From NCBI GenBank assembly GCA_034231615.1, contig CM067304.1, positions 20,266,089 to 20,330,088 on the forward strand: a stretch of DNA of 64,000 nt, given 5' to 3'. The number at the start of each line of letters is the position of its first letter. Within the stretch, counting starts at the first letter, position 1. This DNA comes from Meghimatium bilineatum. Its lineage: Eukaryota; Mollusca; Gastropoda; Stylommatophora; Philomycidae. Shown in pieces: positions 1 to 64,000 of this stretch. The position numbers and the translations under genes are program-made. The notes below the pieces were generated by a model. That model had not been told where the DNA came from and searched no databases. It saw only the letters and a program-made list of their open reading frames with translations.

Positions 1-708
1 AGATCACAAATCTGTCATGTATATTCAGCTCTCGCTCCTACAGATCACAAATCTGTCATGTATATTCAGCTCTCGCTCCTACAGATCACAAATCTGTCAT
101 GTATATTCAGCTCTCGCTCCTACAGATCACAAATCTGTCATGTATATTCAGCTCTCGCTCCTACAGATCACAAATCTGTCATGTATATTCAGCTCTCGCT
201 CCTACAGATCACAAATCTGTCATGTATATTCAGCTCTCGCTCCTACAGATCACAAATCTGTCATGTATATTCAGCTCTCGCTCCTACAGATCACAAATCT
301 GTCATGTATATTCAGCTCTCGCTCCTACAGATCACAAATCTGTCATGTATATTCAGCTCTCGCTCCTACAGATCACAAATCTGTCATGTATATTCAGCTC
401 TCGCTCCTACAGATCACAAATCTGTCATGTATATTCAGCTCTCGCTCCTACAGATCACAAATCTGTCATGTATATTCAGCTCTCGCTCCTACAGATCACA
501 AATCTGTCATGTATATTCAGCTCTCGCTCCTACAGATCACAAATCTGTCATGTATATTCAGCTCTCGCTCCTACAGATCACAAATCTGTCATGTATATTC
601 AGCTCTCGCTCCTACAGATCACAAATCTGTCATGTATATTCAGCTCTCGCTCCTACAGATAACAAATCTCTCATGTATATTCAGTTCTCGCCCCTACTGA
701 TCACAAAT
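1..708. repeat. 41-bp minisatellite, about 17 units
   Basis: Sixteen essentially identical 41-bp units (each holds CTCTCGCTCCTACAGATC) run from the window edge to about 656. A diverged last unit follows, so the array extends leftwards beyond the window. Each unit carries the inverted repeat ACAGAT-CACAA-ATCTGT. The open frames here are periodic artefacts, not genes. Confidence 0.97.
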
Positions 709-914
709 CGAGAAAATCTGCCACCAGAAAAGTTGCTATTTGAGGGTTTCATAGTCCATTTGATATTTTGAAGTGGATCAAAACAGTTACGGACTTGTAC
801 AGAGTTCGCTGATGGTAACCTGCAGTCATGAACTCATAACTTTACACTCTTGCTCACTGTGACATGGGGCTAGACTTTCACTTTCAGCGTCCCAGTGTTG
901 CAGCTCATCATAAA

Positions 915-1085
915 GTTACTGTCAGGAACTCAATATTGTTTTGTTTCTTAAAGTCACTAACTGTCTGGAACTCAATATTGTTTTGTTTCTTAAAGTCACT
1001 AACTGTCAGGAACTCTATATTGTTTTGTTTCTTAAAGTCACTAACTGTCAGGAACTCTATATTGTTTTGCTTCTTAAAGTCACTG
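915..1085. repeat. 42-bp minisatellite, 4 units
   Basis: Four near-identical 42-bp units containing ATATTGTTTTGTTTCTTAAA. The period is a multiple of three, so both strands stay open. I see no coding signal. Confidence 0.95.
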
Positions 1086-1401
1086 ATAATTGACTTGATC
1101 TGATTATAGTAAGGCCTACTATAGGATTGACAATCTGCAATCATCAACCACGAGAGAAACTGCTCTATATTGAGTTTCGTAGTCCATTTGTATTGTATTT
1201 ACACTGCCTTGTTTCCTGACCAATTGTAAAGACCAAAAAATTACATCATCATCATGATTACAGCAGGTTCACATATGCCATGAACAGTCATCCAGAATTG
1301 TCTTGAGTGCAGACTACACACAGCTGAGGTTATATTCGTTTATCGGACTTTTTTCCGCGGCTAATTGATCCGTCGACACAAACTACAAAGTGGCCAATGA
1401 T
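1086..1401. other. Unassigned AT-rich DNA
   Basis: No gene, RNA or repeat structure recognised. It ends where a minus-strand GAA-tailed SINE begins. Confidence 0.5.
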
Positions 1402-1560
1402 CTTCGTCTTCTCTTTCTTCAGCGTTCATTTTCAAACTCCCGTTGAATCTCTCTTTTAGCAGGACAATGGTTCTACTAGATTTACATCAGAATGTAGTTC
1501 AGACAACGGAATTGCGCTGTATCGCACTTGTATTTGCGCGTAAGGTTCGACACCTCTGTC
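1402..1560 (-). mobile_element. GAA-tailed SINE-like element
   Basis: Family landmarks read on the minus strand: a GAA-rich tail (seen here as TTCTCTTTCTTC), then the complement of CAGCGTTCATTTTCAAACTC, then TAGCAGGACAATGGTTCTAC, which belongs to the longer subtype. The 68-residue minus-strand open frame inside it is spurious. Confidence 0.75.
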
Positions 1561-1840
1561 GTAAGCAATAATCAGTTTCACTAGCCAAGATTCATGATGC
1601 TGTTTGAGATCAGTTCGTCGGGCTATTCTAGAGAGGGGAATAGATGTGAGGTGCAGTGCCACAATATGTTCAGTTTTCTATCCAAGAGAGGGCAATATCG
1701 TTATGTTCTTTCAGTCCATCATTTTCGAGGAAAATGTAGATAAAAGAGGATCATCCTCCGAACGATAAATAGAAGTATATGAAGACATGGTTCTTCATCA
1801 CATTTCTTTAGGGCGAAAGAGCCATGGTCCAACTCCTCTG
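1561..1840. other. Unassigned
   Basis: Nothing recognised apart from possible SINE head sequence at the left edge. Confidence 0.4.
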
Positions 1841-2250
1841 CTGAGTTCTTCCCCTTAAGGATCCAGGCTCACGGATGAGAAACGGTTCAGTACCCAATGG
1901 GCACAGGCACAGCACGTCCAATTACACGAGGCAAGTTCATAGACAGTGGAACACCTCGTTCAGTCAGACGAGAGCAAAAAATCGTCTGGACGTAGAGTCT
2001 GCACTACGCGTGACTGGAGACAGATATAGAGGCTGTCACAGGCTAAGGGTAGCCCACCCGAATTGTCAAGGCATGCCGAAATCGGATGTGCTAGGCCTAC
2101 AAGGCGCATAACGGTGGCACAACGTAATCACGCTCCCGGCGGAAATCGCACGGATATCCGTGATGGTTACAATGGAGCGAACGAAAAACAAACAAATCAC
2201 ATTTTTCTTTACAATGGAAATCGTGTAGATTCCTTCTTCTTTTACCAGGT
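1841..2250. repeat. Dispersed sequence shared with 44740-44960
   Basis: More GC-rich than its surroundings. The stretch GGTTCAGTACCCAATGGG and the following bases recur, inverted, near 44760-44810. It holds a 78-codon open frame (1875-2111) that matches nothing I know. Probably an undefined repeat family; a host exon is possible but unsupported. Confidence 0.45.
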
Positions 2251-2671
2251 AGGTTAGAATTGATCACTGATAGAACTTCCCCCGAGGAGAGTTGATACAG
2301 ATCGGGTCTGAATGAACTCTGACCTCTATACTCAAATAAGAAGTATTTACCTTTTTGTACATGTTAAGATATTGTTTTTACGTATTGCTTCATCTTAAAG
2401 ACTGACAACATTTTATTGGAGCCAGCAGATCAAATTCAGTTTAGCCAGTCCAGGATGGAATCGTACCTGTCAGTTGAAGTATCTGAAGCGGTTGTTTTTT
2501 TTCAAGTTTATGATTTAAAAGTATCACTCTATGATAAAAGTTGAAGCTCCTGTTATCTAGTCACCTCTCATGCCAATCGTTAAGGGGTGCCTATAGATAC
2601 TCTCTCATAAAGTTATATACTCTTTCTAGTTAGTTCTTAGCAAATATTGTACTCGCAAACTCACAAATTAT
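2251..2671. other. Unassigned
   Basis: AT-rich sequence with no recognised gene or repeat. Confidence 0.5.
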
Positions 2672-2675
2672 TGTA

Positions 2676-3322
2676 ATAATTTTCCTATTAATCTTCCTAT
2701 TAATTTTCCTATTAATCTTCCTATTAATTTTCCTATTAATCTTCCTATTAATTTTCCTATTAATCTTCCTATTAATTTTCCTATTAATCTTCCTATTAAT
2801 TTTCCTATTAATCTTCCTATTAATTTTCCTATTAATCTTCCTATTAATTTTCCTATTAATTTTCCTATTAATTTTCCTATTAATCTTCCTATTAATTTTC
2901 CTATTAATCTTTCTATTAATTTTCCTATTAATCTTCCTATTAATTTTCCTATTAATCTTTCTATTAATTTTCCTATTAATTATCCTATTAATCTTCCTAT
3001 TAATTTTCCTATTAATCTTCCTATTAATCTTCCTATTAATCTTCCTATTAATCTTCCTATTAATCTTCCTATTAATTTTCCTATTAATCTTCCTATTAAT
3101 TTTCCTATTAATCTTCCTTTTAATTTTCCTATTAATCTTCCTATTAATTTTCCTATTAATCTTCCTATTAATTTTCCTATTAATCTTCCTATTAATTTTC
3201 CTATTAATCTTCCTATTAATTTTCCTATTAATCTTCCTATTAATTTTCCTATTAATCTTCCTATTAATTTTCCTATTAATCTTCCTATTAATTTTCCTAT
3301 TAATCTTCCTATTAATTCCCCC
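2676..3322. repeat. 12/24-bp minisatellite, about 54 x 12 bp
   Basis: Units of ATTAATTTTCCT and ATTAATCTTCCT alternate, giving a 24-bp dimer over most of the array. A block near 3015-3070 is pure CTTCCT type. The minus strand reads as a 233-codon NRKI repeat, an artefact of the 12-bp period. Confidence 0.97.
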
Positions 3323-4109
3323 ATTAATCATGTTTAATTGTGACTGTTGACTTCTTACCTGCTGTAGTACGTGATGCCATATTTGCTGAGCTCGTGACCC
3401 ACAGCATATATCAAATTTTAATCAGCCTGACGGGCTCGCAAAAATTACTTTGCGAGCCGAATTCGTCCGCGAACCGTATTTTGTCTATCCCTGCTCTAAA
3501 CGTTGACATCTTTCTGACCCTTCATTATCTCGTGTTATATCATGTTTTCAGCATTTTCTTATCCGAAGTTTGAACAATGTACCCAGCCCTAAGTTCACAG
3601 ACCCCAATTCTACTCATTTATCAAAAAGAGAGAAGAAAAAAACGTAAAATCGACATTTAAGCTGGTAACAAAGTCTGGAAGACATAAATATGCCAGCTGG
3701 ATTGATCTTGAATAAAATCAACTACATATTTCTAACTTAAGAACTAACATTCTCAAGATTTAAGTCGACTCTAACCGGCAAATTCTTCCTGGCAATCTCA
3801 GAAGTTTGTGCGTGCAGAGACGCCTTAAGCTCAGACAGTGAGTTTTCTTTTTCTTAATGGAAAAATTGTCAAAGAAATTCTGTTATCTCCTCTAGTTTAC
3901 GTCACCAAGTAAGAATATATTGGATGTCCCACTCGCCATTGGTCCACGATTTCTCTTCCTCAAAATTATAAGGAAGTGTCTGGGAACAGAGCCGAAATGG
4001 ACATCTTGTAGAAGAAAATTATTGAATCAATGTTTGGTTATAATAAATCATCTCTCACAGACATCAGAAAGAACACCTTGACATCAGATCACACTGACAC
4101 TACGCAAAC
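3323..4109. other. Unassigned 0.8-kb stretch
   Basis: No exon, RNA or repeat recognised. The 77-codon frame at 3340-3573 has no recognisable protein character. Confidence 0.5.
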
Positions 4110-4400
4110 GATTCGGGGGCACGAGAGGGGAGCAAAGAATAGCAACACTGTTTAACGTACATACATGTCGTTAGAGGCTATGGTTATGGGGCGAAATTGA
4201 CTGTTACGTCTCATATAGGGTCAGAGTGACATAGGGTCAGAATGACCAAGATACATTGATGAAGTACCAGGATTAAAGGCGGAAACACCGCAGCAAAAGC
4301 TGTAAACCATGACACAAGGCAAACAGTTCTCCGAACTAAATCCTGCTAACATGCAGGAGTTTGAGAACGAACGCAAAAGACGAAGACACGAACACATCAA
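4110..4400 (+). mobile_element. GAA-tailed SINE-like element, long copy
   Basis: The 5' part (CGAGAGGGGAGCAAAGAATA, then ATGTCGTTAGAGGC) is shared with 59845-59900. The 3' part has AGCTGTAAACCATGACACAA, the hairpin CCTGCTAACATGCAGG, and GAGTTTGAGAACGAACGC, followed by an imperfect GAA-like tail. This is one of the most complete copies of the shorter subtype. Confidence 0.75.
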
Positions 4401-4650
4401 AAAGAAACAAAAAACACACAAGAAACACAACAGTAACACATACAAAACACACACGTAACACACAAGTAACACACACGAAACACACAAGAAACATACACGA
4501 AACACACAAGAAACATACAAAAAGCACATACTTAACACACAGGTAACACAAGAAATACACAAGAAACACACAAGTAACAGAAAGTAACACAAGAAACACA
4601 CGTAACACACAAATAACATACTAGAAACAAACAAGAAACATACAACAGCA
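4400..4650. repeat. Degenerate AAACACAC-type simple repeat
   Basis: Imperfect repeats of AAGAAACACAC / AAGTAACACAC directly at the SINE 3' end. Open frames on both strands are low-complexity artefacts. Confidence 0.9.
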
Positions 4651-5300
4651 ATATTCCCTACTAACTCTGTTTAATTATTTTCCTCCCTCACAGCCTCCGA
4701 ATGTCCAATGCTGCGTAAGTATACTGGTTATGTTGTTGTTTCACTGTGGTAGTATTGTAGATGTTGCATAGGACTTCAGCGTCGTATGTGTTAAACATGA
4801 CGACCTTACTGTGCCTAGAAATATTTTGAATGGCAAAAAGATTTCTATTTTTTATTTTTATTTGGAAATTACATTTTACAGAAGTATATTGACATGGGGT
4901 GGGGGGGGTGGGGGTGGGAGTGAATCAAGAAGTGATAATAACATTAGTTATAGAAGAGGGTTGGCGCTCATAAAACAACATTATAACAAAATAATTCCAG
5001 GTAGGTTTGTGTTTTTTTGTCATATAAAGAGACGCAATAGAATGGGAAAAACTAGTAATGGAATGCATGGCTGTTTGTGATACAGGAAAATGATGCGCGA
5101 GACGATGTTAGACAACAGAAATTTTAGACTGTTTAAACATGATCTTGATTACTTCAGTTGATTTTTTCCAGGTAAACAATTCGCGCACTTAAGATTTCGG
5201 ACATGACAATCCGACAGTGCAGGCCAACACTTGTTCTACAGTATGGTATTCTCCGACAGTGTTTTTGGTTATGAGAACCAGTTGTGTTATTCAGAGATAT
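4651..5300. other. Unassigned, with a G-rich tract
   Basis: Contains a splice-like 21-nt interval (4694-4714, see findings) and a G-rich run at about 4895-4919. Nothing else recognised. Confidence 0.45.
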
Positions 5301-5309
5301 TGTTTGTCT

Positions 5310-6115
5310 TGTACAATCAATTCTCATTCCATTTCAGTCCACACAGTCTGGATACAATCAACTCTCATTCCATTTCAGTCCACACAGTCTGGATACAATC
5401 AACTCTCATTCCATTTCAGCCCACACAGTCTGATTACAATCAACTCTCATTCCATTTCAGCCCACACAGTCTGAATACAATCAATTCTCACTCCATCTCA
5501 GTCCACACAGTCTGGATACAATCAATTCCCATTCCATCACAGTCCACACAGCTTTGATACAATAATTCTCAATCCACGCTGCTTGTATACAATCAACTCT
5601 CATTCCATCTCAGCCTACAATGTCAAGATACAATCAATTCTGACTCCATCTGAGTCACCACTGCCTGGGTACAATCAATTCTCACTCCATCTCAGTTCCT
5701 ACTGCTTGGATACAATCAATCTCATTTCATCTCTGTCTGGATACAATCAATTCTCATTCCATCTCTGTATGGAAACAATCAATTCTCATTCCAATCCCGA
5801 CTGCCTGGATACAATCATTATAATTCCATCTCAGTCCCCACTGCCTGGATACAATCAACTCTCAGTCCATACTGCCTGGATACAATCAATTCTCAGTCCA
5901 TACTTCCTGGATACAATCAATTCTCAGTCCATACTGCCTGGATACAATCAATTCTCAGTCCATACTGCCTGGATACAATCAATTCTCAGTCCATACTGCC
6001 TGGATACAATCAATTCTCAGTCCATACTGCCTGGATACAATGAATTCTCAGTCCATACTGCCTGGATACAATCAATTCTCATTCCATCTATGTCTGGATG
6101 CAGTAAACTATCATT
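5310..6115. repeat. Minisatellite, period shifting from 41 to 31 bp
   Basis: Built on a GGATACAATCAATTCTCA core. The left half has about 41-bp units with CATTTCAGTCCACACAGTCT. The right half (from about 5840) has tight 31-bp units with GTCCATACTGCCTGGATACA. The middle is diverged. Confidence 0.93.
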
Positions 6116-6161
6116 CCATCCCAGTCCACATTGCCTTGATATCATACAGCTGTAGACGGAA

Positions 6162-6422
6162 TGATTCGAAGCTGTAATGGATAAATCAACCAGTGAAGGG
6201 TAACAACCCTAAACAGGAAGTTGGTGGCTGAGGTTACACTGGGCAAAATGTCAAGATATAAAAAAATAGGTAGGTGTGTTACCAAAGTAAAACATAAAAC
6301 AACTTAACAACGAGATACAGAGACAGACTGTCTCTGTATCTCGTTGTTAAGTTGTTTTATGTTTTTCTTTGGTAACACACCTACCTATTTTTGTATATCT
6401 TGACATTTTGATTCGAAGCTGT
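6162..6422. mobile_element. Fold-back insertion with 82-bp palindrome arms
   Basis: A near-perfect palindrome spans 6245-6409: 82-nt arms around a single central base at 6327, with about two mismatches. The direct repeat TGATTCGAAGCTGT occurs at 6162-6175 and again at 6409-6422, resembling a 14-bp target-site duplication. The non-palindromic 69 bp (6176-6244) precede the arms. A retroposed insertion with a snap-back or inverted end fits; a fold-back MITE is the alternative. Confidence 0.75.
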
Positions 6423-6710
6423 GCAGTTTAAGCAACACCTTTCAGCTGAACTAACATTATTTAGATTACAAAAGTCTCCAGGATTACGTTCTTAGACAAA
6501 ATAGATTGTAAGTTTCACCCCACACTTTAGAAAAATATAACATGATACTTATCACTAAAAACTAACAAAAATGTGGTTAACCCTCTCCCCGACGACACTC
6601 ACCACTTAATGAAAATATAATTTAATTAATCTAATAATTTAATATAATAAAGTTTTCACAAATAACAGGTAATCTCAAAAGAAGTGAGGATCATATTTTT
6701 TTTAAAGAAC

Positions 6711-6742
<32 letters not shown>

Positions 6743-7019
6743 CTTTTAGCAAAGAAAGTTATATCTACGGCCGGTTACGATTAATTTAAATCATTACACA
6801 TATCATTGGGTTGGCAGGTAATCCACAAGGATCCTAAGTGTAATAAAGGACAAAATATCATGACCCCACGTTTCGCTTGAACATCAATCGAAAAAGACCA
6901 ACATCTCCATCGTTGCCTGCGGAAATAGATCATTCATAGAGTAGTTGGTAGACCGAGCTACTTATCTACTATACCACTGCAACTCTTAAAAGAAGAAAGG
7001 TTTAATGAAACATATCATC
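6423..7019. other. Unassigned, with (CT)n at 6716-6741
   Basis: AT-rich DNA with one CT microsatellite. A GCGAAAC-type motif lies on the minus strand near 6862-6890 (see findings). Confidence 0.5.
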
Positions 7020-7022
7020 ATA

Positions 7023-7590
7023 CACGCAACTATTCTTGATCACCCACGCAACTATTCTTGATCACCCACGCAACTATTCTTGATCACCCACGCAACTATT
7101 CTTGATCACCCACGCAACTATTCTTGATCACCCACGCAACTATTCTTGATCACCCACGCAACTATTCTTGATCAACTTAGCAGCAATTCTTGATCACCCA
7201 CGCAACTATTCTTGATCAACTTAGCAGCAATTCTTGATCACCCACGCAACTATTCTTGATCACCCACGCAACTATTCTTGATCACCCACGCAACTATTCT
7301 TGATCACCCACGCAACTATTCTTCATCACCTACGCAACTATTCTTGATCACCTACGCAACTATTCTTGATCACCCACGCAACTATTCTTCATCACCTACG
7401 CAACTATTCTTGATCACCCACGCAACTATTCTTGATCACCCACGCAACTATTCTTGATCACCTACGCAGCTATTCTTGATCACCCAGGCAACTATTCTTG
7501 ATCACCCACGCAACTATTCTTGATCACCCACGCAACTATTCTTGATCACCCAGGCAACTATTCTTGATCACCTACGCAACTATTCTTGGC
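7023..7590. repeat. 22-bp minisatellite, about 25 units
   Basis: Units of CACGCAACTATTCTTGATCA plus two bases. Variants have CCTACG, CCAGG or TTCATCA, and there are two longer AACTTAGCAGCAATTCTTG units. Confidence 0.97.
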
Positions 7591-8688
7591 TCGGAATGGA
7601 ACGCAAAAAAAATGTCCGGTTACTTTCGGCTAATAATAGACGTACCAACAAAATTCAAACAAGCTCTATGTGTCATGTTTTCAACTAATCCCGTTCATTT
7701 CGTTGGTCGGCGTTGGCAGGCGACACCCTGGTAAACAAAGAATATAAATATTGACCAACAAAAATCACAGCAGTAATAAAAAAACATCACGTAAGATGGC
7801 TGATTCTGCTTTATTTGGATTCTGCTGTTTGGTGTTAGTTGTCGGTTTGTCACGAAGGAACAGTGTAACATGAAACCTGTTGGCCAATTGGAAAAAAACC
7901 GTCTAAAATGACTCACTTAACAATTGCCGTAATTTTCCATGACTATCGAACTAAAGTATACGCAAATTTACCAATGAAAATCACGTAGAAAGTCAAATAA
8001 GTAATTTCAGAAAGTTGTTTTTCAATTCACCAACCCTCTAATATTAACTAACAGCTCACGGATCAAGACAACGGCCAAATTAAATTAGAATAGAGACGAA
8101 TAGCGGCCAAGAGATAAAGTACCAAGGAAGATAAAAATCATAATTCAAGAAACAAAAATTAACAGAATACATTAACAACATTCAAAATCAATTTAGATCC
8201 CTTTAGTTATCACCTGATCAGGTATAATCTGAGCCGATTTGTGCCGCAGACGTTCATTAAAATAAAATATGTGTTCGTACACCGTGCTAACTAGCACAGG
8301 GAAAATCCAATTATTCTGTTCAACAAAAAATATCTCACTAATTTGTGTCCCAGTGAATCTGTGCTGATGAATGTTGTCTTGTAAATACGTTTCGTGTTAA
8401 TTATTCAATTTATTGATCTCAATCATGGACATCTATAACACGCTTCACTAGCCTTGCCCAACTTCAGAATGACCTTTCTGCAAATATATAACCCATAAAA
8501 TTGAAATTTTGTGTGTGAGTTTGAAATGTGTAGACCCTACGAATTATAGATACAAGTGACAGTCAACAATATAAGACATATTGAGCAATGGTAAAATCAA
8601 AATTCCGAATTCTTCTATTTCTAAGATCAATTGTTCAACATCCAGTCATATTTTGGCCATGTATGGAGCTGTATGTTGTAGATCATTT
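7591..8688. other. Unassigned 1.1-kb AT-rich stretch
   Basis: No coding frame of note and no recognised repeat family. Confidence 0.5.
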
Positions 8689-8689
8689 T

Positions 8690-9832
8690 GGGTTCTTGAT
8701 ACTACACAACAAATGATGACGCGTCTATACTGATACTACACAACAATAGATGACGCTTCTATACTGGTACTACACAACAAATGATGACGCGTCTATACTG
8801 ATACTACTCAACAATAGATGACGCGTCTATACTGGTACTACACAACAATAGATGCCGCTTCTATACTGATACTACACAAGAATAGATGACGCTTCTATAC
8901 TGATACTACACAACAAATGATGACGCGTCTATACTGCTACTACACAACAATAGATGACGCTTCTATACTGGTACTACACAACAAATGATGACGCGTCTAT
9001 ACTGATACTACACAACAATAGATGACGCTTCTATACTGGTACTACACAACAAATGATGACGCGTCTATACTGATACTACTCAACAATAGATGACGCGTCT
9101 ATACTGGTACTACACAACAATAGATGCCGCTTCTATACTGATACTACACAAGAATAGATGACGCTTCTATACTGATACTACTCAACAATAGATGACGCTT
9201 CTATACTGGTACTACACAACAATAGATGCCGCTTCTATACTTATACTACACAAGAATAGATGACGCTTCTATACTGGTACTACACAACAATAGATGCCGC
9301 TTCTATACTGATGCTACACAAGAATAGATGACGCTTCTATACTGGTACTACACAACAAATGATGACGCGTCTATACTGATACTACACAAGAATAGATGAC
9401 GCTTCTATACTGGTACTACACAACAAATGATGACGCGTTATACTGATACTACACAACAATAAATGACACTTCTATAATGGTACTACACAACAAATGATGA
9501 CGCGTCTATACTGATACTACACAACAATAAATGACACTTCTATAATGGTACTACACAACAAATGATGCGTCTATACTGATACTACACAACAAATGATGAC
9601 GCGTCTATACTGATACTACACAACAATTGATGACGCATCTATACTGATACTACTGAACAATAGATGACTCTTCTATACTGATAAAACTCAACAATAGATG
9701 ACGCTTCTATACTGGTACTGCACAACAATAGATGACGCATCTATACTGATACTACTCAACAATAGATGACGCTTCTATACTAGTACTACTCAGCAATTGA
9801 TGACGCGTCTATACTGTACTACACAATAATGC
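8690..9832. repeat. About 34-bp minisatellite with higher-order structure
   Basis: Roughly 34 units containing TACTACACAACAATAGATGA, in two main types (AAATGATGACGCGTC and AATAGATGACGCTTC) that often alternate. A block of about 150 bp beginning near 8761 recurs almost exactly near 9033. Confidence 0.95.
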
Positions 9833-9835
9833 TAA

Positions 9836-10110
9836 AGGTAGGTCCAATGACAGCAACCTGCCGTGGGGAATGAAGATAACTCTTGATGTAATAAGTCACA
9901 ACAACTATTCGGAGGGTAGGGTAGTCAGTTCCCTTCCTTGATGCGTTTACCTTAGCCAACTGATGTGTCAGGTACCCATTTACAGCTGGGTCCATTGGAA
10001 GAAAGGTCGTGTCAGGCGAAAAATCACTCCTAAAATTATTTTTTTGGTTTAACCGGACGTGGTTTCGTTCGTGGCACGCTGTAACTCGATGACAGTAATC
10101 AAATATATAT
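9836..10110 (-). mobile_element. tRNA-derived SINE
   Basis: Same family as 26010-26310, read on the minus strand. It shares the central AGCTGTAAATGGGTACCTG block and the AAGAGTTATCTTCATTCCCC end. The tRNA-like head (right end) is the more decayed part. The 106-codon minus-strand frame over it is not a gene. Confidence 0.8.
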
Positions 10111-10194
10111 GACGCCTTTAGACTGATACTACACAACAACTGATGACGCGTCTGTGCTACTAAACAACTTCTGCGATCAATTGCTAAACATCCA

Positions 10195-10400
10195 GTCTAA
10201 TATTGGTCATAGAACGGCTATAGAACATAGAATAACATCAGTGGTCAAATATATTTTGAAAAACAGAAATTGAAATGGTTCGGTCTCCTAATCAGAATGA
10301 ACCCTTATTTGCCAACAACAAGAGCATACAACATGAATATAGAAACAGCAAGATATAGAGAAAGACCAAGATTCTGACACGGCATAGTATTACTGCATAT
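10195..10400 (+). mobile_element. LINE reverse-transcriptase C-terminal remnant
   Basis: Translates in part as KQKLKWFGLLIRMNPYLP and RYRERPRF, matching the K-WFGH-R-, RGRPR motif found after the RT domain of RTE-like LINEs. Interrupted by stops. Confidence 0.6.
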
Positions 10401-11185
10401 CAAGCGATCAGACATGTAATAGCCTGAAAATCGATCGGTATTCAATCTTGTGACGCCTCACAGCATAAACAAAACAAAAAAAAGACAATAGATAGATGGA
10501 TCGGTTTATTTTGGATAATCTTGGGTTCCCTACAACTTGTTTTGCAGAAAAATTACATTGGGCCAGATTGTCGTTCAGGGAACAGCGAAACTGGGACAAT
10601 TCTGTAGTATGTGTTCTGATGTCTGTACTGCTGCTCCGCAGATTCGGGCCGCAGAGTCTCTGATACCCGTTAGGTGTAAGTGCGCTCTTAGACGGCAGTA
10701 TCCTGTTCTCAGTCAACTATTTTCGTGATTTTCGTTGGTCATTGGTTTCATTGGTTCATTCATTATTATACTTTGAATGAAAGCAAATTAAACTTAAGGA
10801 AACAGTTAAATGACTAGTTTTAAAAGGTTTATTTTGCCATTAGCGAATATGCCTTATATTTCCTAATTCTGTGTGCAAAGAATATGGTCAATGTCTTTTT
10901 TGCCAGGCATATCATAAAAGGCGACTAATGAAAGTTGGAGAATAGGCTGATGGTCTGTCAACTCTGAAAAAAAATCATTTACACATTTTATCTCAATTTC
11001 TTACTTTTATCTTCTAATACATAATCCCGATAGATGACGAAGGAATAAAATCTATAAAATTTTAGATTCAGTAGAAACTTTAGCACCACATGCAAAAATT
11101 CAATATAATATGAATAATGTCTTTGGGATAATGGATTTAAATCGGGCGGCATGACATTGGAAGCGAAGAGAAGTTGTTATGTCTG
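10401..11185. other. Unassigned
   Basis: Frames at 10408-10716 (-) and 10537-10728 (+) overlap and match nothing known. AAAAGGCGACTAATG near 10917 may be a SINE 5' fragment. Confidence 0.4.
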
Positions 11186-11189
11186 TTAT

Positions 11190-11565
11190 TTGTTACCTGC
11201 AAAATGTTACCTGCAAGGTGTTGTTCACTATCACATTATACATATGATGCAATACCTGCAATTTGTTACCTGTGACATGTTACCTGCCATGTGTTGACTG
11301 TCGTTTAATAAATGTTGCACATTACCTGTCATTTGTTATCTTTTACATGTTTCATGTGACATATTCCTTGTCAGGTGTTGACTGTCGCATAATAAGTTTT
11401 ACCCATTACCTGTCATTTTTACATGCGACGTGTTACCTGTCAAGTCTTGACTTCCGTTATAATATACAGGATGCATTACTTGCCATCTGTTACCTGTGTC
11501 ATGTTACCTGTCAGGCGTTAGCTAACACACGATACACTTAGACACCACCTGTCATTTCTTACCTG
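11190..11565. repeat. Degenerate TTACCTG-rich repeat
   Basis: Irregular copies of GTTACCTGTCATGTGTTGAC at a spacing of about 24-50 bp, immediately upstream of the CNG exon. An old, decayed array. Confidence 0.7.
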
Positions 11566-11622
11566 TCGAGTACAGTATATACTTCCATATTTAATTACTG
11601 CTTATATTTTGATTCTTCACAG

Positions 11623-11743
11623 GTATGTATTTGTAATTGTGAGTTACCTGATCGGAGTATTTGTATTTGCCACAATTGTCGGCCAGGTAGGAAATGTTAT
11701 CAATAATAGGAATGCCAGCAGACAGGAGTTCGAGCGGCTTCTG
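11623..11743 (+). CDS. CNG channel exon: S6 helix and start of C-linker
   Basis: Internal exon of a cyclic nucleotide-gated cation channel, a tetrameric plasma-membrane channel opened by cGMP or cAMP. It follows a CTTCACAG acceptor and ends at a GTGAGT donor. One phase-completing base is followed by 40 codons. The peptide includes [27 protein letters not shown] (S6, the gate helix) and [11 protein letters not shown] (start of the C-linker), typical of CNG subunits. It ends at a codon boundary and joins the exon at 31345 in frame. Subtype is uncertain; the FATIVGQVG wording is closer to A-type than vertebrate B-type subunits. The preceding pore exon was not found. Confidence 0.9.
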
Positions 11744-11751
11744 GTGAGTTG

Positions 11752-11853
11752 AGAGTTTATTTTATCTCTTGATTCATAGTGTACAATTATTTTAGCTCTT
11801 GATTCATAGTGTGCAATTATTTTAGCTCTTGATTCATAGTGTGCAATTATTTT
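11752..11853. repeat. About 30-bp minisatellite, 3 units
   Basis: Three copies of TCTTGATTCATAGTGTGCAA plus TTATTTTAGC, starting eight bases inside the intron. Confidence 0.95.
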
Positions 11854-12000
11854 AGGTGCCCTGGTGGCTAACTGGTTGGGGCACTGGTTTCCCAGTAGAG
11901 TTGTCCAAGTTTCAATTCCCAATTCAACGGGTAGAATTTATAAAATTACTGACAGCTTCTAGGTCGACGCAAATGAAGGAAATAGGTACCAGAAATAAGT
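11854..12000 (+). mobile_element. tRNA-derived SINE fragment
   Basis: A-box-like GTGGCTAACTGG and B-box-like AGTTTCAATTCC are about 50 bp apart, as in a tRNA-type pol III promoter. A SINE body containing AGGTACCAG follows. Confidence 0.65.
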
Positions 12001-12114
12001 GCAAGTAATGGTGGTGAGCGTGATTCTGACCAAATGTTCCTAAGGTATGCAATTCAACGTAAAATATTAGCCTAAAACCCTAGTCTCTATTATGTCTGAA
12101 AGTCGTGAGAAATT

Positions 12115-12260
12115 ACGTTCATCTCCTTCCCTAGCTCATAAACTCATGCAGATTATAACAAGATGTAGTAACGTGAACGGAATGCCATGGTTTACAGCTT
12201 GGCTGCAATATCTGAACCGTTTGTACTAACATGTCGGACTTTATTAGTTGATGGTCAACT
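12115..12260 (-). mobile_element. GAA-tailed SINE-like element
   Basis: Minus-strand copy of the shorter subtype with AACGGAATGCCATGGTTTAC and ACATGTCGGACT. The tail is eroded. Head-to-head with the next element. Confidence 0.65.
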
Positions 12261-12375
12261 TAACCTTTGGGATGGGACAGCCAATTCCACTCCTTAGTAT
12301 TCGTTCTCCTGTAGAGTATAGATATGTTGTCGATTGAAGAGACAGATTTCAGCCGTACTATTCATTTCTCTGCTT

Positions 12376-12592
12376 CTAGATCCCCTGCAATCAACGATGA
12401 TGGATGTGCCGGGCCATTAGGACAAATAAAACTGCGACACAGCTTTATTTCTAGTTTCTGGACTACATCCTGTTGGAAATATAGTAGGATCATTGTCCTG
12501 CTATAATAGGGATCCAGCGGGAGTTTGGGATCCAGAGGGAGTTTGGGATCCAGCGGGAGTTTGAAAATGACCGCTGAGGAAGAGGAAGAAGA
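12376..12592 (+). mobile_element. GAA-tailed SINE-like element with 18-bp tandem expansion
   Basis: Longer subtype: GGATGTGCCGGGCCATTAGG, GGACTACATCCTGTTGGAAA, ATTGTCCTGCTA, then three tandem copies of GGGATCCAGCGGGAGTTT where other copies have one. Ends in GAGGAAGAGGAAGAAGA and an 11-C run. Confidence 0.85.
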
Positions 12593-12603
12593 CCCCCCCC
12601 CCC

Positions 12604-12927
12604 GGCGACACAATGTTTTCAAACTATCACTGGATCTCTCTTGTATCAGGATAACTATCATCAGTATACATTGCAGAAAATATAAATGCGTTGTGCTGAG
12701 GTTTTATTTGCGTATATGGTTTGACACATCCGACCTCTGCAATAGTAACTAATACGTTCAGTGTTTTTACCAATTTAACTTAATATTGAAGGTCTGTAAC
12801 CAACAATATCACAAGCAGGCCAGCAGTACACCGCAACATAAGCAGCGTTTGTACTGCACGCTGGTTACCAATATTAATTGTACCGAGAGTTAAACTTGCT
12901 CGACATTATGTCGCCTAATAAATTGGA
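12604..12927. other. Unassigned
   Basis: Nothing recognised. Confidence 0.5.
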
Positions 12928-13066
12928 ATTTAAGTAGGAAGCCAGAGGACAATTTTAAAAATTCTTGAGACTAACGGGAATTGAACCTGTCCGTTCTACG
13001 GCACCAAATCGCCTAGCAACAATTGCACACGCGTTTTTCCGTACTTGACTAACCGCATCTCCAAAA
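12928..13066 (-). mobile_element. tRNA-like SINE unit, copy A
   Basis: On the minus strand a B-box-like GGTTCAATTCC and an A-box-like GGTTAGTCAAGTACGG are visible. Nearly identical to copy B at 13309-13448. Confidence 0.6.
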
Positions 13067-13308
13067 AAAGATGCGATTTCATCAAGCCTTTCAAATCGTG
13101 CACACAAAGTCACCTGAACGGACCAATCGAGACAAGGACTATTACAACAACAACAAACATCCCGTACAGGTATTGAAATATCCTCAGTAACAACAAACAC
13201 ATAACATAATATCCGTATTAGTTATACAAGGGCCGATAGGTCTTCTTGTAAACATGGATAACATATATAGACAATACAATTTTGCTTCAAATAATTGTTT
13301 ATACAAGT

Positions 13309-13484
13309 AAATTTAAGTAGGAAGCCAGAGGACAATTTTAAAAATTATTGAGACTAACGGGAATTGAACCAGTCCGTTCTACGGCACCAAATCGCCTAGC
13401 AACAATTGCACACGCGTTTTTCCGTACTTGACTAACCGCATCTCCAAAATTCAATTCCCGTTAGTCTCAAGAATTTTTAAAATC
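13309..13484 (-). mobile_element. tRNA-like SINE unit, copy B, ending in a fold-back arm
   Basis: 13309-13448 repeats copy A almost exactly. It is followed at once by an inverted copy of its own left part: 13335-13368 pairs with about 13450-13483 with one mismatch, making a hairpin with 34-bp arms. Confidence 0.75.
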
Positions 13485-13499
13485 GTATTCTAAAAAAAA

Positions 13500-13780
13500 G
13501 GGAGCTGCGTAGTGCAGTGGTTAGCGCACTTGCTTCGCATATGAGTGGTCCTTGGTTAATTCCCCAGTTGAGGTGGAAATGTTTTTCAGATCGCAATGGC
13601 TCCCAGGTCGACCCAACCTTAAATGGGTACCGGACTAATCCAGGAGGTGAAGACTGCAAGGGAGAGGATATGGCTACCACCCTCATTTACATAGCCTCTG
13701 AAATGTGAGATCGATAAAACATCTCGCACCGCTACGACATTAATAAATGTTATGGGTTACTTTACTTTTTTTTAAAATTA
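13500..13780 (+). mobile_element. tRNA-derived SINE
   Basis: Head has TGCGTAGTGCAGTGGTTAGC (A-box region) and GGTCCTTGGTTAATTCCCC (weak B box). The body includes CGACCCAACCTTAAATGGGT and the tail is T-rich (TTACTTTACTTTTTTTT). A different tRNA-SINE family from that at 26010. Confidence 0.8.
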
Positions 13781-14027
13781 TAAACAAACTCACATAATTT
13801 TCTAACAGCTTATGGATACACAAATAGTGTAAACTAATTCTGGAGGAACAAGATAGAATGTATTGTTCCTATCCTTTCGTGCTTATGGAAGATTGATAGT
13901 ACTTAAGGGAAACAGAACGTTGATCAGCCATACAAAAAAAAACGCATAGACTATCCGACTATGTGTATGTACTAAAAAATACAAATAACAGTGTGCACGA
14001 CAATTTCAACGTTTGACGTTAATTCAG

Positions 14028-14095
14028 TGTTTCCTAACCTTTTTTTTTTTTTTTTTAACCCATGACCCACATAAGTCTTTCTAAAATGCTGATGT
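14028..14095. mobile_element. Possible hAT-type MITE end
   Basis: CAGTGTTTCCTAACCTTTTT and AACCCATGACCCAC resemble the CAGTG-TTCTCAACCT / GACCC terminal region of hAT non-autonomous transposons. Only one end is visible. Confidence 0.35.
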
Positions 14096-14128
14096 CTCAC
14101 TTCTGTAATATATACATATTTATTTATA

Positions 14129-14270
14129 TTCTTCTTCTTCAATGTTCGTTCTCAAAATCCTTCTGGTTCTCTTTTGTAGTTAGATTTCCAGCATGATGTA
14201 GTTCATAAAATTGAATTGTGTTGTATCCCAGCTTTACTCGTGTCAATGGCCTAACACATACGTCTTCAGT
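14129..14270 (-). mobile_element. GAA-tailed SINE-like element
   Basis: Minus strand: tail as TTCTTCTTCTTC, then AATGTTCGTTCTCAAAATCC, GTTAGATTTCCAGCATGATG and a decayed head. Confidence 0.8.
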
Positions 14271-14319
14271 AGATTTATATGTTTCAAATGTAGAATTATT
14301 CCCTAAATGAAGCTTAATC

Positions 14320-14330
14320 ATAACTTCTTC
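14320..14330. repeat. Target-site duplication, left copy
   Basis: ATAACTTCTTC immediately precedes the LINE 5' end and recurs at 18386-18396 after its tail. Confidence 0.9.
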
Positions 14331-14405
14331 CCCCATCGAGGCCAGAACCTTGAAGTGGTGATGGGGCTTAGTTCAGCCATCAGAGGCTGGAAACTAAGAC
14401 TGGTC
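14331..14405 (+). ncRNA. Putative HDV-like self-cleaving ribozyme at LINE 5' end
   Basis: By eye the 75 nt fit the nested double pseudoknot. P1 is CCCCATC (14331-14337) with GATGGGG (14360-14366). P2 is GGCCAG (14340-14345) with CTGGTC (14400-14405). P3 is ACC/GGT closing a 7-nt loop TTGAAGT (14350-14356). P4 lies within 14371-14394 (AGCC/GGCT core). J4/2 includes CTAAGA with a candidate catalytic C at 14394. P1 begins exactly at the element boundary, where such ribozymes cut the 5' end of LINE RNA. A competing longer P4 (CTTAGTT/AACTAAG) is possible. No activity data. Confidence 0.65.
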
Positions 14406-14499
14406 GGGCACTCCCACTCGAGCAGGACCATAGTCCGGCCCAAGTAAGCAGAGTGCTGAAGACGGAGGCAACCAGCCAAAAGGCGCACAGATAATCAGG

Positions 14500-17400
14500 T
14501 TGCCACGCATAAAACACAATGGAAACATGTCTGCATCTAATAAACGTTATGGTGCCTGCCCTGTGGCGGACGTTCAGGCAGGGACGGTGCCGGGCCCTAT
14601 ACCTCGAAAGGGCCCAACCTCAGTTACTGGAAGTCCTTCTCAATTGCCCCGAGGAGCCAGGAGGCAAGGGAATAGAGCTACTGGCCAAACAAACAAACGA
14701 CCAATAAAAATAATGCACTGGAATGCTGAGGGTGTTAACAGTAAAAGAGATGGATACAGCAAAAAATTGGAACTTGAAAATGTCCTCAGTGAAGAACAAG
14801 TAAATATATGCTGTATCCAAGAAACACACCTCAGCAGCGACATAGCCTTCAAAATCAGAGGCTACCAGTGCTACCGATCTGACCGAAAAGACAGGCGAAA
14901 GGGTGGAATTCTGACACTAGTTAAAAACAATATCAGCGCATGTCAGCTGGAAGTATACATGGACGGGGCAGAATACCAGATGCTCCACCTAAAAACAGAC
15001 AGTGCAGAATTCCATCTCCTGAACTACTACTGCCCAAATGATAAACCATTGGCACTAGACACAATTCCAGACAAAGAAAGGCTTATGGTGTGTGGTGACT
15101 TCAACAGCCACTCTCAGAGCTGGGGCTACGATCATATCGACAAGAGAGGTGAGGAACTTGAGAGCTGGCAGGATGAAAATAATCTCATTCTTATTAACCA
15201 GCCAGCAGACTCACCAACCTTCTACTCGAGAGCATGGCACACCACCTCTACACCAGACCTGGCATTCTACTCACCAGGCCTGGAATGGAACATCACACGT
15301 GTCGTTGGAAAGCAGCTTGGGGGTAGTGACCACAGACCAGTATTTCTGGAAATTCACAATGAATATACCAAGGACAGCAGCACGCTCACTAGGTGGAACT
15401 ATAAGAGGGCAGACTGGAAAATGTACCAGCATTTAACCAGTGTTCTAGCTAAGGACATGAACTTGGACAAAGACATCAATAGAGCAGTGAGTGAATTTAA
15501 TAGATGTATACTACATGCTGCTAGTAAAACCATACCCAGGGGGGCACGCAAAAACTACAAACCCTACTGGAATGATGAACTGGAAAAGCTGCAAAATGAG
15601 ATGGAAACATCTAGAAAGCAGGCCGAGAACAGACCTAGCCAAGAACATCACAACAAATATCAGAAAACAAAGGCTAAATTTCAAAGAGCCAAGTTACAAG
15701 CCAGACGGAGCAGCTGGAAAGAAAAAACAGAGTCGCTGAACCTAGAAAGAGATACTAGGAAATTATGGAAACTTGTAAAACAACTAAATGATGAAGGTAC
15801 AGGGAGAAATACCAAGATCACACTTTATAAAGATAGAAACATTTTAACAGGTAAACATGCAGCTGATTACTTTGCAGATTCCTTTGCAGAAGACAATAAC
15901 GTCAAAGTCAGCCCAGACAAACAACAGGAGGTTCGAGAGAACCAGCAAAACATTGGACAAGGTGAACCTATACCTGAAGTCATGGAGGCACCAATCACAA
16001 TGAGAGAACTGGAGCATGCAATATCCAAATTGAAAATGAAAAAGTCCCCTGGAGCTGATGGAGTGTCCAATGAAATGATTAGAAACCTGGGAAGTGCAGC
16101 AAGAGCAAAGCTACTGCAGATCTTTAACACAAGCTGGTCCACAGGTAATGTACCACAGGCGTGGAGAGAAGCAATAATGATACCACTCCTCAAATCAGGA
16201 AAAGATGGCAACACAGTCTCCAACTACAGGCCCATCAGCCTCACAAGCTGTCTATGTAAAACAATGGAACGCATTATCAATCTTAGGATGCAGTGGTACC
16301 TTGAAAGTGAAAACCTTCTGGTATCACAGCAAGCAGGTTTCAGACAGTGCTACTCTACTGAAGATCAGGCAACCTACCTCTCCCAAGAGATTGAGGATGC
16401 CTTCCAAGAAAAGAAACTGGTACTAGCAGCATGGATAGACCTCAGGAAAGCATTTGATAAGGTCTGGAAAGAAGGGCTCCTAAAGAAATTGCGAAATTGC
16501 AGGGTTAGCTCAAGAATGTACAAATGGGTAAAAGCATACCTGCATAATAGAAGAGCCAGGGTACAATTAGATGGTCGCAAGAGCAAGAAAGTTCTACTGC
16601 GTCATGGAGTCCCCCAGGGAGGAGTCCTGTCACCCACACTTTTCTTGGTTTACATCAATGACCTAGTTGCTGAACTACCTCACGGGATCAAAGTGGCAAT
16701 GTATGCTGACGACCTGGTGATCTGGTGCACGGAAGAACATGCAACAGTGGCCACTAAACAAATACAAAGAGCTATCGATGCCCTAACCTTATGGGCTAAT
16801 AGATGGTGCGTCAGCATTAACACAGATAAGTGCAGCACTACACTCTTTACCCTCTCACCAAAACAAAAAGCTGGTCATATCAAGATAGATGGAGAGCTCT
16901 TGAAAGAAGACAAACAACCCACATACCTCGGAGTTACTTTTGATGATAAGCTGACATGGAAGCAGCACATAAACAAAGCAACAACAAAAGCCAGGAGGAA
17001 GCTAGCTATCCTGAGAAAACTAAGTGGAACCACATGGGGAGCCAGTGGAAATATACTCAGTAAAGTTTACCAGCAAGGCATAAGACCACACCTGGAATAC
17101 GGTTCAGCTGCGTGGTGTCCTGCATCAAACACCACATTACAAGATCTAGATAAAGTGCAAAACCAGGCACTTAGAATAATGTTGGGAGCAATGAAATCAA
17201 CACCCATAGCAGAGATGCAGAAAATGGGAAGAATGCAAACACTTGGCGAACGCAGAGACACAAAAGTACTAATTCAAGCAGAAAAGTTTCAGTGTATGCC
17301 AAGTCATCCAATGAAGGAAAGATTCCAAAATCTAGCAATGGGACGACTGAAAAGGAGCAGCTTTATCCATCAAGCTAAACGACTCCGTAGACAACTTACA

Positions 17401-18350
17401 GACCTACCTGAAGTTGGCAGCCCCTTAAGGTCTGTACCAGAGCAAACCCCGTGGAGTGAAAGCCATGGAATGCCAATATACATTCAGACCCATGTGAAAG
17501 GAATACTAAGCGAGGACGAACAGAACAGTGTGCAGCGAATGACAATCACCCTCAGTTTCCTGGATGAGGAATATCCACAAGATATATGGGTCAGAGTGTA
17601 CACAGATGGGTCAGCACAGAATGCTGTGAGGAATGGAGGTGCAGGTGTATATATAGAATATCCACACAAGCCTAGAGATACAATCAGAACACCGACAGGA
17701 AAATTCTGCAATAATTATGATGCAGAAATCCAGGCAATTAGTGTGGCAGCTAAAAAACTGCTGAACTCCAACTCTGACCTACAGCCTATGGTATTCCTGA
17801 CAGATGCAAGGTCAGTGCTTCAAGCTCTCCTATCTGGAAAACTAACAGACTTAAAAAAACTACTTAGCGAATTGTCTTACCAGTATAGGGTAACCATGCA
17901 GTGGATACCCTCTCACTGTGGAATACCAGGAAATGAAAAAGCAGACCAACTGGCTAAGGAAGGTGCTGCCGAAGACCAACCAGATATACCAATCACCTAC
18001 CATCAGAAAAACAGATGATAAAGTCAATAAGAAAGCCACAAACACCAACACAAGATGACTATCACAATATGAACAGATCAGAACAAGTTATAATTCTACG
18101 TCTCAGAACAGGACACAACCGACTCCGCAGTCACATGTATACAAAGTTCAAAATTGGCAACACGGCCATGTGTACATGTGGACAGGCAGCACAGAGTGCC
18201 AAACATATACTTCAAGAGTGTTCTGAGCATGAAACGCTGAGGCAGACATATTGGCCAGAGGAAACAACACTGGAATCAAAACTCTATGGGACACTGTATG
18301 AACTACAAAAGACAGTGAGTTTTATTAAGGAGACAGAATTACAGATATAG
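14500..18350 (+). pseudogene. LINE polyprotein: endonuclease-RT-RNase H, single frameshift
   Basis: A frame of 1172 codons (14500-18018) continues, after a one-base loss in an A run near 18007-18011, in another frame (18015-18350). The minus-strand copy at 42.5-43.4 kb reads through this point. Domains by residue: N-terminal basic region 1-65; APE-type endonuclease about 68-290 (HWNAEG, IQETHL, GDFNSHSQSW, SDHRP near 275); RT about 500-790 (SPGADG, AWIDLRKAFDKVW, GVPQGGVLSP, YADD near 735); RNase H about 1028-1165 (YTDGSA, AEIQ, TDAR, HCGIPGNEKADQLAKEGA). A C-terminal CTCG...H...C motif lies past the frameshift. The start was chosen because the second full 5' copy has the same ATG. RT and endonuclease cores look intact; only the C-terminal motif is lost from the main frame. 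Confidence 0.95.
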
Positions 18351-18385
18351 ACATGTTTCAAGTGAACGAAAGAAGAAGAAGAAGA

Positions 18386-18396
18386 ATAACTTCTTC
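18386..18396. repeat. Target-site duplication, right copy
   Basis: ATAACTTCTTC directly follows the (GAA)n tail, matching 14320-14330. Confidence 0.9.
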
Positions 18397-18524
18397 GAAT
18401 TTAAGCTCTCTACATTACCCATTTTACGTCCTGAACACTCAAATTGCCTCCGTGTGGGCACAACGTTGGGAAACTCCGCCGTAAGGTCATTTAAAAAAAA
18501 AATACAAGACAAACTGTCAACGAG

Positions 18525-18672
18525 CAATAAAAACTGTAAAGATAATTGTACTATTACAAAACAATAAAAACTGTAAAGATGAGGGTACTATCACAAAACA
18601 GTAAAAACTATAAAGATTATGGTACTATCACAAAACAGTAAAAACTATAAAGATTATGGTACTATCACAAAG
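18525..18672. repeat. 36-37-bp minisatellite, 4 units
   Basis: Units contain CAATAAAAACTGTAAAGAT or CAGTAAAAACTATAAAGAT followed by a TACTATCACAAAA-type end. Confidence 0.9.
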
Positions 18673-18730
18673 GCATTAGACGGCAGACATTTAACAGAAG
18701 TTTCTTTCATTGCAAAACTGATCGACTTGT

Positions 18731-19640
18731 GTTTTTATCATTATTAAGTGCCGTCTCCGCAACGAAGGTTTGCTGCAACAGACCTCCAATACCTTCTATA
18801 TCTTGTATTGGTCGTGCGTTCCTCTAGACTGTAACCTGTCCATCTCGTGTTATTGCTCTCCCACTCGTACCTCTGTCTACATCTTGACCAACTTATATAC
18901 ATTCATGTCCAAAATATTGTATTTGTTTGATCTTTATTTCCTTTAATAGTTCTTTCTTATTTTCTTATTAAGTGATATCAGAACCTCTTTGTTTTTATTT
19001 TATTTTTCCATGATGTTCTCCGCATTCTTCTATATATCCACATCTCAAAGGCGTCAATTCCGTCTTCTAATTGTTTGTTTATTGTGCATGCGTCTAATTC
19101 ATATATTAATATAGAATAGATGTAGCATTTTATAATTCTCATTTTGAGCTTTTTTGTAATTTGTTTAGATGTTAATATTTTCCTCATGTCATTGAAGGTA
19201 CTTTTAGTTATTCCTATTCTCCTTTTTAACTTCTGTTTCACATCTGCTATCATTTGTGACTTTGTGTTCAAGATATTGATAATGTTTTACTTGTTGTAGT
19301 TTCTCTCCATTTATGTTTATGTTTACCTCCTGTTCTTCTGTGTCTTTGCTGATTATCATGGATTTTTATTTTTGGATATTTATATCTATTCCATATTGAT
19401 TACTTGATTTATTGACTTGATCTATTAGTCTTTGTAGTTCATGTTCACTTTCTGCCAAAAGAACAGTGTCATCTGCATATCTAATGTTGTTTATTATTTT
19501 CCCATTGATCTTGAGTCCTGGTATTTCTTCTATATTTTTTAAAGATATTCTCTGTGTATATATTAAATAGGCGTGGTGATAAAATGCATCCTTGTCTTAC
19601 CCCTCTTTTATTTATATATATGGTTAGTTGTTGTTTTCAC
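18731..19640 (-). mobile_element. RTE-like LINE, 5'-truncated
   Basis: On the minus strand RT motifs appear (RYADDTVLLAE near 19450-19490), then RRIGITKSTFNDMRKI, the ACTINKQLEDGIDAFEMW region, and a 3' end GCGGAGACGGCACTTAATAA. Same family as 49677-50340, broken by frameshifts and stops. Confidence 0.85.
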
Positions 19641-20110
19641 ACCTTATTGGTACAATGTGTTCCAAATATATATTTCTAATCAGTCTGTTATCATGTGTTT
19701 TCCATATGGCAACATATGGATGCGAGACAAGATAATATCCAAAAGAATAAACTCATTTGAAATGAAGTGATACAGAAAGATCCTACGAATGTCATGGACA
19801 GAGAAAAAGAAGAACATTGAAGTGTTGAAATTACTGAAACTAAGTGAAGGGTGGCTTCTAAATACCATCATAAGAAGGAAGCTACTGTATTGGGGACACT
19901 TAAAGAGACATGATGGTATTGTAAGGTTGATTCTAGAGGGCACAGTGTCAGGTAAGAGAAGAAGAGGAAGACCAAGAAGGTGATGAACCAGCGACATCGA
20001 AGAATGTATACACATGTCTTTGGCCAATGCAGGCCTGCTTGCCCGGAACAGAGAGGCGTTCAGAGTATCCACGACGAAGACAACGTTCTGGACAGAAAAT
20101 GTCACTGGAT
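19641..20110 (+). mobile_element. Second LINE RT C-terminal remnant
   Basis: ATATGGATGCGAGACA (from a YGCET motif) at about 19710, then RKLLYWGHLKRHDGIVRLI and GKRRRGRPRR. Stops interrupt it. It abuts the minus-strand LINE 5' truncation point. Confidence 0.75.
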
Positions 20111-20487
20111 ATATAATCACTCGGATGTGTTATCCATCTATGCGTAGGGAAGCTCCTTGTGTTTTATAGAAGTACTATTGTTATACAGTTTTGCAGCAGT
20201 ATCACTTATTATCGATTATAGTAGAATGAAAAAAACAATTAGTTCTTGAACATCAATCATTTCAGCATTCAATCGTTACCCCCACACTGTCTTAATCTCT
20301 CCGGTCATCCCCGTCGCGTCATGCATGACTTCATCGCTCTTTACTAATCGTATTTCTGTTCTTTGATTGATTCCCCAAAGTTTTATCGTCCCCTGTCACT
20401 CCCTAAGCCCTCAGCACGCACCTCAAGTGCCCAATCTCTCCTTGGGAGAGATATCTCTCACTTTTAGATACCTTAGACTAATGTGGA
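20111..20487. other. Unassigned
   Basis: No recognised feature. Confidence 0.5.
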
Positions 20488-21290
20488 ACCTTAGAGTGTA
20501 GTCTGTTAGAAAACTTAGAGTGTAGTCCGTTAGAAACCTTAGAGTGTAGTCTGTTAGAAACCTTAGAGTATAGTCTGTTAGAAACCTTTGAGTGTAGTCT
20601 GTTAGAAACCTTAGAGTGTAGTCTGTTAGAAACCTTAGAGTGTAGTCTGTTAGAAACCTTAGAGTGTAGTCTGTTAGAATCCTTAGAGTGTAGTCTGTTA
20701 GAAACCTTAGAGTGTAGTCTGTCAGAAAACTGAGAGTGTAGTCTGTTAGAAACCTTAGAGTGTAATATGTTAGAAAACTTAGAGTGTAGTCTGTTAGAAA
20801 CCTTAGAGTGTAGTCTGTTAGAAACCTTAGAGTGTAGTCTGTTAGAAACCTTAGAGTGTAGTCTGTTAGAAACCTTAGAGTGTAGTCTGTTAGAAACCTT
20901 AGAGTGTAGTCTGTTAGAAACCTTAGAGTGTAGTCTGTTAGAAACCTTAGAGTGTAGTCTGTTAGAAACCTTAGAGTGTAGTCTGTTAGAAACCTTAGCG
21001 TGTAGTCTGTTAGAAACCTTAGAGTGTAGTCTGTTAGAAACCTAGAGTGTAGTCTGTTAGAAACCTTAGAGTGTAGTCTGTTAGAAACCTTAGAGTGTAG
21101 TCTGTTAGAAAACTTAGAGTGTAGTCTGTTAGAAACCTTAGAGTGTATTCTGTTAGAAACCTTAGAGTGTAGTCTGTTAGAAACCTTAGAGTGTAGTCTG
21201 TTAGAAAACTTAGAGTGTAGTCTGTTAGAAAACTTAGAGTGTAGTCTGTTAGAAAACTTAGAGTGTAGTCTGTTAGAAACCTTAGTTAAA
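20488..21290. repeat. 24-bp minisatellite, about 33 units
   Basis: Highly homogeneous units of TTAGAGTGTAGTCTGTTAGA plus AACC. Scattered variants have AAAC, ATCC, TATT and a one-base deletion near 21043. The 92-codon frame inside is an artefact of the 24-bp period. Confidence 0.98.
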
Positions 21291-21344
21291 TTAATGTTGA
21301 ATAGTAAAGTGAAATCTGTTTTTTTAAATATATAAAAGCTCTTA

Positions 21345-21465
21345 CGGTTTTCTTCTTATTTTTCATTCGTTCTCAAATTCCTGCAGATTATCAGGAAATA
21401 GACCGGAGAACGGAATGCGGTGTGGCATGGTTTACAGCTTAGTGTTGTCTCTAGATTACGTCAAC
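21345..21465 (-). mobile_element. GAA-tailed SINE-like element
   Basis: TTCTTCTTATTTTTCATTCG, CTGCAGATTATCAGG, GAACGGAATGCGGTGTGGCA and GGTTTACAGCTT. Shorter subtype. Its tail lies about 50 bp from the end of the 24-bp array. Confidence 0.85.
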
Positions 21466-21854
21466 AATCAGGGAGGGGTCTAGAAAAGTGTGACAGTTGT
21501 TGACATGGGGACAACAGTTGTTGGCATGGGGGTTGGGACATTTCTTTCACAGCAAAAATTATATACCAATTAATTTGAATTCGAAAATTAATTTTTCAAA
21601 TGTGGAAACATTTTTTTTGACATAATTAAGCCTGGCATAATTAATTTGTGTCCGTGAATTATTGACAGTTTGTCAAGAATTATCACGAGGAAGGGAGGGG
21701 GTCACAAAGGGCAAGATGTTAAAAAATGTTGACGCAATAAATAGACAGCCCCCCGCCCTTAGGTGCGATATCTGCTTCTTCCTTTGGTCTGATAAATCCA
21801 ACTAAAGCTGCTGGGTTACTTTAGATAGTACAGTCAACTCCGCTCACAAAAGAT
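21466..21854. other. Unassigned spacer between two inverted SINEs
   Basis: Contains the near-repeat GTTGTTGACATGGGG / GTTGTTGGCATGGGG and AT-rich DNA. Confidence 0.5.
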
Positions 21855-22015
21855 CAATAGTCGGTTCTTGCGACCACAGTTGCAGGTAATCTTTACTCGC
21901 AGATGTCACAGCTAATCTGTAAACCATGACGTAGTGTATTCCGTTATCTGGGTCATATCCTGTTAATCTGCCGGAGTTTGAGAACGAATACAGACGACGA
22001 GAAAAGAAGAGAAAA
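21855..22015 (+). mobile_element. GAA-tailed SINE-like element
   Basis: ATCTGTAAACCATGACGTAG, CATATCCTGTTAATCTGCCGG, GAGTTTGAGAACGAATACAG, then GACGACGAGAAAAGAAGAG as a decayed tail. Confidence 0.85.
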
Positions 22016-22099
22016 TATATTCCCATACTGAACGTAAAGAGAAAACATATTCTATACTGAACGTAAAGAAAGATTCCTGTCTTTGAGACATGGATACTA

Positions 22100-22264
22100 G
22101 GGAATCCCCGTGGCTCAGTGGCCAAGACATTTACTAAAGAGGTTGTGGATTCGATCCAGGTTCGGAATGTCAATGGATATTTTTTACGTGCTATGAGTGG
22201 TACTTTCAACCCGTGATGTACAGCTTTGTTGGGAGAGACAGTGCTTTGCTTCTCCCCCCCCCCC
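22100..22264 (+). mobile_element. tRNA-derived SINE
   Basis: A box TGGCTCAGTGG and B box GGATTCGATCC at tRNA-like spacing, followed by an unrelated body containing GTACTTTCAACCCGTGATGT, ending in an 11-C run. Confidence 0.75.
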
Positions 22265-22885
22265 GAACAATTATATGAGAAACCATATGATAAATTCTGA
22301 GTACACTTAAGTCGAGCCTCTACGTATTTCAAACCTTTATATGTCTGCGAAATTGCATCAGTTGGGAAAGCAATTTGAAAAACAAGCAAAAAGGGGGGGG
22401 GGTGAGAAATATAATAAATTATAACAATTTCTGATTTATATGTTGTCACTGAAATACATTATATCTCAGAGAAAAGAGACAGAAAGATAAAAACAGGAAA
22501 AGATTTTTCATAGTTCAAGAGAGGAATGACATGATACACTGACGAAAACGTGCAATTACCGAGCAAAATGGTGGTATATGTCACTATCGATTCGTGGAAG
22601 AAAGATCTTCTTAGAATCTTCACAAACTAGCTCGATGGAAACACAAATGCCGAAATATTTTACACCGCGATGATAGACAAACTGCAAAATTTGTTTATGT
22701 TAGAGTGGCAACATTGCGCGTGTGTGTGTGTTGGATACTTTGAGCGAAATTGGATTTTTGAGTAATTTATTTCACATGTATACACATTCTCCTGAGATAC
22801 GAGCTATAGAGTTCGTGTATCCTTTCTGGGCAATGAAGATATATCTCCACTGCTGACTTTCATAAATGTAAGCTACAAATGTATA
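22265..22885. other. Unassigned
   Basis: A G run at about 22392 and a short (GT)n near 22719. No gene recognised. Confidence 0.5.

Positions 22886-22930
<45 letters not shown>
22886..22930. repeat. (TA)n microsatellite
   Basis: About 20 TA dinucleotides. Confidence 0.98.
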
Positions 22931-23235
22931 TCGCATAATATACGGAAACCGCGTTAGGTTATCTGTCCACTTTCACGATTTTCTAAAACACTACAACCAT
23001 ACATATAATCTGACTTAGTAGCGGAGTCGTACAGGGAGCTTTTCAAGAAATGAAGTTACCAAATTTATTTCACGCTACAAGCAGGTTCTGCACCCGGGCA
23101 TTTAAGATAGAAACAGCAACCTATTAAACGTAAATATTGTCTAGAAGAAAATTACAGATAAACATTGTGGGTTAATCGCTAAATCCTGAATAGGATATTA
23201 ATTCAACTTGGGGGAAGGGGGAGTCGTTCACAAAC
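22931..23235. other. Unassigned
   Basis: Nothing recognised. Confidence 0.5.
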
Positions 23236-23239
23236 GGCC

Positions 23240-24020
23240 ACTGATTCTCTCCTGTATTGGGACAATGGTATAACTGAATCTATCCTGTATTGGGACAATG
23301 GTATAACTGAATCTATTCTGTATTGGGACAATGGTATAACTGAATCTATCCTGTTTTTGGACAATGGTATACTTAATTCTCTCCTGTACTCGGACAATGG
23401 TATAACTGAATCTATTCTGTATTGGGACAATGGTATAACTGATTCTCTCCTGTATTGGGACAATGGTATAACTGATTCTCACCTGTATTGTAACAATGGT
23501 ATAACTGAATCTATCTTGTATTGCACAACTAATTCTCTCCTGTATTGCAACAATGGTATAACTGAATCTATCCTGTATTGGGACAATGGTATAACTGAAT
23601 CTGTCCTGTATTGGTACAATGGTATAACTGAATCTATCCTGTATTGGGACAATGGTATAACTGATTCTCTTCTGTATAGCGACAATGGTATAACTGAATC
23701 TATCCTATATTGGGACAATGGTATAACTGATTCTCTTCTGTATAGCGACAATGGTATAACTGATTCTCTCCTGTATTGGGACAATATTATAACTGATTCT
23801 CACCTGTATTGGGACAATGGTATAATTGAATCTATCTAGTATTGGGACAACTGATTCTCTCCTGTATTGCAACAATGGTATAACTGAATCTATCCTGTAT
23901 TGGGACAATGGTATAACTGAATCTATCCTGTATTGGGACAATGGTATAACTGATTCTCTCCTGTATTGCGACAATGGTATAACTGGATCTATCCTGTAGC
24001 AGAACAATGATACTACTAGA
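23240..24020. repeat. 33-bp minisatellite, about 23 units, SINE-like unit
   Basis: Units contain TGTATTGGGACAATGGTATA plus ACTGAATCTATCC. Alternate units have GATTCTCTCC. The last unit (23990-24020) reads TGTAGCAGAACAATGATACT ACTAGAT, almost the internal TAGCAGGACAATGGTTCTAC segment of the GAA-tailed SINE. Both strands stay open because the period is 33. Confidence 0.95.
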
Positions 24021-24064
24021 TATTTAGATTGATGTCTAAGGAATTGAAATGCGTCGTGTCGTCC

Positions 24065-24242
24065 TTTTGTGTGATCATGACCTGACATATCTGACTTCGG
24101 CTTAATTAACGATAGTAAAACAGTAACACTACGGATTACCGTTTTCCGGACTATAACATGATCGAAATCTAGTAGAACTATTGTCCTGCAACAAGAAAGG
24201 ACTTGTGGGAGTTTGAAAACGAACGCCCCCTCCCCCCCCCCC
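24065..24242 (+). mobile_element. GAA-tailed SINE-like element
   Basis: Longer subtype: CATATCTGACTTCGGC, GTTTTCCGGACTATAACATG, AAATCTAGTAGAACTATTGT CCTGC, GGGAGTTTGAAAACGAACGC, then C-rich sequence with an 11-C run in place of the GAA tail. Confidence 0.85.
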
Positions 24243-24329
24243 AAAGAAATTATCATACGTAAACATGAACAAGGTCACCCGTGAATAGTGTGATATTGTG
24301 AACTATTCGTATAAAAACCGGTGTGGTTG

Positions 24330-25290
24330 TTAACCAGTTTGAGTATGAATCAGTGTGTCTGTGAACCAGTGTGTCTGTGAACCGGTTCGATTTTGAATCA
24401 GTGTACATGTGAACTATTTTGGCTGTGAATCAGTTTGTTCGTGAACTAGTTTGTCTGTGAACCCGTTTGACTGTGAATCAGTGTTTCTGTGAACCAGTTT
24501 GTTTATCCGTGTGTCTGTGAACCAGTATGACTGAATCAGAGTGTAGGTGAACCATTTTGTTGTTTAATCAGTGTGTCTGTGAACCAGTTTGACTGTGTAT
24601 CATTGTGTCTGTGAACCAGTTTGACTGTGTATCATTGTGTCTGTGAACCAGTGTGACTGTTAATCCGTGTGCCTTTGAACCAGCTTGATTATCAATCAAT
24701 GTGCATGTGAATCAGCTTGACAGTGAACCAGTATAGCTGTGAACCAGTTTCAGTTCGAACCAATTTATCTGTCAATGAGGTATCATTTTGAACTAGTTTG
24801 TCTGCAAATCAGTTTGACTGCGAGAAATACGTTTGCGAAGCAGTTTGATTGTGAACAATGTGCAATTGTGAACCAGTTTGCCTGTAAACAAGGTGTAACT
24901 GTGAACGAGCTTAAATTTAAACAAGATATGATGGCGAACCAATGTGTTTGCTAGCAAGGCAAACTTCTTGTTCTGTGAACAAGTATGAATGTGAACAAGT
25001 TTAAATGTGAATACGTTTGACTGTGAACAAGTTTGAATGTGAACAAATTTGACTGTAAACATGGTGTGACTATGAATAAGTTTGTCTGTGAACAAGATGT
25101 GACTTTGAACGAGCTTGAATGTGAATAAAGTATGATTATAAACCTGTTTGTTGTGAACAATTACGCATGTAAATCAGTGTGGCTGTTAAGTAATTTGACT
25201 GAACAATATCTCACTGCGTACCAACGCGAATGTGAACAAGGTGTTAGTGTGAAGTGCCTTTACTGTGAACAAGTGTGACTGTGAACCAGC
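24330..25290. repeat. Old degenerate minisatellite, about 24 bp
   Basis: About 40 diverged copies of TGTGAACCAGTTTGACTGTG with drifting length and variants (GAACAAGTTTG, GAATCAG). Far more decayed than the neighbouring arrays. Confidence 0.88.
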
Positions 25291-25649
25291 CCAACCTAAG
25301 ATACATTTTTGTAGTTGGCTTCCACTCTAGAACCTGAGCTGTAAACACTACAGACGTTCACTGATTATATCTGTCAGCAAACACTAGTTTCCCTAATAGC
25401 CAATAGACAGTATCAATTTCCTACCTTCCGTCGTAGACGCCGGCGATGTCATGCATGCTTGTATCTGTCGCACGCAAGCCCGTATATAAGGGTATGGGGG
25501 TGTGTAAAATGCACCCCCCCCCCTAAGTAATAAACCAGAACTGTAAATTACTGTCTATGACTGTGAATGTATTTAAAAGGCGGGTTAGTCCTATCCCCAC
25601 CCCAACCTTTAGTTAAACAATTTTACACGTAAAACCTCATCACGTTTCT
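25291..25649. other. Unassigned
   Basis: No recognised feature apart from a C run near 25515. Confidence 0.5.
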
Positions 25650-25908
25650 CATAATCTAAGAAGGATGTGTACATGTGAGAGATACGTGAATACGAGGGGT
25701 TTACACACGAAGAAACGTGAATGCGATGGGTTTACACGCGTTTATACTTGATTGCGAGGCATTTACATACGAAATTACGTGAATATGAGGCATTTACTCA
25801 CGAAGATGGCGTGAATACGAGTATTTACACAGAAGGATGCGTGAATACGAAGGATTTACACAGGAAGATACGTGAAAACGTAGGATTTACACAGGAAGAT
25901 ACGTGAAA
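25650..25908. repeat. About 31-bp degenerate minisatellite
   Basis: Roughly eight diverged units around GATACGTGAATACGAGG and TTTACACA. Confidence 0.85.
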
Positions 25909-26009
25909 TCGAAAATAACCTTTTTTCTAAGTTAACCACTCCCCCTTTACTAAGGACTTTTAAAAGACTTTTACTAACCTGGTGACATCACATAATGAAA
26001 ATCTATGTC

Positions 26010-26310
26010 AAATGAGGAGCGCGGTAGCCTAGTGGATAGTGAGCTTGCTTGCTATCATCTGGTGCCAGGTTCGAAACCACGTCCGGACATTAAAAAAAAA
26101 TCCGGGATGTGATTTCTCACTTGACACGACCACTCCTCCAGTCGACTTAGCTGTAAATGAGTACCTGACGCATGAGTTAGGGAAGGTAAAAAACAGCAAG
26201 GAAGGGAACTGGCCACCCTACCTAATAGTTGCTGCGGCTTAGTACATGAAGAGTTATCTTCATCCCCGACGGCAGATGCCATGGGACCTACCTTTTCTTT
26301 TATGTAAAAT
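26010..26310 (+). mobile_element. tRNA-derived SINE, near complete
   Basis: Head GCGCGGTAGCCTAGTGGATA (A box) and CAGGTTCGAAACCACG (B box) sit at pol III spacing. A run of nine A separates the head from a body with AGCTGTAAATGAGTACCTGA and AGTTATCTTCATCCCC. A second copy lies inverted at 9836-10110. Confidence 0.9.
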
Positions 26311-26384
26311 GACGTGCTACTTGTTGTGAGTCCCTACACCAGGTTTCTGGAAATAAACAATGACAGGAGATTGTATAATCTAAT

Positions 26385-26470
26385 GAGATGCTTTTATAAG
26401 TTACACCAATGTTTTCCAACGTCGGGCCCACGCCCCTCAGGGGGGGGGGGGCAATTTATTGGCTAATTTA
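26385..26470. mobile_element. Possible hAT-type MITE end
   Basis: CAATGTTTTCCAACGTCGGG CCCACGCCCCTC followed by a 12-G run resembles hAT terminal sequence. No second end recognised. Confidence 0.3.
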
Positions 26471-26623
26471 TTGGGCAATTCAAACAAGTTGTAATCAGGC
26501 TTTATTTAAGAAATAATTCAATTTGGAATATACAAATATAAATATATATATAGGGTGGCATCCGAATTTTAGAAAGACATGTGAGCATAGTAAAAAAAAA
26601 AGGTTGGGATACACTGAGTAACA

Positions 26624-27548
26624 TGGTTATTCTAGTGAAAACTTGTCAAATTAGTCATTCTTTTATAAGTTGCGCAGTTATTCTAGTGAAAACTTGTCAA
26701 ATTAGTCATTCTTTTATAAGTTGCGCAGTTATTCTAGTGAAAACTTGTCAAATTAGTCATTCTTTTATACGTTGCGCAGTTATTCTAGTGAAAACTTGTC
26801 AAATTAGTCATTCTTTTATACGTTGCGCAGTTATTCTAGTGAAAACTTGTCAAATTAGTCATTATTTTATACGTTGCGCAGTTATTCTAGTGAAAACTTG
26901 TCAAATTAGTCATTATTTTATACGTTGCGCAGTTATTCTAGTGAAAACTTGTCAAATTGGTCATTATTTTATAAGTTGCGCAGTTATTCTAGTGAAAACT
27001 TGTCAAATTGGTCATTATTTTATAAGTTGCGCAGTTATTCTAGTGAAAACTTGTCAAATTAGTCATTCTTTTATAAGTTGCGCAGTTATTCTAGTGAAAA
27101 CTTGTCAAATTGGTCATTATTTTATACTTTGCGCAGTTATTCTAGTGAAAACTTGTCAAATTGGTCATTATTTTATACTTTGCGCAGTTATTCTAGTGAA
27201 AACTTGTCAAATTGGTCATTATTTTATAAGTTGCGCAGTTATTCTAGTGAAAACTTGTCAAATTGGTCATTATTTTATAAGTTGCGCAGTTATTCTAGTG
27301 AAAACTTGTCAAATTAGTCATTATTTTATACTTTGCGCAGTTATTCTAGTGAAAACTTGTCAAATTGGTCATTATTTTATACTTTGCGCAGTTATTCTAG
27401 TGAAAACTTGTCAAATTGGTCATTATTTTATACTTTGCGCAGTTATTCTAGTGAAAACTTGTCAAATTGGTCATTATTTTATACTTTGCGCAGTTATTCT
27501 AGTGAAAACTTGTCAAATTAGTCATTCTTTTATAAGTTACACAGTTCT
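26624..27548. repeat. 51-bp minisatellite, 18 units
   Basis: Very regular units containing TTATTCTAGTGAAAACTTGT and CAAATTAGTCATTCTTTTAT. Variants (AGT/GGT, TCT/TAT, AAG/ACG/ACT) form sub-blocks. The period is 3 x 17, which leaves a 325-codon frame with no protein-like composition. Confidence 0.98.
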
Positions 27549-27559
27549 TCATACATAGG

Positions 27560-28150
27560 AATCATTTTATTTTATTCTAATTTGAATCTTATTTGTACCT
27601 TCATCGATCAATCTTTTTGCTCACATGTTCCATCCTTTACCAACACGTTCCATCCTTTACCAACACGTTCCAAACGTTTACAAACACGCTTCAATATTTG
27701 TGCAAGGGATTTTAATTACAAACTTTTCCCAAAGCGGTTATACATTGCCAACAGATATAATTGTCAGAATGTAGAAGATATGAGAAAATTGGGTGTGAGC
27801 ACAGAAGCACTAATAAGAGTTTTAGTAATACCACATAAATATGGAGGATTTCTAACAGGGAATAATATCTAACATGGGATAATATAAAATATCTTAGGTA
27901 ATTGATAAATTTGAAGTTAACTGTTTTCGGGACTTTGGAACTTTTTCGGAAATAGCAATACACAATTAATGGATAAATACTATATATATGTATATGGCTA
28001 ACTCCGTAACTCTGTGATTGTGTCTACAAGGTATAGAAAAATAACCGGCTTGACCGATTGCAATGAATTTTTATATGGCTCTGAATTTGGAAATAATTTC
28101 CCTACCTCGGTATGGGAGATCTTAAAAGTTAATAATTACTGTAAACACTC
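27560..28150. other. Unassigned
   Basis: Short direct repeat CATCCTTTACCAACACGTTC near 27628. The 96-codon frame at 27582-27872 is not recognised as any family. Confidence 0.45.
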
Positions 28151-28154
28151 TATA

Positions 28155-28410
28155 TCGATCGAGTATTGCTACAGAAGAATGCTGAGAGACTGCCAGAAAA
28201 ACTAATGTGGAGGTGTTGAAACAGTCAAATGTAAAACGGACCTTAATTAATAATATAAGAAAAATACAATCTAAATTTGTTGGCCACTTCATGAGACAAG
28301 GAGGTTTGGAGAACATAGTCACAACAGGCAAGATTGAAGGCAACAGAGATAGAGGGCGGCAACATGAGAAAATATTGGTACTCACGTGGGAAACAGGTAA
28401 TGAAGTTTTA
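28155..28410 (+). mobile_element. RTE-like LINE C-terminal remnant
   Basis: YCYRRMLR, then (other frame) LINNIRKIQSKFVGHFMRQG and GKIEGNRDRGRQ. Same family as the minus-strand element at 54868-55630, with frameshifts. Confidence 0.8.
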
Positions 28411-29455
28411 CTGAACGACGACTAACACACTATCACTGTTGGATGCTCACGTGAAATAATACACACAATAAAACACATGATATAATTATACTAATAACAA
28501 TATACAGGACATAATCGACCTTTCGAACCAAAAGGCCTTTATCAAGATACGCACGTAACATTAAAAAAACGACGATTACAAATGACCACACCACACAAAT
28601 GTGTCCGAGTGAAATATGGATATAGTTATATTTTAAAATAAATATAGTCATATAGTAATAAAGCCATATTTCACTAGGACAGAATCACCAGTCATTAGAA
28701 TCACCAGAGTGGAACTCATAAGAATCAAGATCACCAAAATATGACTAGCCAACTAATGTTCGAAATATTTATCATATTTTCCGCCAGGTCTTTCTTTGTA
28801 GTTGGTTAGGTAAACTGTATCGCTTATAGAGTGATAACCTTTCAATGCGGACGCTTGTCAAATTATGTTATATCAGAGCTTCACAACCATCAAAACACAG
28901 AGTAGGTAGCAGCTTTGATAATCCAATCACCACGACCTCCAGTATTAACGAATGGTGGTAATTCTTTGTGATAATCCAATTCATATGAAATGGTGCTATA
29001 TCCAATTAAAAGTGATTTATTCTTTCATTGGTCCGCACCACTTCCGGTGACGTTGACGGAATTGCGTCACAAACAAATCTGAGGAAATGTAATTCCACTG
29101 TGAGCCTACTTTGAACTGACGTCATTTCCTACCGCATCCAAAAATAGCTCCATACTTTTCCATATTAAAATCAAGATATTTCTTATAAATAAAATAATAG
29201 AAAAGTAAATATTTGCACTCAATTGGCACCTTTAAGTATTGTGTCAGAATAAAAAGATGTATTGAATTAGATACTTGCACAAGGAATAAGTTCTGTTTGT
29301 CCAAAACAAAAGGGTTCAATTACTCATTTTCAGCTGGTTTCACAAACAAACCGTCTATAGCGGAAATTGAACGCCGTCTATCGGCTGACGAACCTTGTTA
29401 TTTAGGACCACTTCGAACCGGATCTAATGTCACTCATTAAGCTCATTTTTTCTTC
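28411..29455. other. Unassigned, with a Penelope/hammerhead-like motif
   Basis: On the minus strand 28514-28550 reads TTGATAAAGGCC, TTTT, GGTTCGAAAGGTC, resembling a degenerate hammerhead ribozyme core. The rest is unrecognised. Confidence 0.4.
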
Positions 29456-29459
29456 GTAA

Positions 29460-29785
29460 AGGCCATGCCGTGTGGTGTTGGTTATCATGTCTTTCCACGG
29501 CCTTCTGTTTCATTTGATGTCAATCATTCCTTCTTATTATCCATGCCCTATGTCGCGGGTTATCGTTTCTGTACAAAGCATTCTGTTTTGTGTACTAGCA
29601 ATCATTTGTTATAGGCCATGCCGCGTGGGGTTGGTTATCGTGTCTCTCCACAGCTTTCTGTTTCGTGTAATGTCAGTCATTTCCGATGGCAATGTTCTCC
29701 CATGCCACAATGCTAAGCTGTCCAGCATTTTCTTTCTTGACCTTCCCGTTCATCTCTTGCTGTTGAACTTGCCTGTTGTACAGAA
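29460..29785 (-). mobile_element. RTE-like LINE 3' end, tandemly repeated
   Basis: Three to four diverged copies of GGCCATGCCGTGTGG and TCTCCACAGCTTTCTGTTTC, matching the 3' end of the LINE at 54890. Consistent with a local triplication of a LINE tail. Confidence 0.6.
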
Positions 29786-29879
29786 GTATTGAGGTAACGA
29801 AGAATATGGAGAACTTCACGGAAAGATAAGAAAGCAAACAGAGAGGTGCTTACATCACTGCATATAAAAAATAACTATT

Positions 29880-30125
29880 AAGGGAAATAAAGTTGTTTTT
29901 TAAAGTATTGTGGACATTAACAGATATGACACTTTGTTGAAGACCTTACTTGAGAGTACGGTCGGGGAGGTGAGCAAGAGGCAGGCAAAGATACAAGTAA
30001 GAAAGAAACATCCCAAGATGAATAGGTTGCAATCTAACAGAGTGCATCGCTAAAGCAACAGAAAAGGGATGCTGGAAGTCCGTTGTAGCCAAACTTCATT
30101 GCGGAGACGACACTCGATGATGATG
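29880..30125 (+). mobile_element. RTE-like LINE 3' end
   Basis: Matches the last part of the 49677-50340 family on the + strand (GGCAGGCAAAGATACAAGTA; AAACTTCATTGCGGAGACGA) and ends in CTCGATGATGATGAT. Confidence 0.8.
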
Positions 30126-30229
30126 ATTGCATAGAAAATAGAAAAAAAGCAAATAAAAGCTGGGGTATTCGCCACCTGATATGATAAATTAACAACTGTT
30201 TTACGTAACAAATTTACATCAGAGTAATT

Positions 30230-30405
30230 TAGACACTGAAATTAACGGAGTAACGTAGACACTGGGGAAGAAATTAACGGAATAACATAGACACTGGAGA
30301 ATAAATTAACGGAATAACATAGACACTGGGGAAGAAATTAACGGAATAACATAGACACTGGGGAAGAAATTAACGGAATAACATAGACACTGGGGAAGAA
30401 ACTAA
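30230..30405. repeat. 32-bp minisatellite, 5 units
   Basis: Units of TTAACGGAATAACATAGACA plus CTGGGGAAGAAA. Confidence 0.95.
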
Positions 30406-30549
30406 ATTCAATTGAAAATAAAAGTCTCAGAAAACTCTAAATATTGGTTGTGAAGAATTCAAGTCAAACATGCAAGTAAGAGAAGACACCAAACAGCAAT
30501 ATGTTTCTACAACAATAAGAAGAGAAGACACCAAACAGCAATATGTTTC

Positions 30550-31275
30550 TATGGGTGAATGGATGGGTTGATTGATGATGGATATGGATATGTAGATAGG
30601 CAGGTAGATAGGTGAATACATAAGTGAATATATAGATAGATAGATAGATGTATGGATACAAATGTGGAGAGAGATGGGGGAATAGAAGGACAGATGAGTG
30701 AATACGTGGGTTGATAGACAAATGAATAGATGGGTGGAGAAATGGGTGGATGAGTCGATGTATGGATGATAGGTTGGTAGGTACATGGGTAAATTGGCTG
30801 ATAGAGGAGTGTAATAGTAGATGCATGGGTGGATAGATGGATGGATAGATAGTTGGATGGACATATATATATGGATATATTGATGAATAGATGGGTGGAT
30901 GGTAGGATAGGTGGGTGAATAGAATGTGAGTCAGTGGATTGATGTGGGGATAGGTGAGTAAGTGGGTAGATGTTTCTGTAGGTGGCTATATGGGTGAATA
31001 TATGGATATGTATGTGGATAAGTAGTTAGATAGGTGAGTAGGTGGATGTATATGTGGATAGGTGAACAGACAGGTGGTTGGATAGATAAATGGGTGTATA
31101 TATATATGTATGCATGAGTTGATGGATGGATGGAGGAGTGGATAGATGAATGGATGAATAAATAAGTAAATGGATATGTTAATATACTGGTAGACATGTG
31201 AATAAATAAGTGAACAGATAGGTGGATAGAGAAAATGGTGGATATGCAAAGGTATATAGATTAGATAGACAGACA
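30550..31275. repeat. Degenerate GATG/GATA tetranucleotide repeat
   Basis: About 700 bp of interspersed GATAGATA, GATGGATG and GGGTGGATG. The Ser/Ile/His/Pro-rich minus-strand frames are artefacts. Confidence 0.93.
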
Positions 31276-31344
31276 GGCGGATAGAATGAATGTATTTATA
31301 TTTCTTACTCAAGTAATACAATTGTCATGTACTCATTGAATTAG

Positions 31345-31533
31345 GATGGCGCTAAAATCTACATGCAAACGCACAATGTCCCTCATAATCTTCAAAAGCG
31401 TGTCCAACGATGGTACGACTATGTATGGTCCAGGGGCAGATTAAACGGATGTGACATCAACTCGCTCGGACTTCTGCCGGACAAACTTAAGACAGAATTG
31501 GCGATCCACGTCAACTTGGAAACACTCAGAAAG
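31345..31533 (+). CDS. CNG channel exon: C-linker
   Basis: A 189-bp, phase-0 internal exon (63 codons) between a TTAG acceptor and an AAG|GTAATG donor. The peptide starts DGAKIYMQTHNVP, then LQKRVQRWYDYVWSRGRL, INSLG and LLPDKLKTELAIHVNLETL. These are the A'-C' helices of the CNG C-linker, which couples cyclic-nucleotide binding to the S6 gate. It joins the exon ending at 11743 without a frame change. The cyclic-nucleotide-binding exons, expected to begin with a V-IF motif, were not seen in the remaining 32 kb. Confidence 0.95.
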
Positions 31534-31689
31534 GTAATGTGTGTCTGTTATTTGTGAGATGTGTGTCTGTTGGTTGTGTGATGTGTACGTTGATTCTGGT
31601 ATGTGTGTCTGCTTGTGTGATATCTGTCTGTTGTTTGTGTGATATCTGTATGTTTTGTGTGTGATGCCTTTAACAAATGCTCGAATTGT

Positions 31690-31790
31690 CCTTTTTCCTT
31701 CTGCGTTCGCTCTCTGATAACTAAAACTAGATTTAGTGTGATTTTCAGTGGGGAGCGTGAAGTTCGCTACGTTGAGCACCGCTGGATGAG
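31690..31790 (-). mobile_element. GAA-tailed SINE fragment
   Basis: CCTTCTGCGTTCGCTCTCTG, AAACTAGATTTAGTG and the following bases match the 3' part of the family. It runs directly into the next array. Confidence 0.6.
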
Positions 31791-32388
31791 GTCTTGTATA
31801 CATCCCTGTAGTTTGAGTACGGTTGGATGAGTTCTTGCATACATCCCTGTAGTTTGAGCACTGTTGGATGAGTTCTTGTATACATCCCTGTAGTTTGAGC
31901 ACCATTGGATGAGTTCTTGTATACATCCCTGTAGTTTGAGCACCGCTGGATGGGTCTAGTATACATCCCTGTAGTTTGAGTACCACTGGATGAGGTCTAG
32001 TATACACCCTTGTAGTTTGAGTACCGCTGGATGAGGTTAAGTATTCATCCTTGTAGTTTGAGTACCGCTGGATGAGGTCTAGTATACATCCTTGTAGTTT
32101 GAGTACCGCTGGATGAGGTTTAGTATACATCCTTGTAGTTTGAGTACCGCTGGATGAGGTTTAGTATATATCCTTGTAGTTTGAGTACCGCTGGATGAGG
32201 TTTAGTATATATCCTTGTAGTTTGAGTACCGCTGGATGAGGTCTAGTATACATCCTTGTAGTTTGAGTACCGCTGGATGAGGTTTAGTATATATCCTTGT
32301 AGTTTGAGTACCGCTGGATGAGGTTTAGTATATATCCTTGTAGTTTGAGTACCGCTGGATGAGGTTTAGTATACATCCTTGTTATCTG
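31780..32388. repeat. About 41-bp minisatellite, 15 units
   Basis: Units contain TAGTTTGAGTACCGCTGGAT and GAGGTTTAGTATACATCC. The left units are diverged (GAGTTCTTG, GAGCACC), the right ones homogeneous. Confidence 0.96.
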
Positions 32389-32429
32389 AAGGAAGAATGA
32401 TGTAAAAGTAGACTTAGATGTTTATGTTA

Positions 32430-32798
32430 CACTTCTAACAGGAGATATTGATGATGGAATATTGTTACACTTCTAACAGGAGATAATGATGCTGGGATAA
32501 TGGTACACTTCTAACAGCAGATAATGATACTGGGATAATGTTACACTTCTAACAGCAGATAATGATACTGGGATAATGTTACACTTCTAACATGAGGTGA
32601 TGATACTGGGATAATGTTACACTTCTAACATGAGGTGATGATACTGGGATAATGTTACACTTCTAACATGAGGTGATGATACTGGGATAATGTTACACTT
32701 CTAACATGAGGTGATGATACTGGGATAATGTTACACTTCTAACATGAGGTGATGATACTGGGATAATGTTACACTTCTAACATGAGGTGATGATACTG
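32430..32798. repeat. 38-bp minisatellite, about 10 units
   Basis: Units of GTTACACTTCTAACATGAGG plus TGATGATACTGGGATAAT. The first four units have AGGAGAT or CAGCAGAT instead. Confidence 0.96.
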
Positions 32799-32892
32799 CT
32801 GCACTTAAGTGTCTCCTTTCAATTATCAAACATAAATCCCCTAACTTAAACATGTCTATGATAAAACATCACTTATTGTCAGAAAGGCTACG

Positions 32893-32975
32893 AGCCTGAC
32901 TATGAGCCTGACTATGAGCCTGACTATGAGCCTGACTATGAGCCTGACTATGAGCCTATGAGCCTGGCTATGAGC
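32893..32975. repeat. 12-bp minisatellite, about 7 units
   Basis: GACTATGAGCCT repeated. Confidence 0.95.
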
Positions 32976-33017
32976 CTATCTGACTATAAGTTACCTGTTC
33001 ACTGTGAAGGACATTAC

Positions 33018-33215
33018 TTTATCATCATCATTATCATTCTTACCATTATCATGATCAGAAATAGCATCTTCATCATCATTAGCATCGTCATCATTGGCAT
33101 CATCGCAATCACCAACATTGCCATCATCATCGTAAGTATTATCATCATCACAATTATTATCTCCATAATCATCATTACCATCATCGTCAGTATCATCATC
33201 ATCACCACCATGACT
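33018..33215. repeat. Degenerate (ATC)n microsatellite
   Basis: Interrupted ATC/ATT trinucleotides. The isoleucine-rich frames here are artefacts. Confidence 0.93.
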
Positions 33216-33274
33216 TGTTATATACCACTGCCTCCTTAGTTTCTCTCTCCATTTCTATTCGTCTCTCTTTTTCT

Positions 33275-33560
33275 TGTACGTTCATTCTCATACTCCTGCT
33301 GACTCGCAGGTGCATTCCGAAGAACAGAATGCCTTTCTGTTTTTGTTTGCGAATTTACTGCGATATTTTGTTATGTGGACACATCCGAGTTCGGTGTAGC
33401 TTTTGGGTCACTTCTGACCAATGAAAGTGTACATCAAACTACCCGCAAATATTCCTAGTCGCCTCTTACATCATACATGAATGTGATTGAAGTGGACTGA
33501 ATCAGCTTCCGGCATGTTGGTGATACCAATCTCGTCATCCCTGTATCGATACAGTCTAGG
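33275..33560 (-). mobile_element. GAA-tailed SINE-like element, long copy
   Basis: GTACGTTCATTCTCATACTC, CTGCTGACTCGCAGG, AACAGAATGCCTTTCTG, ACACATCCGAGTTC. The 5' part extends through AGTCGCCTCTTACATCATAC, the complement of the family's TAAGAGGCGACTA block. Confidence 0.8.
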
Positions 33561-33589
33561 GAAAGGTAGATAATTACCCAGATACCACC

Positions 33590-33775
33590 GAAGACGGATG
33601 TGTCGGACCATTGGCGCTAATTAAACGGCGACACAAGGCATTTCCATTCTCTGGACAGCATCCTGCTGGAAATCTAGTAGTAGAATGGTCCTGCTAAAAA
33701 TGTGAGGGAGAGAAAGAGAGAGATCCAGCGGGAGTTCGAGAATGAACGCTGAATTAGAAGAAAATTACCAAGATA
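33590..33775 (+). mobile_element. GAA-tailed SINE-like element, reference longer subtype
   Basis: GGATGTGTCGGACCATTGGC, AACGGCGACACAAGGCATTT, CATCCTGCTGGAAATCTAGT, ATGGTCCTGCTA, a short GAGA insert, GATCCAGCGGGAGTTCGAGA and ATGAACGCTGAA, then AGAAGAAAA. The pair CCTGCTGGA/ATCCAGCGGG can form a stem. Confidence 0.9.
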
Positions 33776-33929
33776 GCTTCTGCAAGCGGATACAAATAGC
33801 GTTACATATTTTGGATGATCCGACTATTTCTTAGCTATTTATTGGCTGACCACACAAAATACAAGCAAATTGACCAATGATTTGACTAATATAAATGGAA
33901 CAAATTATATGGAACAAAACAACAGCTCA

Positions 33930-34015
33930 CAAACACATGCATATATCACACAATGGCATTGGGTCAAAGGGCATGATACCATGGACCGCTGGATCGGCAA
34001 CCAACCAACCAATGA
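33930..34015. repeat. Dispersed repeat shared with 60440-60515
   Basis: GGCATTGGGTCAAAGGGCAT GA and ACCGCTGGATCGGCAACCAA CC recur near 60453-60515. Confidence 0.8.
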
Positions 34016-34285
34016 CATCCAGTATAAGATAGTTAACGCTGTTTGATATCATCGCACAGAACTATTTTGAAGTAGGACTTGGTAAAATGGTCAAAGTATC
34101 TGTCCCCTTCATGTTTATTATGTCTACTCATATTTTTAATTTCACGCATGACCGCCCTAGTGTTACTTTCTTTGCCTATATTGTCGGACTCTGGCAGCAC
34201 ACAGCCTTTTACTCCTCATGCCTCCTCGCATGCTAACCTCTCCCTCCTCCAATCATCTCCTTTTTCATATTTGTATCTACCTCAT
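34016..34285. other. Unassigned
   Basis: No recognised feature. Confidence 0.5.
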
Positions 34286-34750
34286 CCCTCCTCTTTCTCT
34301 CTCCTTCTCTCTCTCTCTATTTCCCTCTTTCTCCCCATCTTCCCTCTCTTCTCTTTCCCTTTTTCCTCCCTCAATATATCTCTCCCTCTCAGTACCCCTC
34401 TATAGCCCTCTCTCCTTCTATCTTCACCTCTCTCTCTCTGCCTTTCTCTCTCTTTACCTCTATTTCTATCTCTCCCTCAAACGCGATAACCCTCCCATTT
34501 AAATACCACCTGTTATCTTACTCCAGCACGATCACTCACGCCTCATTTCTCATCCTCATTCATTTCTCCTCCTCCTTGTCACGTTCACATCATTACCCTC
34601 CTTTCTCACTTTCTATTTCTCAGTAATCATTTCTCATCCCACTTTTTCTTTCAACCATACAATCTTTCTTTATTTCTCTCCATTTTCCTCAAAAACTTTC
34701 TCCCTGACTCTTTTCATTCACTCCCCTCAAATGTATATTATAAATCAATA
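34286..34750. repeat. Pyrimidine-rich low-complexity tract
   Basis: TCTC/CTCC-rich over about 450 bp, densest at 34290-34480. Serine/leucine-rich frames are artefacts. Confidence 0.88.
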
Positions 34751-34754
34751 TTCA

Positions 34755-34885
34755 TCTCTTGCGTTTGTTCTCAAACTCCTGCATAATATCAGGAGGTAGA
34801 CCAGAGAACGGATTACGCTGTGTTAAAGTTTACAGCTTGCCTGCACTTTTCGGTTTCACACATCCGACTTCAACATGGCTTCAAC
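34755..34885 (-). mobile_element. GAA-tailed SINE-like element
   Basis: TTGCGTTTGTTCTCAAACTC, CTGCATAATATCAGGAGG, GAGAACGGATTACGCTGTG, ACACATCCGACTTC. Its head abuts the next array. Confidence 0.85.
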
Positions 34886-34897
34886 TAATTGTAACCC

Positions 34898-35518
34898 TCT
34901 ATATGGGACCTGACCTTATATATGGGATCTAGCCCTCTATATGGAATCTGGCCCTCTGTATGGAATCTAGCCCTTTATATGGAATCTAGCCCTCTATATG
35001 GGACCTGACCTTATATATGGGATCTAGCCCTCTATATGGAATCTAGCCCTCTATATGGAATCTAGCCCTCTATATGGAATCTAGCCCTCTATATGGAATA
35101 TGGCCCTCTATATGGAATCTGGCCCTCTATACGGGATCTGACCCTATATATGGAATCTAGCCCTCTATATGGAGTCTAGCCCTCTATATGGAATCTGGCC
35201 CTCTATATGGGATCTGACCCTATATATGGGATCTGACCCTATATATGGGATCCGACCCTCTACATGGGATCCGACCCTCTACATGGGATCCGACCCTCTA
35301 CATGGGATCCGACCCTCTACATGGGATCCGACCCTCTACATGGGATCCGACATTCTACATGAGATCCGACCCTCTACATGGGATCCGACCCTCTACATGG
35401 GATCTGACCCTATATATGGGATCTGACCCTATATATGGGATCCGACCCTCTACATGGGATCCGACATTCTACATGAGATCCGACCCTCTACATGGGATCC
35501 GACCCTCTACATGGAATC
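34898..35518. repeat. 19-bp minisatellite, about 33 units in two domains
   Basis: The left half is CCCTCTATATGGAATCTAG. The right half (from about 35250) is CCCTCTACATGGGATCCGA, with a repeated higher-order block containing the ATTCTACATGAGATCCGAC variant. Confidence 0.96.
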
Positions 35519-35769
35519 TCATAACCACATACATCCTAAAAACCTTCATAGTTGCCACGTAAGATATTTATGGCAAGCAACAGCATCGATATTCCTTCTT
35601 ACTGATTTCTTAACTCAAGAACACAAGAGTTGCCAATTAGTGTATCTCTTCTCTCTTGTTTTGCATCTTGTTTCTACTCTCATAATTCTGTCTATCTCTC
35701 TGACCTCTTTTCTCTCTTTATGTAATAAATAAAGATACATTTTATACATAATATATACCTCCCTTTTTG

Positions 35770-35980
35770 TGAGGCACGTGGATCAGATTGTAAAGCTTTG
35801 GCCTACAACCAAACAACCGGGACATCCAATGTGGTTTGAGTCCCATTACTCAATGGGTTTTTTTTTCTATAGGAAGGTAAATATAAAAATTAAAACTACC
35901 TTGTACATGTGGCTACAACAGGGGTATGTGATCTTAATTACGGAGCCACAACGTCCAAGCTGCATTCACTAACGGCCAAA
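35770..35980 (+). mobile_element. tRNA-derived SINE
   Basis: A-box-like GTGGATCAGATTG and B-box-like GGTTTGAGTCCC, then a T run and a body ending near GGAGCCACAACGTCC. Confidence 0.6.
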
Positions 35981-36124
35981 GAAATTATAGGAATGACCTT
36001 CTTTTTCTATCGTACTATTATAGAGTAGACAGAAAGGGACAGAGCGCGTCTCGAACAGCCAGCGTACCAAGCTCACTTCGCATATAACAGTTTTAAATCC
36101 AAACCGCTCAGTAAACAATAGCAA

Positions 36125-36260
36125 CCTTAAAAGCAGGGGTAACCTACAGTGCAATGGCAACCTAAACAGCAATGGCAACTTAGCAGTAATGGTAACTTAA
36201 CAGTAATGAGAACTTAACAGTAATGAGAACTTAACAGAAATGACAACCTAAAAATTGAAT
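36125..36260. repeat. About 20-bp degenerate repeat
   Basis: Copies of CAGTAATGGTAACTTAACAG / CAGTAATGAGAACTTAACAG. Confidence 0.85.
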
Positions 36261-36329
36261 TGTAACATATCCTATTCAGAATTAGGCTATGTTGTTGTTG
36301 CTGTTTCTACCTACCACACTACAACATCG

Positions 36330-36845
36330 AGTATGAGAATGGAAATAGAAGCGGTGACAGCAGCTCTAATTTGACTTGCGACGCAACCACAAACAGACTC
36401 AGTGATTCTATCGGACCCTCAAAGTATGCTGCGCAAGATAGAAAAGTGTATGATCAGAACTGAATGGGTCATTCTTCTTAACAAAGCGCAGAGCATTACA
36501 TGAATTTACTGTCCTGGTCATGCAGGGATCAGGGGAAACGATAGAGCTGATGTGTTGGCTGATAAAGCTTTGGTGAACGGTACCGAGAGAAGAGGAGACA
36601 GGATTGAATTGATTAGAGCAGTCATGGATACACTACGAGAAGACGAGGATGAAGTCGAACGAGATCATGTACATATTCAGAGAATGGTAGAAATGGGAGT
36701 GACTAGAAGTGCTCCCTCTCCGGAAAGATGAGAAGAACCCGTAATCAGCAAGTGACTGGGACACTGAGCTTATACACTTTTAGATGGCTGACGGAACGGC
36801 AATCAGAACATATATGGGAATGCCCCCAGTGATGTGACGCTTGTT
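36330..36845 (+). mobile_element. RNase H LINE C-terminal remnant
   Basis: CPGHAGIRGNDRADVLADKA is the C-terminal RNase H motif. A decayed WECPQ... end follows. Stops occur upstream. A different family from the GAA-tailed LINE. Confidence 0.8.
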
Positions 36846-36869
36846 CCTAATCAAGAATCAATGTTGTTG

Positions 36870-37165
36870 TTATTGTTGATATCCAAAAGCTACTGAGTAG
36901 TGCTACTCTTGTCAGCAGAATACCATTCTTAAAAATGTGCAGGTCTTCTAACGTTGATTTTGTGATCCATACAGTGAGTTAGTGACTGTTAAGTGTGACT
37001 AAAAGTTTGTTTCTTGCAGTTTAAAGGTAAGGGCAGTCAATGAGGAGGTGTTCCACTGTTTTGTTGGGATTAGAGCAGTGTGTATATGTGGGAAGTTTCT
37101 GGGGTCTGATACGGTTTAAATGGCTTATTTACTTTTGCATGTTCGAACTATAAAGATAAGGGATT
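36870..37165 (-). mobile_element. RNase H LINE, 3' part (split by nested insertion)
   Basis: Minus strand reads NRIRPQKLPTYTHCSNPNK and TVEHLLIDCP, the C-terminal Cys/His region. It appears to continue the RNase H sequence at 37960-38400. Confidence 0.7.
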
Positions 37166-37299
37166 GGTTCATCCTGCAGAATTTGTTTATGTTGTCATAG
37201 TCCTTTGGCCGTTTCATTTCACTAAATATATTTCGACCAGTCAGTTCATCCAGTTCGACCCATCTGTTCAGCCAGATCTCCATGATGTTGTTTCTGATA

Positions 37300-37948
37300 A
37301 TCTATTTGACTGTTCCTATAATATAATACCTTCAAATACCTCGGATCCAGTATATGCAGCGATGGTAAATGCAAAGCAGAACTAAAAATAAGGCTGGAGA
37401 TGGCTTTAGCGTCATTGTCAAGGCTAACTGTGATTTGGAAAAGCAACATCAGTGTTGGAGTGAAAATCAAACTGTATATGTCGCTGGTGCTTTCTGTTGT
37501 GTTGTATGGTTGTGAGAGTTGGACACTCACTGCGGACATGGAGAGAAGATTACAGGCTTTCGAGTATAAATGCTACAGAAGAATTCTACGAATTTCCTAT
37601 AGGGAACATAAGACCAATGTGTACGTAAGAAATAAAGTAGAGATGTGTGCAGGTGTCCAGGAGCCATTGCTTTCAATAGTGAAACGACGAAAACTAGCAT
37701 GGTTCGGACATGTATGCAGGCACGATTCCTTGTCAAAAACAATACTGCAGGGAACTGTCGAGGGTGGAAGAAGCAGAGGAGGACAAATAAAGACATGGAC
37801 AGACAACATCAAGGAATGGACAGGGCTAGATATTTCCACACTCATCCGCATCGCTGAGGATAGAATTCGCTGGAGGACTCTGTGTGCTGAAGCATCCAAT
37901 GTGGTACCCCTACGACCCTGAAGGGTTATGGGTTTATTGATTGATTGA
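37300..37948 (+). mobile_element. RTE-like LINE, 5'-truncated, (TTGA)n tail
   Basis: FKYLGSSICSDGKCKAELKI, then a 173-codon frame with LYGCESWTLTADMERR, CYRRILRIS, KLAWFGHVCRHDSLS and TWTDNIKEWTG, the region after the RT core. It ends with (TTGA)n at 37934-37950. Fairly well preserved, so relatively young. Confidence 0.88.
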
Positions 37949-37959
37949 TTGATAATATA

Positions 37960-38405
37960 ATGTCTTTGCTTTAGTAGTTTTTAGACGTCTCTTTTCGCAA
38001 GACTGTCCACTATTTTCATTTCTTGCTAGATCGCTATATGCAGCAATCTATTGCATGGTCATACTAATTGGCTATGCAGAGATAAGATTGTGCGCTGCTT
38101 TTGCTATATGGAGAATATCTTGATTTTCATCTGGGGTATCATTAAGTGCTTCGAAAACTGTCCTTACAAATATAAGGATGAAAAATGACTATGTCTGATG
38201 GTTTTGTTCCATGAGATTAAACTGTTGGTGTATTAACTCAATGGCTGTCATGATGACCTCAGCGTCTGGTTCATAATTTGAGCAATTTTCACCACAAGTC
38301 ACAGAACTCGTAGGCAGATCCATCAGGGTATCATATATGGATGCCAAATACTGCAAAACAGGTGGCCTTGAAAGCCGATCCATCAGTGTAGTTCTTGGTT
38401 GCTGA
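37960..38405 (-). mobile_element. RNase H LINE, RNase H domain part
   Basis: Minus strand: YTDGSAFKATCFAVFGIH, a CSNYEPDAEVIMTAIE block (catalytic Glu region) and GNEIVDSLAKRD (final Asp region). The order implies the 3' part lies beyond the nested RTE element. Confidence 0.8.
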
Positions 38406-38599
38406 TGATGGGTAATTGTTTATGATTTCTATGATACATGTTCTCAAGATGGATTATTGATAGTGTTACTTTATTGGCTGTTTTATCTAGTAATTTTGCT
38501 TGGATAATTGGTTGGTGCGAGTTCACAGAAGGGTATTTAGATAGTTCGTTGGTGCAAGTTCACTCAAGACCATGTAAACACAAAATTTATTTAGGTCTA

Positions 38600-40538
38600 T
38601 TCCCCATGTAACACACCAAACAATGAAATCGAAATAGAGGATATTTTTGAGGGTGTAAACAGATTAATAAAGAACAGCAACAATGAAGGTGGCTTATATA
38701 TTTTGGGAGATTCAATGCACATCTTGGCGCAAATAGACAAGGAATAGAGGAATATAAAGGACCTTTCGGCGACACAAGAAACAAATTTAACGACAACGGT
38801 TATAAACTAATAGATACATGCAACCAGCACAACCTCTTTATAGTGAACACCTTTTTAAAATATAGACAGTCACAAGTGTACACATGGTATAAATGGAACA
38901 AGCTTGAAATGTAAGAATCAGATAGACTTATACTCACAGAAAGAGACAATATGCAGAAATATAACAGACGCACGAATAATGCCTAACATATGTGCAGACA
39001 CTGACCATAAACAGTAATAATAACAATCAAACAAACAGAGCAAAAAATAACAAGCACAAGAAAAGTACAAAGTACCAATGACAACTAGATATGCAGAAGT
39101 TGAAAGAACTAAATATGCACGAAAAATATATCCAGTAAGTTAACGAAGAATTTGCAACGCTACCAGAAAACACCCATCACACAGAGGAAGAATAGAAATA
39201 TTTCAAAAATGCCATCATACAAAGAGAAGGAAACGTATACGGATATACAAATCATAAAGGCACAAACCAAAAATAACAGCTTGGTGGACAGAAGAGGTAA
39301 AGAACGCAACGAAAGATAAACAACAAAAATACAAGAAATGGGCAACAAGCAAAATGCATGAAGATTACTTAGCATACAAGTCAATAAAAATTAACACCAA
39401 GAAAATCATCAAATCTGCAAAAATTAATTCATGGCAAGAATATGGAGAAATGTTTAACAAGGATAGACAAAATGCACCAAAGATATTCTACAAGAAAGTA
39501 CACAACATAAGAAGTAAAAAAGGCACGAACCAACAGAAATAATCAACAATGAAAACGGCAACTTACTAAATAGGCCCCAAGAAATCACGGAAATGAAAAA
39601 AATTAGTGCAATCAACTTTTAACCTTAAAGGATGGAGAACTGATTGCAACAATAAATACAATAGAAGAATACCTAGAACCATACATCCTGAAATCCGAAA
39701 GTGAAGACGTAATTAAACATCCACCAAATAACAAAGCACCTGGAACAGATAGCATACCTATAGAAGTAATAAAAATGCTAACAGTGACAGGTTTATGGTG
39801 GCTACACAGACTGTTCAATGTGGTATGAAAGAAATAAAAGACACTGCAGGAGTGGAATACAGTTGTGATTATTCCCATCTGTAACAAAAAAGGCAGTAAG
39901 AAGGACTGCATTAAGTATAGAGGCATATCACTCTTAAGACACATAAGGAAAATCTTTAACAATATACTAGAGAGAAGCATGCGCGCATATATAGAACAGC
40001 ACACATGGGCTTTCAGAAAAATAAAAGTTGTACAAATGCAATCTTCGCCCTCAAACAAGTTGTAGAAAGAGCAACGGAACATACCCAAAACTTCTATTTG
40101 GCTTTCATGGACCAAGAGAAAGCTTTTGACAGAGTGGATATAGCAAAACTATGGATAACACTACAGACATGAAGTTCCCCAACATCTGATAAGCCTGTGT
40201 CAGAGCATATACGCCAATAGTCAATGCTCAGTAAGAACGAGCACAACTACATCCGATAAATCACTACGGAGTAAGACAGGGATTTGTACTATTTCCCTAT
40301 TGTTTATAACATACATAGATTATATCTTCACAGTAGCAAAGACAACGGAAGAAATCAATCTGAAGGATAATTTAAACAAATTTCTATTCGCAGCCAAACG
40401 ACCAAGCACTAGTAAGTAAAAAAGAAGTAAAAACTACAAAGACAAATAGACAGATTACATCAAACATGCCAAACCTATAACATGAAGATAAATGGGTTTT
40501 TTTAACAGAAGTAATGGAGATAGGAAGAACAGAAACAC

Positions 40539-40623
<85 letters not shown>

Positions 40624-41180
40624 GAAACAACAAACTTCAACAAGTAACAATTCACATACCTAGGAATCAATAAAACAACAGACTGCAAGAGCAGCAAAGC
40701 AATACACAATAGATATAATAAAACAAACCATGGATAAATAACACCAATCCTCAGAAATAAAAATGTAGATTTAAACACCAAAATAACACTATTCAAAACG
40801 ATTATTAGGGCAAACATGGACAACGACAGCACAAAACAAACATAAACTTGTGACAGCCGAAATGGCATACTTACGCAGAATCCTAGAAATATGGCTAAGA
40901 GACAAAGTGAGAAATGAGGACAATGTACACATAACAGGCACCACCCCAATCTTGGAATATATGAAGAGATAACAGATCAAATGGTTTGCAAAAATCAGCA
41001 GACTACCATCAGACAGCATACCACAGCAAGCTATGCTACACAGATACAGTGAAGGCAGACCTAGATGCCGACCACGAAAACAGCAGACCACCCAAATAAA
41101 AGAGGCGACAAATTCCACAATATACTCAGCACACAAGAGCACACTTAGAACACTCTTCTATCCCTGACGCTGAAAGACAA
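38600..41180 (+). mobile_element. RTE-like LINE, near full length but decayed
   Basis: In order: endonuclease (LYILGDFNAHLGANRQ near 38700), the linker, RT (AFMDQEKAFDRVDIAKLW near 40110; GVRQG near 40270; a decayed F-A-D-D motif at 40385), FTYLGINKTTDCKSSKAI near 40660, and C-terminal remnants to 41170. Many stops and frameshifts; an old copy. A (TA)n block is inserted at 40543. Confidence 0.85.
40543..40619. repeat. (TA)n microsatellite, about 38 units
   Basis: Pure TA run inside the LINE remnant. Confidence 0.99.
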
Positions 41181-41205
41181 AAAAGGGTTTAGCGAATAGA
41201 TAAAA

Positions 41206-41355
41206 CAGCTGTAGCAATATAGCATCTTCACGAACTCACCAGCTGTAGCAATATAGCATCTTCACGAACTCACCAGCTGTAGCAATATAGCACCTTCACG
41301 AACTCACCAGCTGTAGCAATATAGCACCTTCACGAACTCACCAGCTGTAGAAATA
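41206..41355. repeat. 34-bp minisatellite, 4 units
   Basis: AGCTGTAGCAATATAGCATC plus TTCACGAACTCACC. Confidence 0.96.
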
Positions 41356-41419
41356 TATGACATTAAATAACTCTACAGCTATAGCAATATTTGTTTTTAC
41401 TTACTATCTCTACCAAGCA

Positions 41420-41745
41420 TTCTCTCTCTCTTTCTCTCTCTCTCTCTCTGTGTTAATCAGTCATTCAGTCACTCAGCAAGTCATTAAGTCAGTCAGTGTG
41501 TCTATCATTTAGTCAACTAGTCAGCTAATTGATTAACAGACTAGCTAAATCAATCAATAATTGACGGATTAATTGACTAATTGACAGACTGACTGATTAA
41601 CTGACTGACTGACTAACTGACTAACTAGCTGAGTTAATAAATGATTGACCGGTTAACTGACTAGATGAATGACTGGCTGACAGACTGATTGAATGACTGA
41701 CTGACTGAATGACTAACTGTCCTACTGTCTAATGACACTCTTTCT
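41420..41745. repeat. (CT)n then degenerate ACTGA repeat
   Basis: CT-rich run at 41420-41450, followed by about 280 bp of ACTGACTGATTAACTG-like sequence, the same type as 43915-44340. Confidence 0.9.
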
Positions 41746-41794
41746 GCTTCACTCTATTTCGCCTCCTCTCTCTTTCTTATTTTTTTGTCTTTTT

Positions 41795-42113
41795 AACCAA
41801 GAAACAACTATTCGCACTCGTAAACTGCATGATTGTCGCACTCAAATCATCCTCCATAATGATAAACTTATTTCATGTTGCTCGCGTGGGCGCATGTTTA
41901 GCCAGACTCTCCTCATGAAAATGTCTTTGAGATTGTCAATGGCTGGTCCCAGAAAGCCTTCTCGTGCACGTAAACTCACGACTCGGGCTATTTCTGGCGC
42001 TGTCTCTCGAATCAGTTCCTTGTTGTTGATCACTGAACCGAAGACGGTTCTTGCAGGCAGAGAATTGTCAAAAAATGATGGATCATAGATAGCGAGAAAT
42101 AAAAATGCGAGTA
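41795..42113 (-). other. Protein-like fragment of unknown origin
   Basis: The minus strand reads TVFGSVINNKELIRETAPEI then ARVVSLRAREGFLGP and LKDIFMRRVWLNMRP, followed by a stop. Composition is less biased and more GC-rich than the repeats around it. No family recognised; it could be an exon, a TE fragment or chance. The overlapping + frame is also open. Confidence 0.3.
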
Positions 42114-42129
42114 TAAATGATTTATGGGC

Positions 42130-42285
42130 GAGTTGGAAACCGCGGCACCACAATGGTTAGTACACTTTGTATTATCACAATGGTTTGGGTTCGATACGCA
42201 ATCTCGTAGGTAAAATGTATAGAAAGCGTTGAGACGGAGCATACGTCAGCTCTGGTATAGAAAATGCGTACCAGATCAAATATTA
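42130..42285 (+). mobile_element. tRNA-derived SINE
   Basis: A-box-like CACCACAATGGTTAG and B-box-like GGGTTCGATACGC at tRNA spacing. A short body with AAAATGCGTACCAG follows. Confidence 0.65.
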
Positions 42286-42309
42286 AAAATAATGAGCGGG
42301 GGGTGTAGA

Positions 42310-42350
42310 GATGATTAAATCACTTCTATAAGGGTGGTTGGTGTAATACT
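42310..42350. repeat. 38-bp minisatellite, left part
   Basis: One unit (CACTTCTATAAGGGTGGTTG GTGTAATACT) left of the LINE insertion. 42339-42350 (TGGTGTAATACT) is the left target-site duplication. Confidence 0.9.
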
Positions 42351-43399
42351 TCTTCTTCTTCTTCTTCTTTCGTTCACTTGAAACATGTCTATATCTGTAA
42401 TTCTGTCTCCTTAATAAAACTCAGTCTTTTGTAGTTCATACAGTGTCCCATAGAGTTTTGATTCCAGTGTTGTTTCCTCTGGCCAATATGTCTGCCTCAG
42501 CGTTTCATGCTCAGAACACTCTTGAAGTATATGTTTGGCACTCTGTGCTGCCTATCCACATGTACACATGGCTGTGTTGCCAATCTTGAACTTTGTGTAC
42601 ATGTGACTGCGGAGTCGGTTGTGTCCTGTTCTGAGACGTAGAATTATAACTTGTTCTGGTCTGTTCATAATATGATAGTCATCTTGTGTTGGTGTTTGTG
42701 GCTTTCTTATTGACTTTATCATCTGTTTTTTATGATGGTAGGTGATTGGTATATCTGGTTGGTCTTCGGCAGCACCTTCCTTAGCCAGTTGGTCTGCTTT
42801 TTCATTTCCTGGTATTCCACAGTGAGAGGGTATCCACTGCATGGTTACCCTATACTGGTAAGACAATTCGCTAAGTAGTTTTTTCAAGTCTGTTAGTTTT
42901 TCAGACTGGAGAGCTTGAAGCACTGACCTTGCATCTGTCAGGAATACCACAGGCTGTAGGTCAGAGTTGGAGTTCAGCAGTTTTTTAGCTGCCACACTAA
43001 TTGCCTGGATTTCTGCATCATAATTATTGCAGAATTTTCCTGTCGGCGTTCTGATTGTATCTCTAGGCTTGTGTGGATATTCTATATATACACCTGCACC
43101 TCCATTCCTCACAGCATTCTGTGCTGATCCATCTGTGTATACTCTGACCCATATATCTTGTGGATATACCTCATCCAGGAAACTGAGGGTGACTGTCCTT
43201 TGCTGCACACTGTTCTGTTCGTCCTCGCTTAGTATTCCTTTCACATGGGTCTGAATGTATATTGGTATTCCATGCCTTTCACTCCACGGGGTTTGTTCTG
43301 GTACAGGCCTTAAGGGGCTGTCAACTTCAGGTAGGTCTGTAAGTTGTCTGCAGAGTCGTTTAGCTTGATGGATAAAGATGCTTCTTTTCAGTCGTCCCA
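42351..43399 (-). mobile_element. LINE copy 2, 5'-truncated
   Basis: Minus-strand 3' end of the GAA-tailed LINE. Tail as (TTC)n at 42351-42369, then the 3' UTR, Cys/His motif, RNase H (YTDGSA, HCGIPGNEKADQ) and a 5' truncation at the MGRLKRS codons. The A run broken in copy 1 is in frame here, but CAG to TAG makes a stop near 42552. TGGTGTAATACT flanks it at 42339 and 43400. Confidence 0.96.
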
Positions 43400-43660
43400 T
43401 GGTGTAATACTGATTACATTACTTCTATAAGGGTGGTTGGTAAAATACTGATTACATTACTTCTATAGGGTGGTTGGTGTAATACTAATTACATTACTTC
43501 TACAAGGGTGGTTGTTGTAATACTGATTACATCACTTCTATAACGGCGGTTGTTGTAATACTGGTTACATTACTTCTATAATGGTGGTTGGTGTAATACT
43601 GATTACATTACTTCTATAAGGGTGGTTGGTGTAGTGTTGATTGCATTACTTCTGGAATGT
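43400..43660. repeat. 38-bp minisatellite, right part, about 6 units
   Basis: TACTGATTACATTACTTCTA plus TAAGGGTGGTTGGTGTAA. The LINE landed inside this array. Confidence 0.95.
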
Positions 43661-43914
43661 TATTGGTCGCAAACAATACTGGATGAAGATCATTTTCCTC
43701 ACATGCCTCAATGAAGTCTTCTGTGTTGGTTCTCGAAATCCTGTCAGTTAGAAGTTGGTAGTCCGGGGAACTGAATGCAGTATGGCTGTAGATTTAGAAG
43801 AATGTGCCTGAACTAACAAAAAACTTTGAGCTGTCAGCCGTGTAATTAAAGATAATCTTAAGCGGAGATCACAGCATCTAGGGACATGTCCTATGTGTAA
43901 TAATAATGTGATGA
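43661..43914. other. Unassigned
   Basis: No recognised feature. Confidence 0.5.
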
Positions 43915-44340
43915 AGACTAACTGACTGACTGATTAATTAAATCACTAACTAACCGACTGAATTACTAATTAATTGAATAACTGACTGACTGACTAATTA
44001 AGTAAGTAGCTGAATAATTGACTGATTAACCGAATAACTACTTGGATGACTGATTAACTGACAGAGTGATGAACTGATAATCTGATTAACTAGCTGCCTG
44101 ACTGATTGACTGAATGACTGATTAAATGACTGACTAACTTAGTGACTGATTAACTGTCTAATTAACTGACTGATTAATTGAATGACCAACGAACTGAATA
44201 AATGATTAAGTGACTGATTAACTGACTGATTAAGTTACTGGTTGACTAAATGAGTAACGGACTAATTGACTGACTAATTAAAGGACTAACTAACTGAGTG
44301 ACTGATTAACTGACTGACTAACTGAATGAGTGAATGATTG
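43915..44340. repeat. Degenerate ACTGA-type repeat
   Basis: Irregular CTGACTGATTAACTGACTGA. A further short block lies at 45500-45620. Confidence 0.92.
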
Positions 44341-44344
44341 ATTC

Positions 44345-44500
44345 ACTTCTACTTCTTCTGCGTTCGCTCTATGGTAATCAACACGAAAGTTCATGTGATT
44401 TCTGCCGGAGAGCAGGAAGTACGTTGTGTTTTTGGTTTACAGCGTAGCTGCGATATTTGTATCTCGGAAGGTTCAGCACATCCGTTTTCATCGTGCTATT
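44345..44500 (-). mobile_element. GAA-tailed SINE-like element
   Basis: CTTCTACTTCTTCTGCGTTC, GATTTCTGCCGGAGAGCAGG, TTTACAGCGTAGCTGCGATA, AGCACATCCG. Its tail abuts the ACTGA array. Confidence 0.8.
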
Positions 44501-44739
44501 ATTTCAGTTAGTGGGCTTCCCTAGTCTGTGACAGCCTTCCTATCTGTCGACAGGCGATGGATGTGTATCGAGTCTACGCCGTGACGGTTTTACACTCACA
44601 GTGCGCATGGATTTTCAGGCCAAAACATGCCTCTGCGTGGCAGCCCTTGCGTCGACAACGCTAATCTCACACGAGATGTTTCGCTTCCAGTGAATTCACC
44701 ATCTTCAGGTAGCATGTCCTGAACAGGATGTAGCAGTCC
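44501..44739. other. Unassigned, with hammerhead-like core motif
   Basis: Minus strand 44676-44710 has CTGAAGA, a GTGAATTCAC palindrome, then CGAAAC (see findings). Confidence 0.4.
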
Positions 44740-44960
44740 TCTACAGCAAACTATTCTTGCGTAATTAGACCTACTGTGCCTCTACCCATTGGGTACTGAA
44801 CCTTTTTTTCTCCGCAAACACGATTCCGGTATAAGAAAGCATCACCGGTAGAGTTGGGTTCGTTCGTATTCTCAGCCGAGGTGTCATTCACCGAAATTGT
44901 GAACCCCTCGTCCAAGTCAGTGTCTATACTAATTTTTAAGAAGTAATGGGGACTAAAAGC
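44740..44960. repeat. Dispersed sequence shared with 1841-2250
   Basis: ACCCATTGGGTACTGAACC and its left flank match, inverted, the segment near 1885. A 75-codon minus-strand frame covers it; no family recognised. Confidence 0.5.
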
Positions 44961-45027
44961 TTGTTCTCGAGTTGACAATGTTTTGTTAGCTCAGACTTCC
45001 TTGTAACGTTTTCCTGCTATATATGTA

Positions 45028-45115
45028 TGTAACGCTTCCCTCTTGCACTGTGCTGCCCTCTTGCACTGTGCTGCCCTCTTGCACTGAGCTGCCCTCTTGC
45101 ACTGTGCTGCCCTCT
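45028..45115. repeat. About 18-bp minisatellite, 5 units
   Basis: CCCTCTTGCACTGTGCTG repeated. Confidence 0.95.
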
Positions 45116-46305
45116 CATTGCACTCAATATGTTATCTCTTCGACTCTCGTTATTCGTCTTCTCATCTACCCATTTCGTGACAATCGCATTGACCTCCCAT
45201 TCAATGCTCGATCTTGAAAGTCTTGCGTCACTGTGTGTTGACAATGACGCTGTATATGTTTACAATGACACTGTATATGTTATCACAGAGGTGTGGGATA
45301 TAAAGCTTGTCTTTTTTGCATTAAATTCTCATTCCATCTACAGCCTCCACATTAACGGACATGATCCCAAACGTGTTTGTCAGAAGTAGTACAAGCTGAC
45401 GTACTTCCGTTTCCAGAAAGAGGGGGTACTTTTGGAATCTTGGTCATCTGATAACCCTGCGTCCGCTCGTCGAGAACAATGCGGCAGCGTTAGCACCCCA
45501 TTGACTGACTGACTGATTAACTAGCTGATTGACTGAATTATTGACTTATTACGAGACTGAAAAACTGACCCACTGATTCACTGATTATTTGACTAATTGA
45601 CTGACTGGTTGATTAGGTTATTCATCTTTACTCGTACATTCACGCGCCTATATTAAACACAGACGAATCAGTGAAGATAGCTCTGCACTACCCACACGAC
45701 CAATTTACATCTAAAATCCTTGTGACCTCCTCCATTTCCATATTCATACTTCTCCATCCCTCCTCCTCACCAGCCATCATTCCCATCTTTCTTTACCTCC
45801 ATATACTTATATCAACAGAAACTGACCGAGGGGATGAGTCGAGGAGTAATCACCTATTCTCCATTCACCATTTTTTCCTACACCCCCAAAGTAATCAATA
45901 CGTTCCCGATCAAGCTAGAAGATTAGTCTTGCCGTGATTTATCGTATTAACACTTGTTGGCCGACATGAGAATGACGTGCTGGGTTGAAAGTTTCCTGTG
46001 CTGAGATGGAATTGCGCTTCCTTTGTAGAACGCTGCAAACACTCTGAATATTGTTGGGAAAGGGAGGGGGGAGTTGGTATTATATCCTATTCATGGAGTA
46101 ATGTTCAATTCAGCATTTCTTGGTTGTAGTGATTTTCTAGGCAATTTAAATATGTTAAGTAGGTTGTCATTGATTACTGAACGAGCTGGATGCACATTTT
46201 CTGCGGTGGGATTTGAACAGAAACTTTGGCGGCCCGAAACGTCTGCCACCTAGTCTCAGAGCAACAGAAGTAAAAAATATAGGATCGATTTAGGATTAAC
46301 CTTCC
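45116..46305. other. Unassigned 1.2 kb
   Basis: Includes a small tandem pair (ACACTGTATATGTTTACAATG-like, near 45240) and an ACTGA block at 45500-45620. No gene recognised. Confidence 0.5.
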
Positions 46306-46309
46306 TTTT

Positions 46310-46810
46310 ATAATGAAGAGCAAGAAACATATGATAGAATTAGAAAAGAGAGAAAAATTAGAAAAAGAAATATGAGAATTAGAAAGAAGAGAATAATTCA
46401 TTATAAACAGAAAAAAGCGAGATTTGGAAAAGAGGAAATAATTAGAAAAAGAACGAAAAAGAATTAGAAAACAGAACAATTAGAAGACGAAAACATACGA
46501 AAATTTGAAAATAGAATAAGGAAAAACGTAGATTAGAAAGAGAGAATAATTAGAATAAGGGAATAGAACGAGAATTAGAAAATAAATATAATTACAAGAA
46601 AAATGAGAACTTAACTATATTTCGACGATAATGATAATAATAATGGTAATAATTATAATAATAAATCAAACCTTAGCAACATTATAACAAAGAGAAATAT
46701 GTTTTCAATATATGTTGCAATAGTATTAATAATATTATTTGTGGCGACACAATTTAGGCATAATAATAATAAAGATAACAGTAATAATAATAATAATAAA
46801 TATATTAATT
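46310..46810. repeat. Purine-rich AGAAAATTAGAA then (AAT)n repeats
   Basis: Degenerate AGAATTAGAAA units to about 46600, then AATAATAAT-rich sequence to 46810. Confidence 0.85.
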
Positions 46811-46814
46811 AGAA

Positions 46815-49247
46815 CAGCAATTTTAAAATTAGAGGATACCATGCTACATATCAGACGGAGAGGCGAAATCGTGCAATTCTGAAACTTGTTAAAAACAATA
46901 GCAATGTATGTCAGCTGAAAGTGCATATGAAGGGGACAGAATATCAGATGCCTCACCTAACGACAGACAGTACAGAATTCTATCTCCTGTACTACTACTG
47001 CCCAAATGATAGACCATTGGCACTAGACACAATCCCAGATAAAGAGAGACTTATGGTGTGTGGTGACTTCAACAGCCACTCTCAGAGCTGGGACTATGAT
47101 CACATGGAGAAGAGAGGTGAGGAACTTGAGAGCTGGCAGGATGAAAATAATCTCATACTTATTAACCAGCCAGCAGACCCACCAACCTCCTACTCTAGAG
47201 CGTGGCACACCGCCACTACAAGTAACCCGGCATTCAACTCACCAGGCCTGGAATGAAGCATCACACGGGTCGTTGAAAAGCAGCTTGGAGGTAGCTTGAA
47301 AGTAGCTTATCATTTAACCAGTGTTCTAGCTAAGGACATGAACGTGGGCAAAGACATCAATAGAGCAGTGAGTGAATTTAATAGATGTATACTATATGCT
47401 GCTAGTAAAACCATACCCAGGGGGGCACGCAAAACTACAAACCCTACTGGAATGATGAACTGGAGAAGCTGCAAATTGTGATGGAAATATCTAGACAGCA
47501 GGCTGAGAACACACCTAGCCAAAAATATCACAACATGTATCAGCAAAGTCTAAATTTTAAAGAGCCAAGTTACAAGCCAGACGAAGCCGCTGGAAAGAAA
47601 ACAACAGAATCGCTAAACCTTGAATGAGACACTAGGAAATTATGGAAACTGGTAAAACAATTTAAGGATGAAAGTACAGGGAGAAATACAAGTATCAAAC
47701 TTTATAAAGAAAGAAACATTTTAACAGGTAAACATGCAACTGATTACTTTGCAGATTCATTTGCAGATGACAACATCAGTTAGCCCAGAGAAACAACAGA
47801 AGGTTCGAGATAACCAGCAAAACATTGTACAAGGCGAACCTATACCTGAAGACATGGATGCGCCAATCACAATGAAAGAACTGGAGAATGCAATATCCAA
47901 ATTGAAAATGAAAAAGTCCGCAAGAGCTGATGGACTGCCCAATGAAATTATTAAAAACCTAGGAACTGCAGTATGAGTAAACCTACTGCAAATCTTCAAC
48001 ACAAGCTGGATCACAGGTAATGTTCCGTAGTCATGGAGGAAATCAATAATGATACCACTCCTCAAATCAGGAAAACATGGCAACACAGTCTCCAATTACA
48101 GGACCATCAGCCTCACAAGCTGTCTATGCAAAACAATGGAACGCATTATCAATCTTAGAATGCAGTGGTACCTTGAAAGTGAAAACCTTCTGGTATCACA
48201 GCAAGCAGGCTTCAGACAGTGCTACTTTTCTGAAGATCAGGCAACCTACCTATCCCAAGAGATTGAGGACGCCTTCCAAGATAAGAAACTGGTACTAGCA
48301 GCATGGATAGACCTCAGGAAATCATTTCACAAGGTTTGGAAAGAAGGACTCTTAAAGAAATTACGAAATTACAGGGTTAACTCAAGAATGTACAACTGGG
48401 TAAAAGCATACCTGCATAATAGAAGAGCCAGGGTACAATTAGATGGTCGCAAGAGCAAGAAAGTCCTACTGCGTCATGGAGTCCCCCAGGGAGGAGTCCT
48501 GTCACCCATCCTTTTCTTGGTTTACATCAATGACCTAGTTGCTGAACTACCACACGGGATCAAAGTGGCAATGTATGCTGACGACCTGGTGATCTGGTGC
48601 ACGGAAGAACATGCGACAGTGGCCACTAAACAAATACAAAGAGCTATCGATGCCCTAACCTTATGGGCAAATAGATGGTGCGTCAGCATTAACACAGATA
48701 AGTGCAGCACTACACTCTTTACCCTCTCAGCAAAACAAAAAGCCGGTGTTATGAAGATAAATGGAGAGCTTTTGAAAAAAGCCAAACAACACACATACCT
48801 CGGAGTTACTTTTGATGATAAGCTGACATGGAAGCAGCACATAAACAAAGCAACAACAAAAGCCAGGAGGAAGTTAGCTATCCTGAGAAAACTAAGGGGA
48901 ACCACATAGTGAGATAGTGGGAATATACTCGTTAATGCTTACCAGCAAGGCATAAGACCACACCGGGAATATGGTTCAGTTGCATGGTGTCCTGCATCAA
49001 GCACCAGATTATAGGATCTAGATAAAGTGCAAACCAAGCGCCTAGGATAATGCAGGGAGCAATGAAATAAACACCCATAGTAGAGATGCAGAAAATGGGG
49101 AGAACACAAGCACTTGGCGAACGAAGAGACACAAAGATACTAATACAAGCAGAACAGTTTCAGTGTAGGCCATGTCATCCAAAGAAGGAAAGATTCCAAA
49201 ATCTAGCAATGGGGCGACTGAAACAAGCAGCTTTATCCATCAAGCGA
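46815..49247 (+). mobile_element. LINE copy 3, decayed, both ends missing
   Basis: Same family as copy 1, from the IAFKIRGYQ region of the endonuclease to the FIHQAKRL codons before RNase H. About 100 bp are missing near 47290. Stops and frameshifts occur near 47257, 47480, 47625, 47975 and 48907. The RT core frame at 48049-48909 is still open with YADD, but its catalytic-strand motif reads LRKSFHKV, having lost the Asp. Confidence 0.95.
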
Positions 49248-49334
49248 AACGACTAGCTTCCATTCACTGTCTTCCTTATCGATACAAGATGCCACATATG
49301 AGAAATATTCGTTCAGTGCAAGAGAACAAACTTG

Positions 49335-49470
49335 CTGCTTACATTCGTTCAGAAACTCCCCCGGGATCTCCCTTGTAGCAGGACAGTAGTCCTACTAGAT
49401 TTCCAGCAGGATATAATCCAAAGAACGGAAACGCGTTGTGTCATTGATTTAGACCAGAACATTCTCCCAG
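49335..49470 (-). mobile_element. GAA-tailed SINE-like element
   Basis: ACATTCGTTCAGAAACTCCC, TAGCAGGACAGTAGTCCTAC, TAGATTTCCAGCAGGATATA, GAACGGAAACGCGTTGTGTC. Longer subtype without tail. Confidence 0.8.
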
Positions 49471-49659
49471 ATTGATCCAACCTTAGACATAAGGCACTAC
49501 AACAACTTCCCAGATAAACACAGCCCCAGACTCTAGGCACCAGCCCACATCTGAAAGAAGCGTCCAGCGCAATTCATATCAGACCTAACAAACGGTGGTC
49601 AACCTTAAGAAATTCACAATATACCCGCATACTACACTATTAAACACACTCTAGGGCAC

Positions 49660-50340
49660 ACACTTCATCATCATCATTAAGTGCCGTCTCCGCAACGAAG
49701 GTTGGCTGTAACGTATCTCCAACATCTCCTGTCTCTTGTCTTGGTGGTGCACTCTGCTAGACTGTAACCTGTCCAACGTGTAATGTTACTCTCCCACTTG
49801 TATCTCTGCCTACCTCTTGCTCGCTTCCCTTTGACTTTACCCTCAAGTAAGGTCTTCAATAGGGTGTCATGTCTTTTAATGTGTCCAAAGTATTTTATTT
49901 GCCTGATCTTTATTTCTCTTAGTAGTTCTTTCTTCATATTAAGTGTCTTTAGCACCTCTTTATTTGTTTTCTTCTCTTTCCATGATGTTCTCCCTATTCT
50001 TCTATATACCCACATCTCAAAGGCATCAATTTTGTCTTCTAATTGTTTATTTAGTGTCCATGTTTCTGAGCCATACATTAATATGGAATAGATATAGCAT
50101 TTTATAATTCTCATTATTAACTTGTTTGTAATTTGTTTAGATATTAATAATTTCCTCATGCCATTGAAGGTACTTTTAGCCATTCCTATTCTCCTTTTAA
50201 CTTCTGTTTCACATCTGCCATCATTTGTGACTATGTGTCCATGATATTGATACTGTTTTACCTGTTGTAGTTTCTCTCCCTGTATCTTTATGTTTATCTC
50301 CTGTTCTTCTGTGTTATACAACACACTTCATACACACTCG
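49660..50340 (-). mobile_element. RTE-like LINE 3' part, (ATG)n tail
   Basis: A 215-codon minus-strand frame with YHGHIVTNDGRCETEVKRRI, YGSETWTLNKQLEDKIDAF, RRIGRTSW, FGHIKRHDTLLKTLLEG, GKRARGRQRYKW and WRYVTANLRCGDGT, typical of the region after RT in RTE-like elements. The tail (TTAATGATGATGATG on the minus strand) lies at 49665-49680. The best preserved of its family here. Confidence 0.92.
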
Positions 50341-50915
50341 TATTTCTCGCACGCTGAAACGAACTTTCACAAAGAAATGATGCAACAAAAATTGTTCCAT
50401 ATAAATCTAATCCACAAAAATATCCACAGGTTGCAAGATCTGCAGATACCATCTCCTCCATCAAGGTGGAACTTAGTAAATATATCTCTCAAGCTTTATC
50501 TGAACATTGCTGCTTATAGACGAAGTTTCCATGGAATCGACCGTGTCTTAAGCTGGTGGAGACAATCCTACTTTATTCCAATACCTTTCTATTTTTCTCC
50601 TCATAGATCAATATCCTGACATTTGTCCAAGCAGATTTTGTAAGCATGCTCGAATATTTAATTTTTTTTTAAATTTTCAAATTATATTTTTTTCTGGACA
50701 CAAAATCTGGATAATTTACTGCGGAAGAATTAGGAATAACAATTTTTTCAAATCAGAAGTGGACAGAATACGGCACAAGATCCAAATGTGCCTCGCCTAG
50801 CCACTTTTACTGGCACTCTAATCTGATTTAAATATACTATAGCGACTCATCCCCCGACTCAGATATCACTAACTCTTAATCCAAGAAACTAAAACACACA
50901 GAAATGTTGACTCCG
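50341..50915. other. Unassigned
   Basis: The 109-codon frame at 50290-50619 overlaps the LINE 5' edge and is not recognised. Confidence 0.45.
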
Positions 50916-50916
50916 T

Positions 50917-51788
50917 TTCATATGAGAAAAACCGAGTCTTCGTTGTCTGTTATAATGTCTGTAGTTGCATCAGTTTCATATAAGAAAAACTGAGTCTTCG
51001 TTGTCTGTTATAATGTCTGTTGTTGCATCAGTTTCATATAAGAAAAACTGAGTCTTCGTTGTCTGTTATAATGTCTGTAGTTGCATCAGTTTCATATAAG
51101 AAAAACTGAGTCTTCGTTGTCTGTTATAATGTCTGTTGTTGCATCAGTTTCATATAAGAAAAACTGAGTCTACGTTGTCTGTTATAATGTCTGTTGTTGC
51201 ATCAGTTTCATATAAGAAAAACTGAGTCTTCGTTGTCTGTTATAATGTCTGTTGTTGCATCAGTTTCATATAAGAAAAACTGAGTCTACGTTGTCTGTTA
51301 TAATGTCTGTTGTTGCATCAGTTTCATATAAGAAAAACTGAGTCTACGTTGTCTGTTATAATGTCTGTTGTTGCATCAGTTTCATATAAGAAAAACTGAG
51401 TCTTCGTTGTCTGTTATAATGTCTGTTGTTGCATCAGTTTCATATAAGAAAAACTGAGTCTACGTTGTCTGTTATAATGTCTGTTGTTGCATCAGTTTCA
51501 TATAAGAAAAACTGAGTCTTCGTTGTCTGTTATAATGTCTGTTGTTGCATCAGTTTCATATAAGAAAAACTTAGTCTTCGTTGTCTGTTATAATGTCTGT
51601 AGTTGCATCAGTTTTATATAAGAAAAACTGAGTCTACGTTGTCTGTTATAATATTTCTGTTGTTGCATCAGTTTCATATAAGAAAAACTGAGTCTTCGTT
51701 GTCTGTTATAATGTCTGTTGTTGCATCAGTTTCATATAAGAAAAACTGAGTCTACGTTGTCTGTTATAATGTCTGTTGTTGCATCAAT
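50917..51788. repeat. 58-bp minisatellite, 15 units
   Basis: Units contain TTGTCTGTTATAATGTCTGT and GCATCAGTTTCATATAAG. The CTTCG/CTACG and GTAGTTG/GTTGTTG variants alternate in places. Confidence 0.98.
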
Positions 51789-52145
51789 GCAAAATTATGC
51801 GGTAGGCTTTAATATCACAGTTTATTATTCCGTACTGAGTTTTGCATGTTAGGCAAGGGTATACGGCCTCTGAAGTGAAATTAGAACTGACGGAACAAAT
51901 GTATTCAAATCTGCTTAAGAAATTACTTCAGTCTCAATACTAGTCCAACAAGCAAGAGAAAACAATGAACATAAATATGTTTCTACAACAATAAAAAGAA
52001 AAAAATGGACTTGTATCGGGAATTAATTTAGAATGAATGACAACAGACTGACTCTTCAAACATTAAAATTGGGTACCAGATGGCAACAGAACAAGAGAAA
52101 GACCAAGAGAGATTTAGCAGACCAACCATTAAAGAGGGTATGACT
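51789..52145. other. Unassigned
   Basis: Nothing recognised. Confidence 0.5.
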
Positions 52146-52149
52146 ATGA

Positions 52150-52435
52150 GGTTCTCCAGAGGTTCTCATTGATGCTGGCGTAAAAAAATCAATCATATCA
52201 AACATTAGAGGCAGACAGTCAAGGTTTCTAGGGCATGTGCTGAGAAGAACACAGCTTGAACACTTAATAACCACTGGAAAGATCAAAGGGAGAAGAGATA
52301 GAGGTCGACAACGAGAAAAATTACTAGATGGGCTTGTATCGTGGCACGGTAGAAGCTCACCAACCGAGCTTATTGACAACACAAGAGACAGAGAGTCGTG
52401 GAGAAACATGATCGCCTACGCCAGTCGGCGTGGCA

Positions 52436-52490
<55 letters not shown>
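52150..52490 (+). mobile_element. RTE-like LINE 3' end with (TTGA)13 tail
   Basis: Frames give FLGHVLRRTQLEHLITTGKI, GRRDRGRQREK and NMIAYASRRGI, then (TTGA)n at 52438-52490. Frameshifted. Confidence 0.88.
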
Positions 52491-52764
52491 ATGAGTCTCA
52501 ACAACATGCAAGAATTACACACAGTAGAATCAGACAGGTCGAACTGAGAGCTCTGGTTTCTGCGACATACACCGTGTTCGGTGCTGAAGGAACATTGATC
52601 GATATATTACAGGGAACTATCGCAATTCACCTGTGTGGTACGGATAATCAGAAAGTTGCACAGAATAGTAGCACTCTGATCTGTCATTCATGACACCAGA
52701 GTCGACAAAGATAGTTTCAGCTAACAATCATATGGAAAAGTGAACCCCTAATACCATAATTATT

Positions 52765-53060
52765 CTTCTGCGCTTCTGCTTACAGTCCAACATGCCAAAA
52801 AGGTGTAGTCGGAGAATAGATTACATTATCTCATGGCTTATAGATTGACTGCGATATCTACATATTTTTAATAAAAAATTATACTGCATCGTGGCTTATG
52901 GGTCAATTCGACGTATACGATAGGAAAGCCAACACCACTAACCAAATGCTTTAGTAGCCTCTTATGTCATACGTGCAGAGCAAAGTGATGGGCTTTCCAG
53001 AATCGAAGCTGTTGCCGGGGTCCTAAAATGGAACTCTGACACATTGGCAGTCTGGACCAA
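52765..53060 (-). mobile_element. GAA-tailed SINE-like element, diverged
   Basis: TTCTTCTGCGCTTCTGCTTA, AGAATAGATTACATTATCTC, GACTGCGATATC and, farther in, TAGTAGCCTCTTATGTCATA, the 5' block of long copies. Confidence 0.65.
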
Positions 53061-53094
53061 AACAGTGTCAGTCTCTCAATCTATATCAGCGATA

Positions 53095-53650
53095 TTCAAA
53101 CTGAATGGGATGCGCAATAAGTGGACGGAGTATATTTGGGTTTAACACCTGTAGGCACCTGCGCAATAAGTGGATTGAGTATATTTGGGTTTAACACCTG
53201 TAGGCAACTGCGCAATAAGTGGATGGAGTATATTTGGGTTTAAAACCTGTAGGCACCTGCGCAATAAGTGGATGGAGTATATTTGGATTTAACACCTGTT
53301 GGAACCTGCGCAATAAGTGGACGGAGTATATTTGAATTTCACACCTGTAGGCACCTGCGCAATAAGTAGACGGAGTATATTTGGGTTTAACACCTGTAGG
53401 TACCTGCGTAATAAGTAGACGGAGTATATTGGGTTTAACACCTGTAGGCACCTGCGCAATAAGTGAATTGAGTATATTTGGGTTTAACACCTGTAGGCAC
53501 CTGCGCAATAAGTGGATTGAGTATATTTGGGTTTAACACCTGTAGGCACTTGCGCAATAAGTGGATTGAGTATATTTGGGTTTAACACCTGTAGGCACTT
53601 GCGCAATAAGTGGATTGAGTATATTTGGGTTTAACACCTGTAGGAACTTA
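53095..53650. repeat. 49-bp minisatellite, 11 units
   Basis: Units contain TGCGCAATAAGTGGATTGAG and TATATTTGGGTTTAACACCT. Confidence 0.97.
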
Positions 53651-53654
53651 CCTT

Positions 53655-54155
53655 GATATTGTATCCTGGTCAGCTTTTTTCTCTCTTTTCCTTTTTTTCG
53701 CTTTTTATGCAATTTAGAGTGATTGTATAAGAGCCTGTTAATCTTGGTTTTCTGCCTATATTGGCTGATATAAGTACAATTTCTAATGCAAAGATCTGGC
53801 TTCGATGGTCATACTGGATTTCAAAGTAATGAAAATAAAATTGAAAGTACGTTATAAGCATATGTATATGTTATCCCCAGAATGAATTGGGGTACGTATG
53901 TGAATGTATTGAATGTATCGTAATTCGATTAGAAAATCACGAATCCCTTATGAAATCCTATTTGTATAAAAAATGTAGAAGATATGCTAATTTGTTGTTA
54001 CACATTTCATTTCGGAAACTATCAAAAGTTCTATAGCATATCCGCCGTGCGCCATAGTACGCGGGATTTGCGTTTGTTATACATATTTGAGAGGACGCGG
54101 TGTTTGACTGCGTACTCTTATTAAAAGGCGTCACTTCAACATTAACTCACTATCT
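53655..54155. other. Unassigned
   Basis: No recognised feature. Confidence 0.5.
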
Positions 54156-54159
54156 GCAA

Positions 54160-54866
54160 CATGTAGAAAATACAACATGAAGATCAATACACAAAAGACG
54201 GAAACTATGAAAATATTCAGAAAACCGAGCACACTAAACATACAGATAGACAACACTGGAGTAAAACTAGTATCAGAGTTCAAATATATCGGTATTATTT
54301 TCACAGAAAATGATAGTCTTGGTAAAGAGATATAGAGAATGAAGTAACATACCAGCTGTCACCACTAGTTCTTCATCCCAATATCGAGAAGGAAGTTTAA
54401 AGACTAATGATCTACAGTATATTCCTACTAACACTGTGTTACCAGTGCCAAACCTGGTCTCTCTTATCTTCACATTACAAAAAGATAATGACATGTGAGA
54501 TGAAATGCTTGAGGAAAGCTGAGTGGACAATAGGCCTGAAAGATAACGAAATGAAGACATCACGGAAAGAATAGGTACAAACCTTGCACAGAATACATAG
54601 ACAGGCAGCAGATTAAGTGAGTTGGTCACATTTTGAGAATGCATCATGAGAAGTTGCATATAACCAAATGAGATGAGGGTACAAAGCCAAAGGAAGACTA
54701 CGGAAAAGATGGATAGAAAACATCAGGGACAGCTTCAACAAACATGGTCATAGCACAATCGAGGCGACACATCTGGCCTTGGAATACTAGCTCGAACTAT
54801 CACCCCCTACGCTTAACGGCAAGAGTGGATAACCAACCACATGGGAAAAGACAACAGACAATCATC
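54160..54866 (+). mobile_element. RTE-like LINE 3' part, decayed
   Basis: MKINTQKTETMKIFRKPS, VSEFKYIGIIFTEND and later a basic RKTTEKMDRKH stretch, full of stops. Ends at an (ATC)n tail. Confidence 0.75.
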
Positions 54867-55630
54867 ATCATCATCAGGTGCCATGCCGGGTGGCGTAAGC
54901 GGTCATGGCTCTCCACAGCTCTCTGTCCACAGTATTATGTATCAAAGTCGTTGTTGTTTCTTTGCCGTGCCAGGTTGTCAAACTGTCTAATATTTTCTCA
55001 CGTTGTCGCCCTCTGTCTCTGGTGCCTTCAATCTTGCCTGTTGTGATTATGTTCTCTAAACCTGCCTGTCTCATGAAGTGGCCAAAAAAAGAAGATTGCC
55101 TTTTTCTTATATTCTTGATTAAGGTCCGTTTCGCATTTAACTCTTTTAACACATCTAAATTAGTTTTTCTGGCAGTCCATGGTATTCTCAGCATTCTTCT
55201 GTAGAACCACATCTCTGTTGCCTCCAATCTCCCACTTTCCAGTTTGTTTATTGTCCAAGACTCGCACCCATATGTTAGTATAGGGGTTATATAGCACTGC
55301 AGAACTCTCTTTCTCACCTCTAATGACAAGGTCCTATTACACAGTATATTTTTCATTTTTCTGAATGTTGTTTTTGCCTGTCCTATTCTGCATCTTATTT
55401 CTGTTGAACTTCTTCCATCTGCTGTTATAATTGTACCTAGATATTTGAATTGGTGGACCTGTTTTAATACTATATCATTCACTATGATCATGCACGGTGT
55501 GTTATTTTCTTTCTTTGAAATAATCATTACTTCTGTTTTCTTGATATTTAGGAAGAGGCCTTTCTCTTTCTGTGACTACTACTTTAATTAAGTTTTGAAG
55601 ATCTTCCTCACTTTTTAGACATGAGACAAT
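54864..55630 (-). mobile_element. RTE-like LINE 3' part, (ATG)n tail
   Basis: A 217-codon minus-strand frame: KYLGTIITADGRSSTEI, LTYGCESWTINKLESGR, FYRRMLRIPW, FFGHFMRQAGLENIITTGK, RDRGRQREKI and AYATRHGT, then (GAT)n. Tail-to-tail with the previous element. Confidence 0.92.
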
Positions 55631-56039
55631 AGACTTCATTATTTACATTTCATGTCTAACCTCATTTGAGAATATAATAAAACAGATAACCCGTTAGTGC
55701 CGTGGAGCTGCCACACTGAACACGTTACCACAAAAAGCTCCCGAAACACCTCTATTATCAGCCATTAGGAGGAGAGTAGAAAAAAATCACACTCGGACCA
55801 TTGCTTGTTATTAATCCAGGATTCTCTTTCTCCCTCTCTTTTCCTGCCATCATTGACCGTATCATGCAAAATAATTTTGGAAAGTTATTCGTGTTGTGTT
55901 ACATGCCTAAACTAAACAAGTTTACGCCGTTTCAATACTGTCAAACATGGTTCTTGATAACCTTGGACATTTTTTTTTCTGAATGAAATATATAAATCTC
56001 TTGTGTTGTATATAATTATTTATTAACAAACGTCAATAG
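55631..56039. other. Unassigned
   Basis: No recognised feature. Confidence 0.5.
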
Positions 56040-56340
56040 CAGGAAAAGTTTGAATCCTTCTTTCTGTGTTTGCATTGAGTGTCCAACTCTCACATCTGTA
56101 TAAAAGTATTCTTAACACTAGCGATCTGAATATATTAATCTTTACTTGTAATTATGATCTTACATTTCCAAATCATATTCAGCCTTGACATGACAGCCAT
56201 CACTATCTAGAGTCTTACCTTAATGTAATGTTGCGAGTTGCCATCATGACATATTTTAAATCCGAGATATTTGAAGATGGTAACTTCTTCAAGTTGGTGA
56301 CTTTAATTGGATATTCGCCGGGAAATATGACGTAGAATAA
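56040..56340 (-). mobile_element. LINE fragment after the RT core
   Basis: Minus strand reads VTIFKYLGF and, separately, LVLRILLYRCESWTLNANTE (the YGCESWTL motif). Confidence 0.75.
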
Positions 56341-56700
56341 TAGCTGGGGTTTTTTTTCCGCTTGCCGATAAGCTAAATTTCGGAGAAGAATTTGGAGCTA
56401 CAGAGTAAAATTCTGCCCATGAAAATGCTACACTGGTGAGATAGTACACGAGTAAGATATAAAATCAGCGGATTATGGAAACTATCTGCATACATACACA
56501 CAGCCAACTGTTTAAAGTGACGGAACTTCTACGGGGATGTCCGGATTGTGCCCCTCTGTTGATTCAGATAATAGCTAACCAGTAATCACTAGTCTCACTG
56601 GAGATTCGATTCTAAAACAGGGTTTAGAGGTCATGCCACAGGATATATATATATAGTGTCTAGAACGTTGTTTAGGGTGGTGGGGAGGAGTGAGGTTCCT
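56341..56700. other. Unassigned
   Basis: Short (TA)n at 56645; otherwise nothing recognised. Confidence 0.5.
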
Positions 56701-56724
56701 CCTAATTTTGAGACATGTTACTTT

Positions 56725-56845
56725 CAACCATGGATGCGAGTTCCTGGTTCAACCGTGGACGCGAGTTCCTGGTTCAACCGTGGATGCGAGTTCCTGGTTC
56801 AACCCTGGATGCGAGTTCCTGGTTCAACCCTGGATGCGAGTCCGA
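56725..56845. repeat. 25-bp minisatellite, 5 units
   Basis: GATGCGAGTTCCTGGTTCAA plus CCGTG. Confidence 0.95.
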
Positions 56846-57129
56846 TATTAGCGCTCATGACCATATACAATATTGACGATTGCGGCTCAGTAAATACTGT
56901 CACCGCGACCTCTGATCTCTCCTATGACTAAATGGTTAGAAAACAAACCAATTTTCTTGGAGGATCAGAAGATGTAGAGGATTTATTTAATTGTAACAGG
57001 GTTTTCTTATATGTGTTCTATCTCTCTTAGCGAAGCGAAAACTCTGCCAAGAACACCACAACACATAGACACGTAACGCCGTAACTCTTCAAGCGAAAAT
57101 GTCAGAAGTTCTCCGAAAAACAACATGTG

Positions 57130-57177
57130 CATTCAGGACGTATTGACCAGGAGGTCAAACGCGAAACGTCCTGAATG
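57130..57177. other. Nested double hairpin
   Basis: CATTCAGGACGT (57130) pairs with ACGTCCTGAATG (57166), enclosing TTGACC-AGGA-GGTCAA and GCGAAAC. Function unknown. Confidence 0.6.
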
Positions 57178-57339
57178 TAAAATGTATGACCGCTTGAGTG
57201 TTATCGGAAGTTGAAAGACGAGCAATGAATAGCAATACTGTTACCTGCAGAATATTCCATGTCGGTGGTATTCACTGTTAGGGAGATTCCACATCAGTGA
57301 GATCCCATACCAAAGAGAACAGCCTAAAAGAAAAAAAAG

Positions 57340-57432
57340 CTGGTGATAGCAACAGTTGGTGATAGCAACAGTTGGTGATAGCAACAGTTGGTGATAGCAA
57401 CAATTAGTCATAGCAACAGTTGGTTATAGCAT
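57340..57432. repeat. 16-bp minisatellite, 5-6 units
   Basis: GGTGATAGCAACAGTT. Confidence 0.95.
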
Positions 57433-59015
57433 ATTCAATTGAAGACTTGACGATCAACATATCATATTTGGTTTTAGTAATTCCAAAAGAATGTCCGTTC
57501 AATTGGATGCTATTGCCTTTTAAAACGAAAAAGAAAAGTGAAAATTTATTTCGAGCATGAATACAAAATGAAGAAATTCGGAATAATCAAAATGAACTGA
57601 AAAAAGGGTCTTTAACCACAGACGTCAAGATATAAACATGTACGCAACAGGAGCGTCGTCAAACTGGTGCTACTAAAAATATCCATAATTCCCCATACAT
57701 TTTTTTACCTAGTTCTCCAGAATTGTCCTGGTACTGACCTCCTACAGCATCATTCATCTTAGCCGCTGCAACCCATATTTTTATCGCTTTGATTGTTCCG
57801 CTAGCCAATTAAACGCATGGGAGAAGTCTGCTATACCTCAAAAAGTGACACTGCGTGAGATCCATGCGCAAACTATTCCAGAGAAGGATTTGTTTTCTGT
57901 GAGAATTTGTTCAAAACGGGAAATTCCAGATACTCTAAGTAACATCTAGCTCTTCCTGTGATTTGTGCGGTTCATTACTGGGAGACGTGTCCATTCATTC
58001 CAACTTTTTAATATTAGGTTTAATTTCATACAACTAGCGTGACGCGGAGATAGAGGAAAGGCAGCGATTGCTACTGATCATTCGATCTGCGTGAAAAGCA
58101 CTGAGAGTTCTCCCTCCCAAGGGTCTTCCAGGGAAGAGGGACGGTGGTCCTCTCAACGCGTTGCGCGCAGATAGATGGAAGTTGCGGTGTATGCGCCTAA
58201 AATTGCGTTTCGTTAAATAATGTATAATTTGTTTCGTTAAAAATGTGGATACATGTCCCCGAAATGTACCACTCGTGTTAAAAGTCCATGTTTCTAGAAA
58301 TGTATGCTCTAACAATAACCATCAACAATTTACGAGTTAAATCTAGAAATATCTATCTAAAGTACAGCATTTGTTGTGCTTTACTTTGGCTGTCGTCACA
58401 AGTAACCAATGAAAATCTCGGAAAAAGTAAATAAGCCATGTTGGAAGGATGATTTCCTGTGAGCCTGCAGGACAGTATAGTTGTCGCAACACACGTTTTA
58501 ACACATTCAGTAAATTTTTTTAATAGGAAAATATTGAAATAGAAAAAACACAGAAAAACACATATTTGATAACGAAACAAAACTAACCAAACAAATTCCT
58601 AAACCAGTTTAAAGAATCAATCAAATTTATTTGAACTTGCTTGCTTACTTACGGAGGGCGGGGGGGGAGGGGGTGAGAGAGAGATATCTGCAAATTAAAT
58701 AAATATTGACTTTGATTTTACTTGTAACACGATCAAATATCCCACAAAATCCACCATTTCTCAATTCCGTCACTTAAATAATCTTGTAGGAATCATCTTT
58801 CTGTTGGTTTCATCGAAGAAATATTACATTAAAGTTATCGACCATCGCCTGATAAGATCTCAGTCAAAGACTACAAGGCTGTGGGTTTATTACTTCCCTT
58901 GGATGTGTAGTTTCGTTTCTACGACTTCCGTAAAATGTTTACGTTTTCTGTCATTTGAAAGTTCAAATTTTGTTTACGGTATCTAGTTTTTGATACTGCG
59001 ATATGGGAGATTTAT
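57433..59015. other. Unassigned 1.6 kb
   Basis: No exon or repeat recognised. A GC-richer patch at 58040-58200 has a 93-codon minus-strand frame of unknown nature. Poly-G near 58660. Confidence 0.45.
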
Positions 59016-59216
59016 GGATGTGTGTGTGTGTGTGCGTGCGTGTGCGTGCGTGCGTGCGTGCGTGGGAGGGGGATTTAGAGTGAGGGGGGAGTGAGGGGTA
59101 GAAAATGGGAAGAGAGATGGAGAGAAATTCTCATGACAAAAGTAAGGCTGGACAAGAATAGCTGGACAGAGAGAGAAAAGGGTAGAATCAGATGATGGGT
59201 AAAATTGGAAAAAGTT

Positions 59217-59256
<40 letters not shown>

Positions 59257-59485
59257 CGAGAATCAGATGATAAAGAGAAAAAGATAGTAGACTAACAGAG
59301 TTTGAAGGATAGCATCAGAAGATGGATAGACAGAGAAAGAGATAGACTAAAAGAGAGAAAGAAGGAGAGAATCAGATATTGTGTAAACAGAGAAACTAGT
59401 TGGAAGACGTTTAATTATGTACACATATATATATGTACATATATATATATATAATAAAAATTGCATATATATATATATATGTTCA
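59016..59485. repeat. Microsatellite cluster
   Basis: (TG)n/(CGTG)n at 59018-59063, GAGA-rich sequence with (GA)n at 59218-59252, and (TA)n blocks at 59424-59482. Confidence 0.93.
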
Positions 59486-59840
59486 GAATTGATTCATGAA
59501 ATCTAAGGACTATGTTTCCCAGACTTCAACACCTTACACGTGACCAAGGACTATCTGTCCCTGACTTTACATCACAAACGTGGCAAAGGCTATGCCCATC
59601 AGGAAAACTGCGGTTACTGATATGGTATTACAAGAGATATCAGTTAACAATATCGACTGTCCAGGAAACTAAATTATCAGATCGCGATACCATCACAGAA
59701 AAACATTTATACCTTTTTGTAACAAGTATTAAGTGAGAATACGCTAAACCTGCATAGAATTTAAACATTTGTATCAATTCTGAATGTTTCACCTTGCCGA
59801 ACGTTTTACGATAAATCTAACGCCAGTCTGTTACCGTAAC
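59486..59840. other. Unassigned
   Basis: Open 74-codon frame at 59512-59736 without recognisable family. Confidence 0.45.
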
Positions 59841-59925
59841 CCGAGAGGGGAGCAATAAATAACAACATTGTTTAACGTCAATGCAAGTCATAAGAGACGA
59901 TTAACGCATGTGGTTGCGTCTGTGG
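59841..59925 (+). mobile_element. 5' fragment of GAA-tailed SINE
   Basis: CGAGAGGGGAGCAATAAATA, ACATTGTTTAACGT and AAGAGACGATTAACG match the 5' part of the copy at 4110. Confidence 0.65.
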
Positions 59926-60104
59926 GTCTCACCAATGGCACACTAGATATACCACCCATGCAACAGAAAACCTTAGCGGATGACATGCCGTTATATTGAG
60001 GTTATCTCCTTATAGAAGCTTCATGGCATGTCATCTATACATTTATGATTTTATTTTGTTGAAATGTGTTTCATGTTTGCCTGAATAAATATGCATGCAC
60101 CCTC

Positions 60105-60515
60105 TGTGGTTGGGAGGGAGCCAGAGATGTACTGTACAGCACTGGGGAGGAGGAAACTGACAGCACTGTTTTTTTCCTATATCTGAAACCCTTCATAGAG
60201 GCACAATGACTCAGGACGTGACAATCCTTTTGACTTGAACATTTGGTTGCATGCCTAGAGCAATAGAGAAGTTCGGCATAACCAGTAGTCAATTGGTGGC
60301 GGGGAATGAGCACAGTGAACCCTATTTTGGCTACAGTGGCTAGGAGCAGTGCATAGGTTGAAACCTACTTTCCTGGAGGTGTGACAGTTATTCTCTGGCT
60401 CTGTCCCGGGGGTGGGCCAAAAATCCAGACTTCCCAGCAATATAATGCCATTTAATGGCATTAGGTCAAAGGGCATGAGCCCATGAACCGCTGGATCAGC
60501 AACCAACCAACCAAC
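60105..60515. mobile_element. Dispersed repeat of unknown class
   Basis: The right end (GGCATTAGGTCAAAGGGCAT GA; ACCGCTGGATCAGCAACCAA) matches 33930-34015. Two short minus-strand frames are not recognised. Confidence 0.6.
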
Positions 60516-60524
60516 TAAGAGACG

Positions 60525-60890
60525 ATTAAGGAGGTTATGGAGTGGAGTTGGCTGTCATATTCCCATATACGGTCAAAGCGGAGTGTAGCTTGACAATCAC
60601 GGGTAGATGAGAATCAATCTCATAGTCAAGGACATAACTCATTTTCAAAAATGGATGCAATAAATAGTCATAATCATCATCATGTGATTGACGAACATCA
60701 ACAAGACATAACAATAGGGTAAAAGTGAGCCAAACGTCTTGCTAAAGTCGGATGTATCAGACTGAATCGCGTAGATATCGCAACAAAGAAGTAAACCATG
60801 ACACAACGCTTTCCGATCTTAGGACTACATCCTGCTAATCTCCAGGAGTTTGTGAACGGCAGCAGAAGAAAAAGAACTATGATCTTTGAA
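60525..60890 (+). mobile_element. GAA-tailed SINE-like element, long copy
   Basis: AAGAGACGATTAAGGAGG, GTCGGATGTATCAGACTG, AAGTAAACCATGACACAACG, CATCCTGCTAATCTCCAGGA, GTTTGTGAACGGCAGCAGAA and GAAAAAGAAC tail. Shorter subtype. Confidence 0.85.
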
Positions 60891-61400
60891 GCACAAATAC
60901 ATGTCATTTTACGTCTATTAACCTCTCCATCAATGTTCTTATTATCTACATTATTGATTGTGTCTTTTCCTATCACAATGACCATCTGCTCACTAAACAC
61001 AATCACATATATCGTCCTAAAATCATTTTAAAAATCTCCAAGACATTAGTATATCTATTGAGCGCAATTTTTTTACGAAACGAAACAACAAAGAGTGCGA
61101 TATTTTTAGATAATGACTAACTAAAGAGTCTTATCAGTAAATCTTGAAGAATTTTAACGAAAATAACTTGATATAAAAAATTGTATTCACGGACAAAGAG
61201 TGGGGATTTCAGATCGAAATACTGAGACATGTGTTTGTATGTAGAGTGTAGTGAAAAGTCATTGGAAATGCAGCGCTGTCTCTACAACGTTGGTTGTTAT
61301 CGATCCTCTGTATGTTCTTTAGTAGTGTATATTACAGGGCATAATATGTGCTGATAGTGCCCATGACACTCCTGTTTCTGACAACCTCGATGGCATTGTC
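60891..61400. other. Unassigned
   Basis: No recognised feature; a partial SINE (GGAGATCCAATGGAAGTTTG) follows near 61408. Confidence 0.45.
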
Positions 61401-61454
61401 CACCTATAAAGGAGATCCAATGGAAGTTTGAGAAAGTGTTCAAAAATATATTTT

Positions 61455-61560
61455 GTAGCAGGACAATGATTCTACTAGATATCCAGCAGGACAATGATTC
61501 TAATAGATATCCAGCAGGACAATGATTCTACTAGATATCCAGCAGGGTGTAGTTCATCAT
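61455..61560 (-). mobile_element. SINE fragment with 28-bp tandem triplication
   Basis: Three copies of AGCAGGACAATGATTCTACT plus AGATATCC, the internal segment of the longer SINE subtype, ending in AGCAGGGTGTAGTTC. Confidence 0.85.
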
Positions 61561-61574
61561 CATCCGGTAGCATA

Positions 61575-62060
61575 TCCTGAACAGTCATCACAACCTTTCG
61601 AAACTTCTGTCCATCTTGAGCCAGCTTTCTACATCTATTATGATGTCTTTGATGTCTTTTGTCCATCTTCTTAATGGTTTGTCTCTTGTTCGTCTTCCTG
61701 ACATTATCTCCTCCATTGTGGTCTTCTCTAGGCTGTCATGGCGTTTTATACGGCCAAAATATTCCAGTTGTCTTAAAAGAACTATCTGTTTAGCGAGTTT
61801 TCTTTTAGATTCATTTCTCTCAGGATGGCTATATTGGTGATCTATATTGTCCATGGTTTTCTGAGGATTTTTCTGTAACATTTCATCTCAATGCTGTTAT
61901 TTTATTTTTCCTTTTGTTGGTGAGTGTCCAGGATTTACTCCCATATATTGTCACTGGGAATATGCAAGCTTTTACGAATGTTAGTTTTGTTGTTCTGCAG
62001 GAACTCAGCCATATGTTGTTGTTTTTTTTTTTTTTTTTGGTTTGTATCAGCTTCTTTGAC
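61575..62060 (-). mobile_element. RTE-like LINE 3' fragment
   Basis: Minus-strand 97-codon frame with LRQLEYFGRIKRHDSLEKT, SGRRTRDKPLRRWTKDIKD and a decayed C-terminal end. Confidence 0.85.
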
Positions 62061-62126
62061 TGATGTCCAACCTACTTCTGACTTCTTCATAGCAATTATA
62101 GTTACTGTTGATAAGAGAACCAATGA

Positions 62127-62201
62127 CCCCATCGAGGCCAGAACCTTGAAGTGGTGATGGGGCTTAGTTCAGCCATCAGAGGCTGGAAACTAAGACTGGT
62201 C
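62127..62201 (+). ncRNA. Putative HDV-like ribozyme, second copy
   Basis: Same 75 nt as at 14331-14405, again beginning at the first base of the element. Confidence 0.65.
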
Positions 62202-62295
62202 GGGCACTCCCACTCGAGCAGGACCATAGTCCGGCCCAGGTAAGCAGAGTGCTGAAGACGGAGGCAACCAGCCAAAAGGCGCACAGATAATCAGG

Positions 62296-63980
62296 TTGCC
62301 ACGCATAAAACACAATGGAAACATGTCTGCATCTAATAAACGTTATGGTGCCTGCCCTGTGGCGGACATTCAGGCAGGGACGGTGCCGGGCCCTATACCT
62401 CGAAAGGGCCCAACCTCAGTTACTGGAAGTCCTTCTCAATTGCCCCGAGGAGCCAGGAGGCAAGGGAATAGAGCTACTGGCCAAACAAACAAACGACCAA
62501 TAAAAATAATGCAATGGAATGCTGAGGGTGTCAACAGTAAAAGAGATGGATACAGCAAAAAATTGGAACTTGAAAATGTCCTCAGTGAAGAACAAGTAAA
62601 TATATGCTGTATCCAAGAAACACACCTCAGCAGCGACATAGCCTTCAAAATCAGAGGCTACCAGTGCTACCGATCTGACCGAAAAGACAGGCGAAAGGGT
62701 GGAATTCTGACACTAGTTAAAAACAATATCAGCGCATGTCAGCTGGAAGTATACATGGACGGGGCAGAATACCAGATGCTCCACCTAAAAACAGACAGTG
62801 CAGAATTCCATCTCCTGAACTACTACTGCCCAAATGATAAACCATTGGCACTAGACACAATTCCAGACAAAGAAAGGCTTATGGTGTGTGGTGACTTCAA
62901 CAGCCACTCTCAGAGCTGGGGCTACGATCATATCGACAAGAGAGGTGAGGAACTTGAGAGCTGGCAGGATGAAAATAATCTCATTCTTATTAACCAGCCA
63001 GCAGACTCACCAACCTTCTACTCGAGAGCATGGCACACCACCTCTACACCAGACCTGGCATTCTACTCACCAGGCCTGGAATGGAACATCACACGTGTCG
63101 TTGGAAAGCAGCTTGGGGGTAGTGACCACAGACCAGTATTTCTGGAAATTCACAATGAATATACCAAGGACAGCAGCACGCTCACTAGGTGAAACTATAA
63201 GAGGGCAGACTGGAAAATGTACCAGCATTTAACCAGTGTTCTAGCTAAGGACATGAACTTGGACAAAGACATCAATAGAGCAGTGAGTGAATTTAATAGA
63301 TGTATACTACATGCTGCTAGTAAAACCATACCCAGGGGGGCACGCAAAAACTACAAACCCTACTGGAATGATGAACTGGAAAAGCTGCAAAATGAGATGG
63401 AAACATCTAGAAAGCAGGCTGAGAACAGACCTAGCCAAGAACATCACAACAAATATCAGCAAACAAAGGCTAAATTTCAAAGAGCCAAGTTACAAGCCAG
63501 ACGGAGCAGCTGGAAAGAAAAAACAGAGTCGCTGAACCTAGAAAGAGATACTAGGAAATTATGGAAACTTGTAAAACAACTAAATGATGAAGGTACAGGG
63601 AGAAATACCAGGATCACACTTTATAAAGATAGAAACATTTTAACAGGTAAACATGCAGCTGATTACTTTGCAGATTCCTTTGCAGAAGACAATAACGTCA
63701 AAGTCAGCCCAGACAAACAACAGGAGGTTCGAGAGAACCAGCAAAACATTGGACAAGGTGAACCTATACCTGAAGTCATGGAGGCACCAATCACAATGAG
63801 AGAACTGGAGCATGCAATATCCAAATTGAAAATGAAAAAGTCTCCTGGAGCTGATGGAGTGTCCAATGAAATGATTAGAAACCTGGGAAGTGCAGCAAGA
63901 GCAAAGCTACTGCAGATCTTTAACACAAGCTGGTCCACAGGTCTGTACCACAGGCGTGGAGAGAAGCAATAATGATACCA
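62296..63980 (+). pseudogene. LINE polyprotein, 5' part, stop and frameshift
   Basis: N-terminal region and endonuclease (GDFNSHSQSW, SDHRP) are open to the TGA at 63189. The frame then continues from 63192 through the linker and the start of RT (SPGADGVSNEMI) until the frameshift near 63943. Differs from copy 1 at a few residues (V/I, H/Q, K/Q, K/R). Confidence 0.93.
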
Positions 63981-64000
63981 CTCCTCAAATCAGGAAAAGA

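What the first reader, a model, noticed from the sequence alone, without database searches (positions are those of the whole stretch)
14331..14405. HDV-like ribozyme fold at the exact 5' end of a LINE
All HDV-fold helices can be drawn: P1 of 7 bp, P2 of 6 bp (one G-U), P3 of 3 bp with a 7-nt loop, P4, and a CTAAGA J4/2 with a candidate catalytic C. P1 starts at the first element base after the target-site duplication, in both full-length copies (also 62127). R2, RTE, L1Tc and some other LINEs are known to use such ribozymes to free their 5' end. I know of no report for this family, and none was searched.
Basis: partly seen in the sequence, partly recalled or inferred. Interest (0 to 1): 0.85.

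Follow-up and report, generated by a model that had tools for sequence, protein, structure and literature searches.

The report
HDV-like ribozyme fold starting a LINE
The first 75 bases of an abundant retrotransposon in a large eukaryotic genome can fold like the self-cutting RNA of hepatitis delta virus and keep that fold in a related family, so the element probably cuts itself free at its own first base, as similar elements of trypanosomes are known to do.

Summary
A 75-nt HDV-type double pseudoknot starts at the first base after the target-site duplication of a 4.1-kb EN-RT-RNase H LINE (14331) and is identical at 62127. The own genome has 1,013 exact core copies, and 967 places with the intact start. 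A second family (B; 32-63% identical in protein, by stretch) has a homologous 5' end: its first 75 nt are 89% identical to the window copy, against 57-73% in the next nineteen 75-nt bins. Of the 8 differences, four form two compensated pairs (P2 G-C to A-U, P3 A-U to U-A) and four are unpaired; no helix is broken. Nine internally deleted copies keep the module, like trypanosomatid NARTc/RIME.

Against: no HDV-type Rfam hit; few independent covariation events; a conserved 7-bp complementarity between J1.1/4 and J4/2 would hide the catalytic C and is preferred by nested energy models; cleavage is untested. Closest known: the Pr77 ribozyme/promoter of trypanosomatid L1Tc/ingi LINEs. I judge this a new member of that known kind, probably an Ingi-like LINE (clade not tested). 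Fold real: about 0.9; active self-cleavage at the junction: about 0.75.

The parts
14320..14330 (+). 5' target-site duplication ATAACTTCTTC
   Evidence: Exact 11-nt repeat at 18386-18396
14331..14405 (+). HDV-like double-pseudoknot module, predicted cleavage between 14330 and 14331
   Evidence: Descriptor fit; identical at 62127; conserved with compensatory changes in family B
14331..14337 (+). P1 5' strand CCCCATC (pairs with 14360-14366 GATGGGG)
   Evidence: 7 Watson-Crick pairs; identical in the E and B majority sequences; no compensatory change seen
14340..14345 (+). P2 5' strand GGCCAG (pairs with 14400-14405 CTGGTC)
   Evidence: 6 pairs, one G-U; pair 15-70 is A-U in 5 of 43 rows (4 of family B and old copy L033) and G-U in 3 (L059, L084, L085)
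14347..14359 (+). P3 ACC/GGT with 7-nt L3 TTGAAGT (U at 14350, G at 14355)
   Evidence: Pair 17-29 is U-A in 7 of 7 family B rows; U20 in 40 of 43 rows and G25 in 42 of 43
14374..14389 (+). P4 CAGCC/GGCTG
   Evidence: 92.6% of cells paired, one-sided changes or breaks only
14394..14399 (+). J4/2 CTAAGA, candidate catalytic C at 14394
   Evidence: C in 42 of 43 rows
14367..14398 (+). Competing helix 14367-14373 CTTAGTT with 14392-14398 AACTAAG, extending P4 and pairing the candidate catalytic C
   Evidence: Used by the nested minimum-free-energy fold, -29.2 kcal/mol; 93.4% of cells paired, no change on both sides
14530..18018 (+). ORF: endonuclease, reverse transcriptase, RNase H
   Evidence: Pfam Exo_endo_phos_2, Exo_endo_phos, RVT_1, RNase_H
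18386..18396 (+). 3' target-site duplication after the (GAA)n tail; element copy 1 is 14331-18385
62127..62201 (+). Second, identical copy of the module, start of element copy 2 (cut by the window end)

Best explanation
The 75 nt are an HDV-type self-cleaving ribozyme at the exact 5' end of an autonomous, probably Ingi-like LINE. Shown here: the fold can form, it lies at +1, it is conserved with compensatory changes in a second LINE family, and it is retained in short internally deleted copies. Inferred: RNA made by read-through from upstream host sequence (or by initiation just upstream) folds into the double pseudoknot, the C at position 64 and a metal ion cut before base 1, and an RNA with a precise element 5' end is released for target-primed reverse transcription. 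Afterwards the extended P4 hairpin, which pairs J1.1/4 with J4/2, probably replaces the active core and leaves a stable 5' UTR, comparable to the structural switch proposed for L1Tc.
For: Fold at the pre-specified first base, rare by chance. The 30 copies fetched (L001-L030, 30 of the 40 scored) start at the same base; flanks differ except that L029 and L030 share one (these were picked as full matches from base 1). 1,013 places carry bases 8-29 exactly and 967 carry bases 1-29. Family B: 67 of 75 identical in the module against 43-55 of 75 in the 19 following bins; 8 differences, of which 4 form two compensated pairs and none breaks a helix. With 8 random substitutions all 21 pairs survive in 15,572 of 2,000,000 trials, and with two or more double changes in 444. 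92.4% of cells paired against at most 47.9% in slid controls; 13 double-changed cells against a shuffled mean of 4.0. L3 U and G and the J4/2 C nearly invariant. Of 17 short-matching loci examined, 9 join the first 159-240 nt to a 23-226 nt stretch of the element's 3' end, 8 of these 9 with a duplication ending at the module's first base (search anchored there). Precedent: PMC4035085.
Against: No cleavage test. No HDV-type Rfam match. The nested energy model prefers the extended P4 hairpin that hides the catalytic C. P1.1 reduces to one G-C plus a U-U in my reading. +1 is C, not the G I recall for most HDV-like ribozymes, although PMC4035085 names C1 in P1 of an L1Tc-type ribozyme. P1 shows no compensatory change; double changes between families amount to about two events, plus one apparently independent double change in copy L033; the number of pairs with a double change (3) is no higher than in shuffles (3.0). 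A search for a third state at pair 17-29 (G or C on both sides) found 66 places, only one of them fitting without mismatch, and that one (G with G) does not pair. Families A and C, which also encode related proteins, show no such fold at their 5' ends (0 of 7 loci scanned).
Confidence: 0.75

Rival explanations
1. The conserved 75 nt are mainly an internal RNA polymerase II promoter (initiator plus downstream element near +24 to +28), which fixes the 5' end by transcription start; the fold is incidental or secondary.
For: 5 of 8 family B loci have CGTG at about +24 to +27, close to the CGTG at +25 to +28 of the L1Tc Pr77 promoter, where promoter and ribozyme activity are reported for the same sequence. 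A precise start would also give uniform 5' ends.
Against: The window family has AGTG at that place. Promoter function does not predict compensated changes in P2 and P3, or a conservation peak in the first 75-nt bin, whose edge is the last base of P2 (bin size was my choice). It is compatible with, not exclusive of, the ribozyme.
Confidence: 0.12
2. The RNA is structured and conserved, but its functional state is the nested form (P1 hairpin plus 12-bp extended P4), for example in translation or protein binding, and it does not self-cleave.
For: Extended helix kept in 93.4% of cells; minimum-free-energy fold uses it, z -2.74.
Against: The extended helix shows no change on both sides and loses one pair in family B (T43 to C). 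P2 and P3, which only the pseudoknot needs, do covary. The nested alternative to P3 in E (11-14 with 26-29) loses a pair in B and is not in B's nested fold.
Confidence: 0.1
3. Chance resemblance: the helices can be drawn but mean nothing.
For: 26 other hits of the loosened descriptor in the window; no HDV-type Rfam hit.
Against: Position at +1, conservation peak, compensated changes and random-substitution test.
Confidence: 0.03

Closest known systems
L1TcRz / Pr77 hallmark of trypanosomatid L1Tc/ingi LINEs and NARTc, RIME, SIDER short elements (PMC4035085: abstract and sections 3, 5, 6, 9, 11 part 1; PMC4748587: passages and section 6 part 1; PMC8190864: passages)
   Same: HDV-like fold in the first 77-78 nt of an EN-RT-RNase H LINE; cleavage just upstream of +1; P1 begins with C; CC-rich run then (C/A)GTG near +16 to +28; shared by internally deleted non-autonomous copies; a conformational switch is proposed there.
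   Different: Module is 75 nt; L3, J4/2 and P4 could not be compared in full because only 5' parts of Pr77 are printed in the text I saw; the window family has AGTG, not CGTG; homology and clade not tested; activity untested.
R2 ribozymes of animals (PMC3774820: abstract, sections 12, 16, 17)
   Same: HDV-like ribozyme at a LINE 5' end, P1 6-7 bp, P2 at least 5 bp, conserved L3 G pairing with a U, catalytic C.
   Different: R2 is 28S-specific and in most species cuts upstream in 28S; J1/4 is 0-2 nt there, longer here; P1 G-C orientation differs as described for L1Tc-type.
HDV ribozyme family, Rfam RF00094
   Same: Nested double-pseudoknot topology (PMC4908430, passages) and similar core strand lengths (numbering recalled).
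   Different: No covariance-model match; P1.1 weaker, +1 C.

Membership tests
HDV-like self-cleaving ribozymes | Nested double pseudoknot P1, P2, P3, (P4) in HDV order | tested here: met
   Sequence can form it and keeps it across families; definition in PMC4908430
HDV-like self-cleaving ribozymes | P1.1 of one or two base pairs | tested here: inconclusive
   One possible G22-C37 pair (G in 41 of 43, C in 38 of 43 rows) plus a U-U
HDV-like self-cleaving ribozymes | Catalytic C at the start of J4/2 | tested here: met
   C64 in 42 of 43 rows; position as in PMC10879173. It can also pair with G41
HDV-like self-cleaving ribozymes | L3 U and G forming a reverse wobble | tested here: met
   U20 40 of 43, G25 42 of 43; feature from PMC3774820, spacing recalled. 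The pair itself is not observable here
HDV-like self-cleaving ribozymes | Match to Rfam HDV-type covariance models | tested here: not met
   A database criterion rather than a property of the family; noted as negative
HDV-like self-cleaving ribozymes | Self-cleavage before P1, lost when the catalytic C is changed | not testable with these tools
   needs bench work
L1Tc/ingi-type LINE with Pr77-like 5' module | EN-RT-RNase H ORF behind a ~77-nt 5' ribozyme fold | tested here: met
   (fold, not activity)
L1Tc/ingi-type LINE with Pr77-like 5' module | Reverse-transcriptase phylogeny inside the Ingi clade | not tested
   no reference Ingi proteins were at hand; Ingi is frequent in some gastropods according to passages of PMC11203168, and the host here is not identified
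L1Tc/ingi-type LINE with Pr77-like 5' module | CGTG downstream promoter element at +25 to +28 | tested here: inconclusive
   CGTG about one base earlier in 5 of 8 family B loci, AGTG in the window family
L1Tc/ingi-type LINE with Pr77-like 5' module | Short internally deleted copies sharing the module | tested here: met
   9 of 17 loci examined

The most novel reading that the evidence does not exclude
The ribozyme-plus-promoter module of trypanosomatid Pr77 and this module are one inherited device, older than the split of their hosts, and work as a one-shot switch: the pseudoknot cuts the element free at +1, then the conserved J1.1/4-J4/2 helix forms, buries the catalytic C and locks the cleaved RNA in a non-cutting 5' UTR.
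Probability: 0.25. Interest if true: 0.72.

Novelty: new member of a known kind. Interest (0 to 1): 0.5.

Why it matters
If active, this genome carries about a thousand or more copies of a self-cutting RNA at LINE 5' ends, each able to cut a host transcript that reads into it. It would extend the L1Tc/ingi-type ribozyme arrangement beyond trypanosomatids, including short parasitic derivatives, and offers two diverged families (E and B) with natural compensatory changes for testing function and inheritance. The built-in competing helix makes the question of how such ribozymes are shut off after one cut directly testable.

Tried and rejected
Rfam: no match in the window at gathering scores, none in 14300-14560 at E up to 10; five related loci gave four weak matches to unrelated families, none HDV-type; RF00094 over the own genome: none among 86 scored of 4,838 candidates, with sub-threshold matches in 4 of 14 control genomes. 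Relatives of the RT (267 aa) in viral contigs and genome contigs, and a module DNA pattern in viral contigs: none. Families A and C have other 5' ends (seen for 7 A and 4 C loci, of which L074 and L089 give shorter 5' matches); no HDV fold in the 7 loci scanned. RNAalifold found P3 and a different weak helix, not the full fold, as it cannot draw pseudoknots. Copies with base 7 changed and the rest of the core intact: 9, of which 7 are T, which keeps a U-G pair but is also what CpG decay gives, so I drew nothing from it. A third compensated state at pair 17-29 was sought and not found. Clade placement by phylogeny was not tried. I could not compare the 3' half of Pr77, which I did not find in the main texts I searched. 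Literature for a report of this module: (open-licence PMC only; listings and abstract starts seen; one search returned no paper at all); none found, and two papers I asked for by id are not held.

Full report
Observation. Reading 13900-15300 and 61800-63000 and scripting the fold confirm each helix at the stated place. The element at 14331-18385 is bounded by an 11-nt target-site duplication, and P1 begins at its first base. The second copy at 62127 has the same 75 nt; its 3' end is beyond the window. The element has one long ORF with endonuclease, reverse transcriptase and RNase H. I call its family E.

Chance. A loosened descriptor is met at base 1 by 15 of 200,000 Markov sequences and at 26 other starts among about 128,000 in the window. 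This is suggestive only, since I wrote the descriptor after seeing the case.

Copies. The own genome (1.61 Gb, 32 contigs, unnamed) holds 1,013 exact copies of bases 8-29, and 967 places carry bases 1-29 exactly. The 30 copies fetched first (L001-L030, of 40 scored, all 100% identical over 370 nt) share the exact junction; their upstream flanks differ, except that L029 and L030 share one. They were selected as full matches. Thirteen copies found by a pattern that begins at base 8 and asks for changes in P2 also begin at the same base by eye.

Independent family. A search with an endonuclease codon pattern and fetching of 20 loci gave three other families. Against the element's protein, stretches of family B (L081-L088) are 32-63% identical (L086 41-57%), of family A 29-55%, of family C 38-43% with one separate stretch at 27%. 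B starts with a homologous 75 nt, seen in six loci and in L085 and L087; L084 has a changed first base and L082 carries a small insertion. In a global alignment of the window copy with L086 over 1,500 nt, the first 75-nt bin has 67 identities and the other 19 bins 43-55. The 8 differences are positions 15, 16, 17, 24, 29, 43, 50 and 70: 15-70 is G-C to A-U in P2, 17-29 is A-U to U-A in P3, and the other four are outside the 21 pairs. G-U at 15-70 occurs in L059, L084 and L085, and an old E-type copy, L033, carries A-U there as well. Eight random substitutions keep all 21 pairs in 0.78% of trials, and in 0.022% with at least two double changes.

Pair counts. Of 52 sequences (51 loci rows plus the window) 45 were distinct. 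For alignment A1 I dropped nine rows (duplicates L039, L044, L054, L060, L064, L070, L072; indel rows L069, L082), leaving 43, seven of them family B. The structure pairs 92.4% of 903 cells, against 23.4-47.9% for slid partners; 13 cells change on both sides against a shuffled mean of 4.0, 0 of 500 reaching it; but the number of pairs with double changes (3) and of further pair types (18) is no higher than in shuffles. P1 and P4 show one-sided changes or breaks only. Seven of the 13 cells are the shared family B state at 17-29, so independent events are few. Many individual old copies break P1 or P2; I take them for decayed copies. A search for a further compensated state at 17-29 found none.

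The awkward part. J1.1/4 (CTTAGTT) and J4/2 with the bases before it (AACTAAG) are fully complementary over 7 bp, 6 in the family B majority. The nested minimum-free-energy fold of the window copy uses this helix, and so does that of L086. It is 93.4% paired but without any double change. I read it as a competing or post-cleavage state, which is inference. [quoted passage not shown]

Short elements. Many fetched copies match the element only in its first part. I examined 17 of them: in 9 the first 159-240 nt, always with the whole module, are followed by a 23-226 nt stretch from the element's 3' end, directly in 8 and after 27 unmatched nt in L050. In 8 of these 9 (not L066) a duplication of 10-16 nt with one mismatch flanks the copy; the search was anchored at the module's first base. 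L053 and L068 share nearly the same deletion, as do L038 and L049. This resembles the arrangement of NARTc/RIME.

Comparison with the known. From passages and section 6 (part 1) of PMC4748587, the L1Tc 5' primer begins CCCTGG..., CCACC lies at 16-20 and CGTG at 25-28. [quoted passage not shown] The window module resembles this type in position, length, +1 C and the bases around P3/L3. Whether it is homologous or convergent I cannot decide; PMC3774820 argues for convergence of active-site sequences. Ingi elements are frequent in some gastropods (PMC11203168 passages), but I identified neither the host nor the clade.

Verdict. A conserved HDV-type fold at the exact 5' end of an abundant LINE, most likely an active ribozyme; a new member of a known kind.

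Noticed in passing
L038, L048, L049, L050, L053, L059, L066, L068, L070: Short internally deleted derivatives of the element (5' module joined to the 3' end), 8 of 9 with target-site duplications; two deletions are each seen, nearly alike, at two loci.
   Followed up: partly
L075-L080 (starts about 787-855) and L091-L093: Two further EN-RT families with a different shared 5' end (CCTG..., GGGG-loop-CCCC hairpin, CCACAGGTGG); no HDV fold found in the 7 loci scanned, structure not explained.
   Followed up: partly
window 46822-49254 (+) and 42350-43400 (-): Diverged fragments of the same LINE family without the 5' module.
   Followed up: no
window 18737-19200 and 49670-50172: Sequence 3' of element copy 1 is repeated at 49670-50172 (about 82-84% identical), perhaps another LINE on the minus strand.
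   Followed up: no
window 1-709, 2677-3329, 8697-9830, 20487-21285, 26626-27550, 50915-51786: Many long tandem arrays (periods 24-58, up to about 33 copies) in one 64-kb window.
   Followed up: no
L048, L062, L063, L071: Some old copies have a changed L3 or P3 (for example CACCGTGTAGTGG), possibly a subfamily with a different L3.
   Followed up: no
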